A model generated the notes under the pieces. That model worked only from the letters and a program-made list of their open reading frames with translations. It ran no database searches and was not told where the DNA came from. From assembly GCF_014653175.1 (NCBI RefSeq), contig NZ_BNAG01000003.1, positions 124,001 to 188,000 on the forward strand: 64,000 nt of DNA, written 5' to 3'. Positions 1 to 64,000 of the stretch are shown in pieces. The position numbers and the translations under genes are program-made. The stretch comes from Roseivirga thermotolerans (GTDB taxonomy: Bacteria > Bacteroidota > Bacteroidia > Cytophagales > Cyclobacteriaceae). Positions within the stretch are counted from its first letter, which is position 1, and every line of letters starts with the position of its first letter.

Positions 1-1193
1 AGGTATTTGTCTTCGTTTTAATGTTTGTTTGCTCGATATCCTTTGGCCAGGTTGATCTTTGGAACGGTCTTCAACTTTACTTGCCATTTAATGGAACAGG
101 GATAGATTTGACAGGTAATCATTCTCTAAGTGTGGCTGGAACAGCCCCTTCCTTAACCTCCGATAAGGATGGTAATCTGAATTCGGCCTTTGAATTTAAT
201 GGGCAAAGTGATTCATTCTACATTCAAGATACATCGGCTTTTGACTTTGGTAATCAGGATTTTACGATAGCGTTTTGGGTTAAGAAATTATCAACGACTA
301 GTGCCTGGGATAATATTCAAGGTATCTCAAAATGGAATACTGGTGCTTCACCTGGTACTAATGAATGGGCTTTAGGGATTGGAGGAGGAGCTGGTAAGGA
401 TTCTAATATTCCGAGTTTCTCAATAGAAATCGGTAACACTTATTACACTGCAAAGCCTGCAATTAACGAAGTAGGTGTTGGTGTATGGAATCACCTGGTT
501 GGTATGAGAGAGGGGACGAACATTAAATTCTATCTAAATGGTGTCTTAGAAGCAGTTACAAATGTGGGGGGAGGTGATATTAATAATGTTGGTCGTTATT
601 TTAGAATAGCAAGAGGATTGGAAAGCACCGCAAATAGGGTAGCTAATGCTGTTTATGATGAAGTAGTTGTGTATAATCGAGCACTAAGTAATGAGGAGGT
701 TACAGCACTTTTTACAGACGGTATTCCTGAAGAACCGACTCAGAACACTTCCTATGGTGTTTGGAAGATACAGCCAGATAGCAATATTTATTACGATAAA
801 GGTAAGGTGAGCATAGGTATAAGTTATAGTAATGTCGAATACTCTTTGGCAGTAAAGGGAAAAATATTGTCCGAGGGTGTTAAAGTACAGTCATTAACTA
901 ATTGGCCTGATTATGTGTTTTCACCTAGCTTTTCATTAATGTCATTAGTTGAGCTTGAGGCCTTTATCAATGCAAATAAACACCTACCTGACGTTCCTTC
1001 TGCTAAAGAAGTCGAAAAGGATGGAGTAGACTTAGGTCAAATGGATGCCACCCTTCTTAAAAAGATCGAAGAGTTAACACTTTATACAATTCAGCAGGAG
1101 AAGAAGATTCAGATTCAGGAGGCAGAAAATACTGTACTAAAAGAATTGGTGAAAGAACTTACTGAAAGAATTGAGAAGTTGGAAAAGAAATAA
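1..1193 (+). CDS. Secreted LamG-domain protein with C-terminal chaperone-like coiled coil (5' partial)
   Basis: The first ATG is at 21, but the frame stays open to the window edge and the upstream codons read VFVFVL, continuing a hydrophobic signal peptide that ends at SISFGQ. The true start is therefore probably outside the window. Residues about 12-235 form a concanavalin A-like LamG fold (GTGIDLTGNH, then the FYLNGVLEAV and YDEVVVYNRALS signatures). The last about 100 residues contain HLPDVPSAKEVEKDG followed by a lysine/glutamate-rich coiled coil, a tail common on Bacteroidota surface proteins and similar to tail-fibre S74-type chaperone regions. It is likely an exported, surface-associated carbohydrate- or protein-binding protein; the ligand is unknown. 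A hairpin terminator follows at 1215. Confidence 0.7.
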   Translation, partial: VFVFVLMFVCSISFGQVDLWNGLQLYLPFNGTGIDLTGNHSLSVAGTAPSLTSDKDGNLNSAFEFNGQSDSFYIQDTSAFDFGNQDFTIAFWVKKLSTTSAWDNIQGISKWNTGASPGTNEWALGIGGGAGKDSNIPSFSIEIGNTYYTAKPAINEVGVGVWNHLVGMREGTNIKFYLNGVLEAVTNVGGGDINNVGRYFRIARGLESTANRVANAVYDEVVVYNRALSNEEVTALFTDGIPEEPTQNTSYGVWKIQPDSNIYYDKGKVSIGISYSNVEYSLAVKGKILSEGVKVQSLTNWPDYVFSPSFSLMSLVELEAFINANKHLPDVPSAKEVEKDGVDLGQMDATLLKKIEELTLYTIQQEKKIQIQEAENTVLKELVKELTERIEKLEKK

Positions 1194-1214
1194 AGGTATA
1201 TGCAATAACTGAAT

Positions 1215-1250
1215 AAGACAGCCTACTGCCATGGGCTGTCTTTTTTTATT
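1215..1250 (+). terminator. Rho-independent terminator after the LamG gene
   Basis: A nine-base stem, AAGACAGCC with GGCTGTCTT, separated by a ten-base loop and followed by a run of T residues, lies 22 bases after the stop codon. Confidence 0.85.
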
Positions 1251-1341
1251 CCCGTCACCTTCAATTTGCTTTAGTTTTTTAAGAAGAAGGCTCAAACGAA
1301 CCTGTCAGTTGGTAAATGGGTTCAGCGGCATGAAAAACGAA

Positions 1342-1869
1342 TTAGAATGTCACCAACTTCTCCGCATGCTGGTGCAAAAGGGTGTTGTATAAGTCGTTGG
1401 TGATTCTGGTGCCATCCCAGTGCTTTTCTATTCCGGCCAGCTTAGGTTTAATGGCCAAAACGTGCATACCCAGGTAGTTGAAAATGTCAGTAAGGTGTGC
1501 CATAGCCAATACACCCCCCTGAACTCCAGAAGAAACACCTATTAAAGCTCCTTTCTTATCACGAATGCCCTCTGGGTATTTTAGTCCGTCAATAAAAGCC
1601 TTTAATACACCCGGGAAAGAACCATTATACTCCGGCACCACAAATACAATTTTATCAGAAGCCTGGACTCGCTCCCTAATAGCGTTGAACTTGCTGTTTT
1701 TACCATTGTTGTCATAAAGCGCAGTGCCTACAAAGTCGCCCGGTAGTTCGGCTAAATCTACTATTTGAGTGGGGCCGCTAAACTTGCTCTTCAGTATATC
1801 TTGGTAGTAATGAGCTACTTTGCCGCTCATTGAGTTTTTTCTGTTTGTTCCTACTACTATGGTGATCAT
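1342..1869 (-). CDS. NADPH-dependent FMN reductase family protein
   Basis: This is a flavodoxin-fold NAD(P)H:FMN/quinone oxidoreductase of about 175 residues. The N-terminal beta strand and phosphate loop (ITIVVGTNRKNSMSGKV) and the flavin-contacting PEYNGSFPGVLKAFIDGL segment are typical. An upstream ATG at 1902 would add 11 residues that do not fit the family; the ATG at 1869 puts the first strand at the N terminus. It is cytosolic and stands alone, divergent from the purine nucleoside phosphorylase gene. The physiological electron acceptor cannot be told from sequence. Confidence 0.85.
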   Translation of the reverse strand: MITIVVGTNRKNSMSGKVAHYYQDILKSKFSGPTQIVDLAELPGDFVGTALYDNNGKNSKFNAIRERVQASDKIVFVVPEYNGSFPGVLKAFIDGLKYPEGIRDKKGALIGVSSGVQGGVLAMAHLTDIFNYLGMHVLAIKPKLAGIEKHWDGTRITNDLYNTLLHQHAEKLVTF

Positions 1870-2105
1870 GTTAAAGGCTTTGCAGCGCAAACTTAAAGTC
1901 ATTCACCAAAAATGCCGACCTCTGTTTGCATTATTTCAAAGTATGTATGTACAGCAAATTGATATTTTATGTAAAAGGTTCAATGGACAGTGTATTGATT
2001 GGCAACGGCTCGATGGAATTTTAGGAATTGTACCAGCCAATTGAAAATATCCGTTTAATTTCGACCCGGACAATCCTTCTTGTCTTTCACTGTAAATCAT
2101 TAGCT

Positions 2106-2924
2106 ATGACCTATTCAGAAAAAGTAAGGGAAACCACCACATATATACAATCCAAGACAAAAGTGAGGCCTCAGTTTGGGATTATTCTGGGTACGGGATT
2201 GGGTGCTTTGGTCAACGAGATATCAATTGTTGATGAAATTTCTTACGATAGTATTCCTCATTTTCCGGTGTCTACGGTAGAGAGCCATCAGGGTAAACTG
2301 ATTTTTGGTGAGCTGGCCGGAAAAAGTGTAGTGGCTATGCAGGGGCGTTTTCATTACTACGAAGGGTACAATATGAAAGAGGTTACTTTTCCTGTTCGGG
2401 TAATGAAGATGCTGGGTATAGAGAAGCTCTTCATTTCTAATGCAGCCGGAGGTGTGAACCTGAGCTTTCAGGTAGCAGATTTAATGATTATCGAAGATCA
2501 CATCGATCTCACCAAAGAAAATCCACTTACCGGGCCTAACCTCGATGAATTTGGAGGGCGCTTTCCGGATATGAGCCAACCTTATGAACGAAAGATGATT
2601 GACGAAGCTATGGAGATAGCCCGTGCAAATGGTATCCGTTGTCATGAGGGTGTTTATGCAGGGGTGAGTGGACCTAACCTGGAGACACGAGCTGAATACA
2701 GGTTCATTGCCCGTATTGGAGGCGATGCAGTGGGTATGTCTACCATTCCGGAAGTCATTGTGGCCCGACATATGGATTTGCCTGTTTTTGCCATATCGGC
2801 TATCACCGATCGCTGCGACCCTGACCATCTGGAAAAAGTAGAGATTTCGAAAATACTGGCTGCGGCAGCACAAGCCGAGAAGGGAATGACTCGAATTATC
2901 CGCGAGCTCATTGCCAGGCAATAG
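2106..2924 (+). CDS. punA: Purine nucleoside phosphorylase
   Basis: The protein performs phosphorolysis of purine nucleosides to free base and ribose-1-phosphate in purine salvage. It is a trimeric-type PNP of 272 residues: the phosphate-binding GTGLGALV loop near the N terminus, [11 protein letters not shown], the NAAGGVN segment and the [18 protein letters not shown] and [12 protein letters not shown] blocks are all present. The start at 2106 (MTYSEKV) is preferred; an in-frame ATG at 2028 would add 26 residues unlike the family. It converges on the DUF6607 gene with a hairpin between them. Confidence 0.93.
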
Positions 2925-2945
2925 TTAGGGAGGGCATGTAAAAAT

Positions 2946-2999
2946 GAGGCTACCTCAACCCACCTAAGCTCTGCGAAGTTTAGGGTATGAGATAGCCTC
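2946..2999. terminator. Hairpin between convergent genes
   Basis: GAGGCTA (2946-2952) pairs with TAGCCTC (2993-2999), with further pairing inside, between the convergent PNP and DUF6607 genes. There is no strong T tract, so its role as a bidirectional terminator is tentative. Confidence 0.5.
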
Positions 3000-3019
3000 T
3001 CAAGTAAACCAATGATTCG

Positions 3020-3940
3020 CTATTGGCCCTCACTTTTGTGAGAAGATATCAGGCTTTTGACTTGGGCTCTGATTTCTTGAATATTGAATGTGTCTTGTTC
3101 CATTACCTGGTCGCCAAGCGCAAAAATCTTTTCAAAGAGCAGCCCATCGTTTTGCCTGGTGGCAATTGTGAGAACAGGGTTTTCAGCATATACCTCTTCC
3201 CACACGGCACGCACTTCTTTCCAGTAGAGTTGGTTTTTAGCCCACCATTGCCGGGCGGCTATGCACTTTTCATCAGCAACCTTTTGGTAAGTATTCCATC
3301 CTTTCTCCTGCGCTAAAAGCTTGTCGCCTTCTGCAGACCTTAAAATTTTGTCGTTGTCTTGCTCATGTATCCATCCATTGCCGGTCAATTCATGCCGGTT
3401 TACTCTCAACATCACGTTATAGTCGTTTCTTTTGCTGAACTCTCTTCGGGGCAATGGTGAGTAGCTGCTGGCTTCCCAATAGTGTCTTCCGTCCTGGTGA
3501 ATCCAGGTGGCAGTTCCTTCGTAACGAGGGCTATCATCTACCTGAAATACTTTCTGAGTCCACTGGCCCTTCACTGCTTTTTTGTCTAGCACTTGTCGTT
3601 GCCAGGTGCTATTGCCCATAAAGCTGTATAGTTGGGTGTTTTCGTAGATCCAGTCTTGTCTCCAGTGCTTTACGATTTGACCGTTTCCTACAATTAGGAG
3701 GTGCTGCATGGAGATTTTATCCTTTTCATCCTCTACCAGTTCTACCCACTCGAGCGCTCCCGAGCTATAGTTGTCATGAAACTCGTAGTCCGGCAAAGGG
3801 CTAAAAGTTTCGGCAAAGTTGAAGCGAACCTCATAGCAACCGCACATGCTTTTAATCGCTTCTCTGTCTTTCTGCTTTTTGCTTTGTGCCCACAATGAGC
3901 CGCTAAGAAGGCAAAGGGCAATGATGCTTAACTTTTTCAT
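3020..3940 (-). CDS. DUF6607 family secreted protein, heme operon
   Basis: A 306-residue protein with a cleavable signal peptide (ALCLLSGSLWAQ). It resembles the DUF6607 family of the Bacteroidota: the early CGCYEVRFNFAETF segment, a Trp-rich middle (WIHQDGRHYWEASSYSPLPRREFSKR) and Arg/Lys-rich regions. The biochemical role is unknown. It is the last gene of the TonB receptor-HmuY-DoxX operon and overlaps the preceding gene by four bases (ATGA), so translational coupling is likely. By context it may handle heme or iron in the periplasm. The two cysteines in CGC could bind a metal or form a disulfide; this is inference only. Confidence 0.75.
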   Translation of the reverse strand: MKKLSIIALCLLSGSLWAQSKKQKDREAIKSMCGCYEVRFNFAETFSPLPDYEFHDNYSSGALEWVELVEDEKDKISMQHLLIVGNGQIVKHWRQDWIYENTQLYSFMGNSTWQRQVLDKKAVKGQWTQKVFQVDDSPRYEGTATWIHQDGRHYWEASSYSPLPRREFSKRNDYNVMLRVNRHELTGNGWIHEQDNDKILRSAEGDKLLAQEKGWNTYQKVADEKCIAARQWWAKNQLYWKEVRAVWEEVYAENPVLTIATRQNDGLLFEKIFALGDQVMEQDTFNIQEIRAQVKSLISSHKSEGQ

Positions 3941-4413
3941 ACTTGTATAATTTTTTGGAATTGATTGTCTGTAGTTAGAAAGGCCACTTTTAGGCGTGGA
4001 TAACCGTGAACGAGAAGTAGAATGTTGCCGACAAAATAGAGTCCGTGAGTAATTATCTCTCCAACATTGCCTCCCCCAAGGAATACTTCAAAAAGGAAGA
4101 TGTTTAGTGTCAGAGGAATGAGCATTACCGCTCCCAGAAGTGCCAATACCTGGCTAATGAGTAGCAGACCACAGGTAATTTCGGCTACACCCAGCATGGG
4201 CCAGAAAAAGCCTGTTTGCTTGAGCCCTCCAATGTAAGCTCTGATTTTTACAACATTCTCCGGTACTTCGGTTGCCTGGGCTTTAATGGTGGTTTCTTGC
4301 GTTGTTTCCGGCTTGGGTGCAGCCGGCTTAAACTTCTGAATACCAGCATAAATAAAGAGTATGCCTAAGGCAAGCCTGATGGCAATAACCAAATAGTGAA
4401 TAATGTGCTTCAT
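3937..4413 (-). CDS. DoxX-like small membrane protein
   Basis: About 158 residues with four predicted membrane segments (IRLALGILFIYAGIQKF, MLGVAEITCGLLLISQVLALLGAVML, LTLNIFLFEVFL, HGLYFVGNILLLVHGY), the DoxX/MauE-like pattern. A proline- and threonine-rich insertion (about residues 30-50) sits in the first periplasmic loop. The ATG at 4413 is chosen because it starts five bases after the hmuY stop; the earlier ATG at 4464 lies inside hmuY. It is part of the heme-type operon. DoxX-like proteins are often linked to redox functions, but no specific activity can be assigned. Confidence 0.75.
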   Translation of the reverse strand: MKHIIHYLVIAIRLALGILFIYAGIQKFKPAAPKPETTQETTIKAQATEVPENVVKIRAYIGGLKQTGFFWPMLGVAEITCGLLLISQVLALLGAVMLIPLTLNIFLFEVFLGGGNVGEIITHGLYFVGNILLLVHGYPRLKVAFLTTDNQFQKIIQV

Positions 4414-4417
4414 AATG

Positions 4418-5506
4418 CTATGGGACAAGAAGTTGGTACTGAAACTGTGGGTGGCCGCGCTCACCCGAGACAGGGTCTACAAGTCTCGTGAAGCGCAGTT
4501 TGTAGTAGTTGCTCTCCGTATCTTTAATGATGTAGAACACATCTTCCTTTACTCCTGTTTGTTGGTCAGATCCCGGTTGGGCAACAACCCTCCAGCCACT
4601 ACCAATGGCCGATACTTGCGATTTAAAAGAAACAGTGCTGATTTGTGCGTGCGAGAAGCCCTCATAAGTCACATCTCCTTCCGCTTGCACCTGAGCCACT
4701 TCCACTCTTCCGGCATTAGTAAGAATATAGTCTTTGTAAGCATAAGGAATTCGGGTGCTAGCGTCTATGGGAAGCAGGTTGGTAAAGACGGTAAATACCA
4801 TGTCCCACTCCGTTTTGGAGGGTGCCACGGAGACTATGCCATCCTCAAAACTTACGTACACGAAATCGCTGTCGGCATTTTTCTGAATGGTCAGTTGTTC
4901 AAAGCTTTCTGCCCCAATGTTGGCATGCTGAAGTACATAGGCACTGCCGTTTCGTGTAATCTTTACTTTCTTCCATCCCCTTTGGCTACCATCGGGGTTT
5001 TTACCTCGGTTGATGATATACACCGGGTTGTCATCGGCATTGGATTTAATAGAAGCAATGGCAGTTGTGGAGAGGTCTCCCGAGGGATCGTCCATCCAGG
5101 TGGCTGCTTCAGGTAGCCATTCCGGACGTTGAGGCCCGAAAAGTGTTCCGAATATGGCATCGATATCGAGTCGCGCACCCCATCCGGTGGTGTCTTCTGC
5201 ACTTACTGCTGTCAAATCTGTTTTGGCCAACTCATCGGCCAGAGCTGATGTGGAATTGTTTAATAGTACCCTGAACTCGGAACCGGTATAGAAGGCCAGA
5301 TCCCAGTGGTTGCGGGCTACTGAGGTTTGGGTTTCGGTAGAAAGGTCTACAAATACCTGGTTAGGCTGATTGGGGCCTCCTACGGACGGATCCATAACGG
5401 CACTTTCGGTAGGGGGAATAGTTACAGGACCATCATCTTCGGTACAACTGAAGAGGCCTGCCGCCAAAAGGGCGGCATAAAATGGAGTTCGTTTTATCTT
5501 TATCAT
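4418..5506 (-). CDS. hmuY: HmuY family heme-binding lipoprotein
   Basis: The 362-residue protein has a lipoprotein signal with lipobox LFSC (Cys21) and the HmuY-like order: VFVDLSTETQTSVARNHWDLAFYTGSEF near the N terminus, the repeated KTEWDMVFTVFTN segment and a C-terminal YYKLRFTRLVDPVSGERG block. In the Porphyromonas prototype HmuY captures heme at the cell surface and hands it to the TonB receptor HmuR. Here the gene follows the receptor with a four-base overlap, matching that partnership. Heme-ligating residues cannot be assigned from sequence alone. No heme ABC transporter (hmuTUV type) is nearby, so inner-membrane uptake must be encoded elsewhere. Confidence 0.85.
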   Translation of the reverse strand: MIKIKRTPFYAALLAAGLFSCTEDDGPVTIPPTESAVMDPSVGGPNQPNQVFVDLSTETQTSVARNHWDLAFYTGSEFRVLLNNSTSALADELAKTDLTAVSAEDTTGWGARLDIDAIFGTLFGPQRPEWLPEAATWMDDPSGDLSTTAIASIKSNADDNPVYIINRGKNPDGSQRGWKKVKITRNGSAYVLQHANIGAESFEQLTIQKNADSDFVYVSFEDGIVSVAPSKTEWDMVFTVFTNLLPIDASTRIPYAYKDYILTNAGRVEVAQVQAEGDVTYEGFSHAQISTVSFKSQVSAIGSGWRVVAQPGSDQQTGVKEDVFYIIKDTESNYYKLRFTRLVDPVSGERGHPQFQYQLLVP

Positions 5507-7761
5507 TTGAATTGTAGGTTATAGCTAATTTTTATGAAATAAGACCGGCCGTAGGAGAGTGCTACTGAACTGCCTCCGCTGTGGGCACCACCACCTGCTC
5601 CTGAATTACTGAGTTGCCGGATGTTAAATAAGTTTCTTGCACCCAGTAGCATTTGCCATCTTTTAGAAATGTGCTGGTTTATCGTGGCTTCAAGCCAGTG
5701 ATAATCCTCTATGCCGCCAAGTTGAATGGTGTTGTTTTCGCTACCAACAAAGTATGATTGAAGCTTTCCGGTGTATTTGTAATATAGATTCAACCGGCTA
5801 CCCCAGGCTTTGAAATGGTAGCTTATATGGGCGTTTAGCTCGGGAGAATAGAGGTATTGTTCCAGAGAAGGCGATAGATTTTGAAGCCGGTTGGAGCGCC
5901 CAACGTATGCTGCCCCAAGAGCTACACCGAGCTCTCGCCATGTGGCCTGTTTTTGAATATTAATACCCAGTGTTTTGAACTGGTTTATATTGATATAGGT
6001 GGCACTTGTAATGTCATTGGGTAGTTGGCCAATGCCAATCTGATCTTCAATTTGATTATAAAACAAGTTGATATCCGTTTGAACAGCTTGCTTGCCCAGG
6101 GAGTAGTGGGCCACCAGATTAAGGCCAATGTGATGTGAGGTTTCCGGTTTTAAATTGGGGTTGCCAAATATACGGTGGTTGGAGTCTACAAACTCAAAGT
6201 AAAGCTCACGTACCGAGGGAGCCCTAAAGCCCCTGCTATAAGACAGCCGAAGCTGGTTGAGTGAAGAAAGCTCATATTTTACCTGAAGAGCAGGTATAAG
6301 CTGTTGACCAAAGCCGCTATTATGAGTAAAGCGAACCCCGGGACGCAGCACAAGTTTTGGATGTATCATCCACTCCGCAGAGCTGTATACCGAATATTCC
6401 TCGATTCCCTGACGCCCCTTCGCTATGCGTCCTCCCCCTACTTTTTCGAGCGACAGTTGATAGCCCAACTGAATGGCTGTTTTTGAACCTACTGAAAGTT
6501 GAGTGCTTCCTCCGGACTCCCACACCCGATAAGTGCTCAAATCCTGATCTCCCTCTCCGGTTGTTAATCGTTCCTCTCCATTGATAAGGTTTTTAGAAAA
6601 GCGTGATTTTTGGCGTTGAAAGTCCGAGAAAGAAAGAAACAGGTTGTATTGTTTGAAAACATCCGAACGACCCTCGGCCTGTAACTGATGGGTATGGCGC
6701 TGTGAGGTATATGTTTCATCTATGGCGAAAGGCTGATTTTGCCCGTTGGGCTGAAAGTTATTCTGTGGGCGGCCAAAGTCTTCAATCAGCTCATTCAGGG
6801 CCTCACCTCTGTAATAGATACTTTTCTTAGGAGTCTCAAATTTTACGAGCAGGCTACCCAAGAGCTGGTTCTTCGGGTTCCATTCGTGAGTTCTCAATGG
6901 GGCGGAGCCTGTAAATCCCTGAAAATCGTTGTGTTGAATATGGCTTAGCAATGACCATTTCTTACTCAGTTTTTTATTTACCTGAAGTGACTGAACGTGC
7001 TTACCATTTCGTGGGCCGGCTTCGTTGCCAGCAGTTTCGGATTGCACGAAGGCGCTTACTTCGGTAGATCGCTCAAAGTCTTTTTTGGTAATTAAGTTAA
7101 CCACGCCAGCCAAAGCATTAGCTCCGTAGTTTATGGCCATTGGGCCTTCCACTATTTCGAGACGTTCAATCTGTTGAAGGTTAATCTGGCTAAGGTCGGC
7201 CGCATTGCCATTGCCATTACGATTCACCAGTGGTACCCCATCAATGAGAATCTTTACATTTTGCGCGGAAATACCCTGGAGACTGACCGTAGCATTACCA
7301 ATGGCCAGATCTTGTGAAATGCGCATGTTCAGTCGATTTTGTAAGGCCTGTTCCAGAGTTATGGCACCCCGGTTTTCAATTTCCTCACGGGTTATAGTGG
7401 CTACTCGAAATACGGAGTTTCGCACAGACTGAGGAGCAAATTGCCCCGTAACAATCACATCATTCAGTGCATTGATTTTAGCTTTGAGTCCGTAGGTTTT
7501 ATTGGTTGCCGAACGCAAGGTGTCTGAAAGTGCCGGATAGTTTATGTGCGATGTTTGCAGGCGAACAGGGTAATTGAGAGCCGGTAAGTTTAGCCTTCCC
7601 TGGGCATCGGTAAATAGGTGTAAGGTACGCGCCTGTTCGCTTACAATAACAGTTAAATATGGAATGCCCACCTGCTCTTCTTCATCCATAAAAACCAATT
7701 GCTGGGCTTGGGCAGGAATGCAAATGGCAGCTAGTAAGATGATCCGGGCTATTTGATTCAT
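5503..7761 (-). CDS. TonB-dependent outer membrane receptor, HmuR-like
   Basis: The 752-residue receptor has a signal peptide (ending AQAQQ), a short carboxypeptidase-regulatory-like beta domain (about residues 20-95), a plug (about 105-220, with RNSVFRVATITREEI, QGISAQNVKILIDGVPLV and GPMAINYGANALAGVVNLITKK) and a 22-strand-type barrel ending in an aromatic-rich terminal strand. It imports a ligand across the outer membrane at the expense of TonB energy; the following hmuY gene suggests heme or hemoproteins. The promoter contains a Fur-like box and NarL-type repeats, so iron-dependent control is likely. It is first gene of a four-gene operon (receptor, hmuY, DoxX-like, DUF6607). Confidence 0.9.
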   Translation of the reverse strand: MNQIARIILLAAICIPAQAQQLVFMDEEEQVGIPYLTVIVSEQARTLHLFTDAQGRLNLPALNYPVRLQTSHINYPALSDTLRSATNKTYGLKAKINALNDVIVTGQFAPQSVRNSVFRVATITREEIENRGAITLEQALQNRLNMRISQDLAIGNATVSLQGISAQNVKILIDGVPLVNRNGNGNAADLSQINLQQIERLEIVEGPMAINYGANALAGVVNLITKKDFERSTEVSAFVQSETAGNEAGPRNGKHVQSLQVNKKLSKKWSLLSHIQHNDFQGFTGSAPLRTHEWNPKNQLLGSLLVKFETPKKSIYYRGEALNELIEDFGRPQNNFQPNGQNQPFAIDETYTSQRHTHQLQAEGRSDVFKQYNLFLSFSDFQRQKSRFSKNLINGEERLTTGEGDQDLSTYRVWESGGSTQLSVGSKTAIQLGYQLSLEKVGGGRIAKGRQGIEEYSVYSSAEWMIHPKLVLRPGVRFTHNSGFGQQLIPALQVKYELSSLNQLRLSYSRGFRAPSVRELYFEFVDSNHRIFGNPNLKPETSHHIGLNLVAHYSLGKQAVQTDINLFYNQIEDQIGIGQLPNDITSATYININQFKTLGINIQKQATWRELGVALGAAYVGRSNRLQNLSPSLEQYLYSPELNAHISYHFKAWGSRLNLYYKYTGKLQSYFVGSENNTIQLGGIEDYHWLEATINQHISKRWQMLLGARNLFNIRQLSNSGAGGGAHSGGSSVALSYGRSYFIKISYNLQFK

Positions 7762-7762
7762 T

Positions 7763-7781
7763 ATTTAGAATGATTCTTAAT
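7763..7781 (-). promoter_or_regulatory. Fur-like 9-1-9 operator of the heme receptor operon
   Basis: On the plus strand ATTTAGAAT-G-ATTCTTAAT is an inverted repeat of nine-base arms around one central base with one mismatched pair, the classical geometry of a Fur box. It lies just downstream of the -7 element TACCTTTG (7787-7794, read on the minus strand), so it would cover the transcription start and the first bases of the leader. A related box occurs at 14007 and a half-conserved one at 8711. Confidence 0.6.
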
Positions 7782-7786
7782 AGTGA

Positions 7787-7794
7787 CAAAGGTA
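7787..7794 (-). promoter_or_regulatory. -7 promoter element of the heme receptor operon
   Basis: Read on the minus strand it is TACCTTTG, an exact match to the Bacteroidota -7 consensus TAnnTTTG, 26 bases before the ATG at 7761. No TTG is found at the usual -33 distance, which is consistent with dependence on an activator bound at 7825-7855. Confidence 0.65.
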
Positions 7795-7824
7795 TGGTAC
7801 CCATGCCTGCCGGGAAATCGCTAC

Positions 7825-7855
7825 TTCTAGTAAAAGAAAATCACTAGTTCTAGTA
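7825..7855. promoter_or_regulatory. Tandem NarL-type activator sites before the heme receptor
   Basis: TTCTAGTA occurs at 7825-7832 and again at 7848-7855, 23 bases apart. The distal copy is part of TCACTAG-TT-CTAGTAG (7841-7856), which shares TCACTAGTTCTAGT exactly with the promoter of the second TonB receptor. The proximal copy starts 31 bases from the -7 box, the same distance as in the other promoter. The 7-2-7 inverted arrangement is that used by NarL/FixJ-family regulators. Confidence 0.55.
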
Positions 7856-7961
7856 GTGTAGGAAAATGATGAAGCAACAAGTCAGGGGGGAGGAAAGAGA
7901 AGGGAAAAAGGCTGAAGTGTAAAGCTGACAGCTTAGCCTCTAAACCTGGCGAATGGTTTTT

Positions 7962-7993
7962 AAGCCGGTTAATGATCCATTGACCGGAGGCTT
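7962..7993 (-). terminator. Candidate terminator of the response regulator gene
   Basis: CCGGTTAA (7965-7972) pairs with TTGACCGG (7980-7987) with one G-T pair; on the minus strand a short A/T-rich tract follows. It lies about 90 bases downstream of the stop at 8082. Confidence 0.5.
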
Positions 7994-8081
7994 TCTATTT
8001 ATTTCAGACCGTTTCTTCGAAAGGACAATAGCCTGTGCAAAGGCTTTTAATACCCGATGGTATATACGAAAATAGTCGTGC

Positions 8082-8705
8082 TTAAATGGACACCCAGCCC
8101 TGTTTAACGGCATATACGATTAGCTCGGTAGGAGACTTCAGGCCAAGTTTTTTGAGTACATTTTTGCGGTGAGAGTTTACGGTGTGAATGCTCACATTAA
8201 GTTCTGTGGCAATTCTTTCGGAAGAAAGTCCCTTGCCTATGTAGCGAATAACCTGCATTTCCCTGTCTGACAGTTCCATGGCATTGGGAATGTCTTTTTG
8301 AGTGATGACTTCTATTATGCGTTGGCAGTAAAACTTGCCGCCACTCATTATGCTGTTTACAGCTTTGGTGAGTTCATGAGTAGAGCATTGTTTGGTTAGA
8401 AACCCTTCAATACCCAAACCAAGGTATTGCTTAATCATCAGGGCATCGTCATCATCCGATATAATCAATACACGAGTATCGGGTAACCGCAGTTTTATCC
8501 GCTCCAGGGTTTGGGGTTGTATGGTGTGCCTTCCCTTATATTCCAGGGTGAGCAATTGGGGTTCAATTCTATATACCTGATCTTCCAGGTTTTGATCGGT
8601 TTTGAGAAGATGTATGTCCTGGGCTTGTGTAACTTTTTCCACTACGGCTTTCATACCCTGCCGGGTAAGGTATTGTGGGTCGTATATGGCTACACTAAAT
8701 CTCAA
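8082..8705 (-). CDS. Orphan NarL/LuxR-type response regulator with Glu in the phosphoacceptor position
   Basis: The protein has 207 residues: a receiver-like domain (1-125) and a LuxR-type HTH (about 140-205, ELSDREMQVIRYIGKGLSSERIA then VSIHTVNSHRKNVLKKL). The third strand of the receiver reads LLTLEYKG, so the usual phosphorylated Asp is Glu55, and the usual acidic pair after strand one is a single Asp9; the Lys in GFLTKQCS is present. It may therefore act without phosphorylation. The start is a TTG at 8705: an in-frame stop lies two codons upstream and later starts would cut the first strand. No histidine kinase is adjacent. It lies between the two TonB receptor operons, whose promoters carry NarL-geometry repeats, and its own leader carries the Fur-like half-box. 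Confidence 0.85.
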   Translation of the reverse strand: MRFSVAIYDPQYLTRQGMKAVVEKVTQAQDIHLLKTDQNLEDQVYRIEPQLLTLEYKGRHTIQPQTLERIKLRLPDTRVLIISDDDDALMIKQYLGLGIEGFLTKQCSTHELTKAVNSIMSGGKFYCQRIIEVITQKDIPNAMELSDREMQVIRYIGKGLSSERIATELNVSIHTVNSHRKNVLKKLGLKSPTELIVYAVKQGWVSI

Positions 8706-8710
8706 TTCTT

Positions 8711-8741
8711 ATTTAGACTGAATAAAAACAATGCAAAAATA
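8711..8741 (-). promoter_or_regulatory. Promoter of the response regulator with partial Fur-like box
   Basis: On the minus strand TATTTTTG (8734-8741) matches the -7 consensus TAnnTTTG. CTTATTTAGACTGA (plus strand, 8708-8721) is identical over 14 bases to the box before the siderophore receptor (14004-14017) and lies the same distance from the -7 element, but the right arm of the palindrome is not kept here. Confidence 0.5.
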
Positions 8742-8867
8742 ATAGCTAAATCAATAGCAGGGCACCTTTTTATCAAGTTGTTTTACCTACCATCAATTCA
8801 TATGGCCATAAGCAGCCTTGGTTGTGGCCAAAACCAAACAGTGGGAAGAAGTGCCCCCAAAACCCTG

Positions 8868-10916
8868 TTATTCTTCAGGGTTCACTATCAGTTCTTTGTT
8901 CCATTCCCGGAAGGCCTTTATCAGAAATACACTAATTACCACCATTACGGCCAGGGCTAGTATTTCCGAGAGGTTAGATGGTTCATACATCAATGCCGTG
9001 GCCAGATGATATACATTGAAGAGGCCGTGTAAAATGGCCCAGGTAAAGGCTGTCCAATAGAACCATCGTGCCCGAAGTTCCAGACACAGTACAGAAAGGA
9101 GGAAGGCCATACCTTCCAGCCCAACCCGCCATAGGTGGTGTGCCAGAGGCACTTCTCCGGTGGCGTCTTCCATCATCAGACTTTCATGGTAATAGACCCC
9201 GTAAAGTCCGTACATACCGTGTAGTATAAAGCCAATGGCGCTGGCTAGCCAGAGTATTGCAATTTTGTATTTCATGGTTTTTTCAGTTTTGGGTAGAGCG
9301 GTCAACTCGTTGATAAATTCTTCTTTCTGCATAGCCAGTAGCTCCTCGTGAGAAGGAACCAGCGGCTCTGGTTTTTTTAGTTTGCTTAGGGTAAACAGGG
9401 CGGTTGCGCTTAGCGATATCCATACCATATCTACCAGGGCTATTTCTATCTGGTTTTCGGCCAGCATTGTCCAAAACCAGTTGCCTGAAACCATTCCATT
9501 GACTAGAGGAATTAGTAAGCCCAATACGGCACCGGCAAGCAGGGAATATCGGGTGGTAAAGTGGTTGTTGCGTTTGAACCGGAAGAACAACACCACAAAA
9601 AGCCCAATCACAAAAAAGGCTAGGTAAAGAATGCTTTGACGACTGGCGTCCATTTCGCGCGGAATAAGACGGGCGACAATCATGGCGAAGGCTGTCACCG
9701 GGTAGATAGACATGCAAATGGCAATGAATACATGGCCTACTTTCCGGTTGAATAACCGTTGACTCGGAGAGATGCTTTTCTTTTCCCGGGCAGTAAGCCA
9801 TATTAGCACGCCACTGATAATGACAAAGCAGGTAATTAGTGCCAAAATGAAGTATACTATTTTGAGGGTATACCCACCCCAATCGCCAAAGTGTAAGGCA
9901 CGAACAACTGTTTCCACACCTTCCAGATAATTCCACTCATCAGGCAATTTTTGAGCAATGAGTTCACGGCTGGCTACATCGTATACGGCCCTACCATGGG
10001 CTACAAACTTCTTTTGGTTCATAACCATGCCGTCTACCTGAAAAATCATGTTATCGGCTCCGTAGTTGCGGATGTAAACCTGTACTGGCCTGAAACCTTC
10101 CCAACGATTTTGCACCTCTTCCATAAAACCGTTCAGGCTGCCAATGCTCTGTGCCGGGTTTCCCAGGGTATAAGCTTTCATCATCGGGCGAACCTCTTCC
10201 ATCATTTGAGATTGATTGCCCTTGTACATGAGGTTTGCCGGAGCCAGTACAAAAATGCTCATGCACAAGAAGCAACTCGTGAGGGCAAACACAAATTGAA
10301 AGGGTAGACCAATGACGCCCAAAGCCGTGTGGGCATCAGTCCAAACGGTTTTGACTTTGGCTAGTGGCCTGAAAAGATAGAAGTTAGAGACGATCTTTTT
10401 CCAGTGGATAATAACACCGCTGACAATGGCAAGCAGAAAGAAGAAGGCCACAAAACCGGCCAGGTATATGCCTACATAGGGGATTTGAGAGAAAAAGTGC
10501 AGCCGGTATATAAGTTCACCAATACTATAAAAGGCATAGTAGGCCGAGAGAGTATACTCGTGCGCATCAACATAAAAGTAATATACCTGATCGTCTTTGA
10601 AGGTAATGGTGCTGTCTTGCGACTCGCTAAGCTGAAAGTAGATTTCTTGCTTGGCATCGGGTACTAAAATCCTCAAATCGCGCCCATACAAATCATAGTC
10701 GGCCACTTTTATGCTGTCTATGGCACGATCATAGTCTATATTGAGGGCTTCTTCCTGAAAAACCCTTTTGCCTTTCTCCCAAGCGGTTATTTCATCTTTT
10801 ATGAGGGCAAAGGCACCACAAAAGAAAATTATGAACAAAGCAGTGCTGATGACAATGCCCGATACGGTATGTAGATGAAAAAAAACGTGGTAGTTGCGTT
10901 TGCCTGAATCTGTCAT
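8868..10916 (-). CDS. PepSY-associated membrane protein, probable ferrisiderophore reductase, with extra C-terminal membrane domain
   Basis: A 682-residue inner-membrane protein. Residues 1-400 show the PepSY_TM pattern: N-terminal HVFFHLHTVSGIVISTALF, a second pair of helices around HWKK and HTALGVIGLPF, and ALHFGDWGGYTLKIVYF, with histidines placed as for heme ligation. Further helices follow, and from residue about 548 (MKYKIAILWL) a separate block of about 135 residues with four helices is appended. Relatives such as FoxB act in reductive release of iron from siderophores. It is the last gene of the siderophore-type operon, 13 bases after the DUF3649-like gene. The length is well above the simple FoxB-type proteins, which suggests a fusion. 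Confidence 0.8.
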   Translation of the reverse strand: MTDSGKRNYHVFFHLHTVSGIVISTALFIIFFCGAFALIKDEITAWEKGKRVFQEEALNIDYDRAIDSIKVADYDLYGRDLRILVPDAKQEIYFQLSESQDSTITFKDDQVYYFYVDAHEYTLSAYYAFYSIGELIYRLHFFSQIPYVGIYLAGFVAFFFLLAIVSGVIIHWKKIVSNFYLFRPLAKVKTVWTDAHTALGVIGLPFQFVFALTSCFLCMSIFVLAPANLMYKGNQSQMMEEVRPMMKAYTLGNPAQSIGSLNGFMEEVQNRWEGFRPVQVYIRNYGADNMIFQVDGMVMNQKKFVAHGRAVYDVASRELIAQKLPDEWNYLEGVETVVRALHFGDWGGYTLKIVYFILALITCFVIISGVLIWLTAREKKSISPSQRLFNRKVGHVFIAICMSIYPVTAFAMIVARLIPREMDASRQSILYLAFFVIGLFVVLFFRFKRNNHFTTRYSLLAGAVLGLLIPLVNGMVSGNWFWTMLAENQIEIALVDMVWISLSATALFTLSKLKKPEPLVPSHEELLAMQKEEFINELTALPKTEKTMKYKIAILWLASAIGFILHGMYGLYGVYYHESLMMEDATGEVPLAHHLWRVGLEGMAFLLSVLCLELRARWFYWTAFTWAILHGLFNVYHLATALMYEPSNLSEILALAVMVVISVFLIKAFREWNKELIVNPEE

Positions 10917-10929
10917 GTGTTAACTTCGG

Positions 10930-11205
10930 TTATAGGGTGGAGAGTAACAGCAAGGCGAGCATTATTCCCAGGTAGTAGGCCCAGGCCTTCCAGCCGTTTG
11001 TAAACAAATAAGGAACTATGAACAAGAGCATCCAAACCAGGTAAAGACTGTAAATAGAGGTAACTACTACATAAGCAGGATTACCGAGCCATATGCCCAG
11101 CACATAGTGCAGAGTGGCGGAGAGCAGGTAGCCTCCCAAAAGGCCGGCACTTAGCTTCGCAAAGCGTTGCTCTGGAGAAGAAAGGTGTTTGGAGTTGGCG
11201 GGCAT
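10930..11205 (-). CDS. DUF3649-like small membrane protein
   Basis: A 91-residue protein with three predicted membrane helices (LSAGLLGGYLLSATLHYVLGIWL, VVTSIYSLYLVWMLLFIVPYLF, AWAYYLGIMLALLLLSTL). Size, helix order and position between a TonB siderophore receptor and a PepSY protein match the DUF3649 family, which sits in the same kind of operon in Proteobacteria. The start codon overlaps the stop of the preceding gene by one base (TAATG). Function is unknown; it probably helps the PepSY protein in siderophore reduction. Confidence 0.65.
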   Translation of the reverse strand: MPANSKHLSSPEQRFAKLSAGLLGGYLLSATLHYVLGIWLGNPAYVVVTSIYSLYLVWMLLFIVPYLFTNGWKAWAYYLGIMLALLLLSTL

Positions 11206-11522
11206 TATATAAATAATTCCAGGGTTAGCGAGAGAATGAACAGCACAGCAAGCGCAGATTTACCAATTATGCGCATAGGGTATAGGGTCACCAGCAAAGA
11301 GAGCATGAGCATGCTCAACAAAAGACCATAGGCAATAGCTGCACCCCATCCGTAGCACCAAATGAGCAGGCTAAAGGCCACCAGAAATGTACACCAGCCT
11401 ATCAGTTTCAGGTATCTTTGAGGCCATACGGCTGTGTTTGCCTGAAGTGCCCTCAGCCTGTTTGAGGCTAAATAAAAGCTGTACCAACCGGCAAGAATTA
11501 CGAATGCACAAATGCTAATCAT
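11205..11522 (-). CDS. DUF3325-like small membrane protein
   Basis: From the ATG at 11522 the protein starts MISICAFVILAGWYSFYLAS and has 105 residues with four short hydrophobic helices ending LLVTLYPMRIIGKS and LALVFILSLTLELFI-like sequence. The helix pattern and the SNRLRALQ segment after helix one resemble DUF3325 proteins. An upstream ATG at 11576 would add 18 residues, some hydrophobic; either could be used, as no Shine-Dalgarno sequence decides it. It is the second gene of the siderophore-type operon. Assignment rests on architecture and context more than on motifs. Confidence 0.6.
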   Translation of the reverse strand: MISICAFVILAGWYSFYLASNRLRALQANTAVWPQRYLKLIGWCTFLVAFSLLIWCYGWGAAIAYGLLLSMLMLSLLVTLYPMRIIGKSALAVLFILSLTLELFI

Positions 11523-11594
11523 AGAAGAAATTAAACAGATAGTGCCGAAGCTAGCCCAAAGGCAAAACTCCGGCATATCTGGCTGACATTACTA

Positions 11595-14003
11595 TTAAAA
11601 TGAGTACTTAAAGCTGGCCAGGAATGCCCTTGGCTCCTGTGGTGTTATGGTGGTCCAACCTGAGTAGTATTGTTTATTGAACAGGTTATTCACTTTAAGG
11701 GCAATTCTAAACTTAGATACCTCGTAGAATACCGATGCATTGGCAATAGTGTATTCAGGAAGTATAAAGTTGCCCGTAGCGGCATAGTTAATGGTAGCTC
11801 GTTCGCTGGCACCATTGAAACCGGCTCCAACACCCAAACCTTTGTGTGTTCTGTAACTTGCCCAGAAGCTATACACCTTTTCAGGGCCCGCGCCCAGAGG
11901 TCTTCTGCCCGCAATGTTGGCGTTGTCTGTATTGGTGGTTTCGCTATCATTGTCGGCAAAAGTGGCTCTCAGATTTAGACCATCAATAGGGTTGGCATTT
12001 ACCTCCAGCTCAAAACCACTGCTCACTACTTCTCCTTCCTGAATTCGGTTGAACGGGTCGGAAGGGTCTGTCATTACTACATCGCTAACGGTAATGTCGT
12101 AATAGCTAAGTGTGGCATTAAGCCTGTAGTCCAGAAGATTGGCTTTTACCCCAAACTCCAGTTGATTGGCCTGCTCCGGGTCGAATACCTTGAGCGACTG
12201 AGGGCCACTGTTAGGGTCGCCCACCAGGGCAGGAGCCACATTGTTAAAGCTGTTTTGGTAGTTGGCAAATATCGAAAGCTTATCGGCTACCGGCTGGTAG
12301 AGCAGTCCAAACTTTGGAGAAAGAGTGAACTGATCGTAGCCTCCGACACCTTCCAGATTTCCTTTGTCTTCAAACCGATCGAAACGAAGGCTGGCCATGG
12401 CCGAAAATCGAGGGGTAATATTTACCACATCCGAAATATAAGAGCTAAGCACCTCGCGTTTCACCGAAGTAGACCCATGTCCCTGAGCGGCAAGAGCCGC
12501 ATCTACCGCTGCAGTGGTTAGTGGAAAACTACCGGTTTCTACAGCAGGAGTAAAGGGGTTGTCGGCAATGGCTTCACCATTGGGTCTCACATTGCCGTAA
12601 AAGGCATACCCTGAGCTGTTGTCTACATAGCGGGAAGCCAGGTAGTCGAGCCCAATTAGCACTCTGTGGCGCATACCGCCTAACAGAAAGTCACCGGTAA
12701 AATTCTGCTGTATGTCGAAGGTGTTAGTTTGTGCATTTTGCTTGCTAATAAAGCGGGTGAAAGTGTTGCCACCTAAAATACCGTAATCGTAGAGGTATGA
12801 ATAGTAGCCGTCTGTAGTGGTATGGCTGGTAGATACCAGTGTTTGAGAGGTCCAATTGTCGGAAAGTTTGTAGTTGGCCTCTGCCCTAAAGTTGCTCGTA
12901 GGGTTAGAAAGCGTTAGGTGGTTGCTGGTAAACGACAGCTCGTTGTTGTAGCCCAACTCTTCCAAAGAACCAGCCTCACTTGGGGCAGCACGGTTTAAGA
13001 AAAGCATAGTGGGGTTGGTTTGTGTGGCTTCTGTAATTTCCCCGTAGAAGTTGAAACTCAAACGGTTGTTTACTCTGTAAGAAAGTGAGGGGGCTATAAA
13101 AAAAGTTTCGCGAAACCCGGCATCCTGAAAGCTGCCTTTGGTGAGGTATGAAGTGTTTATTCGGAAATAAACATCTTCTTCACTGTCAAGAGCTGTGTTG
13201 TAATCGAGCGTTAGCTGATTGAGTCCGAAAGAGCCAGTGGTATAGTTTACGCTACCTCCGCGGCCCACAAAGGGCTTTTTGGTTACCACATTAATAATAC
13301 CACCATACGAACCTACCGAGTTGCCAAACAAGGTAGCCGAAGGGCCTTTGATCACTTCAATGCGCTCAATGTTGGCCGCATTAATGGTGCCGTTGGTTAA
13401 GCCGGGCATACCATTTACCAGCTGAGGCTGTACAGAGAAACCTCTCAGGCTGTAGTAACCTGCACCATCGCCCCCTCTTCCTGTAGACGTCCAAAGTTTG
13501 TCCACTCCCGTGGCATTTTTTAGAGCGTCTTCAAAGCTGGTTACCGTTTGCGATTCCAGCAGATCGCTGGTTATGGTGCTATATACCTGGGTGTTTTCCA
13601 GGTCTTTAAGCGGAAGTTTGGCTACATAGGCTGTTTGTTCTCTCGAGAAAGCATTTACCCGACTGCCGGTTACCACCACATCTTGAAGTATCTCATTGCC
13701 TTCGTATAGAGTAATGTCTTCCAGCAAGGTGGTTTTTTTGGGCTCAATGGTTGTGGTTATTTCCACCGTTTTAAACCCTACAAAAGAGAGGCGCACCACT
13801 GCTGTACCGGCCGGTAGGCCTGAAATATTGAATGAGCCGTCAATATCCGTTATTGCTCCTTTCTCGGTACCCACAACCATAACGGTTACTCCAATGAGCG
13901 GGTCCTGGCTGTTGTCGAGCACTTTTCCTTTGAGGTGGCCTGTTTGGGCCAAAGCGGGGGCTGCAAAAAGCAGCAAGGTCATTATCTGTAAAATTCTTTT
14001 CAT
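11595..14003 (-). CDS. TonB-dependent siderophore receptor
   Basis: The 802-residue receptor has a signal peptide (LLFAAPALAQ), a carboxypeptidase-regulatory-like domain (about 20-110: GHLKGKVLDNSQDPLIGVTVMV, SFVGFKTVEI), a plug of FhuE/FecA type (SFEDALKNATGVDKLW, GYYSLRGFSVQPQLVNGMPG, IERIEVIKGPSATLFGNSVGSYGGIINVVTKKP) and a barrel ending in an aromatic residue (FLASFKYSF). The plug wording is typical of ferric hydroxamate or citrate receptors. With the DUF3325-like, DUF3649-like and PepSY genes it forms a four-gene siderophore-use operon. The promoter holds a Fur-like box and a perfect NarL-type repeat. The siderophore itself cannot be named, and no biosynthesis genes are in the window. 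Confidence 0.9.
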   Translation of the reverse strand: MKRILQIMTLLLFAAPALAQTGHLKGKVLDNSQDPLIGVTVMVVGTEKGAITDIDGSFNISGLPAGTAVVRLSFVGFKTVEITTTIEPKKTTLLEDITLYEGNEILQDVVVTGSRVNAFSREQTAYVAKLPLKDLENTQVYSTITSDLLESQTVTSFEDALKNATGVDKLWTSTGRGGDGAGYYSLRGFSVQPQLVNGMPGLTNGTINAANIERIEVIKGPSATLFGNSVGSYGGIINVVTKKPFVGRGGSVNYTTGSFGLNQLTLDYNTALDSEEDVYFRINTSYLTKGSFQDAGFRETFFIAPSLSYRVNNRLSFNFYGEITEATQTNPTMLFLNRAAPSEAGSLEELGYNNELSFTSNHLTLSNPTSNFRAEANYKLSDNWTSQTLVSTSHTTTDGYYSYLYDYGILGGNTFTRFISKQNAQTNTFDIQQNFTGDFLLGGMRHRVLIGLDYLASRYVDNSSGYAFYGNVRPNGEAIADNPFTPAVETGSFPLTTAAVDAALAAQGHGSTSVKREVLSSYISDVVNITPRFSAMASLRFDRFEDKGNLEGVGGYDQFTLSPKFGLLYQPVADKLSIFANYQNSFNNVAPALVGDPNSGPQSLKVFDPEQANQLEFGVKANLLDYRLNATLSYYDITVSDVVMTDPSDPFNRIQEGEVVSSGFELEVNANPIDGLNLRATFADNDSETTNTDNANIAGRRPLGAGPEKVYSFWASYRTHKGLGVGAGFNGASERATINYAATGNFILPEYTIANASVFYEVSKFRIALKVNNLFNKQYYSGWTTITPQEPRAFLASFKYSF

Positions 14004-14006
14004 CTT

Positions 14007-14025
14007 ATTTAGACTGATTCTTAAT
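14007..14025 (-). promoter_or_regulatory. Fur-like 9-1-9 operator of the siderophore receptor operon
   Basis: Plus strand ATTTAGACT-G-ATTCTTAAT: seven of nine arm positions pair. It occupies the leader between the -7 box and the ATG, as at the heme receptor, and the flanking bases are also shared. Confidence 0.55.
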
Positions 14026-14032
14026 AATGACG

Positions 14033-14063
14033 CAAAAGTATATCAGTCATTCGCCCGCTGCAA
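14033..14063 (-). promoter_or_regulatory. Promoter of the siderophore receptor operon
   Basis: On the minus strand TTG (14061-14063), a 20-base spacer, then TACTTTTG (14033-14040): an exact match to the Bacteroidota consensus. The start site would fall inside the Fur-like box. Confidence 0.75.
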
Positions 14064-14079
14064 TCACTAGTTCTAGTGA
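14064..14079. promoter_or_regulatory. Perfect 7-2-7 inverted repeat, NarL-type site
   Basis: TCACTAG-TT-CTAGTGA is a perfect inverted repeat with seven-base arms and a two-base spacer, immediately upstream of the -33 TTG. Fourteen of its bases recur exactly at 7841-7854 before the other receptor. The spacing is that of NarL-family regulators, and such a regulator is encoded between the two operons. Confidence 0.6.
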
Positions 14080-14169
14080 AAAACGGGGTAGTAGAAGAGA
14101 AGTGCCGTGGAGGCCAGGGGCTCAAGAGCCGATGGTCTCCAAGAGTAAGAAGGGTTAGATAAAGTGGTT

Positions 14170-14733
14170 TTAAGGGCGGTGAATGATTATTTCTTGCACA
14201 TCGGACGAAACCGGTATGGCTTTTATTACCTTTCCCTCTGTTTGCATAAGTATGTAGTCGGTGTTTTTACCAATCAGGTTCCCCTTAAGCACCCTTTCGT
14301 CTGATTGAAAAACAACTTCTACGGTTTTCGGTGAAGATTGAAAACGCTCAAACATTCGGTCGCCATAAAATTTAGAAGCCAGATTGAGATAGGCTATGCT
14401 GGACAAAGCAATAATAAACGGCCTGTATTTTTTGAGGGCTTCTATAGACATTCCAAAATTGAATCGCTTGTAGGTTTTGGGCCATCGATCTTGCCAAAAT
14501 TGATCTATCCGGAAGAAAATGAGCACTAGAATGAGGCTGCCTAAAGCAAATAGAATAAGCTCGAGGTTTTTAACCGGGGCCAGCAAAAAATCCAGTATGT
14601 CTGCGTATTCAAAAATGTTAATGGCAAAGTGGCTGTAGTATTTGTAGTCGAACATCATACCAATTACCACTATGGCCAGGTAACCAAGGGTAATGTAAGC
14701 CTGGCTGTCTAGTATAGGTTTTTTATTGCTCAT
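14170..14733 (-). CDS. Hypothetical membrane protein
   Basis: About 187 residues with three or four membrane segments (YITLGYLAIVVIGMMFDY, LELILFALGSLILVLIFF, PFIIALSSIAYLNLAS) followed by a soluble C-terminal domain of about 60 residues rich in beta pattern (VEVVFQSDERVLKGNLIGKNTDYILMQTEGKVI). That tail resembles a small ligand- or RNA-binding barrel, but no family is recognised. The ATG at 14733 is preferred to one 16 codons upstream because the latter adds an unlikely basic leader. It stands alone between the siderophore operon and the SDR gene. Confidence 0.65.
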   Translation of the reverse strand: MSNKKPILDSQAYITLGYLAIVVIGMMFDYKYYSHFAINIFEYADILDFLLAPVKNLELILFALGSLILVLIFFRIDQFWQDRWPKTYKRFNFGMSIEALKKYRPFIIALSSIAYLNLASKFYGDRMFERFQSSPKTVEVVFQSDERVLKGNLIGKNTDYILMQTEGKVIKAIPVSSDVQEIIIHRP

Positions 14734-14954
14734 AAAGAGGAAAGATAAGCATTGTGGTGTTAAGTGTTTCAACTTAAGCACTCATTCCGAAAAATCTTTG
14801 GACAACTCAAAAGGGCCTTACAATTTTCTATGGTATCATTGCTTCTAATTCGGGGATATGGAAATTGTATGGAAACTCTGAAGACTTCTGAGTATAGCAC
14901 AAAATTTTTCTACCAAACTGCGAACCTTCTTATCGCTCTATTTATTTAATAAGC

Positions 14955-15644
14955 ATGGAATTAAAAGGAAAACTAGCTATTGTAACCGGTGTCAGTAAAG
15001 GCATTGGTTTAGAAACAGTGAAAATATTGCTCAATGCCGGCATGGTAGTAGCCGGGTGGGGGCGAACCAATAACAGCATAGAAGATGAAAATTACCACTT
15101 CTTTAAAACCGATGTGGCCGACTGGGACAATGTGCAGGCTTCGTCTAAAGCCACTCGCGAAAAACTCGGCAAGGCTTCAGTTCTGGTAAACAATGCAGGT
15201 TTTGGAGTACAGGGCCTGATCCATGAAATGGATGTGAACGACTGGAAGGCAATGTTCGATGTAAATGTGCACGGGCTGTTCTATTGCACCAAGCTGGCCG
15301 TGCCGGATATGATCGCCATGGAAGAAGGGCATATTGTGAACATTTCTTCCATTGCAGGAACCAATGGAGTGGAAACCATGTCGGGCTATGTGGGTACCAA
15401 GCATGCCGTAACGGGTATAGGACATTCCATTTTTAAAGAACTACGCAACCACGGTATTAAGGTAACTACCATTTATCCGGGAAGCACCAATACTCATTTC
15501 TTCGACAAGATTGCTTTTGCCAATGCCAATGAGCATATGATGCGCCCGGAAGATATAGCGCAAACCGTTTTGGGTGCTTTGCAAACCCACCCTAACTACC
15601 ATGTGGTAGATGTGGAAGTGAGGCCTTTAAAGCCGAAGGGGTAA
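14955..15644 (+). CDS. Short-chain dehydrogenase/reductase
   Basis: A classical SDR of 229 residues: the NAD(P)-binding VTGVSKGIGLETV loop, NNAGFG, the catalytic Ser in VNISSIAGTNG and the YxxxK pair in GYVGTKHAV are in the expected order. The Gly-rich loop followed by WGRTNNS suggests NADPH rather than NADH, which is an inference. The substrate is unknown. It is a single gene followed by a terminator at 15741. Confidence 0.88.
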   Translation: MELKGKLAIVTGVSKGIGLETVKILLNAGMVVAGWGRTNNSIEDENYHFFKTDVADWDNVQASSKATREKLGKASVLVNNAGFGVQGLIHEMDVNDWKAMFDVNVHGLFYCTKLAVPDMIAMEEGHIVNISSIAGTNGVETMSGYVGTKHAVTGIGHSIFKELRNHGIKVTTIYPGSTNTHFFDKIAFANANEHMMRPEDIAQTVLGALQTHPNYHVVDVEVRPLKPKG

Positions 15645-15740
15645 GGTTAAGTGCCAGGTATTAGATTTTAGACTAAACCAGTAGGGCAAGGAACAGAGAG
15701 GTGGTGTTTCTTTTCCGAACTAAAAACAAACTATAGAGTA

Positions 15741-15772
15741 GCCCGACTGCAGAAGTGGTTGGGCATTTTTTA
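15741..15772 (+). terminator. Terminator near the SDR gene
   Basis: GCCCGAC (15741-15747) pairs with GTTGGGC (15758-15764) with one G-T pair, followed by ATTTTTTAT. It is 97 bases beyond the SDR stop. Confidence 0.7.
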
Positions 15773-15886
15773 TAGGCTTATAATCAGCCTTCCCATTCAG
15801 GAGAATCGAGTATAAGGCCGGTGAACTCTCCCCGTAGTTCTCGCGCGAGAGAAGGGCAATCGCTTATGACTAGTGCCGGTAGTTGA

Positions 15887-17008
15887 TTATTTGTTGTCCA
15901 AAGTATCGATCAGCGCAAAACACAATTGGTCGATATGTCTCATGTTCGGATTAAAAGCGGAAACATTAGACAGTATTATTATCCCATTTTTATTTTCTAA
16001 ATCTAAAGCCATGGACGAAGTATAGCCTCCTGTTCCTCCATTGTGCCAAATCAATTCCCTACCATTTTTTCTTTGGAGAATGTGCCACCCAAGCCCTATT
16101 TGCATGTTGTCATTAATTTTAAATGTGGGCGCTTGGGTTAAGGCCAGTTCTGTGTTTCTATTATCGAATTGAGCCAAAGCAAATTTTGATAAGTCTTCCG
16201 CTGTAGAAAATATTGCTCCAGCACCTGCTAAAGCACCAAAATCCCAGTTTGGAGCTTCTTTGCCGTTGGGCTTCAAGCCTTTTACGAGTTTAGATTCTAT
16301 GCGCTCCCTTTCGCTTGTGGAGTTGCTCATTTTATATTTCTGGAAGATTTTCTCTTGCAATAGAGATTCATAAGGTGTATTTGTAATGAGGGCCAATTCG
16401 AACCCTAAAATTCCAGCGCCAAGATTGGAGTATTCATACTTAACACCGGGCTCTTGACCCAGTTGGATCTCAGTGGTTAGATATTCTTTCAGCTTCTCCT
16501 CATCGTAATCTTTGTAAGGATTGTCTCGGTCAGCAAGCATGAGGTTTAGATTTGAAGGTAGCCTTGGTAGTCCGGAAGTATGATTTGCCAACTCTTTGAA
16601 GGTTATTCCTTCTTCCAGTTTAATTTTAAAGTCGACATAATCCTGGATGTTACCATCTAATTCCAAGGTCTGGTTGTTGACTAAATCGGATAATAGTGTG
16701 GCCGTAAACACCTTGGTTATCGAACCAATTTCAAAGACCTCCCTAAAATTTTCAATTCGCCTAATGGTGTCATCAGTTCTTTTGACCCCAACAAAGTCAA
16801 CTTCCCCGTTTTTGATAAGAGCAATCGACAACTGTGTGTTGTTTGGAAATGTCTTGGTGTTGTTAAATATTAGTTCAGATTGTTCTTGAGTAATTCCTTT
16901 TGTAGTGTTCTGAATACCGTTTATTGCGGTTGTTGTTTGCCCATTCGAACAACCTGAAACTATGACTCCAATTGTTACGGTTAAATATTTTATCATTCGG
17001 TTTTTCAT
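15887..17008 (-). CDS. Serine hydrolase of the beta-lactamase/penicillin-binding family, lipoprotein
   Basis: The 373-residue protein starts with a lipoprotein signal (lipobox VSGC, Cys20). It has the class C beta-lactamase/DD-peptidase triad: Ser96-Ile-Thr-Lys99 (GSITKVF), the Tyr-Ser-Asn motif in YEYSNLGAG and HNGGTGG near the C terminus in place of KTG. Such proteins are esterases, D-aminopeptidases or peptidases rather than true beta-lactamases; the substrate is unknown. The gene looks AT-richer than its neighbours by eye and sits next to a long gene-free stretch with repeats, so acquisition by transfer is possible. Confidence 0.85.
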   Translation of the reverse strand: MKNRMIKYLTVTIGVIVSGCSNGQTTTAINGIQNTTKGITQEQSELIFNNTKTFPNNTQLSIALIKNGEVDFVGVKRTDDTIRRIENFREVFEIGSITKVFTATLLSDLVNNQTLELDGNIQDYVDFKIKLEEGITFKELANHTSGLPRLPSNLNLMLADRDNPYKDYDEEKLKEYLTTEIQLGQEPGVKYEYSNLGAGILGFELALITNTPYESLLQEKIFQKYKMSNSTSERERIESKLVKGLKPNGKEAPNWDFGALAGAGAIFSTAEDLSKFALAQFDNRNTELALTQAPTFKINDNMQIGLGWHILQRKNGRELIWHNGGTGGYTSSMALDLENKNGIIILSNVSAFNPNMRHIDQLCFALIDTLDNK

Positions 17009-17364
17009 AATGAATGCCTTCGTTATTATCCGCTGTATTCAATAAGAAACTATTTCCTAATATACCCAAAGTAGGGGGGGTAGGAACATCCATGAAAGTT
17101 AGTCTTTGCCTTGTGTGTTGGTGAAGAGGTGTTGAATATAAAAAAATATAAAAGCTTACACACTTTTAGCCAAACTCCGATGCTGCGAACAACCATAACG
17201 GAGAAATGACTGGCGAAAAGAGGCTAAGAAAGTCTGGTGAGCTATTATTAAAAGTGAAGGTCTGATCTGATGAACTGCCCGGTGTGCTAAAATGTGCGGT
17301 TGGCTTTTCTTGCGTACCGCACCACATACACTATGCGCCACAATAGTGGTGGATCTATTACTAT

Positions 17365-17433
17365 AGTAGAGTTACTCATTTAGATCGCACTTGTAAGATC
17401 CAGTATACTAGCCACAAGCTGTGTCCTCACAGG
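17365..17433. repeat. Dispersed intergenic repeat, copy A
   Basis: About 69 bases, matching 62072-62142 at both ends: AGAGTTACTCATTTAG (T for C in the other copy) at the left and AGCTGTGTCCTCACAG (T for the second C of CC) at the right. The right block contains the hairpin CTGTG-N4-CACAG. The middle of the element is diverged. Confidence 0.5.
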
Positions 17434-17727
17434 GTCTTTTAACAGTCACTTGCGAAGACACTAATGGAGGCAAGGTTCAGAAATGCACTTCTTGCAACTT
17501 AAGTAAGTAACCCTATCCTGTAGCTTGCTATTTATTCCCCATAGCATACCTTATTGGGTTTCTGAAGGGGATTTTAATGAATATTGAAGATAAAAAAATC
17601 GCACAATAGTAATATTAAAAAAGAAGAATTGTGAACCACCCATTTATTTACTGATCTCTGATCTAACTTCTAGCTTGCTCTTCATAAAAACTTCTGCCTT
17701 CCACCTTCCGGCTTTCGTCTTCTCCAT

Positions 17728-17735
17728 TATCTTTG
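17728..17735 (+). promoter_or_regulatory. -7 element before gldA
   Basis: TATCTTTG matches TAnnTTTG exactly and lies 34 bases before the gldA ATG. No clear TTG is found at the usual distance upstream. Confidence 0.45.
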
Positions 17736-17769
17736 ACAATTCCAATAAAGAAAAGACGTTCATTGTCCG

Positions 17770-18672
17770 ATGTCTGTAGAAGTTCAGCAACTCACCAAAA
17801 CATATGGAGCCCAGAGGGCTGTAGATACCATCTCATTTAGGGCTGTTAAGGGGCAGATTCTTGGCTTCCTTGGCCCCAATGGAGCTGGCAAGTCTACTAC
17901 CATGAAGATTGCTACCTGTTTCATTCCTCCTACTGAGGGCACCGTAAAGGTTTGTGGGCATGATGTGATGCACCAACCTGTAGAGGTGCGAAAGAAAATT
18001 GGCTATCTGGCCGAACACAATCCGCTGTACACGGATATGTATGTGCATGAATACTTGCGATTTATGGCCGCTGTGCATGGACTAAAGGGAAAGCAAGGCA
18101 GAGAAAGAGTTATGGAAATGGTGGCTCTTTGCGGACTCTCCAAAGAGCAGAACAAGCGAATAGGAACACTTTCGAAAGGCTACCGGCAACGGGTGGGGCT
18201 GGCCCAGGCATTGCTTCACGACCCCGAAGTGCTTATTCTGGACGAGCCTACTACTGGCTTAGATCCTAATCAATTGGTGGAAATCAGAAAGCTCATCAAA
18301 GAGGTGAGCCGGGACAAAACGGTAATTTTCAGTACACATATAATGCAAGAGGTAAAGGCCCTGTGCGACAGGGTGGTGATAATAAACCAGGGCAAAATTG
18401 TGGCAGACGATACGCTCCAAAACCTCATGGGCAATAAGGTGGTATTGAAAGTGGAGTTTGAAGCCCCCGTCAACATTGAAAAGCTCGCGGTGTTGGGCCA
18501 GGCAGAAAACAGAGGTGGCAATGAATATGTTATTGCTTGTGAGAAAGGTAAGGACCTTCGTTCAGTTCTGTTTAAAATGGCTAAGGACGAAGACTGGGTT
18601 ATTTTAAGTATGAGTCAGGAAACCCAAGAGTTGGAAGAAATTTTTCATCGTTTAACACAGTCGAATCAATGA
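17770..18672 (+). CDS. gldA: Gliding motility ABC transporter ATP-binding protein GldA
   Basis: A 300-residue ABC ATPase: Walker A GPNGAGKST, Q-loop region YLAEHNPLY, signature LSKGYRQRVGLAQAL and Walker B VLILDEP are intact. The sequence and the co-transcribed GldF/GldG partner identify it as GldA, the ATPase of a transporter needed for gliding in Flavobacterium johnsoniae. The substrate of that transporter is still unclear. The stop codon overlaps the next start by four bases. Confidence 0.93.
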   Translation: MSVEVQQLTKTYGAQRAVDTISFRAVKGQILGFLGPNGAGKSTTMKIATCFIPPTEGTVKVCGHDVMHQPVEVRKKIGYLAEHNPLYTDMYVHEYLRFMAAVHGLKGKQGRERVMEMVALCGLSKEQNKRIGTLSKGYRQRVGLAQALLHDPEVLILDEPTTGLDPNQLVEIRKLIKEVSRDKTVIFSTHIMQEVKALCDRVVIINQGKIVADDTLQNLMGNKVVLKVEFEAPVNIEKLAVLGQAENRGGNEYVIACEKGKDLRSVLFKMAKDEDWVILSMSQETQELEEIFHRLTQSNQ

Positions 18673-21080
18673 TGTGGGCCATATACAGCAAGGAACTTCG
18701 GCAGTTTTTAAATTCACTTATCGCCTACGTAGTAATTGGTGTTTTTCTTACCGGAATAGGCTTACTCATGTGGGTTTTCCCGGAAACCAGCGTACTTAAC
18801 TATGGCTTTGCCGATATGGAAAGCCTCTTTTCTTTGGGGCCGTTCGTTTTCATGTTCCTCATTCCGGCTATAACCATGCGCATGTTGGCCGAAGAAAGAA
18901 GAACAGGAACCATAGAACTATTACTCACCAAGCCGCTCACAGAGTGGCAAATTGTAATGGGGAAATACCTGGCCGCTTTTACTCTGGTAGTCTTTTCGGT
19001 ATTGCCCACGCTAGTCTATTTTTATTCCGTTTATCAGCTCGGAAACCCAATAGGTAATCTGGATGTTCCCGGCATTACGGGTTCATACCTTGGGTTAATT
19101 CTTTTGGGAGGGGTGTTTACCGCCATGGGCCTGGCTGCCTCTTCGTTTACCGAAAACCAGATTGTGTCTTTTATTTTGGCTGTTTTTCTCTGCTTCTTCC
19201 TTTATACAGGTGTGAGCTCTCTGGCCGATTTATTAAAGGGAGAATGGGCTATTTATCTGGAGGAAATGAGCCTAAGTTATCATTACGATGCGTTGAGCCG
19301 GGGCCTTATAGATACTCGCAACGTGGCGTTTTTTGTGTCTACCGTTGTATTTATACTCATTGTTACCCATTGGCGACTCATTGCCAGAAAATTGAGTTAT
19401 AAGCCTGTGCGTTCTCGCTTGATGAAGCGGGTGATTTTGGCCTTTGTTCTATTATTAGTTTTCAATATTCTGGCCGCTAACTTTTTTTACCGGTATGACC
19501 TCACCGAAGATAAAAGGTATACTCTGAAACCGGCAACCAAAGAGTTGCTGCGTCAGCTAGAAGCCCCAATGACCATTGAAGTTTTACTGGCCGGAGATTT
19601 GCCAAGCGGTTTTGAACGCTTTAGAAGAGCCATTAAACAAACCATAGAAGAGTTCGATGTGTACAAGCCAGGGGCTATCAACTACTTTTTTGTCGACCCT
19701 TCGGCTGCAGAAGACGCTAAAACCAGAAACGAAAACATTGCCTACCTAATGAGTCAGGGTTTTGAGCCAACCCGTGTATTCGATACGCAAGACGGTAAGC
19801 AAATCCAGAAGATTATTTTTCCTTATGTAATTGTACGCTATGACGGTCAGGCTGCCGGCATTCTTTTGTTCAAAGGCGCCAAAGGAGGCAATCCAAACGA
19901 AACCATCAATATGGCCATAGAAAACATTGAGTTTGAGCTGGCGGTGGGTATTCAACGACTGGCCAATCTCAACCGAAAAAACATAGGTATGGTGAGGGGT
20001 CATAATGAACTGGATTCTGTTCATATTGCCGGATTTATGGGTGAGATGGTGCAGTATTTCAATATAAAAGACGTGAGTCTTAACAAGCCCCTTTCACCCG
20101 ATTCGATTGACGCACTAATTATTGCCCGACCTAAAACCAGCTTTAGCAAGGCCGAAAAATATGTGCTCGATCAATACGTAATGCATGGGGGTGATGTGGT
20201 GTTTCTTATGGAATCGCTGGAGGTAAATATGTCTAATGCTGCCGGTATGGGTACTTTGGCCACACCAGTCAATCATGGGTTGGAAGACCTTCTGTTTCGC
20301 TATGGCGTACGTTTGAACCAAAACTATGTGCAAGACATTCAAAACTTTGGACGCTATCCGGTAGTGATAGACGATAATAGTAATATCATTAACCTGCCAT
20401 GGCCTTTTTATGCCTCGGTTACCGATTTTGCCGATCATCCCGCCAGCAAAAACCTCGATGCTGTATACCTGCGGTTTTTTAGTACCATGGATACGGTAAA
20501 AGCAGAGGGAGTGAGTAAAACACCCCTTATGTATACTTCTGAATATACCCGAATCTTGCCCGCTCCGGCTCCGGTGGCTTTTGAAGATTATGCTAATCAG
20601 CCCGATGTGCAACTCTTTAATGGAGGGCGAAAGGTAGCAGCATATTTATTGGAAGGACAGTTTACCTCACTGTTTAAAAACAGGGTGTTGCCCGATTCTA
20701 TCGATCAGGCGCTCTTCAAAGACCGTAGCACAGGAGCTAAAATTGTGGTGGTATCTGATGGCGACTTTATAAGAAATGAACTGAACCTTAGAACAAGACA
20801 GCCCTACCCATTGGGCTTTAATCCTTTTGTGGAAGAGGGCGAAAAACTTAAGTATGCCAACCGAGACTTCTTATTCAATGTATTGGCCTATATGACCGAT
20901 GAAGAAGGGCTGATTACTTCGAGAAATAAAGAAATAACTCTGAGGCCATTGAATAGAATTAAAGTTCAGGAAGAAAGAACCTATTGGCAAAGTCTAAACC
21001 TGGCAGGACCCTTGGTTATTTTGGTGCTTTTTGGTCTGGCAAGAGGGGTGCTTCGAAAAAGGAAGTATTCCGGATTTTGA
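18669..21080 (+). CDS. gldFG: Fused GldF-GldG gliding motility ABC transporter membrane protein
   Basis: A single 803-residue frame. Residues 1 to about 245 are an ABC-2-type permease like GldF (KELRQFLNSLIAYVVIGVF, MRMLAEERRTGTIELLLTKPLTEWQIVMGK, six helices). From about 250 a new membrane helix (RLMKRVILAFVLLLVFNILAANF) starts the GldG part: a large periplasmic domain (DLTEDKRYTLKPATKELLRQL, MSQGFEPTRVFD, VVSDGDFIRNELNLR) and a final helix (LAGPLVILVLFGLARGVLRKRK). In F. johnsoniae these are two proteins. No internal stop or frameshift is seen, so the fusion looks genuine. It is translationally coupled to gldA; a second ATG at 18672 is equally possible. Confidence 0.9.
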   Translation: MMWAIYSKELRQFLNSLIAYVVIGVFLTGIGLLMWVFPETSVLNYGFADMESLFSLGPFVFMFLIPAITMRMLAEERRTGTIELLLTKPLTEWQIVMGKYLAAFTLVVFSVLPTLVYFYSVYQLGNPIGNLDVPGITGSYLGLILLGGVFTAMGLAASSFTENQIVSFILAVFLCFFLYTGVSSLADLLKGEWAIYLEEMSLSYHYDALSRGLIDTRNVAFFVSTVVFILIVTHWRLIARKLSYKPVRSRLMKRVILAFVLLLVFNILAANFFYRYDLTEDKRYTLKPATKELLRQLEAPMTIEVLLAGDLPSGFERFRRAIKQTIEEFDVYKPGAINYFFVDPSAAEDAKTRNENIAYLMSQGFEPTRVFDTQDGKQIQKIIFPYVIVRYDGQAAGILLFKGAKGGNPNETINMAIENIEFELAVGIQRLANLNRKNIGMVRGHNELDSVHIAGFMGEMVQYFNIKDVSLNKPLSPDSIDALIIARPKTSFSKAEKYVLDQYVMHGGDVVFLMESLEVNMSNAAGMGTLATPVNHGLEDLLFRYGVRLNQNYVQDIQNFGRYPVVIDDNSNIINLPWPFYASVTDFADHPASKNLDAVYLRFFSTMDTVKAEGVSKTPLMYTSEYTRILPAPAPVAFEDYANQPDVQLFNGGRKVAAYLLEGQFTSLFKNRVLPDSIDQALFKDRSTGAKIVVVSDGDFIRNELNLRTRQPYPLGFNPFVEEGEKLKYANRDFLFNVLAYMTDEEGLITSRNKEITLRPLNRIKVQEERTYWQSLNLAGPLVILVLFGLARGVLRKRKYSGF

Positions 21081-21091
21081 TACCCTGAGCC

Positions 21092-21133
21092 GGGCAATAG
21101 CCCAATAGATAGAAGTCTATTCGACTATTGCTC
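21092..21133. terminator. Weak hairpin between convergent gldFG and rhodanese genes
   Basis: GGGCAATAG (21092-21100) pairs with CTATTGCTC (21125-21133) with one mismatch. There is no T tract, so the call is tentative. Confidence 0.35.
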
Positions 21134-21165
21134 CTCAATCAGGCAACCTGTTGTTAAAATCAGCC

Positions 21166-21483
21166 TCAATACTTCTGCACGCGCTGATCGATTTCATCGG
21201 CCCAGGCCAGAATACCACCTTTTAGATTATATAGATTGGTAAAACCGTGGTTAGCCTCCAGCCAGGCAATGGCATCTCCGCTTCTTTTGCCGCTTCTGCA
21301 ATGCACCACAACCTGCTTATCTTTGGCAAATTTATCAACGTTTTGAGGCACTGTGCCCAAGGGAATAAGCTCGCCTCCAATTGCTGCAATATCGGCTTCG
21401 TGTGGCTCCCGAACATCAATGAGTTGAAAATCCGTTCCATTGTCTATCAGCGACTTTAACTCCTTAACTGTTATCTCTTTCAT
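21166..21483 (-). CDS. Single-domain rhodanese-like sulfurtransferase
   Basis: A 105-residue rhodanese domain from the ATG at 21483: LIDVREPHEADIAAIGG at the N terminus and the active-site loop HCRSGKRS with Cys62. The loop length is that of thiosulfate/persulfide sulfurtransferases. It overlaps the 3' end of the siroheme gene by 20 bases, so it is the last gene of the sulfite reductase operon; a role in handling sulfane sulfur made during assimilation is inferred. The upstream ATG at 21510 lies inside the previous gene and is less likely. Confidence 0.88.
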   Translation of the reverse strand: MKEITVKELKSLIDNGTDFQLIDVREPHEADIAAIGGELIPLGTVPQNVDKFAKDKQVVVHCRSGKRSGDAIAWLEANHGFTNLYNLKGGILAWADEIDQRVQKY

Positions 21484-22078
21484 TCTCGTTTTCTTTATGC
21501 TTAGTACCATAAACCAGGCTCGAAGTTAGCCGGTTCAACTCTTTTACTTTGTAACCGAAGTTACCCTTTAACTGATTGCGAATTTGCTTCATTCGTAGCA
21601 AAAGTTCATCAATTTCCTCAGGCAATGCATCGTCAAGCACTTCTCTTAAGCGTTTGGCTATGGTGGGCGACTGGCCGTTGGTTGAGATGGCAACCTTTAG
21701 ATGGCCTTTGGTAACGATGCTGCCCAGGTAAAAATCGCACAGTTCGGGGGTGTCGGCCACATTCACCAATATACCCCTGTCTTTGGCTTCCTGCTGAATC
21801 TTACGGTTTGTCTCCGGATTTTCAGTAGCTACCAGCACCAGATGCATACCGGTTAGATCTTCGGTAAAATATTCCCGCTCCAAAAGAGTAATCTGAGGGT
21901 GCCGGGTTGCCAACTGCCGAATTTCGGACCGAATGGTTTTATCAACCAAAGTTACCCGGGCATCAGGGCTGCTTTTGAGCATAAATGAGAGCTTTTCCAG
22001 CCCAACCGAACCTCCCCCAATAATGAGGGTGTCTAGCTGATGGGCTTTTAGAAATATGGGGTAGAGGTTGTTAGACAT
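21464..22078 (-). CDS. Precorrin-2 dehydrogenase/sirohydrochlorin ferrochelatase (siroheme synthase)
   Basis: About 204 residues. The N-terminal NAD-binding fold (FLKAHQLDTLIIGGGSVGLEKLSFML) and the middle region (LVNVADTPELCDFYLGSIVTKGHLKVAISTNGQSPTIAKRLRE) match the Met8p/CysG-N family, which converts precorrin-2 to siroheme in two steps. The conserved Asp in NVADTPELC, used for both activities in Met8p, is present. The start at 22078 falls two bases after the cobA stop. It supplies siroheme for the sulfite reductase two genes upstream. Confidence 0.9.
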   Translation of the reverse strand: MSNNLYPIFLKAHQLDTLIIGGGSVGLEKLSFMLKSSPDARVTLVDKTIRSEIRQLATRHPQITLLEREYFTEDLTGMHLVLVATENPETNRKIQQEAKDRGILVNVADTPELCDFYLGSIVTKGHLKVAISTNGQSPTIAKRLREVLDDALPEEIDELLLRMKQIRNQLKGNFGYKVKELNRLTSSLVYGTKHKENENERDNS

Positions 22079-22079
22079 A

Positions 22080-22838
22080 TTAAAGTGTAGTAGCGTATTC
22101 AATTTGCCGTAGGTATGATTTCCCTAGTTTTACTACCTCGCCCACAATAATTATGGCAGGCGAAGAAATGCCATGGGCAAAAGCTTCATCTTCAATAGAA
22201 TTAATGGTGGCCGTTACTATCTTTTCGCTCGGCAGCGATCCGTTCTGAATAATGGCCACCGGGGCATTGTGGCGGCCATGCTCACGAAAGGTATCGCAAA
22301 TGGCGGCCAGTTTTTTGGTACCCATTAGTATGACCACCGTAGCAGTAGACTGAGCCGCCAAATGAATGTCGGGAGTAAGAAAGCCTTCTTTGGTGGTGGC
22401 CGTTACCACCCAATAGCTTTGGCTATATCCGCGCGATGTCATGGGTATTTCTTGCAAGGCCGGTACCGCGTGAGCGCTGCTAATACCCGGAATTATTTGG
22501 CAGGGTATACCAAATTGTCGGGCAAAATCCAGCTCTTCGTATCCCCGGCCAAAAATAAAAGGATCTCCACCTTTGAGTCTGACCACGTGCCCTTTGGTTT
22601 GCGCAAAGTGAACGATCAGTTCATTGATGGCCTGCTGGGTATGACTATGTTTGCCCACCCTTTTGCCTACATATATTTTTTCGCCCCCCTTTTTAACATA
22701 GCAAAGCAATGCCTTGCTGGCCAAATCGTCATACAACACCACATCGGCTTCGGCCAGAGTTTTAATGGCTTTAACGGTAATAAGCTCGGGGTCTCCCGGG
22801 CCGGCACCTACTAGCGAAAGTTTAGGAGTAATGGTCAT
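22080..22838 (-). CDS. cobA: Uroporphyrinogen-III C-methyltransferase
   Basis: The 252-residue SUMT makes precorrin-2 from uroporphyrinogen III with two SAM. Signatures: SLVGAGPGDPELITVKA near the N terminus, ADVVLYDDLAS, VVRLKGGDPFIFGRGYEEL and PGISSAHAVPALQEIPMTSRG. It is encoded separately from the dehydrogenase/chelatase, unlike the fused CysG of enterobacteria, and lies one base after the sulfite reductase gene. Confidence 0.93.
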   Translation of the reverse strand: MTITPKLSLVGAGPGDPELITVKAIKTLAEADVVLYDDLASKALLCYVKKGGEKIYVGKRVGKHSHTQQAINELIVHFAQTKGHVVRLKGGDPFIFGRGYEELDFARQFGIPCQIIPGISSAHAVPALQEIPMTSRGYSQSYWVVTATTKEGFLTPDIHLAAQSTATVVILMGTKKLAAICDTFREHGRHNAPVAIIQNGSLPSEKIVTATINSIEDEAFAHGISSPAIIIVGEVVKLGKSYLRQIEYATTL

Positions 22839-22839
22839 T

Positions 22840-24966
22840 CTATGCTTTATAAAAATCGCTGATAACTAGTTTTTCTTTCCCTTCGCTTTGCAGTTGTTTC
22901 TGTCTGAAGGTTCTTACCTGCCGGAGAAATGAGTTTGCGGATTGGAAGTATTCATGGGCAAAGTCCTTTTCAGGTTCCTGCGATTTCATTTGCAAAACCA
23001 GAGTTTTGAAACTCTTGGCCTGGCCGAAGTCTTCCGTTTGTCCCAAGTGCTCTTCGAAACTTTCCAGTATTCCTATTTGGGTGTTGCACTTAATATCTAC
23101 ACTAAGAAGTAGAGCTTTAGCACCGATTACAAAGGCTGAATAGGCATTGTAAATTGCATCTGCATAGGCTTCTTCTCTAAGCCCATCGCTGGCCCAGTCC
23201 AGTCGTTCCTGCGCTTCTTCTATAATAGTTCCAATCACATCGAGCATTACACTGGCACACTCGCCAACACCAATTTCCGGAACAAACTGCTCTTGTTTTC
23301 CCCAGTCCATAAACTCGGCACTGGTTAGGTTATCAGTTTCCGCCAATGGTTTTAGCAGATGGTAGAAGTGCATTTTACCAACTCGTTGAAAGTAATCATT
23401 GAAGTATTCGCCCTCTTCAGCTTCCTTTTCATAGGCTGTGAGCAGCAAGGCCAGGGCGTTGGGGATGCGCTTGGTGGGCAGCTTTATTACTTTTTCGGCA
23501 ATAAAGCCCTCTCCGGAAGGAGAAAGTCCTCCGCCTATTACCACCTGCATGGCCGGAACTACCAGCCCTTTATGTTTTATAGAGCTGCCATGGAAGCCAA
23601 TGTTGGCGGCCATATGTTGCCCACAGGCGTTCATACACCCACTGATTTTAATTTTAATGTTGCGTTCATTAATGAGGTGTTCGAAGTCATTTTCCAGCAT
23701 CTGTTCCAGGGTAGTGGAAAGGGCTGTGCTGTTGGTTACGGCCAAGTTGCAGGTATCGCTGCCGGGGCATGAAGTAATGTCGTGCGTACTATCAAAGCCG
23801 GCTTTGGCAAGCCCAAGAGCGGTAAGTTCCTGGAAGAAAAGGGGGAGCAGGCCGGGCTTGACATACTTAATGAGTAAACCCTGATTGGCAGTAACCCGAA
23901 TGTCGTGTGCAGCATATTGTTCTACCAGGCCAGCGAGCTTGCGAGCGGTTTCGGCATTTATGTCGCCCAAAGGTACACGTACCCAAATACCCCTAAATTC
24001 GGTCTGTTTTTGCACAAAAGTGTTGGTGCGCTTCCAGTTTTCAAAGGCCGTAGGATTACTCACTTCCACCTCGCGGTGTGGAGGGTTGGGCTGTTCTACT
24101 CTACCTATAGTTTCGTCTATGGGCCAGTGGTAGCCTTTTAGGGCTTTGCGCTCTTCGTTGACCAGTTTCATGAGTTGTTCCAGCCCCATTTTTTTGAGCA
24201 GGAATTTCATGCGCGCCTTACTGCGATTAGCTCGCTCTCCATAGCGATCGAATACGCGAATAACTGCTTCAGAGAAGGGAATAATCTCAGTGGCCGGTAA
24301 AAAGCTGTGGGCCGTTTGGGCAAACATGGCTTGTGCCCCGAGGCCACCTCCCAGTACTACTTTGAATCCTTTAATTCCATCTTTAACAAGGGGTATAAAA
24401 CCAATGTCGTGAAAGTAGGTCATGGCCGAGTCGGTGCTGTCTGATGCAAAAGCAATTTTCACCTTGCGACCCATGTCCTGACAAATGGGGTTTCTTAAAA
24501 AGAAATGGGTGAGGGCATGCGCATAGGGAGTTACATCAAAAGGCTCATTGGGGTTGATGCCGGCATCGGGCGAAGCGGTAACATTGCGAACGGTGTTTCC
24601 GCAGGCTTCTCGCAGAGTCACATCACTGGCCTCCAGGTCGGCCCAGAGAGCAGGGGAGTCCTTTAGCTTTACAAAATGCAGTTGAATGTCTTGTCGGGTG
24701 GTTAAGTGCAGGTTGCCGGTGGCGTACTTATCAGATACATTGGCAATGGTAATGAGCTGCCTAGGCGTAACTTTACCATAGGGTAGTTTAATACGAATCA
24801 TCTGGACACCCGTTTGCCGTTGGCCATAAACTCCGCGGGTAAGTCTGTATAACTTAAACTTGTCTTCGGCAATCTCTCCTTGCTCAAACTTCTCAATTCG
24901 CTTTTGAAGCTCAATAATATCTTTTTGGGCTGCGGGGCTTATGCTTTGGTTTACGGACAGGCTCAT
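22840..24966 (-). CDS. Assimilatory sulfite (nitrite) reductase, siroheme/Fe4S4, with C-terminal HEPN-like domain
   Basis: The 708-residue protein has two ferredoxin-like half domains and siroheme domains over about 1-540: LTTRQDIQLHFVKL, ACGNTVRNVTASPDAG, and the cluster ligands C-x5-C (CPGSDTC) and C-x3-C (SGCMNACGQH). These reduce sulfite to sulfide or nitrite to ammonia with six electrons. From about residue 560 a helical domain follows (QERLDWASDGLREEAYADAIYNAYSAFVIGAKALLL), resembling HEPN, as in other Bacteroidota homologs. Context (siroheme genes, rhodanese, APS reductase across dnaN) favours sulfite. It is the first gene of a four-gene operon and has an Rrf2-type operator candidate at 25029. 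Confidence 0.9.
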   Translation of the reverse strand: MSLSVNQSISPAAQKDIIELQKRIEKFEQGEIAEDKFKLYRLTRGVYGQRQTGVQMIRIKLPYGKVTPRQLITIANVSDKYATGNLHLTTRQDIQLHFVKLKDSPALWADLEASDVTLREACGNTVRNVTASPDAGINPNEPFDVTPYAHALTHFFLRNPICQDMGRKVKIAFASDSTDSAMTYFHDIGFIPLVKDGIKGFKVVLGGGLGAQAMFAQTAHSFLPATEIIPFSEAVIRVFDRYGERANRSKARMKFLLKKMGLEQLMKLVNEERKALKGYHWPIDETIGRVEQPNPPHREVEVSNPTAFENWKRTNTFVQKQTEFRGIWVRVPLGDINAETARKLAGLVEQYAAHDIRVTANQGLLIKYVKPGLLPLFFQELTALGLAKAGFDSTHDITSCPGSDTCNLAVTNSTALSTTLEQMLENDFEHLINERNIKIKISGCMNACGQHMAANIGFHGSSIKHKGLVVPAMQVVIGGGLSPSGEGFIAEKVIKLPTKRIPNALALLLTAYEKEAEEGEYFNDYFQRVGKMHFYHLLKPLAETDNLTSAEFMDWGKQEQFVPEIGVGECASVMLDVIGTIIEEAQERLDWASDGLREEAYADAIYNAYSAFVIGAKALLLSVDIKCNTQIGILESFEEHLGQTEDFGQAKSFKTLVLQMKSQEPEKDFAHEYFQSANSFLRQVRTFRQKQLQSEGKEKLVISDFYKA

Positions 24967-25028
24967 AACTTATTAGTCTATAAAAACGATAGGAAATATT
25001 CTGCAAGTTTAAATAAAAGAATATAAAG

Positions 25029-25052
25029 TCTACCAAAATAATAGGGTAATAT
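25029..25052 (-). promoter_or_regulatory. Shared sulfur operator upstream of the sulfite reductase operon
   Basis: GTCTACCAAAATAATAGGG (25028-25046) followed by TAATAT closely matches the sequence before the DUF2061-cysH operon (26956-26979). Both read CTACYAAAATRRTAGGG, an imperfect palindrome of the size bound by Rrf2-family regulators. Confidence 0.6.
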
Positions 25053-25223
25053 TTTTAGCTATGTGATAAGTGGTTGGGTGAATGGTGGTCTTTTAAACGA
25101 CTAGTGCGAGAGATGAGGTGCTTGTTAGTCAATCGGGTTCAAAATGCTTACATTTAATGGGCGATATAGATTTTATTTTTAATTTTATCCGCTTATTAAA
25201 ACCACTCAAAAAATCGATCTTCT

Positions 25224-26345
25224 ATGAAGTTTATTGTTTCTTCAGCTGAACTTTTAAAGCGCCTGTCTAATATCAATGGCGTTATCACAACCAATCCGGT
25301 TGTTCCTATTCTAGAGAATTTCCTTTTTGAAATAAAAGATGGACTTCTGACCATCACTGCGTCAGACTTACAAACCTCTATGATCACCGAGATTGATGTA
25401 GAGGCCAAAGAAGATGGAAGCATAGCGGTGCCTGCCAGAATACTGATGGACACCCTGAAGAACCTTCCCGAACAACCGGTTACCTTCAGCATTGACCAGG
25501 AAACATACAGTGTAGAGATCAACTCAGACAATGGACGTTACAAACTGGCCGGAGAAAATGCCACGGATTTCCCTAAGGTACCGGAAGTAACCGATGCCTA
25601 TTCCGTAGATATGTCGACCGATGTTTTGAGCAGTGCGATTAATAACACCATTTTTGCTACTTCCAACGATGAGTTGAGACCAGCCATGACGGGAGTATTT
25701 GTGAAGCTGGGCGATACCAACACTACTTTTGTAGCTACTGACGGCCATCGTTTGGTGCGCTATAGAAGAGTGGATGTGGCTACCGACTCCGGAATGTCTA
25801 TAATTATACCCAGAAAGGCCCTTAACCTTTTGAAGTCTACATTGCCTTCAGAAAATGTGAATGTTGTATTGGAGTACAATGCGTCTAACGCCTACTTCCA
25901 CTTCAACAATATTCGCATGATCTGCCGCTTGATCGATGAGCGTTTCCCGGATTATGAGAATGTGATTCCTACCGAGAATCCGATTGAAATGACCATTGAG
26001 CGCAGCGAGCTGCTAGGCTCTCTAAAGCGTATCAGCATTTACGCCAATAAAACCACCCACCAAATCAGGCTTAAGATTACCGGCAGCGAGCTTACAATTT
26101 CTGCCGAAGATTTAGACTTCTCTAATGAAGCTAAAGAAACTTTGGCCTGCGAGCATGAGGGAGAAGATATCGAAATTGGGTTCAATGCTAAGTTTTTGGT
26201 TGAAATGCTTGGCAATCTGCACTCGAAATCTATTACACTGCAAATGTCGGCCCCTAACCGTGCCGGCCTCATTATACCTACTGAAAAGGATGACAGTGAG
26301 GATATACTCATGCTGGTAATGCCTGTTATGTTGAACAACTATTAA
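25224..26345 (+). CDS. dnaN: DNA polymerase III beta subunit (sliding clamp)
   Basis: A 373-residue clamp with the three repeated domains: MKFIVSSAELLKRLSNINGVI, the NDELRPAMTGVFV/ATDGHRLVRYRR segment of domain two, and the C-terminal VMPVMLNNY that closes domain three. It confers processivity on the replicative polymerase as a ring-shaped dimer. It is monocistronic, followed by a strong terminator. No origin-like DnaA boxes were noticed around it, and dnaA is not in the window. Confidence 0.97.
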   Translation: MKFIVSSAELLKRLSNINGVITTNPVVPILENFLFEIKDGLLTITASDLQTSMITEIDVEAKEDGSIAVPARILMDTLKNLPEQPVTFSIDQETYSVEINSDNGRYKLAGENATDFPKVPEVTDAYSVDMSTDVLSSAINNTIFATSNDELRPAMTGVFVKLGDTNTTFVATDGHRLVRYRRVDVATDSGMSIIIPRKALNLLKSTLPSENVNVVLEYNASNAYFHFNNIRMICRLIDERFPDYENVIPTENPIEMTIERSELLGSLKRISIYANKTTHQIRLKITGSELTISAEDLDFSNEAKETLACEHEGEDIEIGFNAKFLVEMLGNLHSKSITLQMSAPNRAGLIIPTEKDDSEDILMLVMPVMLNNY

Positions 26346-26364
26346 TGTTTTATATAATTATCTG

Positions 26365-26390
26365 AAAAGGGGAGCACAGCTCCCTTTTTT
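26365..26390 (+). terminator. Terminator of dnaN
   Basis: AAAAGGGGAG pairs with CTCCCTTTTT around a five-base loop, followed by T residues, 20 bases after the stop. Confidence 0.9.
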
Positions 26391-26422
26391 GTTTCACTCT
26401 AAAATTTTGCCGATTATTACGC

Positions 26423-26839
26423 ATGCTCTCTAAGAAGACTCAATACGCCTTTCATGCCCTCACTTATTTGGCCGAGAATGTGGAGAAGGGCCCTGTTCTC
26501 ATTTCTGAGATTTCGCAAGAGCGCAAAATATCTCTCAAGTTTCTGGAAAATATACTTCTTGAGCTGAAAAAGGCCGGAGTGCTGGGAAGTAAAAAAGGGA
26601 AAGGTGGTGGCTATTACCTCATAAAGCCCCCCGAAGAAGTAAAACTGGCTAAGGTTATTCGTATGCTCGATGGCCCCATTGCTCTATTGCCCTGCGTGAG
26701 CCTTAATTACTATGAGCGTTGCGAAAATTGCGATGAAGCCGTATGCGGGTTGAACCGCGTAATGGCCGAGGTTAGGGATAATACACTTAAGGTGTTGGAG
26801 AATAAGACCCTGGCCGATGTATTGCGCAATAAGGAATAG
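26423..26839 (+). CDS. Rrf2 family transcriptional regulator, probable sulfur-assimilation regulator
   Basis: The 138-residue protein has an N-terminal winged HTH (KKTQYAFHALTYLAE, ISLKFLENILLELKKAGVLGSKKGKGGGYYL) and the effector segment PCVSLNYYERCENCDEAVCGL with Cys91, Cys100, Cys103 and Cys108. Rrf2 proteins sense Fe-S clusters, cysteine metabolites or redox state; the four cysteines would allow cluster binding. It lies between the sulfite reductase operon and the DUF2061-cysH operon, each preceded by the same palindrome, so regulation of sulfur assimilation is inferred. Confidence 0.88.
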   Translation: MLSKKTQYAFHALTYLAENVEKGPVLISEISQERKISLKFLENILLELKKAGVLGSKKGKGGGYYLIKPPEEVKLAKVIRMLDGPIALLPCVSLNYYERCENCDEAVCGLNRVMAEVRDNTLKVLENKTLADVLRNKE

Positions 26840-26955
26840 CAGCTCACAGAACTGTATTTTTTTCTGAAAATCTTACCGTGCTTATGAAGAATCCCCTCTT
26901 TTGACCTTCTGTTTTTACAGGAGAACGAGAGAGGTGAAAAAAAATTGAAGCAAAA

Positions 26956-26988
26956 GTCTACTAAAATGGTAGGGAATATATAGATTTG
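26956..26988 (+). promoter_or_regulatory. Promoter and shared operator of the DUF2061-cysH operon
   Basis: GTCTACTAAAATGGTAGGG (26956-26974) matches the site before the sulfite reductase operon. It ends just before TAGATTTG (26981-26988), an exact -7 element, so a protein bound there would fill the -33/-7 spacer. The ATG follows at 27017. Confidence 0.65.
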
Positions 26989-27016
26989 TCCCGTTGATAA
27001 GTTTAATGCCCGAAAG

Positions 27017-27262
27017 ATGTTAGTAGATTCACTTGTAAAAGATAAGATTGAAGATGCCAGAAAGGTGGATAGCAATCTTAAAAGCTTACTAAAAACCATT
27101 AGCTGGAGAATAGTTGGCACTCTGGACACCATGGTGATTTCGTACATCATTACAGGTAATTTTGCTACGGCATTTTCCATTGGTTCAGTTGAAGTAGTCA
27201 CCAAAATGATTCTTTATTACCTGCATGAAAGAGTTTGGGCTTCGGTAAAAGTAAGACGATGA
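27017..27262 (+). CDS. DUF2061 small membrane protein
   Basis: An 81-residue protein with the DUF2061 signature: KSLLKTISWRIVGTLDTMVISYIITGN, then AFSIGSVEVVTKMILYYLHERVW, giving two membrane helices. The family is often found next to sulfate assimilation genes in the Bacteroidota, as here before cysH, but its function is not known; a role in sulfate or sulfite movement is only a guess. The stop overlaps the cysH start by four bases. Confidence 0.85.
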   Translation: MLVDSLVKDKIEDARKVDSNLKSLLKTISWRIVGTLDTMVISYIITGNFATAFSIGSVEVVTKMILYYLHERVWASVKVRR

Positions 27263-27963
27263 AAGAGAGAGTAGAGGAGCTAAGTAACTTAATTGAAGGA
27301 AAAACTTTAGAAGAGTCGTTGGCTCTGGTAGCCAATGCTTTTCCCGGAAAGGTTCGCTTTTCTTCGGCTTTTGGCCAGGAAGACCAGGTTATTACGCATG
27401 CTATTTTTAAGCATTCGATTGATATTGAGGTGTTTACTCTCGATACCGGTCGGTTATTTCCTGAAACCTATGAGTTAATCGATCGTACCAGAGCCAGGTA
27501 TAAGCGGCCTATTAGGGTCTACTATCCCAAGGCCGAGCAAGTGGAGGAGCTGGTAACGAAGAAAGGCATGCACAGCTTTTATGAGTCGGTAGAAAACCGT
27601 AAGGAGTGCTGCTACATTCGCAAGGTAGAGCCTCTCAAAAGAGCTCTCAGAGACACAGCTGTTTGGGTAACGGGGCTAAGGGCAGACCAATCAGACAATC
27701 GTCAGAATTTCAGCCTCATTGAGTGGGATGAACCTAATCAGGTAATCAAATTCAACCCCCTACTGCGATGGTCTTATGATGAAATGCTCGAATACCTGAA
27801 GAAACATCAGGTGCCATATAATCCTCTGCACGACAAGGGCTACATAAGTATTGGTTGTGCACCATGTACCCGGGCCATTGAGCCGGGAGAACACCCCAGG
27901 GCGGGCAGGTGGTATTGGGAGGCTTCGCAAAAGGAGTGTGGCCTGCATCAGGTGAAACAATAG
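27259..27963 (+). CDS. cysH: Adenylylsulfate (APS/PAPS) reductase, cluster-binding type
   Basis: From the ATG at 27259, which overlaps the DUF2061 stop as ATGA, the protein has 234 residues. It has the PP-loop-like SSAFGQEDQV, LDTGRLFPETYEL and the C-terminal ECGLH signature with catalytic Cys227. Cys117-Cys118 and Cys200-x2-Cys203 give the CC...CxxC pattern that binds a Fe4S4 cluster and is characteristic of enzymes acting on APS rather than PAPS. It makes sulfite for the siroheme reductase. An earlier frame start at 27235 lies inside DUF2061. Sulfate adenylyltransferase (cysD/cysN) genes are not in the window. Confidence 0.92.
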   Translation: MKERVEELSNLIEGKTLEESLALVANAFPGKVRFSSAFGQEDQVITHAIFKHSIDIEVFTLDTGRLFPETYELIDRTRARYKRPIRVYYPKAEQVEELVTKKGMHSFYESVENRKECCYIRKVEPLKRALRDTAVWVTGLRADQSDNRQNFSLIEWDEPNQVIKFNPLLRWSYDEMLEYLKKHQVPYNPLHDKGYISIGCAPCTRAIEPGEHPRAGRWYWEASQKECGLHQVKQ

Positions 27964-27984
27964 GACCGGGAAGGTTATACCGGC

Positions 27985-28329
27985 CTACCGAAACAAGTAC
28001 ATCCAGATTATTCGAGCTAGCCTAAAGTTTAAAAACATAAGGGCTACCAGGAGGACAATGGCCGCATAGATGAAACCACTTAGCGGAAGGCCGGTCAGCT
28101 GCCAAAGTAAAAAGAGCCCCCCGAGTTCGGCCAGTGAAAGACCGTAGCTCATATACATGGCTCCAATAAAATAACCCGGTTCTTTTTCGAACTTATGTCC
28201 ACACACCGGGCAGTTTTCGTTCATGCCGGGCGATTTCATTCGGAGTATATTTCCGTTGGAGTGGAATACAGATCCTTCTTCACAATTAGGACATTTTTGA
28301 CGAAAAATACTTTTAACCGTTTTAAGCAT
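27985..28329 (-). CDS. DUF983 zinc-ribbon membrane protein
   Basis: The 114-residue protein has two CxxC pairs (CPNCEEGSVF and CPVCGHKFEKEPGYFIGAMYMSYG) forming a zinc ribbon, followed by two membrane helices. This is the DUF983 family, common in Bacteroidota and alpha-Proteobacteria, with no established function. It converges on cysH with 21 bases between the stops. Confidence 0.85.
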   Translation of the reverse strand: MLKTVKSIFRQKCPNCEEGSVFHSNGNILRMKSPGMNENCPVCGHKFEKEPGYFIGAMYMSYGLSLAELGGLFLLWQLTGLPLSGFIYAAIVLLVALMFLNFRLARIIWMYLFR

Positions 28330-28421
28330 CTGGATTTAATTTGAGGCAAAATTAAATGATTCAATAGCTCCTGCGTTCTGGTAAAAGTTTCCTTATTTTG
28401 TATAAAAGGATCATTTTTTGA

Positions 28422-29306
28422 GTGAAGAAATTAAATACTCTTGAGCTTCATAGGTTTGAGCAAGATTCACATCGTTTTTATTGCAACACCTTTTCTGCAC
28501 ATGTGCTTAAGCACCATGGTGAAATATTAGTACCGCATAAGCATGATTTTTATCTGGTGGTACTTTTCACCCAGGGTAGCGGGGTGCACGAAATCGATTT
28601 TGTGAGGTATGAAATACAGCCCGGAGCGCTTTTTGTTTTGAGTCCCGGACAATCTCACTTTTGGCAGCCTTCGGCAGATGCGGAGGGCTTAATCTTGTTT
28701 CACTCGCGCGAGTTTTACGATTTGGCCTTTGCCGATCACTCACTGGCCGATTTTTCGTTCTATAGCTCTCTCACTCGCTCTTCTATGGTGCAGTTGGTAG
28801 CGCCATTGTTGGAGGAGGTTTACCAGCTTATGAGTTTGGTGCTTCGGGAGTATTCCGGTCAAGGATTGTGGAGGCACCGTAAAATACAGATGCTTCTGGG
28901 GATACTTTACACCAATTTAGCCAGGGTGTGCAGTCCATCGGTTGATTCCGGTTGGCGAATAGGCCGTTATGCTGCGCACCTCACAGAGCTGGAGCGGTTA
29001 ATTAATGTTCACTACAAAGCGCATAAATCGGCTGGTGTTTATGCCGAAATGCTAAACCTAACGGTGAGACATCTGAACAGAGTGGTTCGCGAGCAACTCA
29101 ATAAAAGTACTACTGAGTTGATTATGGAAAGAGTGGTGTTAGAAGCTAAGAGGCTTCTGGTCAATTCATTGGATGTTGGGCTCACTGAAGTGGCCGAACA
29201 ACTGGGCTTTGATGATTATGCCTATTTTTCAAGGATATTCAAGAAGTACACCGGGGTTAGTCCTTCTACTTTTGCACAACAGTATAAGTCGAGCTATTAT
29301 CGTTAG
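28422..29306 (+). CDS. AraC family transcriptional regulator
   Basis: A 294-residue regulator with an N-terminal cupin (about 30-110: HGEILVPHKHDFYLVVLFTQGSG, PGALFVLSPGQSHFWQP) and a C-terminal double HTH (about 185-290: VYAEMLNLTVRHLNRVVREQL, EVAEQLGFDDYAYFSRIFKKYTGVSPSTF). The start is GTG at 28422. Cupin-type AraC proteins usually activate catabolic or stress genes after binding a small ligand; neither ligand nor target can be named here. It is a single gene. Confidence 0.88.
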   Translation: MKKLNTLELHRFEQDSHRFYCNTFSAHVLKHHGEILVPHKHDFYLVVLFTQGSGVHEIDFVRYEIQPGALFVLSPGQSHFWQPSADAEGLILFHSREFYDLAFADHSLADFSFYSSLTRSSMVQLVAPLLEEVYQLMSLVLREYSGQGLWRHRKIQMLLGILYTNLARVCSPSVDSGWRIGRYAAHLTELERLINVHYKAHKSAGVYAEMLNLTVRHLNRVVREQLNKSTTELIMERVVLEAKRLLVNSLDVGLTEVAEQLGFDDYAYFSRIFKKYTGVSPSTFAQQYKSSYYR

Positions 29307-29308
29307 GG

Positions 29309-30013
29309 TTACCTGATTTTTCGATCGATGAGCTCTTCCAGGTCTATGGCCATCTCATAAGACTCTACAAACAACTTGTTGAGCGCCTGCTCATTGGCCA
29401 GCAGATTAACAACAAGGTTTTTAAACTCTACACTTTTAATTTTCTGGTAAGAAAGTATTTTTTCTTCACCAAAATCTACTTCAGAAACCAGAAAGTCTGA
29501 GTAGTACTTTTCTTTCATGCGCACATAGTAGTCTACAATGTCTCTTAACTCCAGGTATTTGCTTTTGAGTGTGATGAGTTCACTTTTTATATCGGCATTG
29601 CGGTTGGTGTAATTGGTGTTCAGGTAAAAGTTGATGGCCTCTAGCTGCACAATGGGTTTTATGGTTTTGTTAATGTTAAAGAGATACGTACCAATATGGT
29701 CGTCTTCTAAAAGGCCTCCCGAAAAGAGAATACGTGCTAGTTCACGGGTGTCTTCCTCCAACTGCATTCTATCGGCAATGGTGCCGGCAAAGTAGTTCAT
29801 GTTGGTTTCGTTTTCCCTATATACCTTTAGAATAGCAGCGGTTTCCAGTTGCAATTCTTTTTTGTCTTCATACAAAATATTGAGTTGGTAGGCTACAGTT
29901 ATTCCAAAGATGATGAGCACCACCTCCATTAGGTAGGTGTAAATGTCTCTTTTCCTTAGGCGTTTGGCCGATGGTGATTTATTCAGTCTTCTGGATGTAC
30001 CAATTTTAACCAT
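29309..30013 (-). CDS. Hypothetical single-pass membrane protein, DUF6090-like
   Basis: A 234-residue protein with a basic N terminus (SRRLNKSPSAKRLRKRD), one membrane helix (YLMEVVLIIFGITVAYQLN) and a long, mostly helical outer domain. The helix followed by an acidic/basic turn and coiled region resembles DUF6090 proteins of the Bacteroidota, but the match is by architecture only. Function is unknown. It is convergent with the AraC gene with two bases between stops. Confidence 0.6.
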   Translation of the reverse strand: MVKIGTSRRLNKSPSAKRLRKRDIYTYLMEVVLIIFGITVAYQLNILYEDKKELQLETAAILKVYRENETNMNYFAGTIADRMQLEEDTRELARILFSGGLLEDDHIGTYLFNINKTIKPIVQLEAINFYLNTNYTNRNADIKSELITLKSKYLELRDIVDYYVRMKEKYYSDFLVSEVDFGEEKILSYQKIKSVEFKNLVVNLLANEQALNKLFVESYEMAIDLEELIDRKIR

Positions 30014-30058
30014 TCCGTTGAATACGCATTAAGGATGGATTAAACGTAAAAAAGATGT

Positions 30059-30793
30059 CTAAGCTATCATTTTTTCCAGTAAATCTCCGACAAAGTAGGC
30101 AAGAACAGCGGCCGAACCGCCTAAAAATAGGGTTTCTAGTATGCTTCTCAGCCGGTTGGCTTTGGTAACGTAGCTTTTCGCAAACCCAATTCCGGCAAAG
30201 GTAACAAAAGTGAGTATGGACGAATAAAGAAAAAGGTTATCGCCAAGCGGTTGGCCCGAGTAATCAATTACATATACAATGAGGGGTATAAAGCCCATAA
30301 GTATGAATGAAATAAAAGTGACAAAGCCCATCTGAAGAGGAGACTTGGATTCTTCAGTCATTTCCAGCTCTTCTTTCATCATTACATCTACCCAGCGGTC
30401 TTTGTCTTCGGTGATTTTATCTACCACTTGCTGTAATAGCTCTCCTTCAAAACCTTTGGCCTGATATATTTCGCGAATTTCCTGACGTTCTTTTTCGGGT
30501 AGATTATCTACTTCCCAATATTCTATTTCTTTATGCTTCTGGTAATTCTCCTTTTCCGATTTGGTCGACAGGTAACTGCCAACAGACATGGCAAAACCAT
30601 CGGCAATAAGATTGGCAAAGCCCAAAATAATAACTACTGAGCTTTCGAGGTGAGCTCCGGCTGCTCCGGCAACTACAGCAAACGTGGTTACAGAACCATC
30701 TATACCTCCATATATAAATTCGCCAATGTAATCTTGAAATCGGGAAAACCATTTGTTTTCTCCATGCAGTTGAGGTTCTATGTGTTTAGCCAT
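30059..30793 (-). CDS. VIT1/CCC1 family iron/manganese transporter
   Basis: The 244-residue protein has the VIT1 pattern: GGIDGSVTTFAVVAGAAGAHLESSVV in helix one, LGFANLIADGFAMSVGSYLSTKSE in helix two, a long acidic cytosolic segment (about 85-145, rich in Glu/Met) and three C-terminal helices (FISFILMGFIPLIVYVI, FLYSSILTFVTFAGIGF, LFLGGSAAVLAYFVGDLLE). Family members move Fe2+ or Mn2+ out of the cytosol by proton antiport. It is a single gene and shows no Fur-like box. Confidence 0.85.
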   Translation of the reverse strand: MAKHIEPQLHGENKWFSRFQDYIGEFIYGGIDGSVTTFAVVAGAAGAHLESSVVIILGFANLIADGFAMSVGSYLSTKSEKENYQKHKEIEYWEVDNLPEKERQEIREIYQAKGFEGELLQQVVDKITEDKDRWVDVMMKEELEMTEESKSPLQMGFVTFISFILMGFIPLIVYVIDYSGQPLGDNLFLYSSILTFVTFAGIGFAKSYVTKANRLRSILETLFLGGSAAVLAYFVGDLLEKMIA

Positions 30794-30862
30794 GTCGAAA
30801 ATTTTGCCGTGTCACTCCTACGAATATAACCCGAATGGTTGGCTATGCAGAAGTGGGGTGAA

Positions 30863-30888
30863 CAAAAAAGCCTGGCTTTAACCAGGCT
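30863..30888 (-). terminator. Terminator of murA
   Basis: On the minus strand AGCCTGG pairs with CCAGGCT around a six-base loop, followed by TTTTTTG. Confidence 0.88.
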
Positions 30889-30894
30889 CGGTAC

Positions 30895-32202
30895 TTAATC
30901 TACTCGCTCAATCTTGGCTCCTAATGCCTTGAGTCGGGTATCAATATGCTGGTATCCCCTGTCAATTTGCTCTACATTGTCTATGATGGAGCGGCCTTCT
31001 GCCGAAAGGGCGGCAATGAGCAGGGCTTGTCCCGCCCTGATATCGGGAGATGTCATTCGAATACCTTTGAGCTTTTGTTGTCTGTTTAGTCCTATGACAG
31101 TAGCGCGGTGTGGGTCGCACAGAATGATCTGAGCCCCCATGTCTATCAGCTTATCGACAAAGAATAGTCGAGACTCAAACATCTTTTGGTGAACGAGAAC
31201 GGTGCCTTTGGCCTGAGTAGCTACAACTAGTACAATGCTGAGTAAATCGGGGGTTAACCCCGGCCAAATAGCATCGGCAATAGTCATTATAGAGCCATCG
31301 ATAAATGTTTCAATTTCGTAGCGCTCCTGGGCGGGTATAAAAATGTCGTCACCTCTAAATTCCATCTGAATGCCCAGCCTTCTGAATGTTTCGGGGATTA
31401 CCCCCAGTTCAGGTATTTGGCAGTCTTTGATGGTTATTTCTGATTGAGTCATAGCCGCCATTCCAATGAAGGAGCCAATTTCGATCATATCGGGCAACAT
31501 GGTGTGTTCTGTGCCTTTCAACGACTCTACCCCTTCGATGTGGAGCAGGTTAGAGCCAATGCCTGTGATTTTTGCTCCCATTCGGTTGAGCATTTTGCTC
31601 AACTGTTGGAGGTAGGGCTCACAAGCGGCATTGTAAATAGTGGTTTTTCCTTCGGCCATAACAGCAGCCATCAGAATGTTGGCCGTACCGGTAACAGAGG
31701 CTTCATCTAAAAGCATGTAGGTGCCTTTCAGCTGGCTGGCATCGATATGGTACATGCCTGTTTCGGCTTCGTATAAGAATCTTGCCCCCAGCTTCTGGAA
31801 GCCTATGAAGTGAGTGTCGAGTCTTCTTCGGCCTATTTTGTCTCCCCCCGGCTTGGAAATTTTTCCTTTTCCGAAACGGGCCAGCAGTGGCCCCAGGATC
31901 ATTATTGAGCCTCTCAATGATGAAGCTTTTTTACGGAAGTCTTCCGTTTCCAAATAGTCGATGTCTACATCTTTTGCGCAAAAACGATAGCTCTCATTGC
32001 CAAGATACTTTACCTCTACACCCAATTCGGCCAAAAGCTCTATGAGCTTGTTTACGTCACGGATGTCTGGGATTTTATGTATAGTAACAGGCTCTGCGGT
32101 TAGCAGTACGGCACATAGAATTTGTAGTGCTTCGTTTTTGGCACCCTGAGGAATAATCTCTCCGGAAAGGCGGGTGCCACCTTCAATAATGAAAGATGAC
32201 AT
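30895..32202 (-). CDS. murA: UDP-N-acetylglucosamine 1-carboxyvinyltransferase
   Basis: The 435-residue enzyme makes the first committed step of peptidoglycan synthesis, transferring enolpyruvate from PEP to UDP-GlcNAc. Lys22-Asn23 in QGAKNEALQ and LRGSIMILGPLLARFG, and DLLSIVLVVATQAKGTVLVHQKMFESR are typical. The residue that is Cys115 in E. coli is Asp121 here (GGDKIGRRRLDTH), a natural variant known to make MurA insensitive to fosfomycin. It directly abuts the DUF4290 gene. Confidence 0.95.
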   Translation of the reverse strand: MSSFIIEGGTRLSGEIIPQGAKNEALQILCAVLLTAEPVTIHKIPDIRDVNKLIELLAELGVEVKYLGNESYRFCAKDVDIDYLETEDFRKKASSLRGSIMILGPLLARFGKGKISKPGGDKIGRRRLDTHFIGFQKLGARFLYEAETGMYHIDASQLKGTYMLLDEASVTGTANILMAAVMAEGKTTIYNAACEPYLQQLSKMLNRMGAKITGIGSNLLHIEGVESLKGTEHTMLPDMIEIGSFIGMAAMTQSEITIKDCQIPELGVIPETFRRLGIQMEFRGDDIFIPAQERYEIETFIDGSIMTIADAIWPGLTPDLLSIVLVVATQAKGTVLVHQKMFESRLFFVDKLIDMGAQIILCDPHRATVIGLNRQQKLKGIRMTSPDIRAGQALLIAALSAEGRSIIDNVEQIDRGYQHIDTRLKALGAKIERVD

Positions 32203-32847
32203 TTAGTTTCTGCGTCTTTTTTGGTTTCTTCTTCTGTTATTATTGTTGTTGTCTCGGGAGTTTTTGTTAGAGTAACGGTTTTCCTTAATGTTATTGTTGA
32301 AAAGTCCCTGCTCTTTCACCAGTTCAATGTCAATATCGAGTTGGTTGTTCGATAACTCCTTGATTTGCTTTAGGATGATCTCATCATCGATATTGTCTTT
32401 GTTCCAGGTGTTGTAGAAGGTTTTCATTAGCCTGCCAATATGTATTACGGCTGCGGCTTTTGACTCCGGGTCTTCCATGGCTATGGCCTGCTCAATCATG
32501 ATTTCCACATTTCGGCCATAGTGCAGATACTTAATATTGGAGCTTTTGTAGTGTACCTTCTGAGGTTTTTTGCCAATAGCCGAAACATCGGGCATTGGGA
32601 AAGGAGCTTCTACATCCAGCTCAAAATTGGAGATGAGATAAAGGTCGTCCCACACCTTTTGGTCATAATCCTGATTACCCTTTATGTTGCTGTTGATTTG
32701 CTTCATCAGGTCAGTAAGGGTATGGGCATATGCGCTACGCTTATCTTTATCTTCAATGGTTTTAATGTGGTTGACCAGCTTTTGAATGTTGCGGCCATAT
32801 TCCATGAGCTTTACTGCAGCTCTTTCGGTATTATATTCTAGTGCCAT
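32203..32847 (-). CDS. DUF4290 family protein
   Basis: A 214-residue protein beginning MALEYNTERAAVKLMEYGRNIQKLVNHI, the DUF4290 signature, with FNTERAA-like start, PFPMPD and NIKYLHYGRNVEIMIEQAI. The last about 30 residues are rich in Asn and Arg and probably disordered, possibly nucleic-acid binding. The family is restricted to the Bacteroidota and often precedes murA, as here with no spacer; its role is unknown. Confidence 0.85.
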   Translation of the reverse strand: MALEYNTERAAVKLMEYGRNIQKLVNHIKTIEDKDKRSAYAHTLTDLMKQINSNIKGNQDYDQKVWDDLYLISNFELDVEAPFPMPDVSAIGKKPQKVHYKSSNIKYLHYGRNVEIMIEQAIAMEDPESKAAAVIHIGRLMKTFYNTWNKDNIDDEIILKQIKELSNNQLDIDIELVKEQGLFNNNIKENRYSNKNSRDNNNNNRRRNQKRRRN

Positions 32848-32906
32848 TATTAATAGTCTTGTTTCAAAATAGTAATTATTGTCGACATGCTTGTCTGATG
32901 TATTAG

Positions 32907-35171
32907 TTATTCTACAATTCTAAGCTTTGCAAAGGTTAGCAGGAGGGTCTTTTCTCCGAAATCTTCAAAGATTACCTTGGCTTTTTTGTTTGCTCCCTCG
33001 GTGTCTACTTTGCTTACTTTCCCGAAGCCAAACTTTGGATGCTCTACCTTCATTCCTTCGGCAAGATTGGAGGTGTCGCTTGGTCTAAAGTCGGCCGATG
33101 GTTTGTGATACTGTAAAGGCTTTTTGGCCTGTGGTTTTTTAGTAGCCATGAGATTACGGGCAAAGCTGGAAGAGAAGCCCGGAGGTTGCTCACTTCTGCC
33201 TAGTTTAGGTTCCCGGCTTCCGTACCGGGTATTCACAAAGATGTAGTTCGGGTCAACCTCTTCTATAAAGCGACTAGGTTCTGAATTGATCAGTCGTCCA
33301 AAGCGGTAACGCGAAAGAGCATATGAGAAGTATAAGTTTTCCTGAGCTCTTGTAATGGCTACATAAAACAGCCTTCGTTCCTCTTCCAGATCGGCCCGGC
33401 TGCTTAGCATCATTTGCGAAGGAAAAAGGTCTTCTTCCAGACCCACCACAAACACATTTTTAAACTCAAGCCCTTTGGAGGCATGTATGGTCATGAGCGA
33501 TACAAAATCATTGTCGGTAGGGTCGTCATTGTCCTGGTCGGTTAGCAGAGCCACCTCTTGCAAGAAGGCCGCCAGACTCTTGTCTTCTACCTCGGGCGTC
33601 TCCACAAATTCCTTCATGGCATTTAGTAGCTCCTGCACGTTTTCATAACGGTTTAGACCTTCAACCGTTTTGTCGTCATAGAGCTCTTTAAGCAAACCAG
33701 AGGTTTTAGCTATGTGGTTAGCTGCTTCGTAGGCGTCTTTCGAGCTTACGTAAATCTGAAAACTCTTAACCAAAGTCACAAAATCGCGAACGGCATTGGC
33801 TACGCGTCCGGGAAGGAAGGAGTCTATATTGGTAAGCACCTCCCAAAGTGGAATATCGTGTTCAAAGGCCGCCACCACCATTTTTTCTACTGAAGTAGCC
33901 CCAATGCCTCTTTTGGGAAGATTGATAATTCTTCGGAAAGATTGTTCATCGTTGGTGTTGATGGCAAACCTGAGGTAGGCCATCAGGTCTTTAATTTCCT
34001 TACGCTGATAGAAGGAAAGCCCTCCGTATATTTTATAAGGAATCCCCGACTTTCTGAGTGCTTCTTCAATGGCCCTGGATTGGCTATTGGTTCTGTAGAG
34101 CACTGCAAAATCTTTATTTTCGTATCCGTTTTGTGTTTTTTGCTCAAAGATGGCCGAGGCTACAAAGCGCCCTTCTTCATTGTCCGATACCGATTTTATG
34201 AGTTCGATTCGGTTACCTTCTCCGTTGGCCGTCCATACCGATTTTTTTAGCTGCCCTTTGTTGCGAGCGATTAGTGAATTGGCTGCTTCTACAATGTTTT
34301 TGGTAGAGCGATAGTTTTGCTCCAGTTTAATGACCTTTAAATCGGGAAAATCTTTCTCGAAGTTCAGAATATTTTCAATGTTAGCTCCGCGGAAGGCATA
34401 AATTGATTGGGCGTCATCGCCCACCACTGCTATATTTTGACTTACGGCCGAGAGCTTTTTGGTGATGAGGTACTGGGATACGTTAGTGTCCTGAAACTCA
34501 TCTACCAGCACATATTTAAAGCGATGTTGGTATTTGTTGAGTACATCGATATGATCTCTGAACAGGATATTGGTATTAAGGAGGAGGTCGTCAAAGTCCA
34601 TAGCATCGGCCTTGAAACAGCGTTGGCAATAGGTTTTGTAAATACGACCCATCTCGGGTTTCTGAGCTGCGGCATCATCGGCTGCGTAGAGTGGGTTGTT
34701 AAGGTATTCTTTCCATTCTACCAGTCGGTTTTTGGCTCCGGAAATTCTGTTCAGCACCACGTTGGGTTTATAGACTTTGTCATCAAGCCCGAACTCCTTC
34801 ACAATGGATCTGATTAGAGACTTGGAATCGTCCGTATCGTAAATGGTAAAGTTGCTAGGATATCCCAACCGGTCGGCTTCAGCCCTGAGAATTCTGGCGA
34901 ATACTGAGTGGAAAGTGCCCATCCATAAATTGCGCGCATTCACACCGGCTACTCTCTCAATCCGTTCGCGCATTTCGCGTGCAGCTTTGTTGGTAAATGT
35001 GAGTGCAAGAATATTGAATGGGTCTACACCTTTTTCTTTGATGAGGTAAGCAATACGGTAGGTGAGTACACGAGTCTTGCCCGATCCTGCACCGGCAATA
35101 ATCATGGCAGGGCCTTCGGTGTTTACTACACCTTCGTATTGGGGTTCATTAAGCGTTGAGAGGTAATCCAT
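32907..35171 (-). CDS. UvrD/PcrA-like ATP-dependent DNA helicase
   Basis: The 754-residue SF1A 3'-5' helicase contains AGAGSGKTRVLTYR (Walker A), DEFQDTNVSQY (Walker B), GDDAQSIYAFRGA, LEQNYRST and the C-terminal motifs LMTIHASKGLEFKNVF and VAITRAQENLYFS. The C-terminal tail with KVEHPKFGFGKVSKVD is the small Tudor-like fold seen in PcrA/UvrD. It serves in nucleotide excision and mismatch repair and in clearing recombination intermediates. It may start a transcript through DUF4290 and murA (59-base gap). Confidence 0.93.
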   Translation of the reverse strand: MDYLSTLNEPQYEGVVNTEGPAMIIAGAGSGKTRVLTYRIAYLIKEKGVDPFNILALTFTNKAAREMRERIERVAGVNARNLWMGTFHSVFARILRAEADRLGYPSNFTIYDTDDSKSLIRSIVKEFGLDDKVYKPNVVLNRISGAKNRLVEWKEYLNNPLYAADDAAAQKPEMGRIYKTYCQRCFKADAMDFDDLLLNTNILFRDHIDVLNKYQHRFKYVLVDEFQDTNVSQYLITKKLSAVSQNIAVVGDDAQSIYAFRGANIENILNFEKDFPDLKVIKLEQNYRSTKNIVEAANSLIARNKGQLKKSVWTANGEGNRIELIKSVSDNEEGRFVASAIFEQKTQNGYENKDFAVLYRTNSQSRAIEEALRKSGIPYKIYGGLSFYQRKEIKDLMAYLRFAINTNDEQSFRRIINLPKRGIGATSVEKMVVAAFEHDIPLWEVLTNIDSFLPGRVANAVRDFVTLVKSFQIYVSSKDAYEAANHIAKTSGLLKELYDDKTVEGLNRYENVQELLNAMKEFVETPEVEDKSLAAFLQEVALLTDQDNDDPTDNDFVSLMTIHASKGLEFKNVFVVGLEEDLFPSQMMLSSRADLEEERRLFYVAITRAQENLYFSYALSRYRFGRLINSEPSRFIEEVDPNYIFVNTRYGSREPKLGRSEQPPGFSSSFARNLMATKKPQAKKPLQYHKPSADFRPSDTSNLAEGMKVEHPKFGFGKVSKVDTEGANKKAKVIFEDFGEKTLLLTFAKLRIVE

Positions 35172-35239
35172 TCAGCACAAAAAACTTCTGTAAATTTAGA
35201 CACAAAGACGGGTGTATCAGCTCTAACTTTGGTCTAAAT

Positions 35240-35319
35240 GTCATTCCGAATTTATTTCAGAATCTATTAAAGAGACCCTGAAGCAATCCTGCCTGTCGGC
35301 AGACAGGTTCAAGGTGACG
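35240..35319. repeat. REP-like palindromic intergenic element
   Basis: The 247-base gap contains GTCATTCCGAATTTATTTCA at the left, a perfect internal hairpin CCTGTC-GGCA-GACAGG (35292-35307) and AAGGTGACG at the right. This GTCATTCCGAAT...GGTGACG layout is recurrent in Bacteroidota intergenic regions. The remainder of the gap shows nothing else. Confidence 0.55.
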
Positions 35320-35418
35320 ATAAGTTTAGGCCGCAAGTTAAGACTTGATTCTAATTTTCAGCAACTAATGAAGGGAAGTATTTGAAGGATTTGGTTTTGT
35401 TCTCAATCCATGTTGGGA

Positions 35419-37590
35419 CTAGATAGCACTAACCAAGGCCAGGTTGTTTTCCTGGTAGAATTCACTGAAGAAATTATCACTTTCAAAAAGCTCTGATGGC
35501 GTGCCGCATGAGGTGATAGCATTCTCTTCCAGAATGTAGATTTTATCGGCTTTCGCTGCCGTTGTTATTCTATGGGTGACCAGAAGAATAAGCTTGTAGC
35601 TCTTCAGCCTGTCCAGAAGGTTTAAGACAAAATGCTCGGTTTTTCTGTCCAAAGCAGAAGTGGCCTCATCAAGCAACAAAATTTCGGGGTTCGACCAAAG
35701 GGCCCTGGCCAATCCAACCAACTGCTTCTGGCCACCGGAAATGTTGACACCTTCTTCCCCCAAAATAGTGGCATAGCCTTGTGGGAACTCTTTGAAGTAT
35801 TGATCGAAACCGAGGGAAACCATGAAATCTTCGAGAGTTTTAATACCGGTAATGGTCTCCCCAAGAAGTATGTTGTCCAGTAAACTCCCATTGAAAATCT
35901 TTATCTCCTGAGGGACTACACCAATCTTGGACCTGACGGTTTTTGTATGAATCTCCCTGTAATCATGTCCATCGATTGAAATTTTGCCTTCTTCAGGAAA
36001 ATAGAACTTCTGTAATATTTGAAGGAAGGTACTTTTTCCACCGCCACTCTCTCCTAAAAGGCAGACCAGTTCTCCTTTATTCAGTTCTAGATTGATGTTT
36101 TTAAGAAGTTGTTTTCTACCCGGGAATCTGAAGCTGAGGTTTTCTACTTGAAGTCTTTGAATATTTGACATTTCCTGAACGGTATCATTTTCATTTGTCT
36201 CAGGTTCTATCGCAGTGAATTCATACATTCTGTCGAAAGCAATTTTAGCCTCTCTAATCTGAATGTTGGCTCTTGCTACTGCTTCTATTGCAGGGAAGAG
36301 TCCGCCTGCCATAGAAAGAAGGGCAACCAATTCACCAAGCTGAAGGGTTTCCTGAATAACCAGGAATGAAGAAAAGGCCAATACACCTGTCATGGCTATT
36401 ACACCAATGATTTGGGTGTAGACCCCATATTTATTGCCCACCAGGCCAAGGTCGTATACTTTGCTTTGGAAATGGCCATATATGGTCTCGGTTATTTTAC
36501 TGAAAACAGACTCCTTATTCTGGTTTTTAATGACCTCGATGCCTTGAATAGTATCAACATAATTGCTCTCATTCATGGCGTAGGCCTGCATAACCTCTCT
36601 TTGACCGGTTGTAATTGGCTTGGTGTATTTCCATACCAAGAAGATATAAATGGGAACGAATGCCAGTAACAACAAGCCAACCTGCCAGGAATAGGTGAAG
36701 ACGAAGGCCAAAGAGGTTATTCCCAGGAGCAATTGAATCAGAGTATCTCCTAAAACAAAGCTTATGGTTCTCTGAATTCTGTTGGTATCGTTCATTCGGG
36801 CTATTAATTCTCCGGTTTTTCTGGTGTCAAAAAAGCGTTTCGGGAGGTATAGTAGTGCTCCATAGAATTTTTGAATAATCCGATTATTGAAATCTTTCGA
36901 TTGCCTTAAAATCAATAGGGTCCTTAAATATAAGACTCCGGATCTGGCGAGTAGTAAAATAGTGAGTAATGCCAGACCAAGAATTAGCCTTTCGGAGTCC
37001 TGACTTGGAATGATATCATCAATCAACTTTTGAGTGAATATAGCTGTGCTGATACCTAGAATGGAAATTACAATACCTAGAAAAGTGGCAATGCCGAGAA
37101 TGGGATAATCCTCTCTAACCAAAGAAAGCAGCCATTCCTTTTTCCTGCCCTTTTGTTCCTGAACCCTTTCAAGTCTGTCGGTGGGCTTTACGAGGAGTAG
37201 GGCCCTGGATCGCCAGATTTTTGCAAGTTCTTCTTCCGTAATATATTCAATACCCTTGGCTGGGTCGCTGATCAGAAATTTTTGGTTTTCATATCCAAAG
37301 ACCACTACATAGTGCTGTAGTTTACCTTCTATAATTACATGGAGTATTGCGGGGTGCTCCAGTGTCTTCAAATGTTCAATTTCTGCTTCAAATCCTTCAG
37401 CATCCAGGCCAATTTGGTTGGCTGCCTGGTAAAGGCCTAAGAGAGTTGTGCCTTCTTTGGAGGTGCCGCTAAATTCCCGAAGTTTTTCCAGGCTGACCTC
37501 GCCCTCGTAATATTTTATAAGGGTATAAAGACAAGTAACCCCACAGTCGGATTGATCTCTTTGCTTGAAGTGCTTAGGTGACCTTGCCAT
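35419..37590 (-). CDS. Peptidase-containing ABC exporter (C39 peptidase, PCAT type)
   Basis: The 723-residue protein has an N-terminal C39 peptidase (1-130) with the triad Cys16 (QSDCGVTC), His93 (LQHYVVV) and Asp109 (ISDPAKG), a six-helix exporter domain (about 155-440) and an ATPase (about 475-710) with Walker A GESGGGKS, signature NISGGQKQLVGLARAL and Walker B ILLLDEATSALD. Such proteins cut leader peptides after Gly-Gly or Gly-Ala/Ser and export the product. The two peptides encoded upstream in the same operon have such leaders and are the likely substrates. A separate HlyD-type adaptor is absent. Confidence 0.92.
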   Translation of the reverse strand: MARSPKHFKQRDQSDCGVTCLYTLIKYYEGEVSLEKLREFSGTSKEGTTLLGLYQAANQIGLDAEGFEAEIEHLKTLEHPAILHVIIEGKLQHYVVVFGYENQKFLISDPAKGIEYITEEELAKIWRSRALLLVKPTDRLERVQEQKGRKKEWLLSLVREDYPILGIATFLGIVISILGISTAIFTQKLIDDIIPSQDSERLILGLALLTILLLARSGVLYLRTLLILRQSKDFNNRIIQKFYGALLYLPKRFFDTRKTGELIARMNDTNRIQRTISFVLGDTLIQLLLGITSLAFVFTYSWQVGLLLLAFVPIYIFLVWKYTKPITTGQREVMQAYAMNESNYVDTIQGIEVIKNQNKESVFSKITETIYGHFQSKVYDLGLVGNKYGVYTQIIGVIAMTGVLAFSSFLVIQETLQLGELVALLSMAGGLFPAIEAVARANIQIREAKIAFDRMYEFTAIEPETNENDTVQEMSNIQRLQVENLSFRFPGRKQLLKNINLELNKGELVCLLGESGGGKSTFLQILQKFYFPEEGKISIDGHDYREIHTKTVRSKIGVVPQEIKIFNGSLLDNILLGETITGIKTLEDFMVSLGFDQYFKEFPQGYATILGEEGVNISGGQKQLVGLARALWSNPEILLLDEATSALDRKTEHFVLNLLDRLKSYKLILLVTHRITTAAKADKIYILEENAITSCGTPSELFESDNFFSEFYQENNLALVSAI

Positions 37591-37598
37591 AACGAATT

Positions 37599-38483
37599 TT
37601 AATTAAGAATATCTAAGCCGAAAGAAACATTGACAAATCTCTCCTTTGGAACTAAGCCTTTGATATAATCTGCCATATCAATCCATCTATCCTCATTTAT
37701 TTTTATCATGGTTTGATAGCCATTACTTGTTTTTTTAATTTCTCCCCGGATATCAATTCGCTCTGCTCCTTTTATTTCTTTAATAAGATGCCCATCTGCA
37801 TCAACTGGCCCTATCAGTTCAATTCCAACGAAGAAGCCATTATCAGGGAGAATGACTTCGTATTTACTGATATCAATTTCATAGTATTTCTCATTCTCGT
37901 CAGAGACGATGAATGTTTCTCCAATTTTGCCTATTTCTTCTCCGGGATTGTTATTGTCTTTACTGGTAAGGTAAAATCTGGGGCGGATTAACAAGTCACT
38001 ATATTCTATGTCCCTGCGATTAAAAAGAGGGATTCTAAGGGTGCTGACTTTGTGTCCAGAGGAGTATAGTTCCGGAGGCATATACAACACAATTTGCATG
38101 TTACGCGCTATGTTAATCGTATAGTTGGTTTTTTTGGTGAGGTTACCTATTGTGCTTTTCCGGCTTTTTTTTGTTGCGCTTTTTACCACAACTGATCCTA
38201 CATCCAATTCAAGAGACTCTAGGAACAAAGTGTCGGATTGAATAGAGTCTGCATAAAAAACGGAGGGTATATAGGTTACATGCTGAATCCATATTTTTTC
38301 GAAGAGTCCTATTTCAAATTCTCCCTTTTCGTCAGTGTAAGTAAAGAAGTTGTTATCCGCCTTTACAGTTGCATAGGTTATTGGCTCTTTAGTTTTTTTA
38401 TCGGCTAGCACATAACTTTTTGACTGTGCCAATAATTGAATGCTGCCTACAAAGAACAAAGTAAGAACCAATAACCTTGACAT
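37599..38483 (-). CDS. Secreted carboxypeptidase-regulatory-like protein of the peptide operon
   Basis: A 294-residue protein with signal peptide (LTLFFVGSIQLLAQ) and an N-terminal beta-sandwich resembling the carboxypeptidase D regulatory fold (KKTKEPITYATVKADNNFFTYTDEKGEFEIG), then about 190 residues of predicted beta structure with no family recognised. It lies eight bases before the exporter gene and 16 bases after peptide B, so it is expressed with them. A role in self-protection, outer-membrane passage or cell-surface assembly of the peptides is possible; the sequence does not decide. Confidence 0.7.
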   Translation of the reverse strand: MSRLLVLTLFFVGSIQLLAQSKSYVLADKKTKEPITYATVKADNNFFTYTDEKGEFEIGLFEKIWIQHVTYIPSVFYADSIQSDTLFLESLELDVGSVVVKSATKKSRKSTIGNLTKKTNYTINIARNMQIVLYMPPELYSSGHKVSTLRIPLFNRRDIEYSDLLIRPRFYLTSKDNNNPGEEIGKIGETFIVSDENEKYYEIDISKYEVILPDNGFFVGIELIGPVDADGHLIKEIKGAERIDIRGEIKKTSNGYQTMIKINEDRWIDMADYIKGLVPKERFVNVSFGLDILN

Positions 38484-38499
38484 TTTCGAAATCTAATTG

Positions 38500-38700
38500 T
38501 CAATCAACTGTTATGCAAAAATCTACATCGAAAGTCTCTTCTGTTTTGGTCCTTATGAAGAGGGCATGATACGTCCTAGTACATTGGCGTCCGCAGTGAA
38601 ATGCGTCAACCCAAATTACTTCGCCACAATCCCAATCAGTCCATCCAAAGAATTTTGATCCTTCGATTTTTTCCATTGAATTCAAATCTAACTTTCTCAT
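38500..38700 (-). CDS. Four-cysteine peptide B with GG-type leader, putative exporter substrate
   Basis: A 66-residue peptide from the ATG at 38700; an in-frame TTG at 38712 would add only four residues. The leader MRKLDLNSMEKIEGS has the hydrophobic spacing and Gly-Ser end of a double-glycine-type leader, giving cleavage after residue 15. The core starts KFFGWTDWDC and has four cysteines (25, 36, 40, 62). It aligns with peptide A: F-x-GW-x-DW-x-C, C-x3-C-x6-LFIR, final Cys. Two disulfides are plausible after export. No match to a named bacteriocin is recognised. Confidence 0.75.
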   Translation of the reverse strand: MRKLDLNSMEKIEGSKFFGWTDWDCGEVIWVDAFHCGRQCTRTYHALFIRTKTEETFDVDFCITVD

Positions 38701-38712
38701 TTTCTGTCTCAA

Positions 38713-38919
38713 TTAAAGTTGATTAATTTCTCTTGCTACAATTTCACAAGGACCGGAATTGTAATCGTAAGCGTCCCGAATAAATAACGTAAAATGTTTT
38801 CGGACACAATTCGTCCAGCAAAGTCCGTTATTAACAGTGGATGTGCATGACCAGTCCGACCATCCCCAAAACTTTCCGCCTTGAAGATTCAATAATTGTT
38901 CATTTTCTAATTTTCTCAT
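38713..38919 (-). CDS. Four-cysteine peptide A with GG leader, putative exporter substrate
   Basis: A 68-residue peptide. The leader MRKLENEQLLNLQGG ends in a true Gly-Gly at 14-15, the expected cut site of the C39 peptidase encoded in the operon. The core starts KFWGWSDWSC, with cysteines 25, 34, 38 and 58 and the LFIR motif at 45-48. The leader has the same length as that of peptide B, and the first Cys falls at the same position. Together they look like a two-component secreted peptide. It starts 13 bases after the membrane protein gene. Confidence 0.78.
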   Translation of the reverse strand: MRKLENEQLLNLQGGKFWGWSDWSCTSTVNNGLCWTNCVRKHFTLFIRDAYDYNSGPCEIVAREINQL

Positions 38920-38932
38920 GTGGTTATAAAAT

Positions 38933-39565
38933 TTAGTTAAAAATAATGTCAGATAAACTGAGCAACACTACGAGTAGCAAAAGACTTGAGTAATAAGATA
39001 GTATTGTGATTTTCAGGTATTTAATAAATTTGAGTTGGCCATTTTTGAACAGTCTCCATGTTAAAAGGAATATATAGCACAACTGAGTGATGGTGACAAA
39101 TTTTAAGATATTAAGTAGTACGAGGGGTAAGTTTTGATTTTTGAACAACCATAGGATGGATTGAAAATCGCTGTTTTCTATGTCCATCATTTGAGGTTTC
39201 AGTATGAATATCTTGATAACGATCAAAATCAGGTAGCTCAGGGAAAATACTATATGTGCCTCTGCGGCAGACGTCATTATATATTTTATTCTTTTTTCTC
39301 CGGATGAGAAAAAAGTGCCAATCCAGATGGTTAATAGAGTGAATAATATGATCCCAGCCATGTATGGCAGAATAAATAGATAATTGAGCCATTCTGTGGA
39401 TCGATCAAATTGTATTAAGTCACTTAATTCCTGGTCTGTTAGTCTACCATTAAATGACCTGAAATACATTTCATCTGAGTATAGGAAATTAAGCTCTATG
39501 AAAACGGCAAGCGCATAGATTGCAACATTTACTAAAATAAGAGAAACGAGCTTTTTTTTCATCAA
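38933..39565 (-). CDS. Membrane protein of the peptide operon, candidate immunity protein
   Basis: A 210-residue protein with five predicted membrane helices: LVSLILVNVAIYALAVFIEL, YLFILPYMAGIILFTLLTIWIG, AHIVFSLSYLILIVIKIFIL, LVLLNILKFVTITQLCYIFL and ITILSYYSSLLLLVVLLSL. No family motif is recognised. It is the first gene of the operon, directly before the two peptides, a common place for bacteriocin immunity proteins, so self-immunity is a reasonable guess; a role in export or sensing cannot be excluded. The second ATG (39562) may be the real start. Confidence 0.7.
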   Translation of the reverse strand: MMKKKLVSLILVNVAIYALAVFIELNFLYSDEMYFRSFNGRLTDQELSDLIQFDRSTEWLNYLFILPYMAGIILFTLLTIWIGTFFSSGEKRIKYIMTSAAEAHIVFSLSYLILIVIKIFILKPQMMDIENSDFQSILWLFKNQNLPLVLLNILKFVTITQLCYIFLLTWRLFKNGQLKFIKYLKITILSYYSSLLLLVVLLSLSDIIFN

Positions 39566-39814
39566 TCATTTGTCTTTAGAGAATTGGTTGATCTTTACTT
39601 GTGTTCGGAGGTAACTCGGAGGTTTAAGTTAGAATGTCTTACTGAAATAAAATTGCAGTGAAAAAAAATCTTCGAATTAGTCTAGTTTTATATCGTTCGG
39701 CTATGGAACAATATAATTGATGCATAAGCAAGAATAAAGTGTGGAATTAGATCAGGCTCCTGTCGATTCTTTGGTTAAAAGAGTCTTATATAGTAGCTTA
39801 ATGCAGATTGTGGC

Positions 39815-40084
39815 TTATTTAGAACTAGCACTGAATTTAGATATTTGATTCTGATCTGGTTTCCGTGAAAACCCATAGGACCACTCTGTCTCATATTCGT
39901 AACAATATGAGCCAAGTGAGAGATCAAAGAAAATCGGGGCTCCAAGTTCTTTCATGAGCTCTATTGTATAATAAAGCTGTCTTTCACTAATCTCCAGTTT
40001 TCTGGCACATTGTTTAGGAGAACCTGTTGCCTTAAGCCTAATGAGATGATGCAGCCTTTCTATTCTTTGTATTTGTTTGAGCAT
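39815..40084 (-). CDS. Small HTH regulator beside the peptide operon
   Basis: An 89-residue protein with an N-terminal HTH_11-like domain: IQRIERLHHLIRLKATGSPKQCARKLEISERQLYYTIELMKELGAPIFFD. The remainder (LGSYCYEYETEW) is the short beta tail usual in this type of small Bacteroidota regulator. It is separated from the operon by 249 bases and reads in the same direction, so it is probably transcribed from its own promoter. Control of the peptide operon is inferred from position only. Confidence 0.75.
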   Translation of the reverse strand: MLKQIQRIERLHHLIRLKATGSPKQCARKLEISERQLYYTIELMKELGAPIFFDLSLGSYCYEYETEWSYGFSRKPDQNQISKFSASSK

Positions 40085-40216
40085 AGAGATTGGTGTTTAT
40101 TTTAGCCTTTATGGTATTAGTGATTTATAAATAGAAATGTCACCTTTTGGAGATAAAATTTAACAAAATTTCCTTTTAGAAATTTAGATCATTGGGCATG
40201 TAGATTTCGATTGGCT

Positions 40217-41305
40217 CTAATTTTCTGTCACCAAACTTTGGAAGTATTCTTCGTAGTTCGCAATAGTTCTGTCAATATTGAATTTTTGCAAAGCAGTAAT
40301 CTTACCATTGGCAATTAGCGTATTTCTCAGACTTTGGTCAGATCTTACTCTTTGAATCAGCTCTGCTATTTTTTCAATGTCTCCATCTTCGAAAAGGAGG
40401 CCATTTTCTCTGTCTTCTATGAGATCGAGATTACCAGCATAGGCCGTTGCAATTACCGGCACCTTCAGTGCCATGGCTTCGAGTAACGATTGTGAGAGCC
40501 CCTCCATGGTGGAGGCCAGAATTTTGGCATCGAAAAGTTTATAGTAGGGGAGAATGTTGTCACCTTCCACATGGCCTTCGAAAAATACCTGGTGTGCTGC
40601 TCTATAACCGGCAATTATCTCTTTCATTTCTTCTGTAGCCTCTATGCCACAGAAGATCATTTTTACCGGCTGTTCCACATGAGCCAGGGCTTTAATAATC
40701 TGAATTTGGTTTTTTATGCGCGACACGCAACCCAGCACAAAGTCATTTTCACTAATTGCAAACTTACTTCTCAGAGCCTCTGTTTTGTGCATGTCAATGT
40801 GGGCGTATTTTTCTGTGGGCGTACCGTTGTGAATTACTTTAATGTTGGCTTCGTTGAAGCCAAGTTTCACAAGCTCTTCTTTCACCTGCCTACTTACCGC
40901 CACAATACCATCCGTCCAATGGTTGTACAAAAAGCGCTGAACAGGCCCTCCTAAACTGAGAGGCATTTGTCTTCTTGTATGTACTATTTTAGTGCCCAGG
41001 CCAAAGAATTTATTCGCGAAAATACTGGTGTACCGGTCATGACTCGATTGGGCGTTGATGAGCTCAATGCGGTGTTGGCGGACCACATCGCGTATTTGCT
41101 TCCAGTTATTGAGGTCGAATTTGCCTCCAAAACTCATGGGCACCCTCACTACATTGCTATCTTCAACCAGTTGCCACAACAGGCTTTCTTTTCGTATACC
41201 CAGATATACCTGATGACCTCGCTTAGCCAGCCCCCTACATAAAAAGGCAATGGAGTTTGTGGAGCCGGCCATATCGCCCTGATACGTTAGAAATAGTATT
41301 CTCAA
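40217..41305 (-). CDS. Glycosyltransferase family 4 protein
   Basis: A GT-B glycosyltransferase of about 362 residues: RILFLTYQGDMAGSTNS at the start, VHTRRQMP, VSRQVKEELVKLGF, FVLGCVSRIKNQIQIIKAL and the E-x7-E motif in STMEGLSQSLLEAMA, then GLLFEDGDIEKIAELI. A TTG at 41305 is taken as start because it opens the first beta strand; the frame continues to 41446, but that would overlap the promoter and first codons of the divergent sigma factor gene with unlikely sequence. It probably builds a cell-surface polysaccharide; the sugar is unknown. Confidence 0.85.
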   Translation of the reverse strand: MRILFLTYQGDMAGSTNSIAFLCRGLAKRGHQVYLGIRKESLLWQLVEDSNVVRVPMSFGGKFDLNNWKQIRDVVRQHRIELINAQSSHDRYTSIFANKFFGLGTKIVHTRRQMPLSLGGPVQRFLYNHWTDGIVAVSRQVKEELVKLGFNEANIKVIHNGTPTEKYAHIDMHKTEALRSKFAISENDFVLGCVSRIKNQIQIIKALAHVEQPVKMIFCGIEATEEMKEIIAGYRAAHQVFFEGHVEGDNILPYYKLFDAKILASTMEGLSQSLLEAMALKVPVIATAYAGNLDLIEDRENGLLFEDGDIEKIAELIQRVRSDQSLRNTLIANGKITALQKFNIDRTIANYEEYFQSLVTEN

Positions 41306-41383
41306 AATGCTTCTGCTGATTCTCGGCCGTAAACTTACAACAAATAGACTTTCATGTTGTATGTTTGCGTTCAGTGCTTCGCG

Positions 41384-41415
41384 TTGAGGCCCTGCCGTAT
41401 TATTTCTTAAATTTG
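41384..41415 (+). promoter_or_regulatory. Promoter of the sigma factor-gmk-nadD operon
   Basis: TTG (41384-41386), a 21-base spacer and TAAATTTG (41408-41415) match the consensus exactly. The -7 box ends four bases before the ATG at 41420, so the transcript is expected to be leaderless or nearly so. Confidence 0.7.
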
Positions 41416-41419
41416 GCGT

Positions 41420-42022
41420 ATGTCTGAAGAAACCACTCAGGAGCAATCGGCCCGTAGACAGAATTATTCAGAAAAAGAGAAAACGGAGGTGTTTGATGGT
41501 GAATTCATGCCTCATGTAGACTCTATGTACAATTTTGCCTATCGCCTTACATTCGATGAAGATGATGCTAAAGATTTGGTGCAAGACACTTATTTAAAGG
41601 CATTTAGGTTCATTAATTCGTTTGAGCGAGGAACTAACGCCAAGGCGTGGTTGTTCCGCATTTTGAAGAACAGCTTCATCAACGAGTATAGAAAAAAGAG
41701 TAAGCAACCCAATAAGGTTGACTACAACGAGGTGGAGCAATACTACAACTCTGATGATGTGGATGAGAACATTACCACTGACCTGAGGGTTGAAACCGTG
41801 CAACACATGATTGGAGATGAGATCTCCGGAGCATTGAATAATATTCCGGTCGATTTTAGAACGGTAATCATATTGAGCGATTTGGAGGGCTTCACTTATG
41901 AAGAAATGTCAAAAATTCTCGATATTCCGATTGGAACAGTGAGATCCAGACTACACAGGGCTAGAAATATGCTGAAAGAGAAGCTAGCCAGTTACGCGAA
42001 AGAAATGGGATATAACAAATAG
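41420..42022 (+). CDS. ECF-type RNA polymerase sigma factor
   Basis: A 200-residue sigma-70 family factor: region 2 (FMPHVDSMYNFAYRLTFDEDDAKDLVQDTYLKAFRFINSF, NAKAWLFRILKNSFINEYRK) and region 4 (ALNNIPVDFRTVIILSDLEGFTYEEMSKILDIPIGTVRSRLHRARNMLKE). It belongs to the RpoE-like group widespread in the Bacteroidota. The next gene, nine bases downstream, encodes a small cysteine-rich protein that may be its anti-sigma factor. The operon continues into gmk and nadD. Confidence 0.92.
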   Translation: MSEETTQEQSARRQNYSEKEKTEVFDGEFMPHVDSMYNFAYRLTFDEDDAKDLVQDTYLKAFRFINSFERGTNAKAWLFRILKNSFINEYRKKSKQPNKVDYNEVEQYYNSDDVDENITTDLRVETVQHMIGDEISGALNNIPVDFRTVIILSDLEGFTYEEMSKILDIPIGTVRSRLHRARNMLKEKLASYAKEMGYNK

Positions 42023-42031
42023 TTTGAAACA

Positions 42032-42325
42032 ATGTCGGAATTTTCAGATTGGTTCAAGGACACGTTTAAGAAATGCTATTGCGAGCATGGCAATTTGATA
42101 GATGAGCAGCGGTTTGCGGAAATTGTTCAATTGGTATTGGACAATGAAGCAGATGATGAGTCTCGGTCTATCTTTGAGCAAAAGATTAAGTCATGTGTAA
42201 AGTCTAACTTCACTTTCGAGAAGGAGAAGAAGATAAAAGACGAAATCAAAAGAAAACTCTGCGAGCATAAGGCCGAAATGCCAATGAACCTTGTAGAAAC
42301 CATTCGTAAAAGCGTAGATATCTAA
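42032..42325 (+). CDS. Small Cys-rich protein, candidate anti-sigma factor
   Basis: A 97-residue soluble protein, MSEFSDWFKDTFKKCYCEHG at the start, with C-x-C-x-H, a Cys in KIKSCVKSNF and C-E-H in KRKLCEHKAEM. The helical sequence with conserved Cys and His, placed directly after an ECF sigma gene, recalls zinc-binding anti-sigma factors, but the usual HxxxCxxC motif is not present in that form. The stop overlaps the gmk ATG by one base (TAATG). Confidence 0.6.
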   Translation: MSEFSDWFKDTFKKCYCEHGNLIDEQRFAEIVQLVLDNEADDESRSIFEQKIKSCVKSNFTFEKEKKIKDEIKRKLCEHKAEMPMNLVETIRKSVDI

Positions 42326-42897
42326 TGTCGTCCGGAAAGGCAATTATTTTTACTGCACCCTCCGGTTCAGGAAAAACCACTATTGTAAAGCATTTGCTGG
42401 CCAACAACCCACAGTTGGCTTTTTCTATTTCAGCTTCCACCCGTGATAAACGAGGAAGAACCGAAGAAAACGGCAAAGACTATTACTTTCTTACCAAAGA
42501 AGAATTTAAGGCCAAGATTGATGCCGATGAGTTTATTGAATGGGAAGAGGTATATACAGGCAACTACTATGGCACCCTAAAATCGGAAGTAGAAAGGCTG
42601 TGGAGCCTGGGTAAAACGGTGCTTTTTGATGTTGAAGTAAAGGGAGCCATGAATTTGAAAAAGTATTTTGGCGACAATGCGCTGGCTATTTTTGTGAAGG
42701 TACCCAGCATAGAAGAGCTCAAAAAGCGACTCACTGCCCGGGGAACAGAGTCTAGAGAGAGCCTTTCTCAACGACTCTACCGAGCCGAGTTTGAGATGAC
42801 TTTCGAGAATAAATTTGATGTGACCCTCCTCAATGAAAACCTGGAAGACTCTTACCGAAAGGCTCAGAAACTGGTAGATGACTTCTTAAAACCTTAA
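42325..42897 (+). CDS. gmk: Guanylate kinase
   Basis: A 190-residue kinase converting GMP to GDP with ATP: P-loop APSGSGKTTIVKHLL, SISASTRDKRGRTEENGKDYYF (GMP-binding), EWEEVYTGNYYGT, LFDVEVKGAMNLKK and a lid region (RGTESRESLSQRLYRAEFEM). Full length. Three bases separate it from nadD. Confidence 0.95.
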   Translation: MSSGKAIIFTAPSGSGKTTIVKHLLANNPQLAFSISASTRDKRGRTEENGKDYYFLTKEEFKAKIDADEFIEWEEVYTGNYYGTLKSEVERLWSLGKTVLFDVEVKGAMNLKKYFGDNALAIFVKVPSIEELKKRLTARGTESRESLSQRLYRAEFEMTFENKFDVTLLNENLEDSYRKAQKLVDDFLKP

Positions 42898-42900
42898 ACT

Positions 42901-43476
42901 GTGCGCATCGGCTTATTCTTTGGTTCTTTTAATCCCATTCATATAGGTCATTTGGTTATAGCCGATGTAATGGCCGACCAGACCGATCTTGAACAGGTGT
43001 GGTTTGTGGTCAGTCCACTCAATCCGTTTAAGAGCAGTAGCTCGCTGCTTCATGAGTTCGATCGGTTGAAGATGGTGGAGCTTGCCATTGCCGATAACTT
43101 TAAGTTCAAAGCTTCCGATGTAGAGTTTAATATGCCTCGACCCAGTTACACGGCCGATACCTTGGCATATCTTTCAGACAAATACCCCCAACACGAGTTT
43201 AAGCTCATTATTGGAGAAGACAACCTGCTCCACTTTCATAAATGGAAGAACCATGAGGCCATTCTGGAAAACTTTGGCCTGTATGTGTACCCCAGGCCTC
43301 AGGTAGATCAAAGCAAGATCAAGGTAAAACACGCCAACATTAGGTATGTCGATTCGCCAATGCTGGATATTTCGGCCACTTTTATACGCAATTCCATCAG
43401 AAAAGAACATTCCGTTCAGTATTTGTTACCACCAGCAGTGATCGATTATATCCGTTTTAAGAAGTTTTATCAGTAG
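42901..43476 (+). CDS. nadD: Nicotinate-nucleotide adenylyltransferase
   Basis: A 191-residue enzyme of NAD synthesis that joins nicotinate mononucleotide and ATP. Motifs: GLFFGSFNPIHIGHL (nucleotidyltransferase HIGH loop), PSYTADTLAYL and the C-terminal ISATFIRNSIR. The start codon is GTG at 42901. It follows gmk closely and ends the sigma-gmk-nadD transcript. Confidence 0.95.
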   Translation: MRIGLFFGSFNPIHIGHLVIADVMADQTDLEQVWFVVSPLNPFKSSSSLLHEFDRLKMVELAIADNFKFKASDVEFNMPRPSYTADTLAYLSDKYPQHEFKLIIGEDNLLHFHKWKNHEAILENFGLYVYPRPQVDQSKIKVKHANIRYVDSPMLDISATFIRNSIRKEHSVQYLLPPAVIDYIRFKKFYQ

Positions 43477-43604
43477 GTAACGAAAATAATTTCTTCTATA
43501 AAGCATACCTTTCGCCCGTTTATTGCGTCTATCCACTAATCATTCAGGATTAAACAGAAAAAGTTTTTTGGTCTGTATTTTGCACGAGCGTCAAAAACTC
43601 AACC

Positions 43605-46202
43605 ATGTCAAATAAATTAACACTCATACTTTTAGCGAGCCTGCTCCACACAGGTATTCTCGCTCAGGGCATCAAAGGAAATATTAAGGACAACGAGGGT
43701 AATGTATTGCCCTTCGCATCCATTTATGTGAAGCAAGCCGGAACAGGCACCAGTTCCAACATGGAAGGCGACTACGAGCTAAGGCTGCCTCGTGGAAACT
43801 ATGAAGTCACTTTTCAGTTTATGGGCTTTGCCTCTCAAACCCACCAGATAGCCGTGGGGAGTGGGTTCACAACCCTCAATATTGTTTTAAAACCGCAAGT
43901 TTACGAGCTCCCTACCTTTGTGGTTTCCGGTAAGGCAGAAGACCCTTCCTATACCATCATGCGTAAAGCCATTGCCAAGGCGAGCTATCACCTCAATCAG
44001 GTAGATAGTTTTTCGGCAGAAGTGTATATGAAGGGAACAGGGCAACTTACACAAGTGCCGTGGTTTTTGAGAAAAACACTCGAAAAAGAAGGGGTAGATA
44101 CCAGCCGTGTTTTCACTTCCGAATCAGTTAGCGAGATTAGATTCAAACGGCCAAATGCCTTTTCAGAAAAAGTGATTTCGGTAAGGGCCTCGGGCCAAGA
44201 CTTAGACAATGCCAACCCCAATGCCTACATTAATAGCAGTTTTTATTTTCCTAAGGTGGTAGATGCCATTTCGCCACTTCACCCCAGGGCTTTTTCTTAT
44301 TATAAATTTGAATATCAGGGCAGCTTTAAGGAACGCGGATACGAGATTAACAAAATTAAAGTAACGCCAAGGTCAAAAGGCGATCAGGTGTTTGAAGGCG
44401 AAATTTACATACGCGAAGACTTTTGGAATATTCACTCCCTTGACCTGAAAACTTCTCTTTATGGTTTCGAAATACGAATTCAATCCATTTATGCACCTGT
44501 TGAAGAAGAGGTATGGATGCCAGTTACTCAACAGCTCGATTTTTATGGGAAAATATTTGGTATAGGTGGCAAGTACACTTATCTGGCTTCTCTCTCCAAT
44601 TATGCCATTGTTCCCAATCCTGATCTGGATGCCACTGTGGTTCTGGTGGATGAGAAAATACAGCCTGCCCCGGAAGAAATAGAGGCCATCAAGAAGAAAG
44701 AGTTAGATCAGGGGATGAAGGAGGTCTTTGAGGAGGAGAAGGAAGTGTCGCGGAAGCAGTTCCGCAAAATGATGAAGGAATATGAAAAGCAAGAGTTAGA
44801 GGCCACCAAAGAACCGGATGTAATTTCCAGCTACTCTTATAAAATTGACTCCACAGCAGCAAAAAGAGACTCCCTTTATTGGGAGAGAATACGCCCGGTT
44901 CCGCTTACCTCTAAGGAACTGGTAAGCTACCAGAAAGATGACAGCACCTACGTGGCTGAAAAAGAAAAGGCAGAGCAAGATTCGGCCAAAGTAAAGAACG
45001 GAGAGCGTTTTGAGCTGGGCAATATACTTGTGGGCGGATATTATAAATTGGGCAAACGTCTTCGATTCGATTTTGAAGGCTTTTTGCCACATACAAACTA
45101 CAACACCGTAGAGGGGCTTAACTTCACGTTTACAGGCAATTTTCATTGGAGAAACGATACCACCACGCGCCTGCGTATTTACCCATTTGTGCGCTATGGA
45201 TTTTCCGGTAAGGATTTATATACCAAAGTACATACTGTTTTTGGTGTTGGAGAAAGAGAGCAGCGCAGCACTTTCAGGCTCAATGGCGGTCGATACATAG
45301 AACAGTTCAATCCGGGTATAGTAAACCCGTTGATCAATTCATGGGTCACATTGGTCAATAAGGTGAATTACATGCAGCTCTACGAAAAGGACTTTGCAGA
45401 ACTGAGCTGGGCAAGACGCTTTAATTACCGTCACACAGTAAGCGCTAAGGTGCAATGGGCCAGCCGATCTGATCTCGTCAATACCACTGACTACAGTTTC
45501 GTGAAGGATAATGAACGCTTTTTCAGACCCAACAAACCTGTGAATGAAGAAGTGCTTATAGGTAGTTTCAATAATGCCAGAGCTATGGATTTTGAGGTAA
45601 ACTATAGAGTAAGGCCCTGGTTGAAGTTTAGAAAGTATAACGGGCGTCTGATACCCTTGACACAGAGCGCACCGGAATTCCGGCTATCATATAAAAAGGG
45701 GCTAGATGGAATATTAGATAGTGAAGTAGACTATGACCAGTTGGAATTAGGGCTTATAACCCGCTTTAACATGGGGGTTAGGGCATCTGTAGACTTAGAG
45801 GTGGAAGCCGGTAAGTTCTTAAACAACAACTCATTAGAGTTTATGGATTTTAAGCACTTTAGAGGTAACCGAATGCTTTTTGTTCCGATGGATGTGACCG
45901 GGGGATATCGGTTGCTAGACTATTACCGACACAGCACCCGCGAAGAGTACGTTTCTGTGTTATCGCACATTCGCTTTAGAAAATTATTATTCACCCATAT
46001 TCCGGCATTAAGACTTACCGGGGTAAAGGAGAACCTATTTGTGAACTACCTGCATACGCCATCGTCAGACAATTACATGGAGGTAGGCTATACTATAGAT
46101 AATCTTTTGCGCGTGCTTAGGGTCGAATTCATTCAGTCGTTTCAAGGTTGGAAGGCTCGCGAGTTTGGGGTAAGAATTGGAGTATCGTCCCTTTTCCAAT
46201 AA
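43605..46202 (+). CDS. DUF5686 outer-membrane protein with carboxypeptidase-regulatory-like domain
   Basis: The 865-residue protein has a signal peptide (SLLHTGILAQ), a carboxypeptidase-regulatory-like domain (about 20-110: GIKGNIKDNEGNVLPFASIYV, FMGFASQTHQI) and a long DUF5686 region (MRKAIAKASYHLNQVDSFSAEVYMKG) that ends in a probable beta barrel (last residues VRIGVSSLFQ). A lysine/glutamate-rich charged insert lies at about 360-460. The family is typical of the Bacteroidota outer membrane; function is unknown. It is a single gene. Confidence 0.88.
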   Translation: MSNKLTLILLASLLHTGILAQGIKGNIKDNEGNVLPFASIYVKQAGTGTSSNMEGDYELRLPRGNYEVTFQFMGFASQTHQIAVGSGFTTLNIVLKPQVYELPTFVVSGKAEDPSYTIMRKAIAKASYHLNQVDSFSAEVYMKGTGQLTQVPWFLRKTLEKEGVDTSRVFTSESVSEIRFKRPNAFSEKVISVRASGQDLDNANPNAYINSSFYFPKVVDAISPLHPRAFSYYKFEYQGSFKERGYEINKIKVTPRSKGDQVFEGEIYIREDFWNIHSLDLKTSLYGFEIRIQSIYAPVEEEVWMPVTQQLDFYGKIFGIGGKYTYLASLSNYAIVPNPDLDATVVLVDEKIQPAPEEIEAIKKKELDQGMKEVFEEEKEVSRKQFRKMMKEYEKQELEATKEPDVISSYSYKIDSTAAKRDSLYWERIRPVPLTSKELVSYQKDDSTYVAEKEKAEQDSAKVKNGERFELGNILVGGYYKLGKRLRFDFEGFLPHTNYNTVEGLNFTFTGNFHWRNDTTTRLRIYPFVRYGFSGKDLYTKVHTVFGVGEREQRSTFRLNGGRYIEQFNPGIVNPLINSWVTLVNKVNYMQLYEKDFAELSWARRFNYRHTVSAKVQWASRSDLVNTTDYSFVKDNERFFRPNKPVNEEVLIGSFNNARAMDFEVNYRVRPWLKFRKYNGRLIPLTQSAPEFRLSYKKGLDGILDSEVDYDQLELGLITRFNMGVRASVDLEVEAGKFLNNNSLEFMDFKHFRGNRMLFVPMDVTGGYRLLDYYRHSTREEYVSVLSHIRFRKLLFTHIPALRLTGVKENLFVNYLHTPSSDNYMEVGYTIDNLLRVLRVEFIQSFQGWKAREFGVRIGVSSLFQ

Positions 46203-46308
46203 TCAACTAGACTAAAAGTGTTTTTTGCCTCTGGCCGTATTGTGTTAGGCAATGTTTGCTTTAAAACTAATTAATTAGTTAATTAACTATTAACTTAATT
46301 TTAAAGCC

Positions 46309-46962
46309 ATGTCATATCAACGAAACCGCCCAGGACAAGAGGTGAGTGCCGGCTCAATGGCCGATATTGCCTTTCTTTTACTTATTTTCTTTTTGGTTAC
46401 CACGCAAATTCTCAACGATAAGGGTTTGCCTATGGTGTTACCACCGAAGACATTGCCTGTCGATACTCCCATCAATGAGCGCAATATTCTTAAGATTCAG
46501 GTCAACTCGCTCGATCGGATTATGGTAGAAGACAAAGAGTTGCATGATATTTCGACTCTCAGAAATATCGTGTACGACTTTGTGCTCAACTTTGGAAGGC
46601 CCAACACCAACAAAGTAGTCGATGGCATGAGCGATGTGGAGGTATTCAATAGTCTTCCACCGGCTATGAAACAATACATCAGGCAAAACTTAGAGAGTAA
46701 AACCTCATCGGATGGGCCCAGTAAGGCCATTGTATCTATAAAGACAGACAGGGGCAGTAGCTATAGCAAATACATAGAAATAATGGATGAGGTTTTTGCC
46801 GCTTATTACCGCATATATGGAGAGCGTGTGGGGCTTAGTGCCGAAGACTACAGAAAGTTGAACAGGAACTATCCGGAGCAGCGCTATTTATACGAGAAAG
46901 GCAAGCAAGGAATAAACAAAGCCGTTTCTTTGGCCGATCCCAGTAAACAAGGGGATGGCTGA
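46309..46962 (+). CDS. ExbD/TolR family biopolymer transport protein
   Basis: A 217-residue protein with one membrane helix (MADIAFLLLIFFLVTTQI) containing the proton-path Asp19, and a periplasmic domain. Such proteins work with ExbB/TolQ to power TonB or Tol systems or, in this phylum, gliding and secretion. It has no ExbB neighbour here, which is unusual, and the C-terminal about 60 residues extend past the usual fold. Confidence 0.85.
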   Translation: MSYQRNRPGQEVSAGSMADIAFLLLIFFLVTTQILNDKGLPMVLPPKTLPVDTPINERNILKIQVNSLDRIMVEDKELHDISTLRNIVYDFVLNFGRPNTNKVVDGMSDVEVFNSLPPAMKQYIRQNLESKTSSDGPSKAIVSIKTDRGSSYSKYIEIMDEVFAAYYRIYGERVGLSAEDYRKLNRNYPEQRYLYEKGKQGINKAVSLADPSKQGDG

Positions 46963-47043
46963 TAGGTTACTCTGGCCACCTTAAAGCTCATTTTTGTCTT
47001 TATTAAGTAGCTCAATTACTTTACTTTCGCAAAAAAGAGAAAA

Positions 47044-47658
47044 ATGAGAAAAGCAGCTTTATCCCTCCTTTTTGCCTTTGTAGCACTGGCAGTTCTGGGT
47101 CAGAACGATTTTAAAGAAGGGGTACATTACGATATTGTATCAGACAAAAAGTCAGAATCGCCCGTTGTTACCGAGTTTTTCTCTCTCTTCTGTGGCCATT
47201 GCTTTCAGTTTGAACCTTTAATTGATACACTGGTAAAGGCATTGCCCAGCAGTGTTAATTTCGAAAAGTCTCATGTAGATTATATTCCACGCGACAATAA
47301 GCCGGTGAGTTTTGGCATTGTAAAGGCGTTTATTGTGATGGGAGATTTAGGAAGGCAAAAGGAGTTGTCTGAAAAGTTTTTCACGGCTATACATCTGGGC
47401 AAAGAACCTATCGATACAGAGAGTGAAATTAGACAGATTTTTATTGAAAGCGGAGTTTCGGCCGATGAGTTCGACAGACGCTATTCCAGCCAGGAGGTAG
47501 TGCAAAGAGCTGAGAAAATGGCTGCCCTATGGGTAGACCGTCAAATATCAAGCGTTCCCACTATTGTGGTGAACGATAAGTATAAAATCAATATGTCGGC
47601 CTTGAGTAATATGGAGCAACTTATCGCTCTCACCAAACAACTGCTTAAGAAGCCTTAA
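47044..47658 (+). CDS. DsbA family periplasmic thiol oxidoreductase
   Basis: A 204-residue protein with signal peptide (FAFVALAVLGQ) and a DsbA fold: active site Cys50-Gly-His-Cys53 in FCGHCFQFEPL and the cis-proline loop SSVPTIVVNDKY. The C-P-H-C of classical DsbA is C-G-H-C here, as in more reducing thioredoxin-like members. It may form disulfides in exported proteins, including the four-Cys peptides of the window, although it is 8 kb away. No DsbB or VKOR gene is adjacent. Confidence 0.88.
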   Translation: MRKAALSLLFAFVALAVLGQNDFKEGVHYDIVSDKKSESPVVTEFFSLFCGHCFQFEPLIDTLVKALPSSVNFEKSHVDYIPRDNKPVSFGIVKAFIVMGDLGRQKELSEKFFTAIHLGKEPIDTESEIRQIFIESGVSADEFDRRYSSQEVVQRAEKMAALWVDRQISSVPTIVVNDKYKINMSALSNMEQLIALTKQLLKKP

Positions 47659-47727
47659 TCGTCCACTCACAAAATAGCCATTGCAGCTTAGCAATTCTTC
47701 ATTCAATTTGAGGCAAACCTTAAATTC

Positions 47728-49893
47728 ATGAAGAAGCTATTTTTTCTTTTGCTTATTGCTCTTGCCTTTGCTTGCGAACCGAAGACCTCGGAAGAAGTTG
47801 AACGGTGGGAAGAGCAGGCTGCCCGTGTTGAGATTATTCGTGACGACTTTGGAATTCCACACATCTATGGTAAGTCTGATGCAGATGCGGTGTTTGGAAT
47901 GCTATACGCCCAATGCGAAGATGATTTTCCCAGGGTAGAACGAAATTACTATTGGGCCATTGGTCGTCTTGCTGAAGTTGAAGGTGAGCAAGCCCTATAT
48001 AGCGATTTGCGTGCCCGTCTATACATGACAATCGATGAAGCCAAAGCTCACTACGAAAGCGCACCCGATTGGCTAAAGGAATTATGCCAGGCCTATGCCG
48101 ATGGTATTAACTACTATTTACATACTCATCCGGAAGTAAAACCAAAAGTGCTCACCCGCTTCGAACCATGGTTCCCGATGTTTTTCTTTGAAGGGTCAAT
48201 AGGTGGCGATATCGAAAGCGTGTCTACTCGCAGTATCGCTTCATTTTATGGCGAAAATGAGGCAACGGCTTTAGCCGATTGGGAAGAACCAGCCGGATTT
48301 CTCGAAGAGCCAAAGGGTTCTAATGGATTTGCCCTGGCAGGTAATCTGACCGCCTCAGGCAATGCAATGTTGCTTATTAACCCTCACACGAGCTTCTATT
48401 TTAGAGGTGAATCTCAGGTGGTTAGTGAAGAAGGGCTCAACGCCTACGGGGCCACTACCTGGGGGCAGTTTTTCATATATCAGGGGTTCAACGAAAAGAA
48501 TGGTTGGATGCATACTTCTACCCGCGTAGATTTTAAAGACGATTTTTTAGAAACGGTGGAAGAGCGCAATGGCAAGCTTCAATACAAATATGGCGATGAG
48601 TGGAGAGACGTTTGGACATCTGAAGTAACCTTAAAGTACAAAGATGGAGACGAAATGAAAGAAAAGACCTTCCCTCTTTATCGTACCCATCATGGCCCTA
48701 TTACCGGCAAGTCTGGCGATAAGTGGGTGGCTACCGCGCTCAATTGGGAGCCAGTGGATGCACTCATTCAGTCTTTCAACCGAACCAAGACAAACAACCA
48801 TGAAGAGTTTTGGGAAATGATGAAGATCAGAAGAAATTCTTCGAACAATACGGTATATGCAGATGCAGATGGAAATATAGCCTACTATCATGGGGACTTC
48901 ATTCCAAAGCGCGATCCGCAATTTGATTATTCTCGTCCGGTTGATGGTTCAGATCCAAGAACAGACTGGCAAGGAATGCATAGCCTGGATGAGATCATTA
49001 CCATAGTAAATCCGGGCAATGGCTGGATTCAGAACTGTAATTCTACTCCGTTTACGGCAGCGGCAGAGTTTAGCCCTAAACAAGAAGACTATCCATACTA
49101 CATGGCTCCCGATGAGGAGAATTTCAGAGGAATTCATGCCGTTCGTGTGCTTAGCCAAGCCAAAGATGTGACCCTGGACGGTCTTATTGAGCTGGCCTAC
49201 GATCCGTATATTCCCGCCTTTGAGAAGGTGATTCCGGCATTGGTAGCTGCTCTGGAACGCAACTCCGCTAAGAAGCAGCAGCACATGGAGGCATATAATA
49301 TTCTGAAAAACTGGGATTTTGCTACCGGCAAAGAGTCCGTGGCAATGACCCTTGCTCAGTTTTATGGCAATGCCTATTACCGAAGTGGTGAGGTGCCAAG
49401 AGAAGGTAATGGTATGGAACGTTTTGAGCACCTGGCCACCGGAGTTTCTGACTCCAAGAAGATTGAAATATTTGAAACTGCCCTGGCAGAAATTGAAAAG
49501 GATTTTGGAACCTGGAAACTCCCTTGGGGAGAGTATAATCGCTTTCAGCGATTATCGGGAGAAATAGATCTGGAGTATGACGATGACCAACCGAGCATAG
49601 CTGTTGGCTTGGCTTCCGGCCGCTGGGGGGCGTTGGCTTCTTTTGGTGCCCGGTCGTATGACACCAGAAAGATTTATGGCTCCTCGGGCAACAGCTTTGT
49701 AGCTGTGGTTGAGTTTGGAGATAAGGTGAAAGCCAAAAGTATTCTGGCCGGAGGCCAAAGCAACGATCCAAATTCACCTCACTTCTATGATCAGGCACAG
49801 CGCTATGCCGATATTAAGTTTAAAGATGTGGCCTTTTATAAAGAAGATGTGCTAAAGAGAGCAGAGGAGACGTATAGACCAGGTAAAAGGTAA
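47728..49893 (+). CDS. Penicillin acylase family lipoprotein
   Basis: A 721-residue Ntn-hydrolase precursor. The signal has a lipobox (AFAC, Cys16). The alpha subunit is followed by the autocatalytic site KGSNGFALAG, where Ser198 would become the N-terminal nucleophile of the beta subunit; GHEGNSTPFTAA-like sequence (QNCNSTPFTAAAEF) and WEPVDALIQSFNRTKTNNHEEFWE are typical for the family. Members hydrolyse amide bonds of beta-lactams, acyl-homoserine lactones or N-acyl amino acids; the substrate is not predictable. It converges on the permease array. Confidence 0.88.
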   Translation: MKKLFFLLLIALAFACEPKTSEEVERWEEQAARVEIIRDDFGIPHIYGKSDADAVFGMLYAQCEDDFPRVERNYYWAIGRLAEVEGEQALYSDLRARLYMTIDEAKAHYESAPDWLKELCQAYADGINYYLHTHPEVKPKVLTRFEPWFPMFFFEGSIGGDIESVSTRSIASFYGENEATALADWEEPAGFLEEPKGSNGFALAGNLTASGNAMLLINPHTSFYFRGESQVVSEEGLNAYGATTWGQFFIYQGFNEKNGWMHTSTRVDFKDDFLETVEERNGKLQYKYGDEWRDVWTSEVTLKYKDGDEMKEKTFPLYRTHHGPITGKSGDKWVATALNWEPVDALIQSFNRTKTNNHEEFWEMMKIRRNSSNNTVYADADGNIAYYHGDFIPKRDPQFDYSRPVDGSDPRTDWQGMHSLDEIITIVNPGNGWIQNCNSTPFTAAAEFSPKQEDYPYYMAPDEENFRGIHAVRVLSQAKDVTLDGLIELAYDPYIPAFEKVIPALVAALERNSAKKQQHMEAYNILKNWDFATGKESVAMTLAQFYGNAYYRSGEVPREGNGMERFEHLATGVSDSKKIEIFETALAEIEKDFGTWKLPWGEYNRFQRLSGEIDLEYDDDQPSIAVGLASGRWGALASFGARSYDTRKIYGSSGNSFVAVVEFGDKVKAKSILAGGQSNDPNSPHFYDQAQRYADIKFKDVAFYKEDVLKRAEETYRPGKR

Positions 49894-49903
49894 TTGGTTG
49901 AAC

Positions 49904-49949
49904 AGAAAACAGAAATCGGTGAGGCATATCGTGCTGATTTCTGTTTTCT
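49904..49949. terminator. Bidirectional terminator, 14-base stem
   Basis: AGAAAACAGAAATC (49904-49917) pairs perfectly with GATTTCTGTTTTCT (49936-49949) between convergent genes; both strands end in a T-rich tract. Confidence 0.9.
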
Positions 49950-49954
49950 AACAA

Positions 49955-52621
49955 CTATTCGGTACGCAGATTCTTCACCGGATTGGCAACTACAGCTCTG
50001 ATAGAATGATAGCTGACCGTTAACCAGGCCACCACAAGTGCCAATGTTCCACCAATAACAAAGGAGACCCAGGTATCGAGCATTTCTATACGATAGGCAA
50101 AACTTCCGAGCCATTGCCCCATTACCCAAACAGATGCAGGAATAGCAAGAAGCAGCGAAATGGCAATGAGTTTATTAAAGTCTTTCAACAGTAGCCAAAC
50201 CACCACTTGCGAACTGGCTCCCAACACTTTTCGTACTCCAATTTCCTTAATTCGGTTGCCAATCATGAAAGTGGCCAGACCAAATAAGCCAATACAGGCT
50301 ATCCATATGGCAATACCAGTAAATACCATGAACATATCTCCAGAGCGTTGTTCCGCTTCATAGAGTGCCGAAAGATCGGAATCAAGAAAGCTGTAAACGA
50401 ATGTTTGGTTGGGGGCTATTTCCTGCCATAGTTTTTCTACCTGGGCTACAATGGTGGCTCCTTGGTTAGTCGATGTTTTTAGGGCTATGGCTCCTATGTT
50501 TCCACCTTGAGAGCTTTCGCGGCTAAAGATGGCCATAGGGGTTATTTCTGTGTGGAGCGATTTGTAGTTATAATCGCTAATTACCCCAACTACTTCATAA
50601 GTAATGTCGCCTTGAGGGTTGTTGGCCCCTTGAACGTTTACAATACGCTGACCGATAGGGCTGTGCTCTATGCCCAGTGCTCTGGTGGCGCTTTCATTGA
50701 GAATAAGCGCCAATGTATCCTGAAAGTCTTTGGAAAAGCCTCTTCCCTTGGCCAGTTTAATGCCCATGGTTTCTATATAGTCTTCATCGAACACCGCACA
50801 ATTCAGGGCTATAGATTCGTTGGTTCCTGCCGGCCTGAACGAGGCTCCGTAGTAAAAACCTGTTCCGGGCATGGCTGAGGTAAGTCCTACCTTGCTCACT
50901 CCGGGTATAGCTTCTAATTCGTTTTTAAAGGTGGTAAGGTCGGGGATGCCAAAAGCACGCGATAACACCAGAACATTTTCACGGTCGAATCCAAGGTTTC
51001 TTTTTTGCAGGTATTGCATTTGCTGGCCAACAATGAGTGTTGAACAAATGAGTACGATGGATACGAAAAACTGAAAAACAACCAGCCCGTTGCGTATCCA
51101 ATATCCTTGCTGACTCTTAATGAGTTTGCCTTTGAGCACCACTACCGGTTTAAAAGAAGAGAGTACAAATGCCGGATATGTTCCGGCAAGAATGCCAAGA
51201 CCAAAGCTGGCAACCAGAGCCAGCCCTATGTTTAATGGAGAGGCAAAGGTTAAAAGGCTGATTTCTTTGTCCAGATAGGTGTTGAAAGGTGGTAGTGCCA
51301 GGTAAATCAGTAGTATGCCAATGAGCATACTTACTATGCTCACCACCACAGATTCTATGATAAACTGACTTACTAGCTGTTTTTTCTCAGAGCCCAGCAC
51401 TTTTCTAATGCCCACTTCTTTGGCACGTTCTGTAGAACGGGCGGTGGCCAGATTGATGAAGTTAATGGCGGCCAGTATTACAATGAAAACAGCGATGGAA
51501 AAGAATATATAGATATAGGTGATGTTTCCGTTGGGTTCGAATTCACCCTCTAAATGAGATTTTAGGTGAATGTCTTCAATGGGTTGCAGAAAGTAACGAT
51601 AACCGTTGCCGCTGGCTGTATAGTCTTCAAATGAGATGCGTTGCTCTCTTTCAATTTGGCCGGCTGCATACTTTTCTACCACTTCTTTCATTTTTTGGTT
51701 AACAGTGGCAGGTGCTACTCCTTCCGACAGTTTCAGGTAGTTGTATACAGAGAAGTTAACGTAGTTTGGTTGTTGGAAGAAGGGCAGCCCTTCCAGGTTG
51801 ACAAGGAAATCGAATTTGAAGTGAGTGTTTTTAGGGGTGTTTTCTACCACACCGGAAACCTCTAAGTCGCCAATATCCGTTTGCAGTATTTTACCAATGG
51901 GAGACTCCGTGCCGAAATATTTTAAGGCCATTCGCTCAGAAATAAGCACTGAGTTGGCCGTATTAAAGATATTCTGCCGATTGCCCTGTAGAAGCTTTAT
52001 GCCAAAGAAATCTAAAAAATTGGCTTCTCCGGCTATAATGTCGTTTTCCAGAAAGGTTTCGTTGTTGTAAGTAACGTTGGTGCCAAATCCGGCCGGGAAA
52101 ATGCGGGTAAATTCCTCAATTTCAGGAAAATCTCTCGTTGCCTGCTCGGCCATTGAGTAAGGTGTAATGGCATAGTGCGAGGTATGGTCAGGATATATTC
52201 TGTCTAAGGCAAGCCGGTAGGTTCGTTCGTAGTCAGGGTGATAGTTGTCAAAATTGGTTTCGCTATTTACATACAATAATAGAATGCCACAGACCGCAAT
52301 ACTAACTGCCAGGCCACCTATGTTTATGGCCGTGTAAAGTTTATTTTTCAACAAGTTGCGAAGTGCTAGTTTGGTGTTGATTTTAAACATGTCGTAAAAA
52401 ATTGAGTTGTCGATGAGTTTAAGCCTTTTGAGTACAGAGGGTCTGATCATTTTAAGAACCTCTTGTTTGTAAATAACCGATGCTTTCCGTTTCCCCAGCT
52501 GTTCCACGTTGTAGTAAAACTCTTCTTCCAAATCGCCCTGCAACTCATCAAAGAGCTGCTCTTTGCAAAGCCATCGGAAGAGCCTAACGTAAAACGATGG
52601 GGGAGAAATTTTACCAGGCAT
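49955..52621 (-). CDS. FtsX/MacB-type ABC permease with N-terminal prefix domain (permease 1)
   Basis: About 888 residues from the ATG at 52621 (MPGKISPPSF), which overlaps the 3' end of its PadR gene by 11 bases. Order: an N-terminal prefix (1-75, RLFRWLCKEQLFDELQGDLEEEFYY), a first helix (LYTAINIGGLAVSIAVCGILL), a MacB-like periplasmic domain, three FtsX helices (YIFFSIAVFIVILAAINFINLATARSTERAKEVGIRKVLG), then a second copy ending NPVKNLRTE. This is a self-contained tandem permease with no ATPase gene nearby. Relatives are implicated in peptide or lipid efflux and envelope stress; the substrate is unknown. Confidence 0.88.
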   Translation of the reverse strand: MPGKISPPSFYVRLFRWLCKEQLFDELQGDLEEEFYYNVEQLGKRKASVIYKQEVLKMIRPSVLKRLKLIDNSIFYDMFKINTKLALRNLLKNKLYTAINIGGLAVSIAVCGILLLYVNSETNFDNYHPDYERTYRLALDRIYPDHTSHYAITPYSMAEQATRDFPEIEEFTRIFPAGFGTNVTYNNETFLENDIIAGEANFLDFFGIKLLQGNRQNIFNTANSVLISERMALKYFGTESPIGKILQTDIGDLEVSGVVENTPKNTHFKFDFLVNLEGLPFFQQPNYVNFSVYNYLKLSEGVAPATVNQKMKEVVEKYAAGQIEREQRISFEDYTASGNGYRYFLQPIEDIHLKSHLEGEFEPNGNITYIYIFFSIAVFIVILAAINFINLATARSTERAKEVGIRKVLGSEKKQLVSQFIIESVVVSIVSMLIGILLIYLALPPFNTYLDKEISLLTFASPLNIGLALVASFGLGILAGTYPAFVLSSFKPVVVLKGKLIKSQQGYWIRNGLVVFQFFVSIVLICSTLIVGQQMQYLQKRNLGFDRENVLVLSRAFGIPDLTTFKNELEAIPGVSKVGLTSAMPGTGFYYGASFRPAGTNESIALNCAVFDEDYIETMGIKLAKGRGFSKDFQDTLALILNESATRALGIEHSPIGQRIVNVQGANNPQGDITYEVVGVISDYNYKSLHTEITPMAIFSRESSQGGNIGAIALKTSTNQGATIVAQVEKLWQEIAPNQTFVYSFLDSDLSALYEAEQRSGDMFMVFTGIAIWIACIGLFGLATFMIGNRIKEIGVRKVLGASSQVVVWLLLKDFNKLIAISLLLAIPASVWVMGQWLGSFAYRIEMLDTWVSFVIGGTLALVVAWLTVSYHSIRAVVANPVKNLRTE

Positions 52622-52952
52622 ATTGCAGTTCCAATCGAACATCGGGAATCTGATTCCACAGCCTGTCACGTGTTGCTTTTGCTTCTATGAGTGCTTCTTT
52701 GCCCTTATTGGTAACCTCATAATACCGCTTGGGTCTTCCGCCACGAGCTTCGTTGGTTTCCCCTTGTTTAGAGCTTAGTAAACCTTTGTCTTCCAGGCGA
52801 CTAAGGGCTGTGTGCAAAGCCCCACGGCTAATCTGCCTGCCCCCCTGTTTGTTGATCTCCTGCTTTATAGTTACCCCGTAAGCGTTGTCTCCCAATACCA
52901 AAATGGTGAGCAGCGCCAATTCCTCGAATTCACCAAGATTTGTCCCTTTCAT
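52611..52952 (-). CDS. PadR family transcriptional regulator 1
   Basis: A 113-residue winged HTH of the PadR-s1 type: LGEFEELALLTILVLGDNAYGVTIKQEI, recognition helix ISRGALHTALSRLEDKGLLSS and RGGRPKRYYEVTNKGKEAL. It is followed by permease 1 with overlapping ends, so it almost certainly controls that gene. Two palindromes TCTA-N5-TAGA stand 10 and 43 bases before the ATG. Confidence 0.92.
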   Translation of the reverse strand: MKGTNLGEFEELALLTILVLGDNAYGVTIKQEINKQGGRQISRGALHTALSRLEDKGLLSSKQGETNEARGGRPKRYYEVTNKGKEALIEAKATRDRLWNQIPDVRLELQYAW

Positions 52953-52961
52953 AGTATCAAG

Positions 52962-53009
52962 TTCTAATTTGTAGACGAATATAGTTAAATAAAGTTCTAA
53001 AATGTAGAC
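52962..53009 (-). promoter_or_regulatory. Double operator of PadR 1
   Basis: TTCTAATTTGTAGAC (52962-52976) and TTCTAAAATGTAGAC (52995-53009), both with arms TCTA and TAGA around five bases, are spaced 33 bases start to start. A -7-like TATATTCG (minus strand, 52976-52983) lies between them. Confidence 0.65.
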
Positions 53010-53045
53010 TTGATGCTGATTAGATAATTTGAGGATTTGTTGATT

Positions 53046-53260
53046 AATCTAACCTGAGTTCGATGTAAGGAAGTAGTAAAATGTCCCCCTTAGGACGTCA
53101 TTGCAGAATTTTCCTCTGAAAACTTTACATACGCAAAGGAAAATATCCGCAATCTCATTTAGGCTCTGTTGAGATACCGGATAAAACAGGCCTTTTTGAG
53201 AGTTTAAGGCCTGTTTTTCCGGCATAACGTTCTTTTCTTACACGGAACTCAGGTTAATCT
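53046..53260. mobile_element. MITE-like element with terminal inverted repeats and target duplication
   Basis: AACCTGAGTTCGATGTAAG (53051-53069) is repeated in inverse orientation at 53237-53255 with two mismatches, enclosing a 205-base element without a reading frame. AATCT flanks it on both sides (53046-53050 and 53256-53260), a five-base target duplication. It is inserted at the stop codon of permease 2 and supplies a hairpin terminator. Confidence 0.6.
53183..53217 (-). terminator. Terminator of the PadR 2 operon, inside the MITE-like element
   Basis: AAAACAGGCC (53183-53192) pairs with GGCCTGTTTT (53208-53217), perfect over ten bases, with T-rich flanks on both strands. Confidence 0.8.
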
Positions 53261-55856
53261 ATTCGTTTCGCAGGTTTTCGGCCGGATTGGTTAAGGCCGC
53301 TTTAGTGGCCTGCGAACCAATAGTAAGTATGGCTACGGTAAGTACCATTAAGGCTCCTCCGGCAAGCTCCCAAAACCCAATAGAAATGGTGTATTGTATG
53401 TTGTTGGCTATTGTGGTCTTAAAAATGTAAACAGCTATGGGTATACCTATGGCAGAGGCAATAACCAGTATCCAAATATAGCTTCTGGATAATAAGGCAA
53501 CGAGGTGGTAAAAGCCGGCTCCTAACACTTTTCTGATGGTAAGTTCTTTAATTTTCGATTCCGCGGTATACACCGCCATTCCGAGTAGTCCAAGCAGAGA
53601 AATACCAATGGCAATAATAGCCAGCAAGCCGTAGGTTTTCATGGATGACGAAAGAGTCTGATAGGTTCTTTCAATATCCTCGCTATAGAATGAAGCCTGC
53701 AGTTCATGATGTGTATCTATTTCGGACCAGGCATCATCAATCTTCTCAAGGGTTGCGGGCAGGTCTGCCGACTTTAGTTTCAGGTTTGTAAGGTAAAGCT
53801 GATTCTCTTCAGGTTGAATAAAAGCAAAGGGCTGAATATCGTTATAGATGGTTCCGTAATGGAAGTCTTTGATAACGCCAACGACCATACGATGGTCGTT
53901 GTAGTAATAAAAGGTTTTTCCGATAATCTCCTCAGGGTTTTTAAAGCCGAATTTCTCAACAAATTGCTCGTTGACTATCATTTGTTTGGTTTTTAATTGG
54001 CTTGTTATCTCACGCCCCGCTACCAACTGATGACCAAGGGTGGAGGTATAGCTCTCTGTGACTCGCATGCTATAAACCACTACAGAATCACTTGCTTCCG
54101 GCAGTTTAGCATAATCTGAATTAGTGCTGCCTGTACTTAGTAGAAAGGCGGATCCGGAAATTGATTCGATTTCCGGAATTTGGCTAAAAGCGGCCTTTAC
54201 AATTTCGTAGTCATTGCCCTGAAGCTCCACATTTAGAATGGCTTCGGTGTTATAGCCTAAATCGAAATTGAGGGCGTACTGATACTGTTTATAAGCCAGA
54301 CTCACCAATACGGCAAAACCAATTGAGAGTATGAACTGAATACCAATGAGCACTTTTCTTATGTTAATGCCTCCTCCAATTTTCATGTTAGAAACGCCTT
54401 TAATTATGGTCACAGGCTTAAGCCTCGTCATGATCAGGGCAGGAGTAGTGCCAGCCAGAAAACCAATGAAAATGGCGAAGAGTACGAAGCATATGTAAGT
54501 GGTAGTGGTCAGTTCCAGTGTGGTTGTTCGCGATATGTAATAGTTAAGCGATAGAAACTCAGGCCGTATAAGTCGGAACAGAAAGAAGGCTAAAACCAAT
54601 GCAAGTAATGAGACAAGTACCGATTCGGTGATAAACTGGGTGAATACCTGGCTTTTTTTTGCTCCAACCACCTTTCTTACTCCAATTTCTTTCGCTCTTT
54701 TGAGTGATCTGGCAATGGAGAGATTGGCATAATTGAAGCAGGCCGAAACTATAACGATTAAGGCCAGTATAATCATGGAGTTAACATTACTCTTGGGAAC
54801 AACGGTCCACACCTGATTGTATTTACCGTCACCCGGAAAAATATCGTTTAGGCGTTCATAGGTAAGAGCTATGCTCTGTTGCTCCATTTTGGCGTTTTCT
54901 TGAGATGCTATTTGGTTCAGACTTTGCTCAAACGCACTCATATTGGCGTTTTCTTGCATTAAGACATAAGCATAGCTACTCCACATGGTGCTCCAGTTAA
55001 ACAGATAGGTGGTTTGCTCATTATTGCGGAGCGAGCTTAGCGAGGCCAGAGCTTCAAAATGAAAGTGGGTGTTTTTGGGTAGCTCCTTGAGTACGGCAGT
55101 TATCGTATATTCTTTTCCGTTTCTTTCCAGTGTTTGTCCTAGCACATCCGTTGAACCATAGATTTTTTCGGCTAGGGTTTGGGTTAAAACTATTGAATAT
55201 GGCTCTTTCAAAGCGCTTTTCGGGTCGCCTTGCAGTACCGGAAAACTGAAAATACGGAGAAATTCTTCATCAGTATAATACCCCTGAAAAGAATAGTTAT
55301 TTTCTCCAGTTGCCAGATCGCCACTAAAGCCTTTAAACATTCCCGATACTCTCTCTACACCCGGAACCTCGGCCCTTATTCTGTCGGCAGTAAGTAAAGA
55401 AGTAGAAGCATAAGCCTGAGGTGCACTGTCCAGAAAAGTTCTTACATTATTGATGCGATAAATTCTGCCTTTGTTTTCGTGAAATTGATCGAATGAGTAA
55501 ATCTCATTGACAAAGGCAATGGCGAGCAGGCCAACTGCCATGCTCATGGCTAAACCAAATATATTAATGGCTGAAAAGAGGCGGTTGCGCGATAGGTTTC
55601 TAAAGGCAACCAAAGTGTAATTCTTGAACATGGCAATGTTGTTGTTTTGAGTTTGAACCCTGAATTTTTTAGCTACTGAAGGTCGAAGCAGTTTGAGTAC
55701 TTCCAGCCGGTATTGTGTGCGCGCTTTTCTTTGACCGTATTGTTGAATGTTTGAGTAAAACTTTTCCTCCAAATCACCCTGCAACTCCTCATAGAAGTCA
55801 TCGTGGCAGAACCATGCCAGCAGTCGGGTGAAATATTTAGGAGGTCGGTTATTCAT
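53259..55856 (-). CDS. FtsX/MacB-type ABC permease (permease 2)
   Basis: An 865-residue paralog of permease 1: prefix (RLLAWFCHDDFYEELQGDLEEKFYS), MacB-like domain, FtsX helices (IILALIVIVSACFNYANLSIARSLKRAKEIGVRKVVG) and a second half ending NPAENLRNE. It overlaps the 3' end of permease 3 by eight bases and is the third gene of the PadR 2 operon. As in the other members, no ATP-binding subunit is encoded. The stop codon lies at the border of the MITE-like element. Confidence 0.88.
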   Translation of the reverse strand: MNNRPPKYFTRLLAWFCHDDFYEELQGDLEEKFYSNIQQYGQRKARTQYRLEVLKLLRPSVAKKFRVQTQNNNIAMFKNYTLVAFRNLSRNRLFSAINIFGLAMSMAVGLLAIAFVNEIYSFDQFHENKGRIYRINNVRTFLDSAPQAYASTSLLTADRIRAEVPGVERVSGMFKGFSGDLATGENNYSFQGYYTDEEFLRIFSFPVLQGDPKSALKEPYSIVLTQTLAEKIYGSTDVLGQTLERNGKEYTITAVLKELPKNTHFHFEALASLSSLRNNEQTTYLFNWSTMWSSYAYVLMQENANMSAFEQSLNQIASQENAKMEQQSIALTYERLNDIFPGDGKYNQVWTVVPKSNVNSMIILALIVIVSACFNYANLSIARSLKRAKEIGVRKVVGAKKSQVFTQFITESVLVSLLALVLAFFLFRLIRPEFLSLNYYISRTTTLELTTTTYICFVLFAIFIGFLAGTTPALIMTRLKPVTIIKGVSNMKIGGGINIRKVLIGIQFILSIGFAVLVSLAYKQYQYALNFDLGYNTEAILNVELQGNDYEIVKAAFSQIPEIESISGSAFLLSTGSTNSDYAKLPEASDSVVVYSMRVTESYTSTLGHQLVAGREITSQLKTKQMIVNEQFVEKFGFKNPEEIIGKTFYYYNDHRMVVGVIKDFHYGTIYNDIQPFAFIQPEENQLYLTNLKLKSADLPATLEKIDDAWSEIDTHHELQASFYSEDIERTYQTLSSSMKTYGLLAIIAIGISLLGLLGMAVYTAESKIKELTIRKVLGAGFYHLVALLSRSYIWILVIASAIGIPIAVYIFKTTIANNIQYTISIGFWELAGGALMVLTVAILTIGSQATKAALTNPAENLRNE

Positions 55857-58461
55857 TTCTTAGTGATTCTGTGGGATTAACCTGACCTGTTCTCCATGAT
55901 TGATGTGCTACGATACCCAAGACAATCGCCCAGGTTCCAACAACGGTGAGAAGTAAATGCGGAGTGGATATCTGAAGCTTTATGGCAATGGTGGGGAAAA
56001 TCATTTCCCTAAAAACTAGGAATACAAGTGGCAGTGCAATGAGTGTGGAGATGAATAGTGTCTTAAAAGATCCGCGTGAAAGCAAAGTGATTATTGATCC
56101 AATACTTGCTCCCAATACCTTTCTTATTCCAATTTCTTTGGTTCTGCTTTGTGTAGCATAAAGAGCCATACCAAACTGACCCAGAAGAGCAATCACTACG
56201 ATGGATATTCCGGTGATACTGAAGATGTTCATTATGTTAAAAAATGGCCGATAGTTATGTTCGATTTTATCTGTCACGAATTCTGTTTCTAGCGGTTTGT
56301 CACCAGCAATGCTAGACCAAAGACCTTCAAGCTTGCTTAGTACCTGGTCTGCATTGGAAAGTTGCAGTTGTATAGTGGCGTACTTAGTGAGAAGAGTGTC
56401 TTTTATGTTCCTGATCATAAGTGGAAGCCTGTTGTCTTCCAAACCATCGTAAATGTAGTTGTCTAATACACCCACGATCAGCAGCTTTTCTTCAACATCA
56501 TAATGATCAATGATTACTTCAGTATTGAGTGCATCTAGGGTTGACACACCGATAGAAGCGAGGAAATTCTCATCGACTAGAATTTCGTTGTTAAGGCCTT
56601 CGGTAAAGCCTGAACCTATGATTAACTGTGGCGAATAAACCTGACTGAACCTCTCATCGGTTGTAGCATAGCGAGTTGAGAAAGTGTCCATTCTGTCCGC
56701 ACTGAATCCGAATCTTCTGGACATCCCGCCAGTTCCGGGTATTATAGAGGTAAAAGAGAAGCTCTCTATTTCTGGAATTTTACTCAACTCTGCTTCAATT
56801 AGTTTCGGATCAACTTTTTTAAGCGGAAAGGCGATGAGGTCAGCAGAAGTAAACCCAAGATCTGTATTAAGTATCTGATCTCTCTGATTCAAACTAAGGA
56901 CTACAAACAGAATGCAAAAGGTGGAGAAGGTGAGCTGAATGCCAACAAAGACTTTCCTTAGCGTTGAAATTCTAATTCCTTTTTTGTTGAACGACTCATT
57001 GATTGAGGCCAATGGTGAGATTTTCGAGAAATAAAGGGAAGGTAAGAATCCGGCAATAAAACCGACCAGCAAGCTGAAACACACAAACCAGGTGATGATC
57101 TCAACATTGAGCTGACTGGTAAAAAGCGCTGAAAATTCAGAGATGTACATCTCGAAAAACGGCACGAGGTATTTGTAGAAACATAATGCTAAGACAAGGG
57201 CCAGCAGTGAGAAAACCACTGTTTCAACCAGAATTTGACTAATGATTTGGCCACGTGTACTGCCGTTGATTTTACGAATTCCAATTTCTTTGGAGCGTTG
57301 AATTGCCCTGGCAATAGAAAGGTTGGTGTAGTTAAATGATGCCAGCGTAATTAAAAGTGCAATTGGTGCGATGAGAATAATGAGGGCTGTTCTAGAATAG
57401 ACATGCCTGTGGTCTGCTATTAGCTCCTTGCCAAACATTATGTTTGAAACAGGCTGCAATTGCATGCTGTAGGTATTGCCATCAGCCATTGTTGAGGTCA
57501 TTTCATTGCTGAGCTGTTCAAAGTGCGATTCTAACTGATCGATATTGGAATTCTGGTTCAACTTGATGTAGCTGTAATAGCTTTGATCGTAGTTTTGCCA
57601 CCTTTTTAGTCTGGACTCAAATTCTTCTGGGCTCATTCTACTTCCCAGAAATTCTATATTCGAGAGGAATTCAAAGTCGAAGTGAGATTGCTTTTTAGGG
57701 GATTTGATTACGGCTCGAACAATGGCTCCAGATTTAGTTTGTTTGCCAATAGCACTTTCATCGCCAAAAACCTTCTGAGCTAGCTGGTCGGTTATAACTA
57801 CTGACTGTAGATCATTGAATAGATCATAAGGATTGCCTTCGATCACTTCAAAGTTGAACATATCGAGAAATTCCCGGTCAATAGGGTAGCCGTTTATATG
57901 AATGTCCTGACCATTCACCTCAAAATACCCATACATATTGGTTAGTATGATGGAGGAAGCTTCAATTTGAGGAATAGAGTTTAAGTACCATTTCAGGGCA
58001 AAAGAGGAGGTGGCCCATTTTGTTTTGCCATGAGGGCTTTCTACCGATGTCGTGATCCTATATAATCTATCCACATCTTTGAAATCCTTGTCATACTGAT
58101 ATCCAGTATAGATCATGTTCACCGCAAACAAACAGATGGTGAGCGCTGCTGCCAATCCAAAAATATTGACGGCACTAAAAACTTTGTTCCGCTTCAGGTT
58201 TCTGAAAGCCAATAGAAAGTGAAACTTAAGAAGGGAAGTATGAATAAATTTTGGAAGTTTCAATTTGCGCTTTATTACCGACATTCTCACCATCTTCAAA
58301 ACCTCTTTCCTGTAGATATTTTTTGCTTTTCTTTCTCCTCTGGTATTGGTGTTTTTAATGTATGACTCTTCTAAGTCGCCCTGTAGTTCTTCAAAGAGGC
58401 TGCCATGGCAGAGCCATTTGAAGATTTTCGTCCAGAATTGTGGTGTTTGATTGCGTTCCAT
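55849..58461 (-). CDS. FtsX/MacB-type ABC permease (permease 3)
   Basis: An 870-residue paralog: prefix (KIFKWLCHGSLFEELQGDLEESY), MacB-like domain, FtsX block (ALIILIAPIALLITLASFNYTNLSIARAIQRSKEIGIRKING) and second half ending NPTESLRNE. It starts at the last base of the PadR 2 stop region (one-base overlap) and is co-transcribed with permease 2. The codon use appears AT-richer than permeases 1 and 4 by eye, suggesting that the array was not made by recent duplication. Confidence 0.88.
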   Translation of the reverse strand: MERNQTPQFWTKIFKWLCHGSLFEELQGDLEESYIKNTNTRGERKAKNIYRKEVLKMVRMSVIKRKLKLPKFIHTSLLKFHFLLAFRNLKRNKVFSAVNIFGLAAALTICLFAVNMIYTGYQYDKDFKDVDRLYRITTSVESPHGKTKWATSSFALKWYLNSIPQIEASSIILTNMYGYFEVNGQDIHINGYPIDREFLDMFNFEVIEGNPYDLFNDLQSVVITDQLAQKVFGDESAIGKQTKSGAIVRAVIKSPKKQSHFDFEFLSNIEFLGSRMSPEEFESRLKRWQNYDQSYYSYIKLNQNSNIDQLESHFEQLSNEMTSTMADGNTYSMQLQPVSNIMFGKELIADHRHVYSRTALIILIAPIALLITLASFNYTNLSIARAIQRSKEIGIRKINGSTRGQIISQILVETVVFSLLALVLALCFYKYLVPFFEMYISEFSALFTSQLNVEIITWFVCFSLLVGFIAGFLPSLYFSKISPLASINESFNKKGIRISTLRKVFVGIQLTFSTFCILFVVLSLNQRDQILNTDLGFTSADLIAFPLKKVDPKLIEAELSKIPEIESFSFTSIIPGTGGMSRRFGFSADRMDTFSTRYATTDERFSQVYSPQLIIGSGFTEGLNNEILVDENFLASIGVSTLDALNTEVIIDHYDVEEKLLIVGVLDNYIYDGLEDNRLPLMIRNIKDTLLTKYATIQLQLSNADQVLSKLEGLWSSIAGDKPLETEFVTDKIEHNYRPFFNIMNIFSITGISIVVIALLGQFGMALYATQSRTKEIGIRKVLGASIGSIITLLSRGSFKTLFISTLIALPLVFLVFREMIFPTIAIKLQISTPHLLLTVVGTWAIVLGIVAHQSWRTGQVNPTESLRNE

Positions 58462-58799
58462 TAGGCCTGAACTTTTTGAAGTGCCACTTTAGGAACACTG
58501 CTCCATAAATCTTCTCTTAAAGCTTTGGCTTCTTCCAAAGCACTTTTGCCAAGATTGGTTACCTGGTAGAAGCGCTTTCTGCGGCCACCTCTTTCTGCAG
58601 TTGCTCCTCCGTACTCTGAGCTGATAAACCCTTTTTCATCCAGACGGGTAAGGGCAGTGTGTAAAGCTCCACGGCTTACGCTTCGGCCTGTGCGTTTTTC
58701 AATTTCTTCCTGAATGCTCACTCCATACGCATTGTCTTCCAACACCAGAATAGTGAGAAGAACAACCTCCTGGAATTCGCCTAAATACGTGCCTTTCAT
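58461..58799 (-). CDS. PadR family transcriptional regulator 2
   Basis: A 112-residue PadR-s1 protein: LGEFQEVVLLTILVLEDNAYGVSIQEEI, recognition helix VSRGALHTALTRLDEKGFISS, RGGRRKRFYQVTNLGKSAL. It leads a three-gene operon with permeases 3 and 2. Two palindromes of the type TCTT-N5-AAGA lie 9 and 42 bases before the ATG, the same layout as for PadR 1 with a changed half-site. Confidence 0.92.
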   Translation of the reverse strand: MKGTYLGEFQEVVLLTILVLEDNAYGVSIQEEIEKRTGRSVSRGALHTALTRLDEKGFISSEYGGATAERGGRRKRFYQVTNLGKSALEEAKALREDLWSSVPKVALQKVQA

Positions 58800-58807
58800 T
58801 GGTTTGA

Positions 58808-58855
58808 TTCTTAAATGAAGACTAAATGTATGAAATTTATTCCTTAAATGAAGAC
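58808..58855 (-). promoter_or_regulatory. Double operator of PadR 2
   Basis: TTCTTAAATGAAGAC (58808-58822), with arms TCTT and AAGA around five bases, and TCCTTAAATGAAGAC (58841-58855), one base different, are 33 bases apart. A -7-like TACATTTA (minus strand, 58823-58830) lies between. Confidence 0.65.
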
Positions 58856-58883
58856 CAAATAATCAAAACTGACCATCATCCAT

Positions 58884-58980
58884 TAAAAAAAGAGGAGCTC
58901 AGAAGCCGGCTTATCGTCTGTCAGGCCAATTTTCAGGCGAGTTTAGGCAGATCTTTTTTTGTGGCTTTCAGGCTCCTCTT
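58884..58980 (-). terminator. Large stem terminator downstream of permease 4
   Basis: On the minus strand AAGAGGAGC and GCTCCTCTT close a structure of about 90 bases, and the second arm runs into TTTTTTT. The internal part has further short hairpins. Confidence 0.65.
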
Positions 58981-59002
58981 ATTTAAGCAGAAGAGGCTAA
59001 GG

Positions 59003-61687
59003 CTATTCGCTCCTAAGGTTTTTAACCGGGTTGCTAAATGAAGCTTTGAGTGTTTGAAATGAGATGGTCAGAAGAGCGATAGCTGCCAGTATAACTATGG
59101 GAACGATGAAGAGATTTGCCCGAATAGGTATGCTGAATGCAAAGTTCTGGAGCCATTTATGGATGGCCAAATAAGCTAGGGGTACGGCTAGTAAATTGGC
59201 TATGAGAATTAACACCATGTACCTTTTAGAAAACAGTAGGGTGATTTGAAGGCTGCCTGCACCTAATACCTTTCTTATGCCTATTTCCTTAGCTTTCTGA
59301 ACTACAGTGTAGGAAGCTAGCCCGAAAAGCCCCAGACAAGCAGCAAAAATGGCAAAGCCGGCAAAAGCATTGAAGATACTGGCAAACTGCTGGTCTTGTT
59401 CATATTGGCGGTTAAAAAAGTCGTCCATAAAGAAGAACTCCAATGGGTTACCGGGAAAAGCCTCATGGTATTTTTCTTCAATTTGCTCTAAGGTAGCTTT
59501 GGTATTTTGCGAGTTGATTTTTAGTGAGAAATATCGGGTCGTAGCCGGAATGTAGTAAAAGGCACTGGCTACATAGCCTTTGTGCAACGATTTCCAGTTA
59601 TGATCCTTCACAACTCCACGAATTAAGCTTGTGTCTCCACTTATAATAAGTCGTTTCTCCAGGGCCTCCTCTGCTGTGCCCAGGCCAAACACCTTGAGTG
59701 CCTCTTCACTTACAAGCACACCATTGCGGTCCATTTCATCGGGCGAGTCGTAAGCATCCGAGAAGTCTCTTCCACTAATCAGTTCCATGCCATACGTTTC
59801 CATAAAACCTTTGTCAATCCAGGTGGCATCAATACGCTTTACTGCGCTTTGTTCGGTATCCTCTCTTCTGGCATTAGTTGCAAAAGAATAGCCTGCACCC
59901 GGAATGCTCCGGGAGGAGGCGAAGCTTTCTACTGTGGCAATAGATTTCACCTGGTTTTTAAAGGCTTCAAAGTTTTCAAGGCTCACGCCCACGCGGGGTC
60001 CTTTTATAACAAGTACCTGATCCATTTGAAAACCGGTATCTCTATTTTCCATATAGCGCAATTGCTTTGAAACGGCAAAGGTTCCGGCCATGAGGAGCGT
60101 AGAAACCACAAACTGAAATACCACTAGTGCTTTTCGCACGGCAAAACGGTCTTTCTGTCCACCAGATTTTTGGCTTTTGAGTGCATTTACCGATCGGTAA
60201 GCCGAAAGAATAAAGGCAGGGTAGAGGCCTGCAAGCACAGGACCAACTACTATTAGGGTCAATAATAGGATTTGTATTACCGGGGCATTCCAGGTGAGTT
60301 CCAAAGGCAAGTCAATAACCTCGCCCATTATGGGTAACAACAGGTAGGTGATGGCCAGGCCAAGTGCAACGGCTATTAGGTTTATCCAGAACGATTCGGT
60401 AAGAAACTGAGCAATGAGCTGCGGCCTTATGGCTCCCATTGCTTTTTTGATCCCCACTTCAACACCGCGTTCGGTTGCTTTGGCTGTAGAGAGGTTGATA
60501 AAGTTGATCCATGCAATAACTAGTATGAAGAGTGCTATTACTATGAGAAAGTAAATGGTACCCATGTCTGTTTTGTTGGCCTGTTCGCCATCTTCATTAT
60601 CAATACTCGATTGCAGATGAACATCCAGTATAGGTTCAAGAGATAGCACTTCCCGGGTGCCACTGCTTTCAAGCTCTTCAGCTCTATACTGATGCATGAG
60701 ATTGGCTATTTTTTGTTCTGCCTGCTGCTCTGTTACCTGAGGGTTTAGTAAGGCATACACAAAAAAATTGGTCCAGCCCCAGTCGGCTCCTGGTTGGGTG
60801 TATTGGTTGCTCTGTAGTACTTTTTGCAAGGGCAGGAGTATGTCGAAATTGAGGTGCGAGTTAGCCGGAACATCTTTTAGAATGCCAGTAATAGTAAACT
60901 CTTCATTGGTGTAACCTCCATTAATTCGCAGACTCTGCCCAATGATTGCATCATGGCTAGAACCAAAATATTTATCGGCAATTTTCTGTGTAATAACCAC
61001 GGCATTCGGACTGCTCAGGGCTGTGTGGGCATCGCCCTGCAACAATTCAAAGGAGAAAATGGAAAAGAATGAGGGTTCGGTGAAAAGTACTTCTTCTTCA
61101 AAAAAAGGTCTCACGCCACCTTTCTGGCCGGTTCGTTGTACAATGGCACCTCCATAGTATGGGTGAACGCGCGCTGCCTGTTCAATTTCAGGAACATCTT
61201 TGAGCAAAGCAGGGGCAAGGGCAAAGCCGCAATAGAGGCCTGTGTTGCCATATTCTCCATTCTGATAGGCCGTGGTGAGCACACGGTATATTCGATCCGA
61301 TTTGCTGTGAAACCGATCGAAGCTCAACTGAAACAATACGTATTGAGTGATTATGAGGCAGGCAGCAATGCCAATGGCCAGCCCGGTTATGTTAATAAAT
61401 GAATACAGTTTGTTTTTGGCCAGGTTTCTAAAGGCCAGTTTTGAATTAATGCTGAACATGGGGTTGAATGTTTGAGTTTTGACGAATGATTTTACGGCAA
61501 AGGGTTTGAGAAAACGGACCACGTCTATGCAGTACCAAAATGCCGCATAGTTTTTTCCTTTATCCTGCTGCCTGTAGTAATAATCCTCCTCAATATCGCC
61601 CTCTATTTCTTCCAGGAGTTCCGGTTTGCAGAACCACCGGAGAAACCGTTGGGCTATACGTGGAGGAGGTTGACCTTGGATAGACAT
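59003..61687 (-). CDS. FtsX/MacB-type ABC permease (permease 4)
   Basis: An 894-residue paralog with prefix (RFLRWFCKPELLEEIEGDIEEDYYY), first helix (LYSFINITGLAIGIAACLIIT), MacB-like domain, FtsX block (LIVIALFILVIAWINFINLSTAKATERGVEVGIKKAMG) and a second half ending NPVKNLRSE. It follows PadR 3 by four bases. It is closer to permease 1 than to permeases 2, 3 and 5, judging from the LKNLRSE-type tail and the FVNLTTAK-type FtsX helix. Substrate unknown. Confidence 0.88.
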   Translation of the reverse strand: MSIQGQPPPRIAQRFLRWFCKPELLEEIEGDIEEDYYYRQQDKGKNYAAFWYCIDVVRFLKPFAVKSFVKTQTFNPMFSINSKLAFRNLAKNKLYSFINITGLAIGIAACLIITQYVLFQLSFDRFHSKSDRIYRVLTTAYQNGEYGNTGLYCGFALAPALLKDVPEIEQAARVHPYYGGAIVQRTGQKGGVRPFFEEEVLFTEPSFFSIFSFELLQGDAHTALSSPNAVVITQKIADKYFGSSHDAIIGQSLRINGGYTNEEFTITGILKDVPANSHLNFDILLPLQKVLQSNQYTQPGADWGWTNFFVYALLNPQVTEQQAEQKIANLMHQYRAEELESSGTREVLSLEPILDVHLQSSIDNEDGEQANKTDMGTIYFLIVIALFILVIAWINFINLSTAKATERGVEVGIKKAMGAIRPQLIAQFLTESFWINLIAVALGLAITYLLLPIMGEVIDLPLELTWNAPVIQILLLTLIVVGPVLAGLYPAFILSAYRSVNALKSQKSGGQKDRFAVRKALVVFQFVVSTLLMAGTFAVSKQLRYMENRDTGFQMDQVLVIKGPRVGVSLENFEAFKNQVKSIATVESFASSRSIPGAGYSFATNARREDTEQSAVKRIDATWIDKGFMETYGMELISGRDFSDAYDSPDEMDRNGVLVSEEALKVFGLGTAEEALEKRLIISGDTSLIRGVVKDHNWKSLHKGYVASAFYYIPATTRYFSLKINSQNTKATLEQIEEKYHEAFPGNPLEFFFMDDFFNRQYEQDQQFASIFNAFAGFAIFAACLGLFGLASYTVVQKAKEIGIRKVLGAGSLQITLLFSKRYMVLILIANLLAVPLAYLAIHKWLQNFAFSIPIRANLFIVPIVILAAIALLTISFQTLKASFSNPVKNLRSE

Positions 61688-61691
61688 ATGT

Positions 61692-62033
61692 TTATGTAGT
61701 GAGCTTTACCTGAAGGGCCTGTTGGGGTATGGCATTCCAAAGTTCTTCGCGTTGTTCACGGGTTTCTTCGAGTGCTTTTACTCCCGATGAGGTAATGGTA
61801 AAGTACCGTTTGCGCTTACCACCTCTTATGCTGGTGGCTTCTCCAAACTCGCTACTTACGAGCCCTTTTTTTTCCAGCCGGTTCAACGCTCCATGAACCG
61901 TGCTGAGCGTTACTTTTCTTCCTGTTTTTTTTCGGATTTCATCCTTGATACTTACGCCATAAGCTTCCGGGTAGAGTACGCCAATAGTGAGTAATACAAG
62001 TTCCTGAAATTCACCTAGGTTTGTTCCTTTCAT
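61692..62033 (-). CDS. PadR family transcriptional regulator 3
   Basis: A 113-residue PadR-s1 protein: LGEFQELVLLTIGVLYPEAYGVSIKDEI, then VTLSTVHGALNRLEKKGLVSS, where the recognition helix differs from PadR 1 and 2 (SRGALHTAL), and RGGKRKRYFTITSSGVKAL. Its upstream palindromes also differ: TCGT-N5-ACGA. It controls permease 4 by position. Confidence 0.92.
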   Translation of the reverse strand: MKGTNLGEFQELVLLTIGVLYPEAYGVSIKDEIRKKTGRKVTLSTVHGALNRLEKKGLVSSEFGEATSIRGGKRKRYFTITSSGVKALEETREQREELWNAIPQQALQVKLTT

Positions 62034-62042
62034 TATATAAAA

Positions 62043-62190
62043 TTCGTATATGACGATAAAATTAATAGTTCAATAGAGTTACTTATTTAGGTCACATAGA
62101 AGTAAATAGACAATTTGAGCTAGAAGCTGTGTCTTCACAGTGCCATGTGACTGAGTATGTAAATCTATAGTTTAATTCGTAATTGACGAT
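62043..62190 (-). promoter_or_regulatory. Split double operator of PadR 3
   Basis: TTCGTATATGACGAT (62043-62057) and TTCGTAATTGACGAT (62176-62190) share perfect arms TCGT and ACGA around five bases. The start-to-start distance is 133 bases, 100 more than for the two other PadR genes, and the extra sequence contains the dispersed repeat at 62072. The proximal box is at the usual ten bases from the ATG. Confidence 0.6.
62072..62142. repeat. Dispersed intergenic repeat, copy B
   Basis: Related to 17365-17433 at both ends (AGAGTTACTTATTTAG and AGCTGTGTCTTCACAG), with the hairpin CTGTG-N4-CACAG at the right end. It separates the two PadR 3 operators. Confidence 0.5.
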
Positions 62191-62251
62191 AATATCCTTA
62201 GACGGAGATTGAGTCAAAAAGTTTTTATGATCTGAAAAGTATTAGAAAAGA

Positions 62252-62275
62252 GTGCCGATGATCAATCATCGGCAC
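62252..62275 (-). terminator. Terminator of permease 5
   Basis: GTGCCGATGAT (62252-62262) pairs perfectly with ATCATCGGCAC (62265-62275); on the minus strand CTCTTTTCT follows, ten bases beyond the stop. Confidence 0.85.
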
Positions 62276-62285
62276 CTCCGAATTT

Positions 62286-64000
62286 TCATTCGTTTCTTAG
62301 CGTTAGAGCCGGGTTAGAGCGGGCGGCTTTCCAGGTTTGTGATCCTATGGTTAGAAAGCCTATGCCAAAAATAATTATTACTCCCAGGCTCAATTCCAGT
62401 AGTCCAATGTTTGCCCGATTGGCCTGATCGGCTAAAATCAGTTCATCGAATAAATAGTAAGTGGCTGGTACAGCAATGGCCGTGGCCAATAGCAACAGGA
62501 GCATAAAACCTCTGGACAGTAGCGTAATAAGGCTGCCTTCGGTGGCACCCAATACTTTACGTATACTTATTTCCTTTAGTCGGGTCTCTGCAGTATACAC
62601 ACCCATGCCCAGTAGCCCAAGCGAAGCAATACATATGGTTAAGAAGGCCAGGAAACCTACCAGGGTATAGGTGACTGAAAACTGTTCATAGGCTCTTTCC
62701 AGACCATCTTTATAGAAATATCCTTTAAAGTCGTGCACCTCATCGAATCCGGCCCAGGCCTCTTCTATTTTCTTGCGGGTTGAAAGTAAATCGTTGCTGG
62801 AAATCTTTAAACTTAGCATTCGGGCTTCTTGTGGTTTATGTCTGAAGGCGAAGCATTCAATCTCAGAGTCCAGGGTGGCATAATGAAAGTTTTCAACCAC
62901 TCCCACAATAGTTAAGCGTTCTCTGCCGAACTTCAGGCTTTCGCCTATGGCTTCTTCGGGGCTGCCCAGTTTAAAGTGCTTTATAAACTGCTCGTTCACA
63001 ATCATGCTTTCTTCTACCTCTACCGAGTTTTTCTCAGGAAAATTGCTGCCGGCCAGCAACCTGTGTTTCATTAGGGGAATATAGCGATGGTCTATACTAG
63101 AGTAATAGACCGATGCAGAATCCAGACCATCGTCAGACTTTACCTGGTTGGCCCAGCGGCTTCCAATACTCAGTATATGTGATGACTTGGCAATGTCTGT
63201 AACCTCCGGAATTTGCTCAAACATGGCTTTGGTGAGTTGAGGGTCGTTGTTCTGAAGGTCAATATTCAGCACGTTTTCCGTATCGAAGCCCAGATTGAAA
63301 TTCAAAGCATACTTGAATTGTCTATGAGAAATGGAGGCTGATATAATGAACATCAGCGACAAGGTAAACTGAATGACGATGAGTGCTTTGCGTAGGTTGA
63401 TTTTTGAAAAAGCCTTGGGGCCTGATGCGCTTTTAAGCACCTGAATGGCCTTGAGTTTGGAGAGGAACAAAGAAGGTAGAAATCCGGCAAAGAAGCCTAC
63501 CAAAAGCGCAAATGCGATAAAGTAAACCAATACAATAGGCTCGTGCTCCAACCGCAACGTACTCTGAATTTCCGGGTTGAGGTTGAGAAACATTGGCCGA
63601 ATAAGAAAGAATATAAAGTAGGCCATTATGAGTGAGGCAAGCGATATAAGACAGGCCTCAACAATGAATTGAGTAAACACCTGCTTACGTTGTGCACCTA
63701 CTACTTTTCTTACCCCAACTTCTTTGGCTCTCCGTAAAGAACGGGCTATAGATAGGTTGGTATAGTTGAAACCGGCAGAAAGTATTACCACAAAGGCTAG
63801 GCCTGCAAATACCCAAATAACCTCCCGGCCTATACTAGGGCCTAGTTGGTTGCTTGTGTTAGAAGGCCCCAGCATTATTTTGGTAATGGGCTGAGCCGCC
63901 AATTGAATGTTTACTTGCTTCGATTCACTGTTTTCGTCAGCGGCAATGGCGTTGAGGCGATTTTCTATGTCGGCAATGTCAGTTTGATCGTCCAGCCTGA
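62286..64000 (-). CDS. FtsX/MacB-type ABC permease (permease 5, 5' partial)
   Basis: The frame is open from 62286 to the window edge, giving about 571 C-terminal residues; no start is visible because the gene continues beyond 64000. It contains the first FtsX block (VIWVFAGLAFVVILSAGFNYTNLSIARSLRRAKEVGVRKVVG), the second MacB-like domain and the final FtsX helices ending NPALTLRNE. It is closest in type to permeases 2 and 3. A PadR gene may lie outside the window. Confidence 0.88.
   Translation of the reverse strand, partial: RLDDQTDIADIENRLNAIAADENSESKQVNIQLAAQPITKIMLGPSNTSNQLGPSIGREVIWVFAGLAFVVILSAGFNYTNLSIARSLRRAKEVGVRKVVGAQRKQVFTQFIVEACLISLASLIMAYFIFFLIRPMFLNLNPEIQSTLRLEHEPIVLVYFIAFALLVGFFAGFLPSLFLSKLKAIQVLKSASGPKAFSKINLRKALIVIQFTLSLMFIISASISHRQFKYALNFNLGFDTENVLNIDLQNNDPQLTKAMFEQIPEVTDIAKSSHILSIGSRWANQVKSDDGLDSASVYYSSIDHRYIPLMKHRLLAGSNFPEKNSVEVEESMIVNEQFIKHFKLGSPEEAIGESLKFGRERLTIVGVVENFHYATLDSEIECFAFRHKPQEARMLSLKISSNDLLSTRKKIEEAWAGFDEVHDFKGYFYKDGLERAYEQFSVTYTLVGFLAFLTICIASLGLLGMGVYTAETRLKEISIRKVLGATEGSLITLLSRGFMLLLLLATAIAVPATYYLFDELILADQANRANIGLLELSLGVIIIFGIGFLTIGSQTWKAARSNPALTLRNE

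Follow-up and report, generated by a model that had tools for sequence, protein, structure and literature searches.

Bacteroidetocins provide a close precedent for the peptide locus analyzed here. In the excerpted text of PMC6671954, a bacteroidetocin locus encodes a five-TM protein, a precursor with a 15- to 16-residue leader ending in GG and a core of 42 to 53 residues with at least 2 and often 4 cysteines, and a PCAT exporter, and most bacteroidetocin regions also contain a thiol oxidoreductase gene. Loss of the TM or the oxidoreductase gene weakens bacteroidetocin activity, and the set of four genes is sufficient in E. coli (PMC6671954). The target of bacteroidetocins is BamA according to the excerpts of PMC8546649. 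In those of PMC6671954, no immunity gene is evident in the loci, and the producers show self-inhibition.

Layout of the locus and likeness to described systems

The window, i.e., the whole stretch of 64,000 nucleotides from Roseivirga thermotolerans that was analyzed, carries on its minus strand, read from 40084 to 35419, an HTH gene followed by a 249-bp gap and then by the genes of a TM protein, peptides A and B, a protein named CPD, and a C39 ABC exporter. The intergenic gaps TM/A, A/B, B/CPD, and CPD/exporter are 13, 12, 16, and 8 bp, respectively. The features are the following:

39815..40084, minus strand: small HTH protein of 89 aa, located 249 bp before the operon; perhaps a regulator
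38933..39565 (ATG at 39562), minus strand: TM membrane protein with five hydrophobic stretches in Kyte-Doolittle windows
38713..38919, minus strand: peptide A, 68 aa, with a 15-residue leader ending in GG (38875-38919) and a 53-residue four-Cys core
38500..38700, minus strand: peptide B, 66 aa, with a 15-residue leader ending in GS (38656-38700) and a 51-residue four-Cys core
37599..38483, minus strand: CPD, 294 aa; the start looks Sec-like by eye, and the N-domain has a weak CarboxypepD_reg-like match (E 0.0011, below cut-off)
35419..37590, minus strand: C39 peptidase ABC exporter (PCAT type), 723 aa, with the C39 domain at residues 7-137 and Cys16
47044..47658, plus strand: DsbA-like thioredoxin-fold protein (PF01323, E 7.6e-18), approximately 8 kb from the cassette

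Overlapping Kyte-Doolittle windows were merged before the stretches of the TM protein were counted. Peptide B is given in its 66-aa form, which starts at the ATG at 38700; the ORF caller begins it at an upstream TTG (38712). The exporter contains the Pfam domains PF03412 (E 6.3e-36), ABC_membrane, and ABC_tran. A pattern search upstream of the operon found no Bacteroidota-type promoter box. No thioredoxin-like or thiol oxidoreductase gene is present in the window cassette, whose five genes leave no room for one, and the ORF lists of the cassettes in genomes G002 and G809 contain no thioredoxin-like gene either. The DsbA-like gene outside the cassette is a possible general source of disulfides.

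The initial annotation had placed two paralogous four-cysteine peptides at 38500-38919, and both ORFs are found there on the minus strand. The details given for them also hold: both leaders are 15 residues long and begin with MRKL, the first cysteine is residue 25, and in both peptides the C-x3-C pair is followed by x6-LFIR and by a last cysteine located 20 (A) or 22 (B) residues past the second cysteine of the pair. In full, the cysteines are residues 25, 34, 38, and 58 in A and residues 25, 36, 40, and 62 in B. The A and B cores align with E 2e-8 in a single comparison. To score the leaders, we used a model trained on 34 leaders from other exporter loci, from which the peptide family of A and B was left out. 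B (28.0 bits) and A (27.9 bits) ranked 1 and 2 among the 1177 Met-started 15-mers of the window, 16 bits above the third (11.8 bits). Together with the core alignment, this ranking indicates that the observed peptide pair is more than chance. Of the G002 copies, B scored 29.1 bits, but A only 10.4 bits, which counts against this conclusion.

The cores follow a family pattern near [KRP]-F-x-G ... C ... C ... F/W-I ... C. F2, G4, C10, C23, and I32 (A core numbering) are invariant in eight cores. The structure predicted for the A core consists of three strands at middling confidence (pLDDT 68). Foldseek found no match to this model in the PDB at E 0.001 or below, and a profile search of PDB sequences gave one match only, to a thioredoxin and at chance level (E 0.28).

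The initial annotation had also proposed a new peptide family without a counterpart among named bacteriocins. That A and B form a separate family is supported, since neither matches Pfam, NCBIfam, or PADLOC above cut-off and relatives occur in only five other genomes among those searched. The absence of a counterpart is not, because the bacteroidetocins, as the excerpts of PMC6671954 describe them, share with the window the 15-residue leader (ending in GG in A), a core of approximately 50 residues with four cysteines, a five-TM gene (as judged from the five hydrophobic stretches), and an ABC exporter with a C39 double-glycine peptidase domain; the comparison is one of architecture. Neither system has a recognizable immunity gene. 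By contrast, the window locus lacks a thiol oxidoreductase gene, has a B leader ending in GS, encodes two tandem paralogous peptides, carries CPD between the peptides and the exporter and an HTH gene upstream, and has relatives with Sec-like signals. Its cores also differ in net charge at pH 7, with about -0.2 for A and about -4.1 for B compared to +6 and +2 for bacteroidetocins A and B in the excerpted source. Under the loose published definition, its architecture places the window locus with the bacteroidetocin loci, and by that analogy it would work like one.

Class IIa (pediocin-type) bacteriocins resemble A and B as small unmodified peptides with cysteines, among which both GG and Sec leaders occur according to excerpts of PMC3546714. 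However, the YGNGV motif is missing from both window cores, the producers of A and B are Bacteroidota, and the leaders are shorter (15 residues versus 18-24 for class IIa in the excerpted PMC6671954). Gly/Ala-rich class II-type cargos (L105-L148 and others) share the leader type, the exporter family, and the TM protein, but their cores are hydrophobic and mostly have two cysteines, and their loci yielded no CPD-type gene. No description of A or B was found among the papers listed in the literature searches; large mining sets may include them, such as that of PMC12648078, whose excerpted text gives a total of 481,654 candidate class II precursors and covers Bacteroidota.

Conservation of the peptides and their genomic site

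The whole cassette is present in identical order in G002, a second species of the genus. Identity between the window and G002 is 72% for A, 66% for B, 50% for TM, 46% for CPD, 65% for HTH, and 74% for the exporter, and 61% and 88% for the flanking glycosyltransferase and UvrD proteins, respectively; synonymous sites are saturated throughout, and hence no dN/dS is given. The B leader ends in GS in both species. Both peptides exceed the TM and CPD proteins in conservation, as would be expected of a signal no less than of a weapon. In both the genome of the window (G000) and G002, the cassette lies between a glycosyltransferase gene and a UvrD-type helicase gene, which follow each other within 222 bp in 15 of the 19 genus members. 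This gap (window:35172-40216) is a variable site, empty in 15/19 genomes, occupied by the cassette in 2/19 and by other genes in 2/19: G001 has an HTH relative and other genes there, with neither peptides nor exporter, and G013 has other genes. G007, a genome of the same genus, encodes elsewhere an exporter that is 72% identical over the first ~470 residues and is accompanied by a different four-Cys peptide (L092), so similar machinery carries different cargo. Upstream of this peptide, an HTH relative stops in frame after 53 residues (L092:12005-12166).

Another family of the class, which we guess to be Flavobacteriaceae, provided three genomes that each have a single relative of the core: G809 (locus L157), G990 (L158), and G1057 (L162). 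The G1057 core is a firm relative (E 2.5e-9; 0/1000 shuffles scored higher). A weaker, single relative occurs in L142, from a Prevotellaceae MAG, which was located through its exporter and CPD genes rather than through a peptide search. Its peptide was the best of 44 cargo cores against a six-core profile, with 1/1000 shuffles scoring higher, and hhalign gave E 1.4e-4 and a probability of 53%. On this sequence evidence, the L142 peptide likely, although not certainly, belongs to the core family of A and B.

The genome samples screened were all draws from larger groups. Matches were obtained in 35/390 genomes of the order at E 0.05, where only G000 and G002 were strong, and in 2/390 of the family at E 0.001. 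The phylum sample gave 3/395 (G000, G809, and G990) and the sample from the family of G809 gave 3/378 (G809, G990, and G1057). In the class sample, 11/305 genomes matched at E 0.01, and the only strong one was G1057, itself part of the query. Apart from the named relatives, the weak matches (27/59 genomes at E 1; 35/390 at E 0.05; 11/305 at E 0.01) appear to be chance, and many have in-frame stops; a stop-free one in G1615 lies antisense inside a 1242-aa ORF. The genome of the window itself contains a third, weak match with one stop (G000:C1, E 0.013). Peptide pattern scans returned nothing from genome_contigs or viral_contigs, nor did tblastn with A alone from plasmids.

Export routes and the CPD protein

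A scan of genome_contigs yielded 49 related exporter loci, whose record titles include Cytophagales, Flavobacteriia, Prolixibacteraceae, Prevotellaceae, Balneolaceae, and others. More than 3 kb of sequence upstream of the exporter was available in 31 of them, and in 30 of these 31 a cargo with the A/B leader type was found in the 6.5 kb before or the 4 kb after the exporter, a count that is partly circular because these loci also supplied the training leaders of the model. The context thus gives good support to export of A and B by the neighboring C39 exporter, as the initial annotation had proposed. At a protein threshold of E 1e-5, the same 31 loci contain a TM relative in 28 cases, a thioredoxin-like gene in 26, and an HTH relative in 5. 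Upstream of the related exporters in L104-L152 there are 38 GG-leader cargo peptides, most of them Gly/Ala-rich and with two cysteines, and several of these loci hold two or three different ones. The excerpted text of PMC6363468 counts Gly-Ser, the end of the B leader, among the ends of PCAT leaders, together with Gly-Gly and Gly-Ala.

The family peptides of L157 and L142 likewise combine a GG leader with an exporter, and L142 also has a thioredoxin-like gene. The G809 exporter is split into two ORFs by an in-frame stop (L157:11000-13150), which is either a broken gene or a sequencing error. In L158 and L162, the core instead follows a start rich in lysine and then a hydrophobic stretch, which together appear Sec-like by eye, and no C39 exporter or TM relative was detected at E 0.001 in L158 (19.5 kb) or L162 (19.0 kb). 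An edge match in L158 was rejected as an exporter because it covers the ATPase part alone and its ORF resembles an oligopeptide-type ABC ATPase. Homologs without a linked exporter, named beforehand as evidence that would count against export, therefore do exist, but the Sec-like signals before their cores argue for export by another route and not against export, and so support export of the core. Such a swap between GG and Sec leaders has a precedent in class IIa bacteriocins, which show the same split in the excerpts of PMC3546714. The change from a GG leader to a Sec-like signal also marks the start of the mature core. Near the Sec-type peptide/CPD pair of L158, the 3' end of a dprA-like gene (by eye) is duplicated (L158:9962-10192 and 12028-13164), which may mark how the pair entered.

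A CPD gene adjoins the peptide gene in 6/6 loci (G000, G002, G809, G990, G1057, and L142), although L142 is no independent case, its CPD genes having been used to locate it. In Pfam searches, CPD matches the CarbopepD_reg_2 N-domain alone, often below cut-off, with no sign of a membrane or kinase domain. The similarity between the G1057 CPD and the others covers 209 columns, reaching past the N-domain. A structure model built from five CPD sequences had a mean pLDDT of 29. Elsewhere in its genus (4 of 5 genomes), the G1057 CPD has no relative at E 1e-10. In L142, four tandem CPD homologs stand behind one family peptide and are followed by the thioredoxin-like gene and the C39 exporter (L142:1767-5530).

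In the exporter loci, we defined as CPD-type any gene with E 0.001 to either CPD profile, a product of 200-520 aa, and a position within 202 bp downstream of the cargo. Eight loci of the exporter family have a CPD-type gene downstream of the cargo. The GRAVY of their cargo cores ranges from -0.23 to 0.86, compared to 0.60 to 1.42 for 30 cores in loci without such a gene (Mann-Whitney p 4.8e-5, a value that is too small, the sequences being related). Five of the 31 exporter loci have no detected thioredoxin-like gene, for which a detection miss is possible, and four of these five contain a CPD-type gene (L117, L134, L139, and L152). In addition, a full-length CPD-family protein of ~323 aa occurs in a conserved setting in 5/5 genomes of one genus without a family peptide (L183, L184, and L187 among them). 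A six-frame profile search of the five loci for the peptide gave a best E of 0.17, and ORFs of at least 60 aa were inspected in three of the five. Because this relative occurs without the peptide, the presence of a CPD relative does not prove that of a peptide. A role of CPD in self-protection or as a peptide-binding partner is our guess.

Interpretation of the peptide pair

A and B are a real and conserved pair of peptides that is very probably exported. We favor, with moderate confidence, the view that they belong to a bacteroidetocin-type, disulfide-bonded, and probably antibacterial family that has a core and a partner gene of its own. A and B would be precursors of secreted class II peptides of this type. 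The C39 domain of the exporter would bind the 15-residue leaders and cut them after GG (A) or GS (B), and the exporter, helped by the five-TM protein, would move the 53- and 51-residue cores into the periplasm. Up to this point, the mechanism is well supported. In the oxidizing periplasm, the four cysteines would pair, and the freed peptides would most likely hit other Bacteroidota, with the cell surface or the periplasm as the site of action, by analogy with bacteroidetocins. CPD would be a secreted partner of the core and not of the exporter, most likely for self-protection or peptide binding. The cassettes of the window, G002, and G809 speak against this explanation in lacking a thioredoxin-like gene, which is usual in the exporter family. 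It is also weakened by the neutral to acidic cores, the 10.4-bit leader of the G002 A peptide, the conservation of the peptides above TM and CPD, and the middling model of the A core with no PDB fold match.

Several of these observations could also be read differently. If the peptides were signals, CPD could be their receptor or part of a reception chain and the upstream regulator its output; the conservation of A and B above TM and CPD, the pairing of peptide and CPD with or without an exporter, and the regulator-like gene upstream in both the window and G809 would fit. However, CPD has no membrane or kinase part by Pfam, the HTH relative of G001 occupies the same site without any peptides, and approximately 50 residues with four cysteines is long for a bacterial peptide signal, so that we regard a signaling role as unlikely. 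We give somewhat less credit still to A and B acting jointly as a class IIb two-peptide bacteriocin. Their genes are in tandem, similar in length, and kept in an identical cassette order in two species, but the relatives in L157, L158, L162, and L142 are single, and the GxxxG motif, a mark of class IIb bacteriocins, is missing from both cores.

It seems very improbable that A and B are precursors of modified RiPPs, of the kind that carries GG leaders and is modified by radical SAM enzymes in Bacteroidota. The A leader resembles TIGR04149, but weakly so (E 0.13; 12.1 bits versus a cut-off of 25), the genes are 8 to 16 bp apart with no spare gene for a modifying enzyme, and the other operon proteins have no radical SAM match.

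Beyond the bacteroidetocin-type reading, which we prefer, we put forward tentatively, as a possibility at rather less than even chances, that the real unit consists of the cysteine-rich core peptide plus the secreted CPD, joined to PCAT machinery in some lineages and to Sec-like signals in others. CPD would then be a new kind of periplasmic self-protection protein or receptor, and, within the exporter family, the more soluble low-glycine cargos would have a CPD-type gene directly downstream, whereas hydrophobic Gly/Ala-rich cargos would go without. The bacteroidetocin loci in the excerpts of PMC6671954 lack an evident immunity gene, which raises the question of how Bacteroidota producers of peptide bacteriocins survive their own products. 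The extra secreted protein CPD, found in all six loci of the family, offers a concrete candidate for immunity or for a receptor, and the pattern of leader, exporter, and CPD is a usable key to further peptides.
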